Source of the DNA: Dehalococcoidia bacterium
GTDB taxonomy: Bacteria; Chloroflexota; Dehalococcoidia; Dehalococcoidales; UBA1222
Direction: 5' to 3'
DNA length: 44,384 nt
Assembly: GCA_009779255.1 (NCBI GenBank)
Contig: WREQ01000009.1
Location: 1 to 44,384 of the forward strand
In this document: one piece after another, positions 1 through 44,384 of the stretch
Layout: every line of letters starts with the position of its first letter
Numbering within the stretch: the first letter of the stretch is position 1
The notes under the pieces: generated by a model
The model's database searches: none
What the model was told of the DNA's origin: nothing
Seen by the model: only the letters and a program-made list of their open reading frames with translations
Made by a program: the position numbers and the translations under genes

Positions 1-159
1 TTTACTGAACGATATCCCAAGCCGCCGCGGTAGTGGCACATCAACAGTGCAAATTCTAATTATGCGGCTGGTCAGTGGGGTACCTGCCATCCTGTCTGAA
101 GCCCAATGAAGCAAAAGTGAGGTCTAGTACCATCAACCGCCTGAACGGGTACAGGGGAT

Positions 160-189
160 TTGACAAACACCATAAGGGTGATGTATAAC
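160..189 (+). promoter_or_regulatory. sigma-70-like promoter for the T-box leader (TTGACA - 18 nt - TATAAC)
   Basis: TTGACA at 160-165 and TATAAC at 184-189, just upstream of the T-box stem I region. Confidence 0.65.
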
Positions 190-202
190 AACTAGGAAAT
201 TT

Positions 203-541
203 TGCAAGGCGATGATCGGGAACAAGTAGCCTCCCCAACATCTCTTCAGAGAGCCGGCGGCTGGTGCGAGCTGGTGATGAGTTGACTGGCGAATACATCC
301 TGGGAGCCGCGCACCGAACGGCGTAGCTATGGGCTGCACCAAGTAGGCTGCGACGGGATTGCCCGTTACAGCATAAGGGTATGGGATATACCCTGCGAGT
401 GTACGGCTGTGAAGCTGTACTAAAAAGAGGTGGTACCGCGATAATCGCGGCAATGCCACAGGCGCTATGAGGGTTTCGCGCCCTCCGCCGTGTGAAATTG
501 CAGCAGTCGCCCTCGGACGAAAATCCGAGGGCGTTTTTATT
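203..541 (+). promoter_or_regulatory. T-box leader (tRNA-responsive attenuator), specifier UAC suggesting tRNA-Tyr
   Basis: Stem I motifs GATCGGGAACAAGTA and CAGAGAGCCGGCGGCTGGTGCGAGCTGG; specifier context GAA-TAC-ATCC with TAC at 294-296; antiterminator core AGGTGGTACCGCG at 428-440; rho-independent terminator at 508-541. Confidence 0.9.
508..541 (+). terminator. rho-independent terminator of the T-box leader
   Basis: CGCCCTCGGA cgaaaa TCCGAGGGCG followed by TTTTTATTTT. Confidence 0.88.
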
Positions 542-570
542 TTAATATCAGAAAGAGAGGTGCTAGGGAA

Positions 571-2139
571 ATGTTCATCAAGATTCTGCTGTTGGTTATC
601 TTCTTCGCGATAACAATCTTTGTAGGGCTATATTTTCGCAAAAGGGCATCCAACGTAAATGACTTTGTACTGGGTGGCAGATCAGTCGGACCATGGCTTT
701 CTGCTTTTTCCTACGGCGTCACATATTTTTCTGCCGTGGTGTTTGTGGGATTTGCGGGGCAGTTCGGCTGGAGATTCGGTGCCGCCGCGGTCTGGATAGG
801 TCTCGGCAATGCTTTCATCGGTTCCTTGGCGGCATGGTTCGTGCTGGGACGCCGCACCCGCCTTATGACGCATCACCTGAAGGCCGCCACCATGCCGGCC
901 TTCTTCGGCACCCGTTATTTTTCCCAGGCGCTCAAAATCGCTGCGGCACTCATCGTCTTTATCTTCCTAATACCATATACCGCCTCTCTTTACAATGGCC
1001 TTTCCCGACTCTTTGAAATGGCCTTCAATATTCCTTTCGCCTACTGCATCATAGCCATGGGCGTTCTGACCGCCATTTTCGTGGTGGCGGGAGGTTATCT
1101 CGCCACCGTGGTCAACGATTTGATTCAGGGTACGATCCAACTCGTCGGAATCATCGCGGTTGTGGTAGTAGCGATCACTTCAAAAGACGGCCTCTTCGCA
1201 GCCTTCAGGGGTCTTTCTGAAGTCAGCGACGAAGTAGCTGGCATCGCGGCCGGCGGTTTCACCACCATCTTCGGACCCAACCCTATCGACCTGTTGGGAG
1301 TGGTCATCCTAACTTCGCTCGGCGTATGGGGATTGCCGCAGATGGTGGCCCGTTTCTATTCAATCAAGTCGGAAAAGATGATTCCCAAAGGCGCGATAGT
1401 CTCTACGATTTTCGCCCTGTTTGTGGCGGGCGGCTGCTATTTCCTCGGCAGCTTCGGCCGTTTGTGGTCCGACGACATCGGCATGGTGGCAAACGCAGCG
1501 GGCACCATGCTTGTTCCGGCAAACGGATTTGACTCTGTTATCCCAACTATCCTTTCTCAAATGGGCGAGGTCATGATAGGCGTTGTAATCGTCCTGGTCT
1601 TCGCGGCCTCAATCTCCACACTTTCTTCTCTGGTTATGGCGTCGGCCTCGACCCTTACGCTCGACTTTTTGAAGGGACACGTAATCAAACAGCTCAATGA
1701 GAAAGGGCAACTGCTCATCATCCGGGGGTTGATAGTGGTCTTCATCATCATTTCCTCCTCTATCGCCATCATGCAGATCAACGGGGTTTTCAAAGGCAAC
1801 CTGAGCTTCATCGCGGATCTGATGGGTGTTTCATGGGGCGCTCTGGCCGGATCGTTCCTCGCGCCGTTCCTTTATGGGCTGTACTGGAAACGCGCCAGTG
1901 CTGTTTCCGTCTGGTGCTGCTTTATCTTCAGCACCTCGGTCATGATACTCAACATCTTCTTCAGAAGCTCTTTCCCGTCAATTCTGCAGTCGCCTATCAA
2001 TGCCGGAGCCTTCTGTATGCTGGCCGGACTGGTCATCGTGCCGCTGGTAAGCGCCTTTACCAAAGTGAAGGACAAAGCCGCGGTGGAGGAACAGTTCTCC
2101 TGCTATGAAACAGCCAAACTACCGGAAAGGACTGCGTGA
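571..2139 (+). CDS. sodium:solute symporter family (SSS) transporter
   Basis: 522-aa multi-TM ORF, N-terminus with FVLGGRSVGPWLSAFSYGVTYFSAVVFVGFAGQFGWRFG typical of SSS proteins. Confidence 0.88.
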   Translation: MFIKILLLVIFFAITIFVGLYFRKRASNVNDFVLGGRSVGPWLSAFSYGVTYFSAVVFVGFAGQFGWRFGAAAVWIGLGNAFIGSLAAWFVLGRRTRLMTHHLKAATMPAFFGTRYFSQALKIAAALIVFIFLIPYTASLYNGLSRLFEMAFNIPFAYCIIAMGVLTAIFVVAGGYLATVVNDLIQGTIQLVGIIAVVVVAITSKDGLFAAFRGLSEVSDEVAGIAAGGFTTIFGPNPIDLLGVVILTSLGVWGLPQMVARFYSIKSEKMIPKGAIVSTIFALFVAGGCYFLGSFGRLWSDDIGMVANAAGTMLVPANGFDSVIPTILSQMGEVMIGVVIVLVFAASISTLSSLVMASASTLTLDFLKGHVIKQLNEKGQLLIIRGLIVVFIIISSSIAIMQINGVFKGNLSFIADLMGVSWGALAGSFLAPFLYGLYWKRASAVSVWCCFIFSTSVMILNIFFRSSFPSILQSPINAGAFCMLAGLVIVPLVSAFTKVKDKAAVEEQFSCYETAKLPERTA

Positions 2140-3776
2140 CCATGCCCATTACGGATATACTGGCCCGGAACGCAGAACTGTACGGTGATAAAAAATGCCT
2201 GACAGAAATCAACCCGGAGCTGGAGGAAAAACACGCGCAGACGTGGAAAGAGTTTGCTTTGGTGGAATCGGCACCAGACTCCCGCTATCGCAAGGAGCTG
2301 ACGTGGCGCTCGTTTGACGAAAAGGCCAACCAGTTTGCCAATCTGCTGCTTGATCACGGATGCAAGCGCGGCGATAAAGTCGGCATACTGCTGATGAACT
2401 GCATTGAGTGGCTCCCTATCTATTTCGGGACGATGAAGGCAGGCGCGATTGTTGTTCCGCTCAACTTCAGATACTCGTCGGATGAGATAAAATATGCGCT
2501 TGGACTGGCGGATGTTTCCCTGCTGGTTTTCGGGGTTGAATTTATCGACCGGATGCGGGAAATAAAAGATGATATTCCCGCCGTGCGCGAGTTGTTCTTT
2601 GTTGGCGAAGAGTGTCCGGATTTCGCGCAGAGCTACGATGAGCTTGCCCAATCCTGCTCCGTGCTGGCGCCATGCGTGGAATTGTCGGATGAAGACGATG
2701 CCGCGATATATTTTTCGTCCGGAACCACAGGTTTCCCGAAGGCTATTCTGCATTCGCATTTGAGCCTTATTACGGCCTGCAAAGTGGAACAGAACCATCA
2801 CAATCAGTCGCACGAGGACATCTTTCTGTGCATCCCCCCGCTTTATCACACCGGTGCCAAGATGCACTGGTTCGGCAGCCTGCTTGTCGGCGGCAGCGCA
2901 ATACTGCTGCGCGGCATACGCCCGAAATGGATTATCGAAACCATTGCGAACGAGCGGGTGTCGATTGTATGGCTGCTGGTGCCATGGGCGCAGGATATTC
3001 TCGACGCCATCGAAAACGGCGAAATAAAGCTGGCCGATTACGATTTGAGCGCGTGGCGGCTTATGCATATAGGCGCACAGCCCGTTCCGCCAAGCCTGAT
3101 CCGGCGCTGGAAAAAGTATTTTCCGCATCATGAATACGACACGAATTATGGGCTTTCTGAGTCAAGCGGCCCCGGAGCGGTGCATCTTGGTGTGGAGAAT
3201 ATACACAAGGTGGGTGCAATCGGTATAGCCGGCTATGGCTGGCAGATCAAAATTGTCGATGAGCACGGCATAATCGTAAAACGCGGTGACGTGGGGGAGT
3301 TGATACTGCGCGGAGACAGTGTCATGAAATGCTACTACAAAGACCCCGAAGCTACAGCGGCGACAATCAAGGATGGCTGGCTGTATACGGGAGATATGGC
3401 CATCGAAGACGAGGACGGGTTTATTTTCCTTGTCGACAGAAAAAAGGATGTGATTATCACGGGCGGCGAGAACATCTATCCGGTTCAAATTGAATCGTTT
3501 CTGCGCGGCCACGACAAGATCAAAGACGCCGCCGTGATAGGTATGGCGGATTACAGACTGGGAGAAATAACCGCGGCGATTATTGAAATAAAACCGGGCT
3601 TGGAATGCGGAGAGGATGAAATCCGGCAGTTTTGCACCCAACTTCCGCGCTACAAGCGTCCGCACCGGATTATTTTTGATACTGTGCCACGCAATGCCAC
3701 GGGAAAAATCGAAAAGCCGAAACTGCGCACGAAGTACTGCGGCGGTAGCATTGTAAAACAGCAGATAGATACCTGA
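2136..3776 (+). CDS. AMP-dependent acyl-CoA synthetase/ligase
   Basis: YFSSGTTGFPKAI, YTGDMAIEDEDGF, DRKKDVIITGGENIYP, TGKIEKPKLR motifs; GTGA start/stop overlap with the symporter. Confidence 0.9.
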   Translation: MTMPITDILARNAELYGDKKCLTEINPELEEKHAQTWKEFALVESAPDSRYRKELTWRSFDEKANQFANLLLDHGCKRGDKVGILLMNCIEWLPIYFGTMKAGAIVVPLNFRYSSDEIKYALGLADVSLLVFGVEFIDRMREIKDDIPAVRELFFVGEECPDFAQSYDELAQSCSVLAPCVELSDEDDAAIYFSSGTTGFPKAILHSHLSLITACKVEQNHHNQSHEDIFLCIPPLYHTGAKMHWFGSLLVGGSAILLRGIRPKWIIETIANERVSIVWLLVPWAQDILDAIENGEIKLADYDLSAWRLMHIGAQPVPPSLIRRWKKYFPHHEYDTNYGLSESSGPGAVHLGVENIHKVGAIGIAGYGWQIKIVDEHGIIVKRGDVGELILRGDSVMKCYYKDPEATAATIKDGWLYTGDMAIEDEDGFIFLVDRKKDVIITGGENIYPVQIESFLRGHDKIKDAAVIGMADYRLGEITAAIIEIKPGLECGEDEIRQFCTQLPRYKRPHRIIFDTVPRNATGKIEKPKLRTKYCGGSIVKQQIDT

Positions 3777-4116
3777 CCATCACCAACAATCGGTGACGTC
3801 GGCATTTCAAGGGCTTCCCGATCCCAGAACCTTGTCGTGGAGACAGGTTGTCATGGACCGGCGAGCAAAGACCATCTGCTTATCAGTGTAGCGTGGTTTA
3901 TTCGTATGGACAACATCCCATCGAACGAGTGTTGTCAAGTATGTCTGCCAAAAAACCTCTGTAAATGCAGGACGGGACCTCTGGCTGGCTTAGTCCTGCA
4001 TGGGTTTGTGTGGATAATTCAACTAATCACGGTTACGAGCGTATACTCATATTTCTTTGAAAATGCTCATACTGCAAAGCAACTTTCAAAACGATTGGGC
4101 TTTAGCGAACGCTTTC

Positions 4117-4605
4117 TCAACTCTCATTCGAACCTGCCATGGTTCCCATTTCAATCAGTTCATAACCAAGGACTTTTGCGGACTTCATATACTCCTGTAT
4201 CAAATGCTCAAACAACGAGCCTAGTGATTTAGCGAATAACTCCTCCTTCTCTTTGTCGATTATCTCTCCTTCAGTCACGCCTGAGACAAATAGATAGCGT
4301 GTCTCCCAGATAAGTTTCTGTCCGTCAGCAGTTGCCAAGTATGCATTTTTTGTGAGAAGCTCAAGAATTGGCCTTAACACCACCCCGTTGTTGCTATCAA
4401 TCGCAAAGCCAAATTCATTTTCTGCTCCAAGCCCACTTACAAGAACAAAGAACGGATGATATAGACCATTGAATTTTTCACGGATAATACTGAGCTTCCT
4501 GTCCCGTTTATATCCGATATTAGTCAGAAAATATCCCATTGCAAAAGTAATGACCGGGATAAAAAACTGCAGAACATCATAAATACCCATTCGTTTTACC
4601 TCCAA
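4117..4605 (-). CDS. hypothetical protein with N-terminal TM segment
   Basis: 162-aa ORF, IYDVLQFFIPVITFAMGYFL hydrophobic N-terminus, no conflicting coding ORF. Confidence 0.55.
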   Translation of the reverse strand: MEVKRMGIYDVLQFFIPVITFAMGYFLTNIGYKRDRKLSIIREKFNGLYHPFFVLVSGLGAENEFGFAIDSNNGVVLRPILELLTKNAYLATADGQKLIWETRYLFVSGVTEGEIIDKEKEELFAKSLGSLFEHLIQEYMKSAKVLGYELIEMGTMAGSNES

Positions 4606-4829
4606 AACCGACCTTCATGGTGTATAAACCCTCTGCGATACTCAAAGTATCTAATCGCCTGCGGCAAGTGATTTTACTCTACATACATGACGGTGACAAC
4701 ATCCACTCCAGAAATTTGATTTTTCAGGAGCAAGGTCAAAAGCCAAGGACAAGACAGGCAAAAACATGTTACTATTGATGTGTTCTTTAATCCGTGCGGG
4801 CAAAATTGCTTTCTTGTGGGATTTAATCT

Positions 4830-7229
4830 ATGAAATGTTCGCTCAAATGGCTTAAGAAATACGTTGACATCGACGGCATCGCCCCGGAGGCGCTGGCGAA
4901 ACGCATCACGCAGGCCGGCACCGAAGTGGCGCGTATCGAAATTATCGGCGGCTGGAACAACGTCTATATTGGTCGTATCGCCGCCGTCAACCCCCACCCC
5001 AACGCCGACCGCCTGAGGCTGGCCACTGTAGAACTAGGCAGCGAACAGGCCACCGTGGTCTGCGGCGCGCCGAATCTGGTCACCGGCGATAAAATCGCCT
5101 TCGCCAAAGCCGGCGCCAACCTCATCGATGGACACACCGGCGAAAAAACCACTCTCAAACCATCTAAAATCCGCGGCGTTCTTAGCGATGGCATGATCTG
5201 CTCCGAAATGGAGTTGGGGCTTTCGAGGAATCACGATGGCATCCTGGTGCTGCCGGACGACGCTCCGCTGGGCGGCCTGGTGGCGGATTATTTGGGAGAC
5301 ATAATTTTTGACCTGGAGGTCACCCCCAACCGCCCCGACATGCTGTCAATGCTGGGCATCGCCCGCGAGGCGGCAGCGCTCACCGGCAACTCCGCGCATG
5401 AGCCTGACCTCGGCTATACCGAAGCGGGTGAGCCAATCGAAAAGCGTGTTTCAGTAGAGATTCAGAATACGGAGCTGTGCCCGCGCTACTGCGCAGCACT
5501 GGTCACCGGCGTCAAAATCGGACCTTCGCCCGGCTGGCTCAAAGAGGCGGTCAATTCCGCCGGCATACGCTCCATCAACAACGTGGTAGACATCGCCAAC
5601 TTTGTGATGATGGAGTACGGTCAGCCGCTGCACACCTTTGATTATGACAAAATCAGCGGCGCTGCAATCAACGTGCGCTGCGCCACGGAGGGCGAAACAC
5701 TGAAAACCCTCGACGGCGCCGAACACCGACTCTCCTCCGACACACTCGTCATTGCCGACCCGCGGGGCGCGATTGCGGTGGCTGGAGTGATGGGCGGAGC
5801 ATCCACCGAGGTAACTGAAGCCACCACCGCGATTCTGCTGGAATCCGCCAGCTTCAAGGCCTCCAGCATACACAACACCCGAATGCGCCTCAAACTGCCC
5901 AGCGAAGCCTCATACCGCTTTGAACGAGGCATCCGCGCCGACTTGGCGCTGCCCGCTGCCCGCCGCGCCGTACAGTTGATGGTAGAAATCTGCGGCGGCG
6001 ATGCCGCCGCTGGCATTATTGACGTATACCCCGGACGCAAAGAGCCGAAGTCGCTCGTCATAACCGCCGCCGAGGTAAAGCGCATACTGGGCATTGAGGT
6101 AGCAGCGGAGGAAATCGAAAAGCATCTTACGGCGGTGAGCTGCCATGTTGAAAAACAGTCCGACACCGCCTTCGCCGTCACCGCGCCGTACTGGAGAAGC
6201 GACCTGCGCATCGAAGCCGATTTCATCGAGGAAATCGCCCGCGTTATGGGCTACGAGCACATCCCCGACCGCCCGCTCTCCGGCGCACTGCCGATGCAAA
6301 ACCCCGACCCCCGGCTGGGACTGCGGCTGAAGTTGCGCCAGACGCTGTCGGGTTTTGGCTTCAGCGAAATCGTGACCTGCGCGCTTACCGACAAACAGAG
6401 CCTCGAAAAAGGGCTTAACGCGCCTTTATCTATTGAGCCGCTGCGCGTGCGGCACCCCATGTCCGCCGATCAGGAGTTCCTGAGAACTTCGCTGCGCGGC
6501 GGTGTCCTGGCGGCGCTGACCGCCAACGTGCGCCGCGAGGATGGCGTTATCGCCATGTTTGAGGCCGGACGCGTCTACCTGCCAAAGGCCGGTGAACTGC
6601 CGGACGAGCCGGAAATGCTGTGCGGCGCGCTGACCTCCACCGGAGCGTCCCGGACGTGGCTGGACCGGAAAGAGCCGGTTGATTTCTTCGATGCCAAGGG
6701 CGTGATGGAAGGACTGCTGGCGGCGCTGGAAATCCGGGCGGACTACGCAGAGAGCAGTGACGCAGGGCTGCGCGCGGGCCGACGGGCGGAAGTCAAAATC
6801 GGGAGTGCCGTAGCCGGCGTGCTGGGAGAGATTCACCCCGAAGCGGCGCGGGCTTTCGAACTGCCGCCGAACACATATCTGTTTGAAATCAGCATCGACG
6901 CGCTGATGAATGCACGGGCTGGCGGGCGCTACGAGCCGCTACCAAAATTCCCAGCGGTGACACGCGACCTAGCGCTGGTGCTGGATGAGAGCGTGACCCA
7001 CGCGCAGGTGTTGGAAATTATACGTGGCTTCCCGATGGTGAAGACGGCGGCGCTGTTTGACGTATATTCCGGCAGGCAGCTGGGGGATGGTAAAAAATCG
7101 CTGGCCTACAGCCTGTCCTTCCAATCGCCCGACCACACTCTCACCGACGCCGAAGCAGACAAGGTTTTCGCCGCCATCCTCCAAAAACTGGAGGCATCTC
7201 TCGGCGCAGCGCTGAGAGGGACGGGCTAG
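4830..7229 (+). CDS. pheT: phenylalanine--tRNA ligase beta subunit
   Basis: 799 aa; N-terminal tRNA-binding domain (PHPNADRLRLATVELG..VVCGAPN), B5 and anticodon-binding regions recognisable. Confidence 0.95.
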   Translation: MKCSLKWLKKYVDIDGIAPEALAKRITQAGTEVARIEIIGGWNNVYIGRIAAVNPHPNADRLRLATVELGSEQATVVCGAPNLVTGDKIAFAKAGANLIDGHTGEKTTLKPSKIRGVLSDGMICSEMELGLSRNHDGILVLPDDAPLGGLVADYLGDIIFDLEVTPNRPDMLSMLGIAREAAALTGNSAHEPDLGYTEAGEPIEKRVSVEIQNTELCPRYCAALVTGVKIGPSPGWLKEAVNSAGIRSINNVVDIANFVMMEYGQPLHTFDYDKISGAAINVRCATEGETLKTLDGAEHRLSSDTLVIADPRGAIAVAGVMGGASTEVTEATTAILLESASFKASSIHNTRMRLKLPSEASYRFERGIRADLALPAARRAVQLMVEICGGDAAAGIIDVYPGRKEPKSLVITAAEVKRILGIEVAAEEIEKHLTAVSCHVEKQSDTAFAVTAPYWRSDLRIEADFIEEIARVMGYEHIPDRPLSGALPMQNPDPRLGLRLKLRQTLSGFGFSEIVTCALTDKQSLEKGLNAPLSIEPLRVRHPMSADQEFLRTSLRGGVLAALTANVRREDGVIAMFEAGRVYLPKAGELPDEPEMLCGALTSTGASRTWLDRKEPVDFFDAKGVMEGLLAALEIRADYAESSDAGLRAGRRAEVKIGSAVAGVLGEIHPEAARAFELPPNTYLFEISIDALMNARAGGRYEPLPKFPAVTRDLALVLDESVTHAQVLEIIRGFPMVKTAALFDVYSGRQLGDGKKSLAYSLSFQSPDHTLTDAEADKVFAAILQKLEASLGAALRGTG

Positions 7230-7282
7230 TCTTTACCGTATCCGGTTTGCCTACCCGGCGTCAAAAAATACTCTCGTAAAAA

Positions 7283-8440
7283 TCAGGTGTTGTCTGCCGT
7301 CAGATATTCCACCGCCCATGCCAGCCAGTCAGTGGACGCGTCCAGCATGATATCCGGTATAATGCCCTCGCCCTCAATCAGATGCCCGTTCGGTGTGTAC
7401 CATCGCGCGATGGTGAGATATATGGCCGAACCGTCCGCCAGCTCATAGAAGGCGTTGACGCTGCCCTTGCCGAAGGTGACTTCCCCAGCGATGACGGCGC
7501 GCCCGTAATCCTGCATGGCGCCGCTGAAAGCCTCCGAGGCCGAGGCGCTGTATTCATCAACCAGCACTACAACCGGCAAATCGGTAGTGACGGAGGTGGA
7601 TACGGTTTTGATCTCGTCCCACGAGCCGTCATTATACCTCATAGTAAGCAGGGTGCCACTCACAAAATGGCTGGCCACGGCGACCAAAGAGGCTGCGGGG
7701 CCGCCAGGATTGCCGCGTAGGTCGATGATGATACCTGCGGCGCCGTCGCGCTGAATTTGCTCCAGAACGGGAACTAGTTCGCTATTGGTGCTGCTACTGA
7801 AGCTGGAGATAACGATGTGAGCAACATCGCCCAGCATCTCGAATGTCACCGTATTGAGTTGGATGTTAGCACGGATGATGGTGAACGCTAGTTCCTGCCC
7901 GTCGCGCCCGATGAGCAGTGTCACAGGGGTGCCAACCGGACCCTGCACCATAGCCACGATCTCGTCGATACTCATGCCCACGGTGGAAACACTGTCGATT
8001 TCAAGCACGATGTCGCCGGCCTGAAGCCCCGCCTTTTCAGCGGGTGAGCCTGGTGTGACCGAGAGCACCGTCATCGCCCCACCCATGACAGCCGCCGTAA
8101 CGCCGATACCGCTGTAGGAGCCGGAAATATTGTTCATCGCCCGCCGGTACTCTTCCGCAGTTAGATAGGCCGAATGCTGGTCGTCCAGCGTATCCACCAT
8201 GGCCTGCACAGCTGCCTGCGCCAACGCCGCGGAGTCCACACTGTCAGGCTCAACATACCACTGGTGTAACACCCACCAAGCTTCACCGACAGTCGCCATA
8301 TGCACGTCAGAAGATGTGGAGCTACGCCCCAGCAGGTAGCCTGCCGCCAATCCGTATCCCAAGGTGACCAATACGACCACCACCGATATAGCGGCAAAAA
8401 CAGCGCGGCGCATAAATGCGGACATAGTCTTCTCCTTCAT
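7283..8440 (-). CDS. S41 family C-terminal processing peptidase
   Basis: Signal anchor, PDZ domain (GSPAEKAGLQAGDIVLEIDS), IIDLRGNPGG, DEYSASASEAFSGAMQDYGRAVIAGEVTFGKGS. Confidence 0.93.
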   Translation of the reverse strand: MKEKTMSAFMRRAVFAAISVVVVLVTLGYGLAAGYLLGRSSTSSDVHMATVGEAWWVLHQWYVEPDSVDSAALAQAAVQAMVDTLDDQHSAYLTAEEYRRAMNNISGSYSGIGVTAAVMGGAMTVLSVTPGSPAEKAGLQAGDIVLEIDSVSTVGMSIDEIVAMVQGPVGTPVTLLIGRDGQELAFTIIRANIQLNTVTFEMLGDVAHIVISSFSSSTNSELVPVLEQIQRDGAAGIIIDLRGNPGGPAASLVAVASHFVSGTLLTMRYNDGSWDEIKTVSTSVTTDLPVVVLVDEYSASASEAFSGAMQDYGRAVIAGEVTFGKGSVNAFYELADGSAIYLTIARWYTPNGHLIEGEGIIPDIMLDASTDWLAWAVEYLTADNT

Positions 8441-8607
8441 GGCATGACGTTCAGCATAGTATACAGCAGGCAGCTACCAGTTTTCAGTAGTAAATAGTCT
8501 GTTTTCAGATTACGTCCCACTTCTCTCCCATGCCATCCCGATCCACCAGGGCAAAAGCCGGAATCCAAGGTGGAATATTGAGTTGTAAGTTTAGGGGCAG
8601 AGTAAAT

Positions 8608-8959
8608 GCGCCAAGCAGGCCTGTAAGCCGAGTTCTGTATCCGCCTAGGGCGGACGGCGACCATCTATCTAGACCTGACGTTGCCGCCAGGCTCATGCGA
8701 CCAACCCGGGGACTGTCCGGGCGCCGTAGCGCCCCCCTATTTGGTCTTGCTCCGGATGGGGTTTGCCCGGCCGGCCGGTCACCCGGCGCGCCGGTGAGCT
8801 CTTACCTCGCCATTTCACCCTTACCCGCCTGAGGCGGGCGGTATGTTTCTGTGGCACTAGCCGTAGGGTCACCCCTCCTGGACGTTATCCAGCATCCTGC
8901 CCGGTGGAGCTCGGACTTTCCTCTCGCCATGACGAGCGGCCGCCCGGCCTGCTTGGCGC
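8608..8959 (-). ncRNA. rnpB: RNase P RNA (bacterial type A)
   Basis: Antisense of conserved core: AAGCCGAGTTCTGT, TTTGGTCTTGCTCCGGATGGGGTTTGCC, GCATCCTGCCCGGTGGAGCTCGGACTTTCCTC; P1 closing stem GCGCCAAGCAGGCC/GGCCTGCTTGGCGC at the two ends. Confidence 0.92.
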
Positions 8960-9058
8960 TACTAATGTATCTGAGCCAGGAACTTATGTCAAATTGAAAA
9001 CGAGCGCCGCGGCAAAGCATTTTTTGCCATTTGCCCACTACAACGCTAAAATAGCGGC

Positions 9059-9748
9059 ATGAGCGTACGCCAGCTTTACGGACTGCAGATTGTCGAAGCA
9101 GAGATTGCCTCCGCCGAAAAGGAAATCGCCGCAGCACAGGCGAAACTTGCGGCAGACGCGGAATTGAAAGCGGCGCAGGCCGCGCTGACCGTCGCGAAGT
9201 CAGACCTTGACACGCTGCTCAAAGAGCAGCGGCAGAACGACGGCGACATCGCCGACATCACCACCAAAATCAACACCGCCAACACCTCGCTTTACAGCGG
9301 GCGAGTGCGCAGCCCCAGGGAGCTTACCGACCTGCAGCTTGAGATGGACTCGCTTTCCCGCAGGCTGGCACCTTTCGAGGAAAAAGCCCTCGGCTATATG
9401 GAGCAAATCGAGTCCGCGCAGGCCGCCGTTCGTGACTGCGAAGGCGGATTGAAAGCTGTCGAAGACATCCGGCGCGAAGAGCACAGGGAGCTTCAAACCC
9501 GGCTCGGAGAACTGGCAACCAGACTGGAAGGGTTGCAAAAACAGCGCGGCGACAAGGCGGCGTTGATTGCACCAGACGAACTAAATTTTTACATTGAGAT
9601 TAAAAAACGCCGCGGCGTGGCGGTGGCGCGCGTTGAAAAGGGAGTCTGTGCCTGCCGCATTACGCTTCCCACGGCGGAGCTACAGCGCGCCCGCGGTGGA
9701 CGCGTGGTGCAGTGCTCATCCTGTGCCCGGATTCTGTTCGCCGAGTAA
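9059..9748 (+). CDS. zinc-ribbon/coiled-coil protein (C4-type zinc ribbon)
   Basis: Long coiled coil followed by CACRITLPTAELQRARGGRVVQCSSCARILF. Confidence 0.85.
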   Translation: MSVRQLYGLQIVEAEIASAEKEIAAAQAKLAADAELKAAQAALTVAKSDLDTLLKEQRQNDGDIADITTKINTANTSLYSGRVRSPRELTDLQLEMDSLSRRLAPFEEKALGYMEQIESAQAAVRDCEGGLKAVEDIRREEHRELQTRLGELATRLEGLQKQRGDKAALIAPDELNFYIEIKKRRGVAVARVEKGVCACRITLPTAELQRARGGRVVQCSSCARILFAE

Positions 9749-9751
9749 GCC

Positions 9752-10171
9752 ATGACCAGACGATTCATCATGTATACCGACGGCGCGTCGCGTGGCAATC
9801 CCGGCCCCGCCGCCATCGGCGTGGCGCTACTGGAAGGAACGCAGACCGTCGCCGTCATCTCGAAACGCCTCCCAGATTGCACCAACAACCAGGCCGAGTA
9901 CAAAGCCGTCATCGCCGGGCTGGAAAAGGCCTTGGAGCTGGGAGCCAGCGCCGTGTTGCTCCGCTCAGACTCCGAGCTGATTGTGAATCAGTTGAACGGC
10001 TTGTACCGCGTCAGGAACACTGCCCTCAAACCGCTTTACGACCGGGTAATATTGCTGGCACGCCGCTTGGAATCATTCACCGCCACCTCCGTGCCACGCG
10101 AACAGAACCGTGAAGCCGACAGACTGGCCAACCACGCCTTCAACAGAGTCAGCGACAGAGCGTTTGAATAA
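9752..10171 (+). CDS. rnhA: ribonuclease HI family protein
   Basis: MYTDGASRGNPGPAAIGV, NNQAEYKAVIAGLEKAL, RSDSELIVNQL, EQNREADRLANHA. Confidence 0.92.
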   Translation: MTRRFIMYTDGASRGNPGPAAIGVALLEGTQTVAVISKRLPDCTNNQAEYKAVIAGLEKALELGASAVLLRSDSELIVNQLNGLYRVRNTALKPLYDRVILLARRLESFTATSVPREQNREADRLANHAFNRVSDRAFE

Positions 10172-10299
10172 ATATGAGTCCCCCCTCAGAGACTTTCTGT
10201 AATCCATCCTCAACGGTGAGGACGCCCACGCCGGAAATATCAGTGCAGAAGTGCCATAAAGTGCAAGGCGAATTTTACCGCGTTTTCAGCCTTTTCCGC

Positions 10300-10328
10300 T
10301 TGACAAGTTATGCAACAAAAAGTAACCT
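10300..10328 (+). promoter_or_regulatory. putative promoter (TTGACA - 17 nt - TAACCT)
   Basis: TTGACA at 10300-10305, -10 at 10323-10328, upstream of SD and start of the repeat surface protein. Confidence 0.5.
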
Positions 10329-10358
10329 TAACGAACAGAGAAGTTTCGGAGGGTAATT

Positions 10359-12719
10359 GTGAAATTCAAGCGTTTATTGCGCGTTTTTTTGGCAACCATG
10401 ACACTGGGACTGACTGCGGCCGCAGTTTTGCCGGCGGCGCCGGTGGCAGCCGCCGCAATTGAACTCAACACATCCAGCGGCAGCGTGGGGGACCGCATCC
10501 TCGTCTCCGGCTCCGGTTTCAGCTTCACCCAAAATCAACTCATCACTCTTGAGATGCGCCCACAGACAGGCGGCAACACCGTGACACTGCAAACACTTTA
10601 TGCCACTTCCATCAGTATCTTCAATGCCGAGGTTATCATCCCTGACGTCCCGCGCGGAGTTTGGCTCATCGGGGTTCAGGGAAACTCAGCTGGCGCTGCT
10701 ATCACTATCAACCCCAAAATTACGCTCAGCGCGTCCTCGGGCGGCGGCGGAGATGTCATCACTGTCACCGGCACCGGCTTCTCCAGCGCGGCTTCAAATC
10801 CCGTCATCGTTCAGGTGGACGGAGTTTCGGTAACCACCGTTCCGGCTACGGTGCAGCCATCCGGCAACGGGAGATTTACCGCTTCATTCACCATGCCTGA
10901 CTTGGCACTGGGCAACCACACCATCACCGCGACACAGAGTGGCGGCACCGCCAGCACCAGCTTTGTCATCGAGCCCAAAATCACCGTCACCCCGATAAGC
11001 GGCAGCCCCGGCGCCACAGTGACCATCAACGGCTCCGGCTTCGCCCCCGGCAAAACGGTCTCTTTTACCATTGGTAACAGCATTCCTCTTTCCACAACGC
11101 CGGCCACCGTCACCACCGGTCTTGACGGCAAATTCAGCAACGTAACCTTCACCATCCCGTCGCTAGGCGGCGGCACCCATACCGTGAAAGCCACCGACGC
11201 CAACGGCAACGACGCTACAGCCGTACTCACCGTTCCCTCATCCATCAGCCTTAGCTCCACCAACGGCAGGGTCGGCTCATTGGTGACCGTAACCGGCACC
11301 GGCTTCGTACCCGGCCAGACCGTTTCTATCTACTGGGACGCCGGCATCAACGCGCTCACTACCACCACTGCCTCCGCCTCCGGCGCCATCCTTGCCGAGA
11401 TTACCATCCCAGCTGGCGTGCGCGGCACCCATACCGTGAAAGCCGCTGATGCCACAGGCAACACCGCAACCACATCGTACATGGTGGATCCAGGACTAAA
11501 CATCTATATCGTCGAAGGCACCACCCCGGTAACGGGTGGTTTCGGCGATACGGTTACAGTCAAGGGTTCCGGCTACACCGCCGGAAGCACCATCAGTTTC
11601 TCACTATCGCTGCCGCCTGATACCAGCGTCCCCCTTACCACCAACCCAGCGGCGGTAACCGCCGCCAGCGACGGCAGTTTTGAGGCCACCTTCAACATAC
11701 CTAGGGCCGCCGCCGGCGCGTGGACGGTGACCGCCAACGGCGGCGCCACTAACAACATTGCCACCGCCACCCTAATCATCATTCCCAAAATAACCATCAA
11801 CCCCACCGATGGCGTCGTCGGAGACTCCGTCACCATAACCGGCACCGGCTTCCGCCCCAATCAGACCATCTCCGTGACTTGGGGCGGCACCCAGCTTCCG
11901 ACTGCCACCTCTACCGACACCAGCGGCAGCTTCTCCATAGACTTCAACGTTCCCGCAAGCAAAGCCGGCAACACCCAGGTGTCCGTCAGCGACGGCAGTA
12001 ATTCAGCAACGGCTGTTTTCACCGTCACCGCCAACGCGGCGCTGACCACCGGCTCCGCCGGAACTTCGACCAGCCCCGCCCACGTCGGCCAGGAAATTAC
12101 CGTGACTGGCACCGGCTTCACCCCCGGCGCCAGCATAACCGGAACAACTTTGTCTGCCACCGGAGCAATGTCCTTCTTCAACGTTGTCGCGAACAGCGCA
12201 GGCTCGTTCACCGCCGTCTTCAATGCGCCCGCCATCTCCGCCGGAAAACACACGATAACCATCGCTGCAGATGGCGTACCCACCACCATAACCATTGACT
12301 TTTACATAGAAAGCACCGCCCCCAACCAAGTGCAACTGCTGTCGCCCGCCAACGGAAGCAAACCTCGCCAACCAGCCACCTTCACTTGGGGCGAAGTGAC
12401 GGACGACTCAGGAGTCACATATACCCTGCAAATCAGCCAGGAGGCCTCCTTCGGCACCCTGCTAATGGAAAAGGAACTCAATGGCACCGGTTACACGCTG
12501 GATGACACCGTAAAGTTCAGGTCAGGCGTAACCTACTACTGGCGCGTACAGGCAGTCGATGGCGCCGGCAACGAAGGCTCATGGAGCGTGGCCAATACCC
12601 TGAGCGTGGGCTCCACCTTCCCCGGCTGGTTGGTGCACGTGTTGTACATTCTGGGCATCATCATCGCGGCAGCAGCCGGCGTATGGTTCGGGCGCCGATG
12701 GGCTTACCGATCATACTAG
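10359..12719 (+). CDS. IPT/TIG-like Ig-fold repeat surface protein with C-terminal membrane anchor
   Basis: Signal peptide; recurring GxxGxxVTVTGTGF.PGxxV..xW units; C-terminal TM LVHVLYILGIIIAAAAGVWFGRRW. Confidence 0.85.
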   Translation: MKFKRLLRVFLATMTLGLTAAAVLPAAPVAAAAIELNTSSGSVGDRILVSGSGFSFTQNQLITLEMRPQTGGNTVTLQTLYATSISIFNAEVIIPDVPRGVWLIGVQGNSAGAAITINPKITLSASSGGGGDVITVTGTGFSSAASNPVIVQVDGVSVTTVPATVQPSGNGRFTASFTMPDLALGNHTITATQSGGTASTSFVIEPKITVTPISGSPGATVTINGSGFAPGKTVSFTIGNSIPLSTTPATVTTGLDGKFSNVTFTIPSLGGGTHTVKATDANGNDATAVLTVPSSISLSSTNGRVGSLVTVTGTGFVPGQTVSIYWDAGINALTTTTASASGAILAEITIPAGVRGTHTVKAADATGNTATTSYMVDPGLNIYIVEGTTPVTGGFGDTVTVKGSGYTAGSTISFSLSLPPDTSVPLTTNPAAVTAASDGSFEATFNIPRAAAGAWTVTANGGATNNIATATLIIIPKITINPTDGVVGDSVTITGTGFRPNQTISVTWGGTQLPTATSTDTSGSFSIDFNVPASKAGNTQVSVSDGSNSATAVFTVTANAALTTGSAGTSTSPAHVGQEITVTGTGFTPGASITGTTLSATGAMSFFNVVANSAGSFTAVFNAPAISAGKHTITIAADGVPTTITIDFYIESTAPNQVQLLSPANGSKPRQPATFTWGEVTDDSGVTYTLQISQEASFGTLLMEKELNGTGYTLDDTVKFRSGVTYYWRVQAVDGAGNEGSWSVANTLSVGSTFPGWLVHVLYILGIIIAAAAGVWFGRRWAYRSY

Positions 12720-12736
12720 AAATAAAGGGTTAATCC

Positions 12737-13189
12737 ATGGACGCCCCGCTGAAAATCAAGTTGAATGAAGACCTGCGCCAGGCGCTGAGAAGCGGCGAAC
12801 AGCTAAAGTGTTCCGTCATCCGCATGCTGCTCTCGGCTATGAATTACGCCGAGATTGCCAGACAGGCAACGCTTGCAGACCCCGACATCATCGGCGTCAT
12901 CGGCAAGGAGATCAAGCAGCGCAGGGAAAGCATCGAGGCCTACAAAAACGCCGGCCGCCCGGAGCTGGCTGCCAAAGAGGAGGCCGAGCTGGCCATTCTG
13001 CAAGTCTATATGCCAGCACAGATGAGCCGCGCCGAGATTGTCGAACTGGTGAAGAAGGTTGTCGCCGAAACCGGCGCCGCTGGGCCCCGCGACAAGAACA
13101 AGGTGATGCCAAAGCTCATGCCGCTGGTCAGAGGCAAGGCCGACGGCGCGGAGGTTAACTCCGTAGTCAGCGAGCTACTGGGCGGATAG
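12737..13189 (+). CDS. GatB/YqeY domain-containing protein
   Basis: MDAPLKIKLNEDLRQALRSGEQLKCSVIRMLLSAMNYAEI, IGKEIKQRRESIEAYKNAGRPELAAKEEAELAILQVYMPAQ. Confidence 0.93.
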   Translation: MDAPLKIKLNEDLRQALRSGEQLKCSVIRMLLSAMNYAEIARQATLADPDIIGVIGKEIKQRRESIEAYKNAGRPELAAKEEAELAILQVYMPAQMSRAEIVELVKKVVAETGAAGPRDKNKVMPKLMPLVRGKADGAEVNSVVSELLGG

Positions 13190-13209
13190 ACCAACCATTC
13201 TCGTAATAT

Positions 13210-13240
13210 AAAAAGAGAGGCGAAAACCTCTCTTTTTGTT
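13210..13240 (+). terminator. rho-independent terminator after yqeY-like gene
   Basis: AAAAAGAGAGG cgaaaa CCTCTCTTTTT. Confidence 0.8.
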
Positions 13241-13383
13241 TTCCGGTAGCCCCATACTCACACGCGGACAGACGGAGTATTTACTGCCATCTTTACTGTC
13301 ATTGCGGTCCGCCTAGTCGGACTGGAATCCAGATCACTCGACGAGTTTTGAGTTATGGATTGTGAGTATCAAGGTCAACCCCG

Positions 13384-13502
13384 TACAAGTCCATCCTGGA
13401 GGGAGCGCAGCGACCGAAGGATCTGGAGGCAGGGAGTAACCATCCACCACCCCACCGGATGCTTCGTCACTCGCAGGCTCGTTCCTCCAGCATGGATTTA
13501 CG
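13384..13502 (-). repeat. ~119-bp palindromic dispersed repeat unit (inverted copy)
   Basis: Reverse complement of the repeats at 30416, 32376-32712 and 37259-37736. Confidence 0.9.
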
Positions 13503-13557
13503 CCCCTCCGTGATTGCGGGTCAAGCTATCAACGACATGACGAAATTGAGAACGCCA

Positions 13558-15108
13558 TTACAGCGCGATATTGTCCCAGTGTAGCCTTCGGGCTTCGTCC
13601 CACTCGGCGGTATAATCACCGCCACCCAGTCCAGCCTGCTCCAGCGCCTTTTTCCATCCCGCCGGCGACACGCGCTCCACAGCGGCAATTGCCCGCGCCA
13701 TCTCCATTCCACCCCGCGACAACATCCCCTGCATATGGCTCCACGCCGGACTTTCGGCCTTGATTTCAATTCCTGAACCACCCAGCGCCCGCCTGACAGC
13801 TTCAAGACGGGCTTCAAGAACGGCCACATCCGCCATGCCGCGCCGTTCGAAGGCGGTGCCCGCCTTTGGCACGAATGGCGACAGATTGACGCTGATACGA
13901 CAGTTTTTATGCGCCCGGTCAAGGATGCGCTGACATTTAAGCGACAACGCCGCGATGGCGTCTGCGTCGGCGTCCTCCTCGGTCGGCAGACCGAACATGT
14001 AATAGAGTTTGAGCTGTTTGAAAGACCGCATCGCCACCTTCCCAACTGCCTCGATTATGTCATCTTCGTTAAACCCCTTGTGAATCATATCGCGCAGGCG
14101 CTCCGACCCCGCCTCCGGCGCCAGCGCGATGGTCTGCGCCCCACCGGCAATCATCAGCTCAAGTATTTTCGGAGAGAGGCGTTTAAGGCGCAGGGAAGAG
14201 AGCGAAAACCCCATCCCCATCTCCAGCAGCCCGCTCAACAGCGATTCTATCTGCGGGTGGTCGGTTACCACCGGTCCCACCAGTCCGGCGCGCTTTCGGT
14301 ATCTCAACCCCTCCCGCGCCTGTTCAAGCAGGGATTCCAGAGAGTGAAAACGGAGCGGGCGGAAGCAGTGACTCACCAGGCAGAAGGAGCAGGCGGCGGA
14401 GCAGCCGCGCTCAACCTCGATAAGATAAAGGTCTCCCAACTCGGTATCATGCGTGAGGACAGTGGAATGCGCCGGGAAATCGTCCAGTACTTCCAAATAC
14501 CGGCGCCGCACCGGCTGCGCCGCGTCGAGCGCGGGAACGTACACCCCCGGCACAGCGGCCAGTTTTGACAACTGTTCCTCCCTGGATAAATCGGCTGTAA
14601 GAACCGGCAGCATGGCGGGCAAGATAGCCTCGGCCTCTCCGATACATACGGCGTCAAAAAAAGACGCCACCGGGGCTGGATTGGCGCTCATGCACGGCCC
14701 TCCGGCAATCAGCAGTGGATAGGACGCGCCGCGGTCTCCGGCATAGAGCGGGATGCCCGCCGCCTTCATGATGACCGGCAAATTGAGATAGTCCAGCTCG
14801 TAGGAAAAAGAGAATGCCAGACAGGCATAATCCATCAGCGGCCGCGAGGATTCCAGCGACAGTAGCGGCCTGCCATCAGCCTCCCAGAAAACACGCTCGC
14901 AGACGACCTCTGGGAGACGGTTGAGTAGGGAGTAAATCACCTGCACCCCCAGGTTGGACATGCCCACAAAATAGCGGTTGGGATAGACCATGGCGAACGG
15001 ATAACGCCCGCCCCAGTCCTTGAAAAGAGTACCCTCTTCGCCGGCCAGACGACCGCTGCTGAAATAGTCAGCGCGGCTGCGGGATGGTTTGCCATGACTG
15101 GAAGACAT
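13558..15108 (-). CDS. radical SAM protein, B12-binding-domain type
   Basis: ERGCSAACSFCLVSHCFRPLRF (CxxxCxxC), ALAPEAGSERLRDMIHKGFNEDDI, KLYYMFGLPTE. Confidence 0.88.
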   Translation of the reverse strand: MSSSHGKPSRSRADYFSSGRLAGEEGTLFKDWGGRYPFAMVYPNRYFVGMSNLGVQVIYSLLNRLPEVVCERVFWEADGRPLLSLESSRPLMDYACLAFSFSYELDYLNLPVIMKAAGIPLYAGDRGASYPLLIAGGPCMSANPAPVASFFDAVCIGEAEAILPAMLPVLTADLSREEQLSKLAAVPGVYVPALDAAQPVRRRYLEVLDDFPAHSTVLTHDTELGDLYLIEVERGCSAACSFCLVSHCFRPLRFHSLESLLEQAREGLRYRKRAGLVGPVVTDHPQIESLLSGLLEMGMGFSLSSLRLKRLSPKILELMIAGGAQTIALAPEAGSERLRDMIHKGFNEDDIIEAVGKVAMRSFKQLKLYYMFGLPTEEDADADAIAALSLKCQRILDRAHKNCRISVNLSPFVPKAGTAFERRGMADVAVLEARLEAVRRALGGSGIEIKAESPAWSHMQGMLSRGGMEMARAIAAVERVSPAGWKKALEQAGLGGGDYTAEWDEARRLHWDNIAL

Positions 15109-15166
15109 AGCTTGATATTAGCGCATGACACACTCGGTTGTCATATGACGGTTCTCACAATAGCAA

Positions 15167-15194
15167 AAAGAGACCGCCTTCCGGCGGTCTCTTT
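15167..15194. terminator. hairpin terminator between NYN gene and radical SAM gene
   Basis: AAAGAGACCGCC ttcc GGCGGTCTCTTT. Confidence 0.7.
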
Positions 15195-15219
15195 GGCGAA
15201 AACGAGGGACAGCTTCTGT

Positions 15220-15876
15220 TTATTCCTCGAAGCGCATGTAGTTCCATTCATTATATGATTCTATCGGCGGCGCTTCGAGGCTGTCTTCGCGGCGCGTGTC
15301 AAAATGGCGCTGCGGCTGGAACGATGGCTGCTGAGGATAGCGCGCATGATGAAGCTGGGACTTCCAGCAACCGCGCATCAGGTAGCCGTCAATCGGTATC
15401 ACGCGATCGGCCACGTCGCGCAGCTGGCGCGAGGTGCGCTCCTGCCCGAACAACGCCACTTCGACGTGCTTGCCATTGTCCTTTACCGCCTGCATGGCGC
15501 CGACGTAATCGTTGTCGCCGGCAACCAGAATAGCCACATCATAGTTGTTCTTGTAGGCATGAGTAATCATATCGGTGGCCAGCTGCACATCCACACCCTT
15601 TTCAAACGGCGGGGAATTAGGCCAGGCGTTGGTGTATACCAGCCGTCCGAGCCGAAGTTCGGTATAGGGAATGGAAGCTACTATCTGGAAATACTTTTCC
15701 TGGTCCTTGAAGCGCTCCGGCTCCTCGACTTTGCCTACAACGGCGTTGTAATAGTAAACACGCACCAAGCGGCGCTTTTCTAGCAGCTTCTGGTTAAAGA
15801 GCGCCAAGTCAACGTCAGTGCGCTTGAAATAGGACTTGAGAGAGTGGTACATGTTTGAACCATCAATAAATATCAT
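15220..15876 (-). CDS. NYN (PIN-like) domain protein, LabA/DUF88 family
   Basis: MIFIDGSNMYHSLK, KGVDVQLATDMITHAYKNNYDVAILVAGDNDYVGAMQAVKDNGKHVEVA. Confidence 0.9.
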   Translation of the reverse strand: MIFIDGSNMYHSLKSYFKRTDVDLALFNQKLLEKRRLVRVYYYNAVVGKVEEPERFKDQEKYFQIVASIPYTELRLGRLVYTNAWPNSPPFEKGVDVQLATDMITHAYKNNYDVAILVAGDNDYVGAMQAVKDNGKHVEVALFGQERTSRQLRDVADRVIPIDGYLMRGCWKSQLHHARYPQQPSFQPQRHFDTRREDSLEAPPIESYNEWNYMRFEE

Positions 15877-16003
15877 GGCCCGTTCGTTTCTGTCGATATT
15901 GTTTCACCTCCTTTCAGTTTATCACTACCATTAAGTCTGTCCCCTGAAAACGCTATGACGCAATCGCTGTAATGCAGTTTGCGCAAGCGGAATTCAAAGC
16001 CTT

Positions 16004-18709
16004 CTAGCACTTCGTGTATCCGCATCCCGGACAGACCAGGCAGCCCTCCTGGTAAGCCAGCAGAGAGGTGCACTCCGGACACTGCCCGGCCACATTTTTG
16101 ACCAGCCCCAAGTCATGAGTCGCCAGCTTGTGGTCATGTCCGCCCTCGCTCTTATTCGGGACAAGGCCGGCATGGCGCTCCAGCACTCCGGCGATGGCGT
16201 CCGCACATGATAAAATCGACTTGCCACTCTCCCAGGCAATCGATGGGCAGCGGATGCCCTTGAGCTGCTTTACCAGCGAAGCCATATCAATACCGGAGCG
16301 CAGTCCCAGCGAAATGAGACGGCAGGTGGATTCCAGCTGAGCTGCGGCGCAACCGCCGGTCTTGCCAAGATGCGAAAACACTTCGCAGATGCCGTGTTCG
16401 TCGGAATTGACCGTGACATAGATGTAGCCGCAGCCGGTAGTGACACGTTCGGTGAAGCCCTTGGTCACCTTGGAGCGTTTGCGCGGCGCCGCCTGCACGA
16501 TGGCCTGGACATCCTCAACAACCTTGGGCGCTTCTTTTTTCCCTGTAGTAAGCACCTGTCCTTCACGGGAGCCGTCGCGGTAGATAGTGATGCCCTTGAG
16601 GCGCTCGTCATAGGCCATCATGTACACATTGGCGACATCATCGGGAGAGGCTTCCTTGGGGAAATTGACCGTTTTGGAAACGGCATTGTCAGTGTGGCAC
16701 TGGAAAGCGCTCTGCATGCGTACGTGCCAAGGCACGGCAATGTCATGGGCGGTGACAAAAACACGCTTGACCTCATCCGACACTTCCGCGATGTCCGCCA
16801 GGTGCATCCCCTCGGCCAGCTTCTGCATCAATTCTTCAGAATAGAAGCCGCCGGCTTTGGCGGCTGCTTCAAAGGCCGGATTCACCTCGATGAAGTTAGC
16901 CCCGTCCAAAATATGGCGGGTGAAGGACAAGGCGAACAGCGGCTCTATACCGCCGGAACAGCCGGCGATGATGGAAAGCGTGCCAGTGGGCGCTATAGTG
17001 GTGCAAGCGGCATTGCGTACCGCGGGCGCGCCGGGTTTATCGTAGACCGAACCGGCGAAGGCCGGGAAGGCACCTCGCTCGGCGCCCAGTTCAACTGAGA
17101 CCATGTGCGCCGTGTCATTGATGAAGCCCATCACCTTTTCTGCCGTCGCCAGCGCTTCTTCAGAATTGTAGGGAATACCCATGGCAATCAGCACATCGGC
17201 GAAGCCCATCACGCCCAGCCCAATCTTGCGCGTGCGACGTGTCATTTCGTCAATCTGCGGCAGCGGAAAACGGTTGACATCCAGAACGTCGTCCAAGAAG
17301 CGCACCGCCAGCTTAACTGTTTCCTCCAGCTTTTTGTAGTCGATTTCAGCCTTGCCGTTCGTCTTGATCATGCGCGAGAGATTGATGGACCCCAGATTGC
17401 AGGACTCATAGGGTAGCAGTGGCTGCTCCCCGCAGGGATTGGTGCTTTCGATTTTGCCCAGCTGCGGAGTGGGATTATCCTCGTTGATGCGGTCAATGAA
17501 AATCACTCCAGGGTCACCGGTCTTCCATGCCAGTTCCACCATTCTGTCGAAAACCATCCTCGCGTTCAGCCTGCCAGCGATTTCTCCGGTGCGCGGGTTG
17601 ACGAGTTCATAATCGGCGGCCTCCTTTACCTTCTGCATGAAGTCGTTGGTTACAGCGACTGAGATGTTAAAGTTGGTAAGCGAACACAGATCCTCCTTGG
17701 AGGTGATGAAACGCAGAATGTCCGGGTGGGTGACGGAAAGAATGGCCATGTTGGCGCCTCTGCGCGTACCGCCCTGTTTGATGACGTCGGTAGCCACATC
17801 AAAGGCGCGCATGAACGACACCGGCCCGGAGGCCACCCCACCGGTAGAGCCAACGCGATCGGTTTCTGGACGCAGGCGGGAGAATGAAAAACCAGTGCCG
17901 CCGCCGCTCTTGTGGATAAGCGCCGTATGTTTTACCGTCTCGAAAATGCTTTCCATGGAGTCTTCAATAGGCAGCACGAAGCAGGCAGAAAGCTGCCCCA
18001 GTTCGCGCCCGGCGTTCATCAGAGTAGGCGAGTTTGGCAGAAACTCCAGCGCGGTCATCATGGTGTAGAACTTGTCTTCCCAGGCCTTGACATCGGCCAC
18101 AGGGTTGTAATTGAGTTCCGCAGCCGCTACAGTCTGCGCCACGCGGCGGAACATATCGGCGGGAGTCTCGACGACTTTACCGCTCTTGTCTTTTTCAAGA
18201 TAACGCTTCTCAAGTACACGCAGTGCATTCTCTGAAAGGGACGCCGGGGAGAGAGAGCTGGAAATGCTGGCTGGCATGGGATTCTCCTTCCTGATACGTG
18301 GTTTATTATCTACATTTTCCACATGTTTTGATTCAGACACTTTACGGATTTCTTCCTTTGACGATTTTATTTCCGGCGCGGCGGAAGGCGCTCTTGCCTC
18401 CGGCGGCTTCATGGAGCCGGCGGGTGGTGCCACGGCAGACAGTTTTTCGCCCTCCAGAAACTCTTTCACCATATCCAGAATATTGGCATCTGAAGCCGGC
18501 GGCAGAGGCTGTTTTACCGATCTGGAAACGAACTCCTCCATACCCGGCAACGTTGCCGGCCGCTCAAAGCGACTTATAACCTGATTGGTAATACGATCGA
18601 TGTGCTCACGGTCCGAAATACCCATGGAAGCAGCAGCATTATGGATAGCGCGCGCTATCTGGTTGCGATTCACCATCTCTCCTGACATGGACTCACCCAG
18701 TCTGACCAT
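16004..18709 (-). CDS. nrdJ: adenosylcobalamin-dependent (class II) ribonucleoside-diphosphate reductase
   Basis: LEFLPNSPTLMNAG, SACFVLPIEDSMESIF, STNPCGEQPLLPYESCNLGSINLSRM, TIAPTGTLSIIAGCSGGIEPLFALSF; C-terminal zinc-finger CPECTSLLAYQEGCLVCPGCGYTKC. Confidence 0.95.
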   Translation of the reverse strand: MVRLGESMSGEMVNRNQIARAIHNAAASMGISDREHIDRITNQVISRFERPATLPGMEEFVSRSVKQPLPPASDANILDMVKEFLEGEKLSAVAPPAGSMKPPEARAPSAAPEIKSSKEEIRKVSESKHVENVDNKPRIRKENPMPASISSSLSPASLSENALRVLEKRYLEKDKSGKVVETPADMFRRVAQTVAAAELNYNPVADVKAWEDKFYTMMTALEFLPNSPTLMNAGRELGQLSACFVLPIEDSMESIFETVKHTALIHKSGGGTGFSFSRLRPETDRVGSTGGVASGPVSFMRAFDVATDVIKQGGTRRGANMAILSVTHPDILRFITSKEDLCSLTNFNISVAVTNDFMQKVKEAADYELVNPRTGEIAGRLNARMVFDRMVELAWKTGDPGVIFIDRINEDNPTPQLGKIESTNPCGEQPLLPYESCNLGSINLSRMIKTNGKAEIDYKKLEETVKLAVRFLDDVLDVNRFPLPQIDEMTRRTRKIGLGVMGFADVLIAMGIPYNSEEALATAEKVMGFINDTAHMVSVELGAERGAFPAFAGSVYDKPGAPAVRNAACTTIAPTGTLSIIAGCSGGIEPLFALSFTRHILDGANFIEVNPAFEAAAKAGGFYSEELMQKLAEGMHLADIAEVSDEVKRVFVTAHDIAVPWHVRMQSAFQCHTDNAVSKTVNFPKEASPDDVANVYMMAYDERLKGITIYRDGSREGQVLTTGKKEAPKVVEDVQAIVQAAPRKRSKVTKGFTERVTTGCGYIYVTVNSDEHGICEVFSHLGKTGGCAAAQLESTCRLISLGLRSGIDMASLVKQLKGIRCPSIAWESGKSILSCADAIAGVLERHAGLVPNKSEGGHDHKLATHDLGLVKNVAGQCPECTSLLAYQEGCLVCPGCGYTKC

Positions 18710-18752
18710 ACAAAATAACCCCCTGAATTATGTGTCCGGATACGGGCTCCGC

Positions 18753-19241
18753 TCAGGTTTTGATTGGCAGCGTGAGCTGCCCGTCTGGCGGAGATATATG
18801 TGACAGCAGGGTATCGACCTCCTGCTTCAAATCGGTGATGTCGGCAAAATCACGATACACACTTGCGAAACGAATGTAAGCGATATAGTCCAATTTCCTA
18901 AGACGCATCATCACCAAATCGCCGATGACCGAAGAAGGGATTTCACTTCGCCCGGTCTGCAGCAGCTCGCCTTCAATGGAGTTCGCCACTTCCTCAACCA
19001 CCCCCTCCGCAAGCGGCCGCTTTTCGCAGGCCTTGCGGATGCCGGCTAAAAGTTTTTCTTTGTTGAACTCCTCATGGCGACCGTCTTTCTTGGCAACATA
19101 GAGCGCAACCGACTGAAGACGTTCATAGGTGGTAAAGCGCGACTGGCAATTGATACACTCCCTCCTTCGCCTGACGCCGTCTGTCGTATCACGCGAATCA
19201 ACCACCCGGGAATCGTCACTGCCGCAATGAGGACACTTCAT
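18753..19241 (-). CDS. nrdR: transcriptional regulator NrdR
   Basis: MKCPHCGSDDSRVVDSRDTTDGVRRRRECINCQSRFTTYER zinc ribbon plus ATP cone. Confidence 0.95.
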   Translation of the reverse strand: MKCPHCGSDDSRVVDSRDTTDGVRRRRECINCQSRFTTYERLQSVALYVAKKDGRHEEFNKEKLLAGIRKACEKRPLAEGVVEEVANSIEGELLQTGRSEIPSSVIGDLVMMRLRKLDYIAYIRFASVYRDFADITDLKQEVDTLLSHISPPDGQLTLPIKT

Positions 19242-19247
19242 AACATA

Positions 19248-19303
19248 ACCACAAGATATAGTATTCCGACAAGCAATCTACCACAATAGCTGGTATCAGT
19301 CAA
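19248..19303 (-). promoter_or_regulatory. nrdR promoter with two NrdR-box-like sites
   Basis: Minus strand TTGACT (19298-19303) - 17 nt - TAGATT (19275-19280); boxes ATACTATATCTTGTGGT (19248-19264) and ATACCAGCTATTGTGGT (19280-19296), offset 32 bp. Confidence 0.75.
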
Positions 19304-19443
19304 TACGAAAACACCTTTTTTCCGGTTGTTTTTCCGTAATATTTTTGCCGCCTGCGAGTTTGCCGGCTGCGCTATACGCACTGACAACAGCCGACAAACT
19401 ACCATCCGCCGGGTAAATTCCAAGCACCCAACACCACAAAAAA

Positions 19444-19469
19444 GAGGCCGGACTTTTTAGTCCGGCCTC
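19444..19469 (-). terminator. rho-independent terminator of ftsZ
   Basis: GAGGCCGGACT..AGTCCGGCCTC hairpin, followed on the minus strand by a T run. Confidence 0.85.
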
Positions 19470-19497
19470 CCTTGGTACGAGTTAGCAGAATCCTGTC

Positions 19498-20622
19498 TTA
19501 CGAATTATACGAGCGAGTCTGCTGACGAGCGTAGTCCTGCTGCGGCAGCGCGGCACGGTTGGTATTACGATTCCAGCGGCGCAGGAAAGAAGGCACGTCC
19601 AGTTCGTCCTCGGTCCTGATGGACTTGAGCCGCTTGTTAAAGGCATCATCTTCCCTGTTGTCCACCTGGGACTTGTTGACGAAGCCTGTTGCGACCAGCG
19701 TGATGCGAACATCGGAACCCATCGTCGAATCTGAGGCAACACCGAAGATAATGTTAGCATCAGGGTCGACAGCCGATTTGATAACCTCGGCAGCCTCGTT
19801 GACTTCAAAGAGGGTTATATCCGCGCCGCCAACAATATTGAATAGCACCCCTTTGGAGCCTTCAATGGTAACATCCAACAGAGGCGATGCCAGGGCGTTG
19901 CGGGCGGCATCCACAGCGCGATTCTTGCCGGTGCCGCGCCCAATGGACATCCAAGCAGGGCCGGCATCCTTCATGACAGCCTTGACATCGGCAAAGTCCA
20001 GGTTGATCATACCCGGAACGGTGATAACCTCGGAGATAGCCTGTACGCCATGGCGTAGCACGTCATCCGCCATCTTGAAGGCGGTGTCCACGCCGGTCTT
20101 GGGATCGCACAAATCAAGCAGGCGATCATTGGGAATGATAATCAGGGTGTCTACCTTGCCCAGCAGGCGGGAAATGCCCTCTTGGGCTACCTGCATACGA
20201 TGCGTACCCTCGAAGGTGAAGGGCTTGGTGACCACGGCGATAGTCAGCGCGCCGGATTCCTTGGCGATCTGAGCCACCACCGGCGCCGAGCCGGTGCCGG
20301 TGCCGCCGCCCATGCCGGCGGTGACGAAAACCATATCAGCGCCCGCAACCAGTTCCTTGATCTCATCACGGCTTTCTTCAGCCGCCTTATGTCCGGTGTT
20401 ATGATCGCCGCCGGCGCCCAGGCCGCGGGTCAACTTCTCGCCTATCTGCAATCTGACAGGAGCTTCCGTGGTGGCCAGCGCCTGCGCATCGGTATTGACG
20501 GCGATGAATTCAACTCCCTGGATTTCTTCACGCACCATACGTGTAATCGCGTTCGAACCACCGCCACCACAGCCGAAGACCTTGATTTTAGCCCCATTGG
20601 GAACAAAGCTCGTCTTAGCCAT
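19498..20622 (-). CDS. ftsZ: cell division protein FtsZ
   Basis: [37 protein letters not shown]-terminal [12 protein letters not shown]. Confidence 0.97.
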
Positions 20623-20650
20623 TTTCTTCTCCTATATCTCCTATATTTCC

Positions 20651-21877
20651 TTATTTTCCGGTGAACATCACTGCCAATCGGTTCGCCATTGAGCGCAGGC
20701 GGCGCGTCCAGAAGCCCCCGTTGTACTCGGAAGCGCGGCCGGGATGTTTGGACCCCCACAGCAGCAGTCCGACACCGGTGGCGTAGGCCGGGTCACGTAG
20801 CGAATCGGTGATGCCGGTGATATGTAGCGGACAGCCAACTCTTACCGGCAACTTCAGAATTTCACATCCCATAGTCTCAATGCCAGAGATATTGGATGAA
20901 CCTCCGGTGAGTACCAGACCGGCAGGAATAACCGATTCATAGTCAGAGCTGGGAAGCTCCAACAGCACCAGCCGCAGGATCTCTTCAACGCGGGCATGCA
21001 GGATGTCGCACAGATCCTGATAGGAGATACCATGACCGTCCTCGGAAACCGGAGGGGCGGCGGCCATCTTGTTGTCATAGACGCTCATTACCGAACCGTA
21101 GCGCCGCTTCATCTCTTCAGCCACTTCGAAAGGTAGCCCCAAGCCGATGGCAACGTCGCGGGTGAGCTGGTAACCGGCCACTGGGAGAATGGCGGTATGG
21201 TAGATGCTGCCATCCTTGAATACACAGATGTCGGTGGTACCGCCGCCGATGTCGGCGATGGCCACGCCCGCATGACGCTCGTCTTCGGTGAGCACAGCTT
21301 CAGAAGAAGCCAGCGGTTCAAGTACCATGTCATCAATATCAACGCCGATACCGCGGATACATTTCACCAGATTCTGAACCGAGTTGGCGGCGGCGGTAAT
21401 AATGTGGGTTTCCACATCTAGGCGGAAACCATGCATGCCCACCGGGTTCTTAACCCCTACCTGGCCGTCCACCGCATAGGTTCGCGGTATGACATGCAGC
21501 AGCTTGCGGTCCTGCGGCACTTTGATGCTCTGGGCGGTATTCATCACACGCCTCAGGTCATCAGTGCGCACCAGGCGGTCGTTGTTGGTGATAGCTACCA
21601 CTCCCTTGTTGTTTGTGGAGGTAACATGACGCCCGGTAACACCAACGTAAGCCGATTCCACTTTCACGTTGCACGACTGCTCGGCTTTGCGAATCGAATC
21701 GCGTATGGCACCCTTGGCATCATTGATGTTAACCACCAACCCCTTGTGCATACCGTACGAAGGGGTTATGCCAACACCCACCACACGCACGCCACCGTTA
21801 TTTTCCTGCTCGGCGATGATCGTGGCTATCTTGGTGGTGCCGACATCAATTGCTGTAACTATTGATTTCCTGCTCAT
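20651..21877 (-). CDS. ftsA: cell division protein FtsA
   Basis: TAIDVGTTKIATIIAEQ, VAIADIGGGTTDICVFKDG, VLTGGSSNISGIE. Confidence 0.95.
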   Translation of the reverse strand: MSRKSIVTAIDVGTTKIATIIAEQENNGGVRVVGVGITPSYGMHKGLVVNINDAKGAIRDSIRKAEQSCNVKVESAYVGVTGRHVTSTNNKGVVAITNNDRLVRTDDLRRVMNTAQSIKVPQDRKLLHVIPRTYAVDGQVGVKNPVGMHGFRLDVETHIITAAANSVQNLVKCIRGIGVDIDDMVLEPLASSEAVLTEDERHAGVAIADIGGGTTDICVFKDGSIYHTAILPVAGYQLTRDVAIGLGLPFEVAEEMKRRYGSVMSVYDNKMAAAPPVSEDGHGISYQDLCDILHARVEEILRLVLLELPSSDYESVIPAGLVLTGGSSNISGIETMGCEILKLPVRVGCPLHITGITDSLRDPAYATGVGLLLWGSKHPGRASEYNGGFWTRRLRSMANRLAVMFTGK

Positions 21878-21982
21878 TTGCTCCTCCTTTTAAACCTGTT
21901 CCCTGTTTATATTGAACTCCTGCGAGTAAGTTCCTTTTTCACATTCTGTATTTCCGCTCCTTCCGGGCACATGCCCGCATAA

Positions 21983-23023
21983 CTAGTTGGAGTTGAAAAC
22001 TACTCTTAATTTCTCCGGGCGCCTGCGCCCTCCTGGCCGCCCCTTGCCCGCCGGATTTTTAAGGCGGACTGCGTCTTCCTGCCGGACATCGCCGCTGACG
22101 ATGCGCTCTGCGACCCGCATTTTGGCGCTGCGTGAACGCGCATTGGCGTACTCCTCGGCGGGAGTCGGAATGATAACCTGCCTGTTTATAATCCGGAGCC
22201 GCGGCTGATGATGGCAGACGCACTGCGGCAGCCCCGGCGGGCATACACAGGAAACCGCTTCCCTACGCATAAAATCCTTGACGATGCGGTCCTCCAGCGA
22301 GTGATAGCTGATGACGACAAGGCGTCCCCCGTGCCCCAGCACGCTAACCGCCTGCTCAAGAGCGGAGGCAAGGTGGTCCAGTTCCTGATTGACGGCAATT
22401 CTAAGCGCCTGGAAGGTGCGGGTGGCAGGGTGAATACGTCCGCGCGATGGCACGACGCGCTCCACGACAGAGGCCAGTTCGTCAGTGGTCAACAGCGGTC
22501 GCGAGCGCACTATCATGCGCGCAATGCCGCGGCTGTGCGGCTCCTCGCCGTATTCATATATTATGCGCGCCAGATCAGCCTCTGACCAACAGTTGACGAT
22601 GTCTTCCGCCGAAACAGGCTGAGCGGGATTGAAACGCATATCCAGCGGAGCACCGTGCTTGAAAGAGAAGCCGCGCCCGCTTTCAGAAAGCTGCAGTGAA
22701 GACATCCCTAGATCAAACAGCACGCCGTTCACCGGAGCGAAATCGTTACCCAGGCAGACGGATTCCAGACTGACGAAGTTATCGTTGACAATCAACGCCG
22801 CGGCACCGAAATGGGACAGCCGCGCCCACGCCGCCACAACCGCCTCGGGGTCGGCATCCAGCCCCAGCAACTGACCGCCGGGGGCGCTTTTTTGAAGGAT
22901 AGCCTCGGCGTGCCCGCCGCCGCCGGCGGTGCAGTCCACGTAGCGACCACCCGGCTGAATGGCCAGAGCCTCCAGCGTCTCTTTAAGCAGTACTGGAATA
23001 TGCGTGGCGGTCGTCATCCCCAC
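21983..23023 (-). CDS. rsmH: 16S rRNA (cytosine(1402)-N(4))-methyltransferase RsmH
   Basis: [71 protein letters not shown]. Confidence 0.96.
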
Positions 23024-23027
23024 TCCT

Positions 23028-23453
23028 TTAGCGTTTCTCTGCAGATTCGGTTATCTGGAACAGCTCGTCCAAATCCGACGTCTTCTCAGCATCCCAAGCG
23101 GCCTTGTCCCACAGCTCGATACGGTCGTTGGTACCCACAACCACAATATCCTCGCCCAGCGCGGCATATCCGCGCAACGTGGACGGCAGGCTGATGCGTC
23201 CCTGACCATCAATGGCGGTGAGGAAGGCGGTGGCGAACAGTGCGCGCTCCGCCTTGCGCTTCTTGGAAGGCGGCAGATTGGAGGCCTGCAACCCCTCCGC
23301 CATTTTCTTCCAATCGGGAATCGTATAGACTGTAAGGCATTTGTCGGGCGAAGGCGCCACAATGACGCCGTCCTTGAAATGAGGACGGAAGCGGGGCGGA
23401 ATAGGCATACGCCCCTTTTCATCAATACGGTACTCAAACTCGCCCAGAAACAT
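23028..23453 (-). CDS. mraZ: division/cell wall cluster transcriptional regulator MraZ
   Basis: [58 protein letters not shown]. Confidence 0.95.
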
Positions 23454-23471
23454 AAGCTAAAACCTTATTTC

Positions 23472-23525
23472 CCCACGATTCACCACTTTCTACCATTCTA
23501 CACTACATTCATCCCCCGTTGTCAA
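23472..23525 (-). promoter_or_regulatory. mraZ promoter and putative MraZ-binding repeats
   Basis: Minus strand TTGACA (23520-23525), -10 candidates TAGAAT/TGTAGA; TGGT/TGGT/TGGG at exact 10-bp spacing (plus coordinates 23492-23495, 23482-23485, 23472-23475). Confidence 0.65.
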
Positions 23526-23650
23526 TAGGTTTGGCAAGAAAATTTATTTAAATGGCAATACTGTTGCCAAAAAGTCCCGCCGTCCGGGAATTGACGGGTT
23601 AGGGCAGCCCCCGGCTTGCCATTTCCACGGATAAGAAGTGTATTTCCATC

Positions 23651-24106
23651 ATGATCTGGGTTGCCATCGGTTTGAGCGCCGGTTTTTTTACTTTGTCGCA
23701 ATCACTATCGTACAGCGCGTCACTGCAGACGCCCCGCGGAGGAGCATTGACGGTTTCGCCCTTGTGGTGCTGCGCTTTTTTCTGTTAATTGGTTTCCCAT
23801 TCTCTCCATGCTGTATCTCTTTTTCGCCCGTCCATCCGCGATTATGACAACTTGTGGGTGTCGCCTCCGCTTCGCGGGGATTGCACTCGGGTAATCGTAA
23901 AAAGATTCGGGCAATCGTTGTCGCCTCCGCTTCGCGGGGATTGCACCCTGTCGCACTACACCCTGACCCACAACCAGCTACTGGTAACCGGTATACAAAG
24001 CTCTACGTACCTGGCGGAAGCACCACCCGTATGGCAGATTGTGCTGATACTGGCAATCTGGACTGCGCTGTTTATATCGCTGACCTTCCACGTAGTACAG
24101 CGGTAG
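23651..24106 (+). pseudogene. possible decayed small membrane protein gene upstream of trmD
   Basis: Hydrophobic segments in discontinuous frames: MIWVAIGLSAGFFTLSQSLSYS, then in another frame FALVVLRFFLLIGFPFS, then APPVWQIVLILAIWTALFISLTFHVVQR; stops and two 28-bp repeats interrupt it. Confidence 0.3.
23859..23946 (+). repeat. two exact 28-bp direct repeats separated by 32 bp
   Basis: TGTCGCCTCCGCTTCGCGGGGATTGCAC at 23859-23886 and 23919-23946. Confidence 0.9.
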
Positions 24107-24216
24107 GATCTGACGGCGGGGTAAACCGCAATTACAGGGAACAGGGCACCGGCGGTCGGATGCCAAACCATGTAAATCCAGTGGTGCTTTCCCCGTTATG
24201 GTAAAATTATCCCGCC

Positions 24217-25005
24217 ATGCGCATAGACTTCCTGACACTCTTCCCCCGGTTTTTCGAGTCACCCCTCTCCGACGCCATCTTCCAGCGCGCCAGAGAGAAG
24301 GGGCTGGTCTCATTCAATACCTATAACATTCGCGACTACACCCACGACCGCCATCGCACCGCCGACGATTATCCATTCGGCGGCGGCGCCGGGATGCTGC
24401 TCAAGCCGGAGCCTGTGTTCGAATGCCTCGAGGATGTTTTGAAAGACAAACGACAGAATGATGAACCCGTGCCGGTGATACTGATGACACCACAGGGCAA
24501 ACTGTTCTCCCAATCCATCGCTTTCAAACTTGCGGAGCATAAAAGGATGGTGATTATCTGCGGTCATTACGAGGGCATTGACGACCGTGTACGAGAGCAT
24601 CTTGTTACCGAGGAAATCTCGATCGGCGACTACGTGCTGTCCGGCGGGGAGATACCGGCGCTGGTCGTCGCTGATGCCGTTATACGGCTGGTTCCGGGAG
24701 TGCTGGGTTCCAATGAATCCGCCGCCGGCGACTCGCATACAGACGGCCTGCTGGAATACCCACAATACACCCGACCAGCCGACTTCCGCGGCTGGAAGGT
24801 GCCGGAGGTGTTGCTGTCCGGCAATCACGCCAGAGTGGCCGCGTGGCGCAGGGAGCAATCCATCCTAAAAACCGCACACGTCCGCCCCGACCTGCTGGCA
24901 AACGCCAGCCTTACCGCCGCGGAGAAACGCCTGCTGGAAAGACTGGCGGAAGAGCAGTCCGCACCAGACATCTCCCGCACAGGCGAACGGCATGCCGCAA
25001 ACTAA
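24217..25005 (+). CDS. trmD: tRNA (guanine-N1)-methyltransferase TrmD
   Basis: [74 protein letters not shown]. Confidence 0.96.
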
Positions 25006-25097
25006 CAGCCGTGGACATTCCAAACCCGTTAAATTTGAATAATTCACGCCCTCATGCTATTGTTGTATGTTGCTAAAAAATTGCTAGAGGTAAACAC

Positions 25098-25592
25098 ATG
25101 GCCGCCGACATCAAGAAAAAAGGCTCCAAAGAAGTCAAACAAAAAAAGATTGTAATCAAGAAAGAACCCATCCCCCAGCTGGCCACGGGTGACAGCGTCA
25201 AGGTCAGCATGCGCATCGTTGAAGGCAACAAGGAGCGCATCCAGATGTTCCAGGGCGTGGTTATCAAGGTTTCCAACGCCGCCGACGGCGGCAATTTCAC
25301 CGTACGCCGCGTGGCCTACGGCGTCGGCGTTGAACGCACCTTCCCCTACGCCTCGCCGCTGGTGGCTCGCGTTGAGCTACTGCGCCACGGCAAGGTGCGC
25401 CGCGCGCGCTTGTTCTATCTGCGCAATCTCTCCGGCAAGGCCGCCCGCATCAAGGAGAAACCGCTCACCAAAGAAGAGCTGGCCATGATTGCAGCCGCTG
25501 GCACCGCCTCTGTCGTTGGGGAGCCGCCGGTTATGGAAGCCCCGGCCGTCGGCGAAGGTACCACAGCCGCTCCCGAAACCATCGCGGAATAA
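25098..25592 (+). CDS. rplS: 50S ribosomal protein L19
   Basis: [72 protein letters not shown]. Confidence 0.94.
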
Positions 25593-25638
25593 GTCTGGTT
25601 ACGAAACTTGAACGCTCGCCGAGAGCAGGAGCAAGACT

Positions 25639-28089
25639 TTGCAGTATGCTGAAGTCAGTGTCAACTCCCCGTCCGGCGAGCGTCAGCTTTTTTCCTACTC
25701 CATCCCTGACAATCTGAGTATGGCACCCGGACATGCCGTGTGGGTGCCATTCGGTAGCCGCATATTGCAAGGCATAGTGGTTGAACTTTCCGCTTTACCC
25801 GCTGTAGATCAGGTGCGTCCGGTCTACGGCCTGATTGAACCAGAGCCAATCATTTCGGCAAAGCAGCTCGAACTGGCGCAATGGATGAGCCGCCGTTATC
25901 TGTCACCGCTTTTTCCCGCCATAGCGCTTTTCCTGCCCCCTGGATTCGAGCGCCAGCCCGTCACCTATATCAATATTGTCGAAGATGAACACTCTCGGCA
26001 ATCACTGAGTGACGGTGCCTTGCACATACTGGAATTCATTAAGCGCAAAAAAAGTATCCGGCTTAAGGAACTGGAAAGACGGATGGGGGCGAACGCCGTC
26101 AGAAACGCCATGTCCAGACTAATTGGCAGCGGCACGGTTTTCCGCAGCTACGAGATTCCGCGCGAGAAGGTCAAACCGAAATACGCGGATTATGTAAAAT
26201 CGACTATCCCGCCAGCTACCGCCGCAGAATCCATCGCCAAGCTAGAAAAGCGCGCAAAAAAACAAGCGGCGCTGCTCAAATTGCTACTGAAGCAACCAGC
26301 CCCCATCGCCGTCTCCGAAGTCGTGAAAGCAGGTTTTGCGCGCACGATACTTAACTCGCTGGTCAGGAACGGCTTAGCGATTATCGAAAAAGCAGAGGTC
26401 AGGCGTGACCCGATTGATTACTCCCGCGTCACCCCATCATCGCCGCTTGAACTGACCACGGCGCAGAGCAGCGCTCTTGCATCCATCACCGCCAGCCTCA
26501 AAGCAGGAAAAGGAACCGTGTTTCTGCTGCACGGCGTCACCGGCTCCGGCAAGACCGAAGTGTATTTGCGGGCGCTGGCAGAGGCCGTCAAACTCGGCAA
26601 ACGCGGCATCGCGCTGGTGCCTGAGATCGCCCTTACCCCGCAGACCATCGAGCGCTTCGCCGGACGATTCCCGCACAAAGTGGCGGTGCTGCACAGCCGG
26701 CTCAGCATTGGCGAACAGTTTGACCAATGGCGCGACATCAAGAGCGGCAAATACGACGTGGTAATCGGTGCCAGAGGCGCCATCTTCGCCCCTCAGCCCG
26801 ACCTCGGCCTCATCGTCATCGACGAAGAGCATGAGTGGAGCTACAAGCAGGACGGGACGGCGCCGCGCTATCACGCCCGTTCGGTGGCTGTCGAGCTGGC
26901 AAAACTGACGGGGGCGACGGTGATTCTGGGCAGCGCCACGCCCGATGTCGAAAGCTATTACAAGTCACAAACCGACGATTACACCCTGCTCGAGCTGCCG
27001 GAGCGCCTCACCCCCCGTCCCGGCTCCCCCATGCCTGAGATGGAACTGGTGGACCTGCGAGATGAACTCAAAAACGGCAACCACTCCATTTTTTCGGGGT
27101 CGCTCCGGTCCGCCCTGAATGACGCGCTGGCGCGCAATGAACAAAGCATTTTGTTTTTCAACCGCCGCGGCTCGGCCTCGTTCGTGCAATGCCGCAACTG
27201 CGGGCTGGTGATACGCTGCCGGCGCTGCTCCACCCCCATGAGCTACCACTCTTCCAAAGATTTACTGCTATGCCACCAGTGCGAATGGCGAATGGCTATG
27301 CCTGAAATCTGCCCGCGCTGTCGTTCGCGGCGCATCAAATACTTAGGCATCGGAACACAGAAACTGGAGGAGGAGGCCGCCGCCGCTTTCCCGCAGGCGC
27401 GCTTGCTGAGATGGGACTCCGACACGACAAAGAGCAAGAACGCCCACGAAGAGATCATGCGCAAGCTCAAAACCCGTCAAACCGACATACTGATTGGTAC
27501 ACAGATGGTAGCCAAAGGACTTGACCTGCCACAGGTGACGCTGGTAGGCGTGGTCAGTGCCGATACCGCACTCAATCTGCCGGACTTCAGAGCCGGCGAG
27601 CGCACGTTCCAGCTGCTTTCGCAGGTGGCTGGAAGAGCCGGAAGAGGAGAACGCCCCGGCCGCGTCATTATTCAGACTTACACTCCCGAACACTACGCCA
27701 TACAAGCGGTACTCCGGCAGGATTATCGTGCCTTTTACGAGCAGGAAATAACTTACCGCAGGGAACTAAACGCGCCGCCGTTCTCACAAATTATCCGCCT
27801 GACCTTCTCCCATACCAACGAGGCGATATGCAAGGCTGAGGCAGAGCGGCTGAAGAAACAACTTGATGCGGAGATAGCGGCAGGAGGCATCATAGATGTA
27901 AGCGTCATCGGTCCGGCGCCGGCCTTCACAGCACTGTTACGAGGCAGATACCGTTGGCAGCTGATACTAAGAGGTCGCGGTCCGGAACGGATGTTCAACA
28001 TTCCCACGCCGGCATCTGACCAGGACTTGAGACAGCAAAGGAGTCGTTCTCACTGGGCAATTGACGTCGATCCGGTGGGGCTTGATTAG
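25639..28089 (+). CDS. priA: primosomal protein N' (replication restart helicase PriA)
   Basis: LLHGVTGSGKTEVYLRAL, VIDEEHEWSYKQDGTAPRYHARSVA, zinc-binding CRNCGLVIRCRRCSTPMSYH..CHQCEWR. Confidence 0.95.
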   Translation: MQYAEVSVNSPSGERQLFSYSIPDNLSMAPGHAVWVPFGSRILQGIVVELSALPAVDQVRPVYGLIEPEPIISAKQLELAQWMSRRYLSPLFPAIALFLPPGFERQPVTYINIVEDEHSRQSLSDGALHILEFIKRKKSIRLKELERRMGANAVRNAMSRLIGSGTVFRSYEIPREKVKPKYADYVKSTIPPATAAESIAKLEKRAKKQAALLKLLLKQPAPIAVSEVVKAGFARTILNSLVRNGLAIIEKAEVRRDPIDYSRVTPSSPLELTTAQSSALASITASLKAGKGTVFLLHGVTGSGKTEVYLRALAEAVKLGKRGIALVPEIALTPQTIERFAGRFPHKVAVLHSRLSIGEQFDQWRDIKSGKYDVVIGARGAIFAPQPDLGLIVIDEEHEWSYKQDGTAPRYHARSVAVELAKLTGATVILGSATPDVESYYKSQTDDYTLLELPERLTPRPGSPMPEMELVDLRDELKNGNHSIFSGSLRSALNDALARNEQSILFFNRRGSASFVQCRNCGLVIRCRRCSTPMSYHSSKDLLLCHQCEWRMAMPEICPRCRSRRIKYLGIGTQKLEEEAAAAFPQARLLRWDSDTTKSKNAHEEIMRKLKTRQTDILIGTQMVAKGLDLPQVTLVGVVSADTALNLPDFRAGERTFQLLSQVAGRAGRGERPGRVIIQTYTPEHYAIQAVLRQDYRAFYEQEITYRRELNAPPFSQIIRLTFSHTNEAICKAEAERLKKQLDAEIAAGGIIDVSVIGPAPAFTALLRGRYRWQLILRGRGPERMFNIPTPASDQDLRQQRSRSHWAIDVDPVGLD

Positions 28090-28128
28090 CGCCTTGCCGT
28101 CCGCCGCGCTTTCCACTATGCTGAAAGC

Positions 28129-29709
28129 ATGACGAATCATCATCTGGAAGCAGCCCTCAACCCCTCCACCGCTTCACTGATCAGACGTGTCCGGAGATTC
28201 CTCACGAAGCTGGATATACCGGCCTATGCCGTGGGCGGCGTGGTGCGCGATCTGGTCATGAAAAGACGCGCCATAGACGTGGACATCGCCGTCGCCGCAG
28301 ACGCTTCCGCCATAAGCGAGAAACTGGCCGCCGCCCTGGACGCCACGCTCATTCCGCTGGATGTTGAAAAGCGCGTGGTGCGCCTCCTGCCAAAGGGAGC
28401 CAACAAGGGCAAATGGCAACTCGACATCGCCTCGCTGCAAGGCTCGCTCCGCGCAGATCTCAGGCGGCGTGACTTCACCGTAGACGCCATGGCGCTTGAT
28501 CTGGCGAAACTTAATCTTACACGCAATGTCCTGACAGCGGATATTATCGACCCTGCGGGCGGCCTCGACGACATCGAGCACCGTATAATCCGCGCCGTCT
28601 CCCCCGGTTGTTTCAGGCATGATCCCTTGCGGCTACTACGTGGCGTCAGGCTGAAAACGGAACTGGGATTCGACATCGAACCCGCAACCCGGGACATAAT
28701 GAAGCGCGACGCGAAACTCATCGGAAAGGCTGCACCGGAGCGCGTGCGCGATGAGTTGCTGCGCCTGTTTGCCCTGCCAGGTACTTACGACGCCGTTACA
28801 GAGCTGGACGCACTGGGGCTGCTGACCGCGATTATTCCCGAAATCGCCCCGCTGCGCGGCACTGAACAGCCACGGGAACACACTTGGAATGTCTTACTGC
28901 ACTCAGCGCGCTCTATAGACGCCCTCGACTTCATCCTGCGCAAAGGGGAATGGGCGTTCGCCAAAACGAAAGTCTTATCTAAAATCCCACGCGGCAGGGA
29001 TATTCAGGCCTATTTCGCCGGTCCGGTCAGCCCGCCGTCTACACGTTATGTACTCACCAAACTGGCGGCCATGCTGCACGATATTGCCAAACCACAGACA
29101 CGCGTGATCAACCAGTATGGGCAGGTGCGCTTCTACGGTCACCCACAGGAAGGCGCGCCTATGGCGGCGGTGATTCTGGAAAGGCTGCGGTTCAGCGCCA
29201 GAGAGGCGAGGTTCGTCGAAACCATCGTGCGCTACCACCTGCGCCCGGTGCAGATGAGCAAGGATGAAGAGCCGCCCACGCCGCGCGCCATCTACCGCTT
29301 TTTCCGCGACCTGGGAGACGCGGCTGTCGCCACGCTGTATTTCTCTCTGGCCGACCACTTGGCCACGCGCGGGCCCAACCTGGAGAAAGGCAACTGGAAC
29401 TGGCATACGGGTATCGTGGCCAAACTGGTTGAGGAGTACCGCCGGACGCCGCCCATGACAGCCGTAAAGAGGCTGATCGACGGACATGACCTTCAGCGGG
29501 AATTGCAATTGCCCCCGGGCAGACTAATGGGCACGATGCTGAACGAACTGGACGAGGCGCAGGGGGCGGGGGAGATAACCACTCGCAAGGAAGCACTGGC
29601 TTATGCCGAAAAACTGATGACAACGCCGGAAACACTCTCTGCGTACACCGACAGAAGTGCCGTGGAAAACGCGGGAATAATCAGAGACTTCGCTGACGCT
29701 ACTGAATAA
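28129..29709 (+). CDS. CCA tRNA nucleotidyltransferase / poly(A) polymerase family protein with HD domain
   Basis: YAVGGVVRDLVMKRRAIDVDIAV, RRRDFTVDAMALDL, HDPLRLLRGVRL, MLHDIAKPQTR. Confidence 0.93.
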   Translation: MTNHHLEAALNPSTASLIRRVRRFLTKLDIPAYAVGGVVRDLVMKRRAIDVDIAVAADASAISEKLAAALDATLIPLDVEKRVVRLLPKGANKGKWQLDIASLQGSLRADLRRRDFTVDAMALDLAKLNLTRNVLTADIIDPAGGLDDIEHRIIRAVSPGCFRHDPLRLLRGVRLKTELGFDIEPATRDIMKRDAKLIGKAAPERVRDELLRLFALPGTYDAVTELDALGLLTAIIPEIAPLRGTEQPREHTWNVLLHSARSIDALDFILRKGEWAFAKTKVLSKIPRGRDIQAYFAGPVSPPSTRYVLTKLAAMLHDIAKPQTRVINQYGQVRFYGHPQEGAPMAAVILERLRFSAREARFVETIVRYHLRPVQMSKDEEPPTPRAIYRFFRDLGDAAVATLYFSLADHLATRGPNLEKGNWNWHTGIVAKLVEEYRRTPPMTAVKRLIDGHDLQRELQLPPGRLMGTMLNELDEAQGAGEITTRKEALAYAEKLMTTPETLSAYTDRSAVENAGIIRDFADATE

Positions 29710-30313
29710 TCAACTGTATGCCGGTGACTACGAAGCGCACTCCAAAATAGGCCAAAAACAGCGCCATGGCGATAAATAGCCACTCTTGAAAACGTCTGCC
29801 TATGTGACGATGGGTCTTGTTGAACAGCACCGAAATGCAGCTGAGCCATACCATGTCGCAGACCCAGTGGACAACAATCAGCAGCACTAGCCCGCCCACA
29901 CCGTAATCAAGAAACTTCATCACCAGCAGTAGCCCCACGGTCGCCCACCACAGCAGAAAAAATGGGTTCGCGACACTCATGAAGATACCGGCCACGAAAG
30001 AGGAATACGGCAGGTCTTTTCCCTTGTTGACGACAGTCTTGCGGAACCGAAACATACCGAACCCCGTCCAGATTATCATGGTGCCGCCCGCAAGACTGAG
30101 TACAATCCGGACCACCTCGTTCTCAAAAAAATGCGCGAAGCCGAAATAAATCAGCAAAATCAGCGGCACCTCGACCACAGCGTGCCCCAGTGCCATCAGT
30201 GTTCCGGCCCACGGCGAGCGGTAGCTCTTGGCCAGCGTCACAGCGAAAAACGGCCCCGGGGCAATCACCCCCGACAGCGACACTCCTATAACCAGCGGTA
30301 TCAGCGTCCACAT
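29699..30313 (-). CDS. LysE family translocator
   Basis: 204-aa multi-TM ORF with GVIAPGPFFAVTLAKSYRSPWAGTLMALGHAVVE and NPFFLLWWATVG. Confidence 0.85.
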   Translation of the reverse strand: MWTLIPLVIGVSLSGVIAPGPFFAVTLAKSYRSPWAGTLMALGHAVVEVPLILLIYFGFAHFFENEVVRIVLSLAGGTMIIWTGFGMFRFRKTVVNKGKDLPYSSFVAGIFMSVANPFFLLWWATVGLLLVMKFLDYGVGGLVLLIVVHWVCDMVWLSCISVLFNKTHRHIGRRFQEWLFIAMALFLAYFGVRFVVTGIQLIIQ

Positions 30314-30415
30314 ATTCAGACATTATAATACTGTCGAGGCCATTCGACACATTATGGTCATTGCAGGCTTGACTCCTCTCCCTTTGGCGAAAGGAAGACT
30401 TTGCCCACAGGCAAG

Positions 30416-30534
30416 TAAATCCATGCTGGAGGAACGAGCTTGCGAGTGACGAAGCATCCGGTGGGGCGGTGGATGGTTACTCCACACCTCCAGATCCTTC
30501 GGTCGCTACACTCCCTCCAGGATGGACTTGTACG
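30416..30534 (+). repeat. ~119-bp palindromic dispersed repeat unit
   Basis: TCCATGCTGGAGGAACGAGCTTGCGAGTGACGAAGCATCCGG ... CCAGATCCTTCGGTCGCTACACTCCCTCCAGGATGGA, imperfect inverted-repeat arms. Confidence 0.9.
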
Positions 30535-30696
30535 GGGTTGACCTCAATACCCTCCCCGCAGAATTCCGCGCAATCGGACCGGAATGATGTTTGCTTTGTT
30601 GTCATTGCTGGTCAAGCCCGCAATCCGGAACGATGCCAAAGCATTCCTCAGGCAACCATTTTTCGCAAGTCCTGCCAGTTATTTGCCTGTACATCG

Positions 30697-30750
30697 ATTG
30701 TGCACAATTGTACAATGGGTTGACAAAGTCGGGGGGGGGTAGAATACAAT
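30697..30750 (+). promoter_or_regulatory. promoter with G9 tract in the spacer and overlapping upstream palindromes
   Basis: ATTGTGCACAAT (30697-30708) and ATTGTACAAT (30707-30716) palindromes; TTGACA 30720-30725; G9 30731-30739; TACAAT 30745-30750 (19-nt spacer). Confidence 0.65.
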
Positions 30751-30783
30751 AGATGCTACCTGCATAGGTTGTAGGAGTTCTGC

Positions 30784-30921
30784 ATGAGTCCTGGCCGTTT
30801 CAGAATAAGTAGAATAGAGTCAGCAAGGCACTTAGCCGCTGGAATTTTCCGTGTTAATCACGGGGTTCGGCGGCTTTTTTATTTCAATGAACGAAGGGGT
30901 GATGCCTATGACATGACTTAA
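30784..30921 (+). CDS. possible 45-aa Arg-rich leader peptide
   Basis: SD-like TAGGAG upstream of ATG; MSPGRFRISRIESARHLAAGIFRVNHGVRRLFYFNERRGDAYDMT*, reads through the terminator at 30834-30884. Confidence 0.35.
   Translation: MSPGRFRISRIESARHLAAGIFRVNHGVRRLFYFNERRGDAYDMT
30834..30884 (+). terminator. rho-independent terminator in leader of the secreted-protein gene
   Basis: AGCCGC..CCGTG ttaat CACGG..GCGGCT followed by TTTTTTATTT. Confidence 0.75.
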
Positions 30922-30996
30922 TGGGCAGATTTTATGTGTGCATAGGGTTTATCCAAGTATCAAGAAGCTAAACAAAACACTCAAAGGAGGGATCAA

Positions 30997-31947
30997 ATGA
31001 AGAAACTTTCTTCTAACCTGGCAAAGATGCTTGCTGTTGCCATGGCAGTGATGCTCTTTGTCGTGATAATAGCCCCCTTGAGTGCTTGTAGAGACATTCG
31101 CGCTGACAAAACTCAGGCAGGCGATTTTATAACCTTCCCCCATGAAAACAACGAGTACAGATACTCTATAAATCAGCCGGATCTTGCTCAGTTAAAGCAG
31201 CAGTTTGACTTTAATACAGATGACAAAGAAATCAAAACGGAACTCTATGCGGATATTTTCCGCAGGCTTGGTTTTTCGGAAAGAGCCATTTCAAATCTCG
31301 ACACGGAAGTGATGAGCGAAATTGTAGAAGAAGCCATCGACATCACGGTAAGCATGCAATATATCAGGTCGCACCCAAATGGCAATCAGGAAGTACTAAG
31401 CAGGGATGAATGCCTGAGTGCGACTGCCAATCTGAATTCTGTAATGGAAATAATAACCATCGTAACCTCCACTACAGGCTTTTTAGGAGGCGATGGGTGG
31501 TATAATCTATATGGCATGTTCACATGGCTGTCTACACCACCCAACCGGCGCACTGATACCATTTCGCTAGCTGTTTCCAATTTTGCATGGAGCGCCTCCT
31601 TAACAGACTTCCAGTCATACGTAAAATATGACTGGGTTAAATACGGTGGCTTCATCTACGGTGCATTTATCCCCGCCACTTATGGGAGCGAAAAGGTTGT
31701 AAAGCCCTGGGCGGAAAAAATGCTTGGGCCGACGGGATTGTACTATTCCTGGAATCTGCCAACTGATTCGTATAACCCCTTAACCACGCTGACTGTTAAG
31801 CATAGCAACTTTTTCTTTTACATTAAGGGAAAGGCGCAGATGCAGAATCCCAATCAGGCTTCGTTTAATCTTTTTACCGGATACACCCACCTAACTGGTG
31901 CTACAACCAAAGAGTTTCATAGCTATTGTTATAAATCTATCCCATAA
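30997..31947 (+). CDS. secreted/lipoprotein-like hypothetical protein
   Basis: 316 aa, signal peptide with LSAC lipobox-like motif, strong SD AAGGAGGG. Confidence 0.75.
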   Translation: MKKLSSNLAKMLAVAMAVMLFVVIIAPLSACRDIRADKTQAGDFITFPHENNEYRYSINQPDLAQLKQQFDFNTDDKEIKTELYADIFRRLGFSERAISNLDTEVMSEIVEEAIDITVSMQYIRSHPNGNQEVLSRDECLSATANLNSVMEIITIVTSTTGFLGGDGWYNLYGMFTWLSTPPNRRTDTISLAVSNFAWSASLTDFQSYVKYDWVKYGGFIYGAFIPATYGSEKVVKPWAEKMLGPTGLYYSWNLPTDSYNPLTTLTVKHSNFFFYIKGKAQMQNPNQASFNLFTGYTHLTGATTKEFHSYCYKSIP

Positions 31948-32065
31948 TCTCTAGCTGGTATTGCTTTTCAACGTTCGGCTAGAAGCAACGCAATCATATG
32001 AGAGAGCCGTGTATATGCAGCTTTCTCGCGTGACACAGAAAAATCTGACAATGGAGGTGTAATTA

Positions 32066-32347
32066 ATGAAAAAACTGCTTATCAGGCTACTAGTTGGTAT
32101 CGCTGGTTTCGTCGTAACGTTAATATTATTCGTAGCGGCAGTATATGTCGTAACCAGGTTTTTTATAGATGATCTTCTAGTATCGGTTGGCGCTGTAATC
32201 GTATTTGTTGTAGTTGCATGCACATTCTTGGTTATCCACGGGCTGCAAAATGTCATGGAAGGAATCGAGTTTGCTATAGGTGAGATACAAAAGGGTCGCA
32301 ATGATAACCAATCCACCGAAACGGGTGACACGTCAGAAGACGAGTGA
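32066..32347 (+). CDS. small two-TM membrane protein
   Basis: 93 aa with two hydrophobic helices and SD GGAGGTG. Confidence 0.65.
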   Translation: MKKLLIRLLVGIAGFVVTLILFVAAVYVVTRFFIDDLLVSVGAVIVFVVVACTFLVIHGLQNVMEGIEFAIGEIQKGRNDNQSTETGDTSEDE

Positions 32348-32375
32348 CGCGTTTTGAACACGGCATGATTCAGGG

Positions 32376-32712
32376 CTGCGAGTGACGAAGCATCTGGAGG
32401 AGGCGGGGAGTAGTAACTGGCACCCCGCCACCAGATCCTTCGGTCGCTACGCTCCCTCCAGGATGGACTTGGTCGTAAATCCATGCTGGAGGAACGAGCC
32501 TGCGAGTGACGAAGCATCCGGTGAGGTGGTGGATGGTTGCTCCCCGCCGCCAGATCCTTCGGTCGCTGCGCTCCCTCCAGGATGGACTTGGTCATAAATC
32601 CATGCTGGAGGAATGAGCTTGCGAGTGACGAAGCATCCGGTGGGGCGGTGGATGGTTGCTCCTCACCACCAGATCCTTCGGTCGCTACGCTCCCTCCAAG
32701 ATGGACTTGGTC
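32376..32712 (+). repeat. array of three palindromic repeat units (first one truncated)
   Basis: TCCATGCTGGAGGAA starts at 32480 and 32599 (period 119 bp), plus a left-truncated unit from 32376. Confidence 0.9.
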
Positions 32713-32837
32713 GAAACTCATAACTGACCACTGCAAACTGATTACTTTCGGCCTTGTGTCACCAATCCCCCGAACTGGTGCCACTGCTTGAGTCCATTCC
32801 GCCCTATCCACTATACTGGTGCCGGTCGGAGGTAAAT

Positions 32838-34043
32838 GTGCTTGACCTGAGCCGTGTAGCCGGACAAATAGGAGAGATGGTGACCAGCCTCAAAACCGGC
32901 TGGCAGGAGCGGCAGAAACATCTGGCCGAAGCTCTTTCTCTGCTTGTGGATAAAAAGCTCGACTTCGAATCCCTCCGGCTCAAGGTCGAACGCAGCTCCG
33001 GCAAAACCACTTTCCTGACAGCCGGTCTGGTGGAACCGCTTGCCACCCGCCATGCACCCCCCACCACTCCGACGAACTTCTCCGTCATCGCCACCGACGG
33101 CTCCCAGATAGACGTAGACCGCCACGCTCCGGCGCGCTGTTATCTGATAAACATAGGTCGCGTGCGGCTGGACTACGGCGAAGGCGCGCGCGCTGAACTG
33201 GAGAGCCTGCCGCGGTTATGCGCCGATGAAAACACGCTGGTGATTTCAGACGGGGTCAGGCAGCAGGCCATTGAAGGCGCGCTTTTGAACATCCGCCGCT
33301 CGGTTGACGAGACCGGACATCTTGCTGAAATGGCGGAAAAACTGCCGGATTCCCGCCCGGCGCTGGCGGTTGTCGACGGCTCTCTCATCCTGTGGGGGCT
33401 GTCCAACAAGGATTATCCCGACTTCGTAGTAGCTGAACTGCTCGACAAGGGTTACATTAAACATCTTGATACCCTGCGCAAAATCGCCGGAGAACGGCAG
33501 TTAGCCCTCGCCAGCTATATCAGCTTCCCACGCTCAGCGGACGTAGTAAATGCGCTTAGGCTGGCGCTGTGCCCGCACAATGCGGCCGACTGCGATAAAT
33601 ACTGCGGGGATACGCCAGTCGGCCGACGCCCCTGCGATAAATTGTCGGGAGTACAGGACCGCGATTTGTTCGCCAGTCTGCTGGACACAGGCGAGCGCTC
33701 GGCGCTGTTTGGAAGCCAGTCCAAAATCGTCAGAGAGAACTACGGCGAACACAGCATCCAATTTTTCTACCTCAAGCTGGAAGATGAAATCGCCCGCGTC
33801 GAGGTACCGGTCTGGATTGCGCATGATAAAGACAGGCTGGAGATGACACACGCGCTGATTCTCGACCAGTGTCGGCGCGGACAGGGCTATCCGGTGGCGC
33901 TCTCCGAAGCCCATGAACAGGCGGTGGTGACTGTCGCCGACCGCGAAAACTTTCAGCGGCTGGTGGAGGTGGAGCTTGCCGGAAGGCACCTGGCCACATC
34001 GGTTTCCGCCAAGAGCCGCAGCAAAAAGACGAGGTGGGTATAA
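32838..34043 (+). CDS. nurA: NurA domain-containing protein (5'-3' nuclease)
   Basis: VIATDGSQIDVDRHAPARCYLINIGRVRLDYG, ALAVVDGSLILW, FYLKL..ARVEVPVWIA; start chosen at GTG 32838 preceded by GGAGGT rather than the longer ORF at 32754. Confidence 0.85.
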   Translation: MLDLSRVAGQIGEMVTSLKTGWQERQKHLAEALSLLVDKKLDFESLRLKVERSSGKTTFLTAGLVEPLATRHAPPTTPTNFSVIATDGSQIDVDRHAPARCYLINIGRVRLDYGEGARAELESLPRLCADENTLVISDGVRQQAIEGALLNIRRSVDETGHLAEMAEKLPDSRPALAVVDGSLILWGLSNKDYPDFVVAELLDKGYIKHLDTLRKIAGERQLALASYISFPRSADVVNALRLALCPHNAADCDKYCGDTPVGRRPCDKLSGVQDRDLFASLLDTGERSALFGSQSKIVRENYGEHSIQFFYLKLEDEIARVEVPVWIAHDKDRLEMTHALILDQCRRGQGYPVALSEAHEQAVVTVADRENFQRLVEVELAGRHLATSVSAKSRSKKTRWV

Positions 34044-34065
34044 AGTGAAAGCAAAGAGGATATTT

Positions 34066-34140
34066 ATGGATGAAGCAATCCGTCTCGGAGAAATAATTGA
34101 GGCCTCCACCACCGGCTTCAGCGCCCCATTCTCAAAATAA
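34066..34140 (+). pseudogene. vestigial 5' end of the gene now starting at 34896
   Basis: MDEAIRLGEIIEASTTGFSAPFSK*; 34087-34126 identical over 40 bp to 34920-34959. Confidence 0.85.
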
Positions 34141-34181
34141 CATTGCGAGTGCGCGGCGTTTGTGCAGCCACCTTGATTTGC

Positions 34182-34199
34182 GGTATCATAGATGATACC
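34182..34199 (+). promoter_or_regulatory. putative HicB operator
   Basis: GGTATCAT ag ATGATACC inverted repeat within the TTGATT-17-TACCAT promoter-like region just before hicA. Confidence 0.6.
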
Positions 34200-34215
34200 A
34201 TGATTGTCAAAGGCC

Positions 34216-34470
34216 ATGACTAAAAACAAGAAGCAGCTGGATAAAATCAAACAAAACCCCAGAAATGTCTCACTAAATGACTTTGAGGCGTTGGTTAACC
34301 AATATGGCTTCATCAAAGAAGGCACCAAACATCCACGCGCCGCTATTACAGGCCAGGCATCCATCCCCTACAAACGCGAAACGCCGGTAAAAAAATGCTA
34401 TGTGGACGAGTTGCTAGAGGCGATTGAAAAGTGCGAGAAACACGAACAAGGCGGAGGAAGAAACCCATGA
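34216..34470 (+). CDS. hicA: HicA-like toxin (type II TA)
   Basis: Small ORF FEALVNQYGFIKEGTKHPRAAITGQASIPYKRETPVKKCYVDELLEAIEK, HicA dsRBD-like pattern, ATGA overlap with hicB. Confidence 0.75.
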   Translation: MTKNKKQLDKIKQNPRNVSLNDFEALVNQYGFIKEGTKHPRAAITGQASIPYKRETPVKKCYVDELLEAIEKCEKHEQGGGRNP

Positions 34471-34865
34471 AAAAGAAAGACCTCGCTTATTATTTGAGCC
34501 TGCCCTATACGACCATGGTCGAAAAAAGAGACGACGGGCACGGGACATATTACGTCGCCAGAGTGCTGGAATTGCCACACTGCCTCATTCATGGCGATAC
34601 CCCTGAGGAAGCCGTCAGCGAACTGGCAGATGTCAAAAAAGACTGGCTGGAAGACTGCCTCGAGCGCGGCATACATATACCCGAACCGGAAAAACAGGAG
34701 TACTCAGGCGAACTCAGACTACGCATGCCACCATCGCTTCACCGCAGATTGGCTATCACGGCCCGAAAAGAGGGGGTCAGCCTGAACAGCTACCTGAATA
34801 GTGTTCTGTCCGGTTCGGTGCATTACACAGGCAAACCCACCCCCAAAGAAGAGTGCGCGGTCTGA
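34467..34865 (+). CDS. hicB: HicB-family antitoxin with C-terminal RHH/Arc domain
   Basis: YYLSLPYTTMVEKRDDGHGTYYVARVLELPHCLIHGDTPEEAVSELADVKKDWLEDCLERG plus LRLRMPPSLHRRLAITARKEGVSLNSYLNSVLS. Confidence 0.9.
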   Translation: MKKKDLAYYLSLPYTTMVEKRDDGHGTYYVARVLELPHCLIHGDTPEEAVSELADVKKDWLEDCLERGIHIPEPEKQEYSGELRLRMPPSLHRRLAITARKEGVSLNSYLNSVLSGSVHYTGKPTPKEECAV

Positions 34866-34895
34866 ACAAACATAAAATGAGAGGTATGACACGCC

Positions 34896-35492
34896 ATGAC
34901 AAAACAATCCGTCCGTCTTGGAGAAATAATTGAGGCCTCCACCACCGGCTTCAGCGCCCAGTCCTACGAACTGAATGAACTACCGGCTCTCGGTTCGCTG
35001 GTCATGACCAGCGAAGGGGAGCGAAAGCTTTACGCCGTGGTCTACCACGCCGCCACGGAGGGCATTGAGCCAGGACGCCGACCAATCGCGCGCGGCCGGG
35101 ACGAGCCGTCCGAGCAGGCACTTTTTGACAACAACCCCCAGCTTGCCAGACTGCTGCGCAGCAGGTTCTCGGCGCTGGTAGTCGGCTACAGGGACGGCTC
35201 CGCCATCCGGCAACACCTCCCCCCCAAGCCCGCCCATATCCACGCCTTCGTCCACGCCTGCCCGCAGGAGGAGGTCAAAGAGTTCGGCCAATCCTTCAAT
35301 TTCCTCAACACCCTTATCGGCGCCGAACTTGAAACCCCCGCCGATGAACTCACCGCTTCCACCCTGCGTCTGATAGCGGAGGTACAGGACGACCCGCGCG
35401 CCTTATTGGTTGCGGCCGGCAAGGAGCTGGCAATGCTACTGGGGCGTGATTACACCAGGCTAAAGGCGATACTGGAGAGGATAAAACCATAA
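34896..35492 (+). CDS. hypothetical HerA-associated protein (possibly HAS-barrel-like)
   Basis: 198 aa, between nurA and herA in the same orientation; family assignment by context only. Confidence 0.6.
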   Translation: MTKQSVRLGEIIEASTTGFSAQSYELNELPALGSLVMTSEGERKLYAVVYHAATEGIEPGRRPIARGRDEPSEQALFDNNPQLARLLRSRFSALVVGYRDGSAIRQHLPPKPAHIHAFVHACPQEEVKEFGQSFNFLNTLIGAELETPADELTASTLRLIAEVQDDPRALLVAAGKELAMLLGRDYTRLKAILERIKP

Positions 35493-35538
35493 ACAACCGA
35501 AAGTCAGTGTCTGTAATTTCGTTTGAAGCGAGGTCTAT

Positions 35539-37149
35539 ATGAATAATGATTCAAGGCTCGGTATGGTGGTCGCCGGCTCTCTTTCCGGGGGTGTGGCGGT
35601 GCGGCTGGACGGAGATGCCTCAGTGGAGGATGTCGTCGTTGGACGCTACGTCAGCATCGAGGGCAAAAAACGCCGTTTCCTAGGCATGATTACCGATGTC
35701 AAGCTGGATACTTCCGACCAGCAGCTCACTATTTCTCCTCCCGACCCTTCCGACACCTTTTCCGCCGAAGTACTCTCCGGCACCGGCGCTTACGGCGTGC
35801 TGACGGTGACACCCTATCTTGTTATCGGCGGCGACCAGACAATTACGGAAGGACCTCAGCCGGTAAAGACTATTCCAAGCCACTTCGCGCCAGTTGGGCT
35901 TGCCAGCGACACCGATATAGAGCAGGTCTTCGGCAAGGAAGACGCCCAACGCTTCTACGTTGGCAACCCGCTGGACATGGAATCCAAACTCTGCCTGAAC
36001 CTGCCGGAGTTGGCAAGACGCAGCAACGGTATTTTCGGCAAAAGCGGCACCGGCAAGACCTTCCTCACCCGCACGCTACTCGTTGGTATGCTACAAAAAG
36101 GCGCCTGCGTGAATCTGGTGTTCGACATGCATTCCGAATACGGTTGGGAGGGTACTTCGGAAAAAGGGCGCAAGGTCAAGGCGCTCAAACAGCTTTTCCC
36201 CTCAAAGGTGGCCATCTTCGCCCTAGATGAAGATAATGCCAGGCGGCGCCAGGTGGCGGCGGATGTCTTCGTCAAAATCGGCTACGACGAGATGGAGCCG
36301 AAGGATATAGCGCTACTCAAACAGACTCTCAACCTCACCGATCTGGCAGTGGAGGCCTCCTTCACCCTGCGCAAGCGCTTCGGCAAAGACTGGATAGTAA
36401 AAACGCTTGAGTTGGAAACAGCGGAAAACGGCGAACAGGAGCTGAAATCGCTCAACATCCACGAGAGCAGTTTTCAGAGCCTGCTAAGGGGACTGACCGC
36501 CATCAAACGGCTCGGCTTCATGCAGCCGCATGTCGAAAGGCGTGCCATCGACCAGCTGCTGGGATATCTGGAGCGCGGCACCCACGTGGTGCTGGAGTTC
36601 GGCCGGTACACCGAAATAACCGCCTACATTCTGGTTTCCAACATGCTGACACGGCGCATCTACGAGCGCTACCGTGAAAACACTGAAACTGCACTCGCCG
36701 GGGACAGAACGCCGCCGACACCCCTGGTCATCACTATCGAGGAGGCACACAAATTCCTCAATCCTGAGGTGGCGCCGCAGACCATCTTCGGCGACATTGC
36801 CCGCGAGATGAGAAAATTCAACTGCACCCTGCTGGTGATCGACCAGCGCCCATCCGGCATCGACCCCGAAGTAATGAGCCAATTGGGCACCAAGATTACC
36901 TGCCTGCTGGATAATGACCGCGACGTGGACGCCGTGCTTTCCGGCATCTCAGGCAAGAGTGAACTAAAGGGTGTGCTGGCCAAGCTGGCGGCAAAACAGC
37001 AGGCGCTGATTTTCGGTCACGCCGTGCCCATGCCGGTGGCTTTCACCCCGCGTGAGTACGGCAGCGCCCAGTCGTACAAAGAGCTGGCGGCTGAAAGCGA
37101 GCGCCCGCCGCAGGACATCGACAAGGATATTGATAATTTGTGGAAGTGA
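35539..37149 (+). CDS. herA: HerA-like ATPase (DUF87)
   Basis: GIFGKSGTGKTFLTRTLLVGML (Walker A), VFDMHSEYGWEG, LVITIEEAHKFLNPE, LLVIDQRPSGIDPEVMSQLGTKI. Confidence 0.93.
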   Translation: MNNDSRLGMVVAGSLSGGVAVRLDGDASVEDVVVGRYVSIEGKKRRFLGMITDVKLDTSDQQLTISPPDPSDTFSAEVLSGTGAYGVLTVTPYLVIGGDQTITEGPQPVKTIPSHFAPVGLASDTDIEQVFGKEDAQRFYVGNPLDMESKLCLNLPELARRSNGIFGKSGTGKTFLTRTLLVGMLQKGACVNLVFDMHSEYGWEGTSEKGRKVKALKQLFPSKVAIFALDEDNARRRQVAADVFVKIGYDEMEPKDIALLKQTLNLTDLAVEASFTLRKRFGKDWIVKTLELETAENGEQELKSLNIHESSFQSLLRGLTAIKRLGFMQPHVERRAIDQLLGYLERGTHVVLEFGRYTEITAYILVSNMLTRRIYERYRENTETALAGDRTPPTPLVITIEEAHKFLNPEVAPQTIFGDIAREMRKFNCTLLVIDQRPSGIDPEVMSQLGTKITCLLDNDRDVDAVLSGISGKSELKGVLAKLAAKQQALIFGHAVPMPVAFTPREYGSAQSYKELAAESERPPQDIDKDIDNLWK

Positions 37150-37258
37150 CATCAACTTATGTTACGTCAGGCTCACCGTAAACGGCTAACGAGACGCGAG
37201 TTTTGAATGACAGGTTTTGATGTCACTCGAGGCTTGACCTACAATCCAGAACAGCCGC

Positions 37259-37736
37259 AAATCCGTGCTGGAGGAATGAGCTTGCGAGTGACGAAGCATC
37301 CGGTGGGGTGGCGGATGGTTACTCCCCGCCACCAGATCCTTCGGTCGCTGCGCTCCCTCCAGGATGGACTTGTACGTAAATTCATGCTGGAGGAACGAGC
37401 CTGCGAGTGACGAAGCATCTGGAGGAGGCGGTGGATGATTGCTCCCCACCTCCAGATCCTTCGGTCGCTACACTCCCTCCAGGATGGACTTGTACGTAAA
37501 TCCATGCTGGAGGAACGAGCCTGCAAGTGACGAAGCATCCGGTGGGGCGGTGAATGGTTACTCCACACCACCAGATCCTTCGGTCGCTGCACTCCCTCCA
37601 GGATGGACTTGGTCATAAATCCATGCTGGAGGAACGAGCCTGCAAGTGACGAAGCATCTGGAGGTACGGTGGATGGTTACCCCCCGCCACCAGATCCTTC
37701 GGTCGCTGCGCTCCCTCCAGGATGGACTTGTACGGG
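37259..37736 (+). repeat. tandem array of four ~119-bp palindromic repeat units
   Basis: Unit starts at about 37262, 37381, 37501 and 37620. Confidence 0.92.
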
Positions 37737-37851
37737 ACTCATAACTGACCACTGAAAGCTGAAAACTGATTGCTTTCGGCCTTGTGTCACCAATCACCTG
37801 AACAGATATCAAGGACTTCTTTAACTTTCCTCATTGCGTTATAATCAAGGC

Positions 37852-38712
37852 ATGGCACGCAAAAAAGTCGGGCTGGCACTGGGTGGCGGCGCTGCACGCG
37901 GACTGGCGCATATCGGCGTTCTGGAAGTCCTTGAAAAAGAGGGCGTCCCTGTGGACGTGGTATCCGGAACCAGCGCCGGAGCCATCTTCGGAGCGCTACA
38001 CGCCGCTGGAATAAGCGCCGTCAGCATCAGAAAGGCCGTGCTGGGACTGGACTGGAAGCAATGGGCGCGCATGCTGGACATCACTATCCCACGCAGCGGA
38101 TTCATCTCCGGCAAGCGCCTCATCAACGAGATCACAACCATCATGGGCGGCAACCTAAAGTTCAGCGACCTCAAAAAACCCTTCGCCTGCGTGGCCTGCG
38201 ATATCGAAACCGGCGAAGAGGCCGTGATGAACGGCGGCTCGGTAGCTGAAGCGATTCACGCCAGCATCTCCATCCCCATTATCTTTCGGGCGGTGCGGCG
38301 CGGGGGACGGTTGCTTGTCGACGGCGGGCTGGTCAACCAGGTGCCGGTAAGCGTGGTTCGCAACATGGGAGCAGACTACGTCATCGCCGTTAACGTGGTG
38401 CCGCGTTACGCCCATACCCGCCCGACGCATCTCGACGACATGGCCATCCCCGAAACAGACCGCCACAGCAAACCCGGCCTCATCAGCATTATGCTCAACG
38501 TAATTGATATCGCCACCTGCGCGCGCGTCGAGGTCAGCCTGCAGGGAGCCGACACCGTCATCGAGACGAACACGCTGGATATAGGCCCGGCCGACTTCCG
38601 CAAGGCGGAGCTGGCGGTGCTGCGGGGGGAATGGGCGGCCGTTGACGCCGTGGCCAAAATCAAGAAAGACTTGGGGTTGGATACAGCAGATGCCAGAGGT
38701 GAAGAGGCCTGA
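37852..38712 (+). CDS. patatin-like phospholipase family protein
   Basis: LALGGGAARGLAHIGVLEVLEKEG, VSGTSAGAIFGAL, LLVDGGLVNQVPV. Confidence 0.93.
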   Translation: MARKKVGLALGGGAARGLAHIGVLEVLEKEGVPVDVVSGTSAGAIFGALHAAGISAVSIRKAVLGLDWKQWARMLDITIPRSGFISGKRLINEITTIMGGNLKFSDLKKPFACVACDIETGEEAVMNGGSVAEAIHASISIPIIFRAVRRGGRLLVDGGLVNQVPVSVVRNMGADYVIAVNVVPRYAHTRPTHLDDMAIPETDRHSKPGLISIMLNVIDIATCARVEVSLQGADTVIETNTLDIGPADFRKAELAVLRGEWAAVDAVAKIKKDLGLDTADARGEEA

Positions 38713-38766
38713 TTGTCAGACGCCCGCTAAAGAAGGCGTTGTGTTATAATTCCAATTGCCGCGCAT

Positions 38767-38843
<77 letters not shown>

Positions 38844-39010
38844 ATGAACCTTGGACGAACACCTACTATTTCCGCGGTGGTTTTGCCGTTACTGTTTGGT
38901 TCCAAGGTTGCGACATATAACGCCCAAAAACGCTAAGAGCCGCATTCACGCCAGTCATCATCACATCCCAAGGGAATGTTGCCTACTCACGAATGGCATT
39001 GTGGCACAAG

Positions 39011-39414
39011 TTAATACTTCAGTCTGTCCACCTCAACTAGATTGAGCACTTCATCTTTGGCAGCTTGGGAGACAGCGTAGTCGCTGAAACGCCGTTTGGT
39101 AAAGATGTAAACATGGCTGTCATCATATTCGTTTATCAGCGATACTGCACGTCGTAGCTTTTCTAGTTCTGTCTCGGTACAGCTTTCAAGCGGATTACGG
39201 AATACCTTGATGAAGAGAGCTTTTTGCTTGTATCTGACTATGGCGTCAAAGGTGTGTTGAATCTGCCCTCTTTAACAATCACAGGCAAGTACGTTACTTC
39301 ATTGTGAGAGCGGAATGTCCTTTTCAATTTAATCTTGAATATTGCATTCATCCACTTAAAGGCTTTCCGCAGATGGAATCTGGGGATTTCAGTATCTGAT
39401 ACGAGTATTGCGTC
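39011..39414 (-). pseudogene. 5'-truncated, frameshifted remnant of an unknown gene
   Basis: Minus-strand reading DAILVSDTEIPRFHLRKAFKWMNAIFKIKLKRTFRSHNEVTYLPVIVKEG / frameshift near 39265-39270 / QIQHTFDAIVRYKQKALFIKVFRNPLESCTETELEKLRRAVSLINEYDDSHVYIFTKRRFSDYAVSQAAKDEVLNLVEVDRLKY*. Confidence 0.65.
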
Positions 39415-39566
39415 TTATTGGCACATGATGAACCAAAAAAGTGTTGGCATCTTAATCAGGAAATCCTAGCATTTATAATCACATATTCATTGTGGTTTTG
39501 AAACTGGTACAATAATCAGGTTGGCAGGTTAATGGAATCCACTTTTAACGAAAGGAACAGACTGTA

Positions 39567-42500
39567 ATGACTTCAATAATTGATAATAAAGAACGTAAAA
39601 TGGTGGAAGCGTTAAGAAACTCATTACAACAGGCAGAAAGGGTTGATATTCTGACTGCGTTCTTTTATTTTTCAGGATTTGAACTTTTAGCCGAAGAACT
39701 AAAAGACAAAAAAATACGCATTTTGGTTGGAAATACCATTGACCCCGAAACTATAAGCGAACTAAGCAAAAGCATTAAAAATAACCAAAACCCCAAACTT
39801 GAACGCTATGTAAGCCGGTCATACGACGAGTTAAGCAATTTGCTAAAAAGAGAGCAGTACATTGAGAGCTTTATTGGCTTGTTTAACCAGTCTGCGCTAT
39901 CCGAGCAGTTTGACGGTACAGAAAGTCAAAAAGTGTTCAAGATGTTTTTAGACAAATTAAGCAACGGCACTTTGGAAATTCGTCTGACGAATGAAGATAA
40001 TCACGCAAAAGCATATATCCTTACCAATAAAAGGGAGTTCTCTTGCAACGGCGACCAAAGAGGCGTTATATTTATGGGTTCGTCAAACTTTACTTACAGT
40101 GGGCTACTCGGTCAAGGCGAAGTAAATAAAAGGTTTAGCGATAATGCAGATTATGAGGAACACTCCCAGCTTTTTGAAAGTTTATGGAACGACAGTAACG
40201 CAATTAACATTTGCGTTAAAGATAAGAACGATGACTTTGTAAATGAGGTCAAAAAGAAGCTATGGCTCTACGCAACTCCTGCGCCGTATAGTGTGTTTAT
40301 CCGAATTTTGTTTGAATTATATTCCTCGCTTGACAATTGCGATGTGAAAAATCCAAAAGAAATATCTGGCGGCAAATTCTCAAACCTCAAGTATCAAATA
40401 GACGCGATTAAGCTGGGCGTTGATTGTATCAATAAGAATGACGGCGTTATTATTGCCGATGTTGTAGGTTTGGGAAAATCAATTATTGCTTCCGCAATCG
40501 CCCATAATTTAGATATTGGCAAGACTGTAATTATCGCCCCGCCGCACCTATGCGACCAGTGGGACGAATACCAGCAAGACTTTGGGCTTCGTGGCGCAAA
40601 GGTTTGGAGTAGCGGAAAAATTGAGGCGGCATATCAAGAATATGCGACTGACCCTAAACCTATCTTGTTTATTATTGACGAGGCGCACCGTTACCGCAAC
40701 GAACTTTGCGAAACATATCAATACTTGCACCAGTTGACCCGTTCAAACCCGAACAACAAGGTTATTCTATTGACGGCGACACCATACAATAATCGTCCGC
40801 AAGACTTGTTTGCTCTTGTTAAGTTGTTTCAGACACCCAGCCGTTCAACAATTAGCTCGGTAGATAATTTAAGCGTCCGCTTTCACGAACTTATTGCAAA
40901 ATATAACCGCTTAGAAAAAGAGGGCAAAAAAAGTTTGACCCCCGAAATAAAGGTCGAATTGGAAATATTAAGCCAGCAGTTACGCACTTTGATTGCTCCC
41001 GTTGTCGTTCGCCGTAGCCGCATTGACCTAAAAGAAATTAAAGAATATGCCGAAGATTTAGAAATACAAGGTATAAAGTTTCCCGAAGTCGTCGGGCCTA
41101 ATTTGTTGCAATACGATTTAGGAAGCATTGAAAGCCTTTATATCTCAACGCTCGAACGACTGCTCAACAATTTTGAAGCCGCCCGTTATAATTCGACAGG
41201 CTACTTGGAAAACCCTGCCGAGTTTATGGAAAAATACGGCGAACTGTTTGAAGATACCGATATTTCACAGGCGCAAAAGAACTTGGCGTCATTTGTAAGG
41301 CGATTGCTTGTTATGCGGTTTGAAAGCTCAAAAGCCGCTTTCAAAGTAACCTTAGATAACATACTGCTGTCGTACACCAACATTAAAAAATGGTGGGAAA
41401 ACGATTATGTGCCGATTAAAAAGAAAGGCTCAATGCCCGATTTTGACGAACAAGAAATTGAAGAAACGCTTGCCGAGATTGGGGACTTAGACGGTGAGGG
41501 CATTGACCTTAATAAAATTAAGAAAAAAGCAATTCCGATACCTGCGGCAATGTTTAAGCCCGAATACATTTGCAAGATTGAGCAAGACATAGAACTTCTG
41601 ACCTCTATTAAGAATGAGTGGTTTTCTTGTGATGAGTTAGGTGATGACCCGAAATTTACCAGAGTAAAGGAACAAATTACCGCATTACTTAAAGAAAACA
41701 AAAGGCGCAAAATTGTCATATTCTCAACCTTTGCAGATACGGCAAAGTATGTTAAGGAGTCGTTGACCGCCGCCGGTTTCCGCGCTTTCCTTTATACGGG
41801 CGGTTCGGAAAAATCTGACCGCATTGTTGTCAAAGCAAATTTTGACGCATCATTTGCAACAGAAATGCAAAAAGACGATTACGACATTATTGTTGCCACA
41901 GACGCACTAAGCGAGGGCTTTAACCTTAACCGTGCCGGCGCGATTATCAACTACGATATTCCCTATAACCCAACGAGAGTTGTGCAAAGGATTGGGCGTA
42001 TTAACCGTATAAATAAAAAAATGTTTGACGAGATTTGCATTTTCAATTTATTTCCGACAGACATTGGCGAAAGAGTTACTCTCATTCGCGGTATATCCAA
42101 ACTTAAAATGCTACTCATAAACAACATCGTCGGTAGCGATACCAAAACGCTTACGCCCGATGAAACGCTGGAAAGCTACTTCAAAAATCAATTTTTAGAA
42201 GCTGACAATGAGGCCAGCGAACGAAGTTGGGATAATGATTACAGAAATATCTATAACGGCATAAGGCATAATGCTGACTTGCTTGCCGAGGTTAATAGAA
42301 TACCGGCACGAGCAAGAATCGTCCGCAAAGGCAGCAAGGAAGAAGTTGCTATTTCCTTTGCTAAACGAGGCAATAACGCTTTATTTGCATTGGCATTGCC
42401 GCATATGAGCGAAGCCGAACTATTGCCGGTTGAAACAGTGCTGGCTCATTTCAAAGCGGAACGGAACGAAACAGGCTATCCGTTTGACGAAGAGGTAGAT

Positions 42501-42851
42501 AAAAAATTTGCAATATTACGCGCCGAAATACTGCGGTCGTACCCTAAAAACAAACTCGTCCCCAAGCGCGGTAAAGCAATTACAAATTTAGAAAAATTGC
42601 TTGCGGCCTACCCCCTAGAAAAAGACTACATAAACGACCTAATTGAAGTCATAAAAATTTATGACGATTTAAGCGACGGCGAGCTAAAATATATTGCAAA
42701 CTTCCGAATAAGAAAAGACAATCTAAGAGAGGTCGTGGCCGAATTAAAGGAAAAAGTGCCAGAACGCTATATAATGAGCATTAAGAAAAAGGTGTCCGGC
42801 ATTGATGCCCAAGTCGAAGTCATAATGTTTACGGAGGATATTCGTAAATGA
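39567..42851 (+). CDS. PLD-like nuclease domain fused to SF2/SNF2-type helicase
   Basis: N-terminal HAKAYI..GSSNFTYSGL (PLD half-site), DVVGLGKSIIASAIA, FIIDEAHRYRN, LLTATPYNNRPQDLF, RVVQRIGRINRINK. Confidence 0.9.
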   Translation: MTSIIDNKERKMVEALRNSLQQAERVDILTAFFYFSGFELLAEELKDKKIRILVGNTIDPETISELSKSIKNNQNPKLERYVSRSYDELSNLLKREQYIESFIGLFNQSALSEQFDGTESQKVFKMFLDKLSNGTLEIRLTNEDNHAKAYILTNKREFSCNGDQRGVIFMGSSNFTYSGLLGQGEVNKRFSDNADYEEHSQLFESLWNDSNAINICVKDKNDDFVNEVKKKLWLYATPAPYSVFIRILFELYSSLDNCDVKNPKEISGGKFSNLKYQIDAIKLGVDCINKNDGVIIADVVGLGKSIIASAIAHNLDIGKTVIIAPPHLCDQWDEYQQDFGLRGAKVWSSGKIEAAYQEYATDPKPILFIIDEAHRYRNELCETYQYLHQLTRSNPNNKVILLTATPYNNRPQDLFALVKLFQTPSRSTISSVDNLSVRFHELIAKYNRLEKEGKKSLTPEIKVELEILSQQLRTLIAPVVVRRSRIDLKEIKEYAEDLEIQGIKFPEVVGPNLLQYDLGSIESLYISTLERLLNNFEAARYNSTGYLENPAEFMEKYGELFEDTDISQAQKNLASFVRRLLVMRFESSKAAFKVTLDNILLSYTNIKKWWENDYVPIKKKGSMPDFDEQEIEETLAEIGDLDGEGIDLNKIKKKAIPIPAAMFKPEYICKIEQDIELLTSIKNEWFSCDELGDDPKFTRVKEQITALLKENKRRKIVIFSTFADTAKYVKESLTAAGFRAFLYTGGSEKSDRIVVKANFDASFATEMQKDDYDIIVATDALSEGFNLNRAGAIINYDIPYNPTRVVQRIGRINRINKKMFDEICIFNLFPTDIGERVTLIRGISKLKMLLINNIVGSDTKTLTPDETLESYFKNQFLEADNEASERSWDNDYRNIYNGIRHNADLLAEVNRIPARARIVRKGSKEEVAISFAKRGNNALFALALPHMSEAELLPVETVLAHFKAERNETGYPFDEEVDKKFAILRAEILRSYPKNKLVPKRGKAITNLEKLLAAYPLEKDYINDLIEVIKIYDDLSDGELKYIANFRIRKDNLREVVAELKEKVPERYIMSIKKKVSGIDAQVEVIMFTEDIRK

Positions 42852-44384
42852 TAACAGCACAAGAAGAACAGGAAATCCTAGAAAAAGAGTACCACCAGGA
42901 CAACTTTGCTTGGGTAGCGAATCATCTATTACCCGACTATAAGGCGAGCGAGTATAGCGTTGGTTTCAACAACCAACTCTTTCAAAGCGTTACGGAACTT
43001 GGGACTTCCAAAGCCTGTGATGTAACAATATACGAGGTCATTTTGAAAGACGGCGTTGAAAAACGCCGTGTGCAAATAACGCAGGAAATGTTTAAGGTGC
43101 TTAGAGGAGGTCAAATCAACAATGCCTTTGTTGTGTTCAGCAATGCCAATAGGCAAAACTTCCGCATATCTCTTCTGACAAGCAATTACGAATGGCAAGG
43201 CGAAAAGATTGTCAAGATACTCTCCAACCCTCGCCGTTATTCGTACAGCTTGGGCAAAGGCGCAAAAACCAAAACCGCAGATAAATTCTTGATTAGGGAC
43301 GGCAAAGTAAATTCACTTTCAGGCTTGCTGGGTCGGTTCTCGGTTGAGGTTGTAAACAAAGAGTTTTACAATAAAATTGCAACACAATTTACAAAATTGG
43401 TCGGTGGACAAAGGGACGGGGTAACATACAAAAAACTTCTAAACTTATACAGTGTTACCGACCAAAACAAACACGCCGAGTTTGCAGTTCGTATAATTGG
43501 ACGAATCGTCTTTTGCTGGTTCCTAAAAGAAAAGAAGAGTAAAAATGGCTTGTCTCTTATTCCTGAGGAAATTCTTTCAAAGGGAAGTATAGAACAAAAC
43601 CCCAACTACTATCACACCGTATTAGAGCCGTTGTTTTTTGAAGTATTGAACACAAAAATTGAACGCCGCAATGATAAATTTGCAACCGCAGAAATATATC
43701 GGCAAATCCCCTATCTAAACGGCGGCCTGTTTTGTCCGCACGCCGATGACCTTTACAAATATGACAAATCTTTGCAGGTCGGTGCTTTTGGGCTTGTTGA
43801 AATACCCGACAAATGGTTTGAAGAACTTTACACGGTTTTAAGCGAATATAATTTCACGGTTGACGAAAACACTTCTTACGACATAGAGCTTTCTATTGAC
43901 CCCGAAATGTTGGGGCGCATATTTGAAAACCTACTTGCCGAAATCAACCCCGAAACAGGCGAGAGCGCAAAGAAGTCAACGGGCAGTTTTTATACGCCAA
44001 GAGATATTGTTGACTATATGGTGGATAGCAGTATTTATGAATATCTGCGTGAAAAGACCGGCGTTGACGGAGAGAAGCTGAGAGCCGTTATAAGTTATGG
44101 CAAGGAAGACGCCGAGAGTTTTAAGCTAGAGATAAGCGAAAAGAAAAAGATTGTAACCGCCTTATACGAAATGAAAACGCTTGATCCTGCTTGTGGCTCC
44201 GGGGCATTTCCGATAGGGTTGCTCCAAAAAATTGTCTATATTTTCAAAGATATTGACCCGGAAGCAAAGCTTTGGTTCGACAAAGCATCCGAAGGCATGA
44301 CTGACAGTTTTGCTAAGAGGTTGTTCGAAAAGCAATTTACTGCTAATTCGCTCGAATACATGCTTAAACTTAGTGTTATTCAAA
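42848..44384 (+). CDS. N6-adenine DNA methyltransferase, Eco57I/type IIG/PglX-like (partial, runs off window)
   Basis: Not in the supplied track; open frame from ATG 42848 (ATGA overlap with helicase stop) to the window edge; contains STGSFYTPRDIVDYMVDSSIYEYL and motif I LDPACGSGAFPIGLLQKI. Confidence 0.88.
   Translation, partial: MITAQEEQEILEKEYHQDNFAWVANHLLPDYKASEYSVGFNNQLFQSVTELGTSKACDVTIYEVILKDGVEKRRVQITQEMFKVLRGGQINNAFVVFSNANRQNFRISLLTSNYEWQGEKIVKILSNPRRYSYSLGKGAKTKTADKFLIRDGKVNSLSGLLGRFSVEVVNKEFYNKIATQFTKLVGGQRDGVTYKKLLNLYSVTDQNKHAEFAVRIIGRIVFCWFLKEKKSKNGLSLIPEEILSKGSIEQNPNYYHTVLEPLFFEVLNTKIERRNDKFATAEIYRQIPYLNGGLFCPHADDLYKYDKSLQVGAFGLVEIPDKWFEELYTVLSEYNFTVDENTSYDIELSIDPEMLGRIFENLLAEINPETGESAKKSTGSFYTPRDIVDYMVDSSIYEYLREKTGVDGEKLRAVISYGKEDAESFKLEISEKKKIVTALYEMKTLDPACGSGAFPIGLLQKIVYIFKDIDPEAKLWFDKASEGMTDSFAKRLFEKQFTANSLEYMLKLSVIQ

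Follow-up and report, generated by a model that had tools for sequence, protein, structure and literature searches.

Type ISP enzymes such as LlaGI and LlaBIII unite a nuclease, a superfamily 2 (SF2) translocase, a gamma-class methylase and a C-terminal target-recognition domain (TRD) in a single polypeptide, and their nuclease is Mrr-like (PMC3874165, PMC4666363). In the type IV enzyme SauUSI, an N-terminal PLD half-site domain is fused to an SF2 motor, and a dimer forms the composite active site (PMC7913695). SauUSI has no partner methylase and recognises methylated DNA through a C-terminal domain of its own. The restriction-modification systems CglI and NgoAVII also have a PLD nuclease and an SF2 helicase-like ATPase; their R protein (PLD plus a B3 recognition domain) is separate from H and holds the TRD (PMC7913695). 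Among larger systems, DISARM class I (DrmD, DrmMI) and ARMADA (ArmA, ArmB) place a SNF2/RapA-like helicase beside a PglX-like adenine methylase (PMC12458937), and the Hma or DUF499-centred type-2 BR systems have an HKD-SNF2 helicase plus an N6-methylase (PMC12839542). HKD is likewise fused to an SF2 helicase in PbeA of PbeABCD, one of the CxC-ABC ATPase systems (PMC10853773). A helicase-methylase pair is common to DISARM, ARMADA, BREX-3 and Hma/BR. The locus described here encodes such a pair, with the nuclease fused to the helicase.

A nuclease-helicase gene overlapping a methylase gene

The operon lies at the right-hand end of a 44384-base contig from a Dehalococcoidia metagenome-assembled genome (MAG; 1.14 Mb, 60 contigs, 77% complete); the window, meaning the whole stretch of DNA analysed, is this entire contig. 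The first gene (39567..42851, forward strand, stop included; ORF and Pfam) starts with ATG and encodes an HKD/PLD nuclease-SNF2 helicase of 1094 aa, the putative R subunit. Its nuclease domain (PLDc_2, residues 20-207, 39624..40187; E 7.6e-10, over the Pfam cut-off) has one HKD half-site, H146-x-K148 ... G171-S-S-N174. A SNF2/RapA-like SF2 motor follows at residues ~274-816 (40386..42014), matched in Pfam by SNF2-rel_dom/ResIII and Helicase_C (the latter with E 1.4e-19) and carrying Walker A GLGK304, DEAH at 371-374 and motif VI R808/R811/R814. These domains and motif residues substantiate the half-site and complete helicase that the preliminary description had noted in this protein. In an alignment of homologues about 25-66% identical to the window protein, H146, K148, G171, S172 and N174 are kept in all 129 sequences covering the site, and 129-130 of 130 sequences have the helicase motif residues; the nuclease-helicase thus looks active. 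SauUSI has an acidic residue downstream of HxK (HxKx4E); in these HKD-SNF2 homologues it is not conserved.

AlphaFold2 predicts the helicase with confidence (mean pLDDT 84), and the top PDB fold matches of the model are RapA and SNF2 motors. SauUSI (7clg) is also matched along most of its length, although the overall TM-score is low because the domains are placed differently. PADLOC model C3a139, 'HKD+Snf2', matches such helicases across most of their length, so this kind of protein is already catalogued as a defence candidate.

The second gene (42848..44384, forward strand; ORF and Pfam) encodes the first 512 aa of an Eco57I-class N6-adenine DNA methylase, the putative M+S subunit. Because the contig ends at 44384, the methylase is truncated at residue 512, ahead of NPPY and the TRD; the remainder is absent from all other contigs of the 77%-complete MAG, where a search returned the known end alone. 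The helicase stop at 42851 and the methylase start at 42848 form the ATGA overlap reported earlier (42848..42851, forward strand), and translational coupling is likely. The methylase motifs picked out at first reading also stand: motif X is YTPRDIVDYMV (382-392) and motif I DPACGSGAF (446-454), together at 43991..44210 on the forward strand, and N6_Mtase scores over its Pfam cut-off. Y382, T383, D446 and G450 occur in 100 of 100 methylase homologues, and NPPY in 96 of 99 relative methylases, the other three having NPPW/F. With motifs I and X, and likewise NPPY, near-invariant in relatives, the methylase looks active. Full-length relatives have an Eco57I domain and mostly TaqI_C, a TaqI-like specificity domain, as well. 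The full-length methylase of locus L087, 64% identical to that of the window, was modelled (pLDDT 77), and the fold matches of this model, to CamA, M.BseCI, PglX/BrxX, MmeI and BpuSI, support N6-adenine chemistry.

The N-terminal part of the methylase had been thought to include a nuclease or a specificity module. Its first ~160 aa form an alpha/beta domain (42848..43327, forward strand; model and homologue alignment), and no nuclease set D...(D/E)xK is conserved there across about 98 homologues; judging from relatives, specificity sits C-terminally, past the contig end. Neither module is thus borne out. The missing catalytic set bears equally on the idea of a type IIG enzyme, in which the methylase would cut with its own N-terminal nuclease and the helicase would be an accessory. 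Such an idea might draw on the top PADLOC matches, which are REase_MTase_IIG models, on a weak match to the MmeI helical spacer and on the presence of BpuSI and MmeI among the fold matches, but the best IIG model aligns to the window methylase only from residue 162, and we consider a type IIG enzyme very unlikely.

The operon falls in a segment that is AT-richer than the upstream core, as first described, with a GC content of 0.41 over 39001-44384 versus 0.56 in the rest of the window. This segment starts shortly 3' of a tRNA-Ala(TGC) gene (38767..38842, forward strand), the last feature ahead of it and a possible integration site; no second copy of the tRNA-Ala 3' end, as an attachment-site duplicate, was found in the 77%-complete MAG. 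The best helicase homologues are 66% identical and come from Clostridia MAGs, whereas the best from sampled Chloroflexota, the phylum of the window itself, reach ~33%, and together with the low GC this suggests that the pair was acquired horizontally, as a mobile defence cassette would be. Alternatively, the GC break near 38.9-39.5 kb may be a chimeric contig join. Between the tRNA gene and the helicase gene is an apparent decayed gene with frameshifts (39010-39420, reverse strand), which has no match among the neighbours of the pair's relatives. Further upstream, genes for bacterial NurA (32754-34043) and HerA (35539-37149) lie close together on either side of a HicB antitoxin gene. Around them, in intergenic DNA, runs a tandem and dispersed repeat family with a period of ~119 nt (30415-30530, 32301-32838 and 37202-37859), copies of whose 116-nt unit are 65-96% alike.

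Pairing and exchange of parts among relatives

A single-sequence helicase query returned no match from genome contigs; an alignment-based query did retrieve relatives from them. Helicase homologues occur on plasmids, in Chloroflexota and in many other phyla (among them Bacillota, Bacteroidota, Patescibacteria, Elusimicrobia, Planctomycetota and Spirochaetes), and also in Pelagibacteraceae, and the pair stands by itself as a unit across many bacterial phyla and in some archaea. A methylase adjoins the helicase in 69 of 80 genome loci spread over many phyla, and in 63 it lies directly downstream on the same strand. Spacing in the 80 loci is 40 bases or less in 49, with an overlap in 35 and an exact ATGA-type 4-base overlap in 20; among relatives with a downstream methylase, 25 of 77 have the 4-base overlap seen in the window. 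As for the 11 loci that lack a methylase, the contig ends less than 1.6 kb downstream in eight, two start at a contig edge and one has 1.8 kb upstream only. Some relatives, from haloarchaea, Nostoc and Thermus, have a different gene order or extra genes in between. Phage records gave a single weak, partial match. Near relatives of the pair (41-59% identity) are found on contigs catalogued as viral in IMG/VR (L152-L155), and both proteins of one of these, L153, are identical to those of a bacterial MAG locus, L089.

The contig stops inside the methylase, and the operon might therefore be a fragment of DISARM class I, ARMADA, BREX type 3 or Hma/type-2 BR, with the remaining genes past the contig end. 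Helicase and methylase do resemble the DrmD/DrmMI, HmaA and BrxHII/PglX models, and type-2 BR helicases also have an N-terminal HKD domain (PMC12839542). Yet model scores fall far under the family cut-offs (152 bits for DrmD versus 610), and DUF499, PglZ and DUF1998 are not among the recurrent neighbour families of the relatives. An all-against-all neighbour comparison over 34 loci revealed no conserved third gene, and when 126 neighbours were tallied by Pfam no third family proved conserved either, the tally yielding only resolvases, detached TaqI_C, AlbA_2 and scattered others. On a circular 11.8-kb Lactiplantibacillus plasmid, the helicase and methylase are accompanied only by rep, an HTH gene, a toxin-antitoxin pair, an integrase and one small ORF. 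For the family, complete loci largely refute a fragment of a larger system, and for the window we regard one as improbable. The preliminary description of a putative defence operon of two genes, with components in common with DISARM, BREX and type ISP systems yet not obviously any of them, agrees with this conservation of the pair across phyla, and its view that the system is not a canonical one is upheld by the lack of a conserved third gene in relatives and by the failure to find DUF499 or PglZ in the 77%-complete MAG.

Helicase and methylase do not diverge in step along their whole length. Helicase distance correlates strongly with that of the methylase N-terminus (r=0.92; permutation maximum 0.13) and with that of the methylase core (r=0.76), but hardly with that of the part after NPPY (r=0.18). 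In the 35 locus pairs whose helicases share 70-98% identity, median methylase identity is 67% in the N-terminus, 72% in the core and 27% after NPPY. Loci L106 and L123, for instance, are 85% identical in the helicase, 83% in the N-terminus and 84% in the core but 26% after NPPY, and the corresponding values for L110 and L003 are 81%, 78%, 89% and 28%. A conserved core followed by a divergent post-NPPY part, next to a helicase that changes little, is the pattern that TRD exchange leaves; the TRD, ahead of which the window copy ends, is thus swapped between relatives. Since the helicase stays nearly unchanged across these swaps, the methylase would supply specificity and the helicase presumably takes its target from it. 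The methylase N-terminal domain, whose divergence tracks that of the helicase, we infer to be a docking domain for the helicase.

These patterns also speak to a SauUSI-like, type IV-like explanation, in which the HKD-helicase alone would cut modified DNA and the methylase would be a separate orphan. The order of domains is shared (PLD nuclease, then SF2 motor) and SauUSI is a long fold match, but constant pairing, frequent gene overlap, correlated divergence and a helicase that is conserved while the methylase TRD swaps all make an independent helicase quite improbable.

In ten relatives an Mpi-like serine invertase adjoins the methylase (L048, L049, L075, L076, L098, L128, L134, L160, L163 and L164; from Bacteroidota, Clostridia and Lactococcus). 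Most of these loci have inverted repeats within the recognition part or carry an alternative TRD cassette in reversed orientation. The methylase's recognition part at L076 contains repeats of 79 and 37 bp, both of which recur inverted downstream, where they flank a reversed open frame that encodes a second version of the recognition half; the invertase comes next, and several further invertase loci share this layout. Specificity is apparently phase-variable in the invertase-bearing relatives, and invertase-driven specificity switching is known in other restriction-modification systems.

A putative two-subunit restriction-modification system

We propose that the pair is probably a two-subunit ATP-dependent restriction-modification system. 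The methylase would consist of an N-terminal docking domain, a helical spacer, a gamma-class N6-adenine methylase and a C-terminal TRD, and would both mark host sites and supply sequence specificity (M+S). The HKD-SNF2 protein, as the R subunit, would bind the methylase where a site is unmodified and translocate along DNA by its SNF2/RapA-like motor, and would cut once two HKD half-sites have come together in a dimer to form a single active centre, the arrangement known from SauUSI. The proposal draws on domain content, catalytic residues, pairing, correlated divergence and TRD swapping in relatives, all computed here; complex formation, translocation, cleavage and an anti-phage effect of the pair we infer from sequence. 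As in ATP-dependent restriction-modification systems generally, a nuclease, an SF2 motor and a sequence-specific methylase are encoded together, and in relatives the TRD is variable and exchangeable.

A literature search of partial coverage, which took in few subscription journals, found no paper naming the pair as a system. Given this partial coverage and the existing PADLOC 'HKD+Snf2' model, our claim is to an unnamed variant, not to a new principle. We put at about even odds the broader claim that the pair represents an unnamed, phylum-spanning class of two-protein ATP-dependent restriction-modification systems, in which a SNF2 helicase with fused HKD nuclease and an adenine methylase work alone as a pair and recognition is invertase-switched in several lineages. 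If the pair does work alone, it would be a minimal form of the helicase-methylase module found inside several multi-gene defence systems. The mechanism of those systems is debated, and a stand-alone pair would isolate the module's own role. With its swappable, phase-variable TRDs, the pair could in addition provide new specificities for methylation and restriction.

Comparison with known systems

Among the larger systems, Hma/type-2 BR comes close in that an HKD-SNF2 helicase and an N6-methylase are both present here, but the DUF499 ATPase does not recur beside relatives, nor is DUF3780 among their recurrent neighbours. What sets the pair apart from DISARM class I and ARMADA is its helicase-fused PLD nuclease and, as far as the neighbours of relatives show, the lack of YprA-like helicase and DUF1998 partners. 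DrmA/DrmB (DUF1998/MZB) do not recur among the 126 neighbours of relatives, the window itself having no right flank beyond 44384, and the sole MZB/DUF1998 match in the MAG is a 770-aa ORF on a different contig. For ARMADA, no YprA-type family recurs in the relatives' neighbours, counted over top families only, and for BREX, PglZ is neither present in what the 77%-complete MAG covers nor recurrent in relatives. PbeA gave a weak PADLOC match, but in place of an Eco57I methylase it is partnered by an ABC ATPase and a DndE homologue. CglI and NgoAVII differ in keeping nuclease and helicase on separate proteins and the TRD on the nuclease. From type ISP the pair is set apart by its two genes and HKD nuclease in place of one polypeptide with an Mrr-type nuclease, and from SauUSI by its partner methylase. 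By analogy, the pair would act as a type ISP enzyme divided over two proteins and equipped with a nuclease-motor of the SauUSI type, while being a member of neither group.
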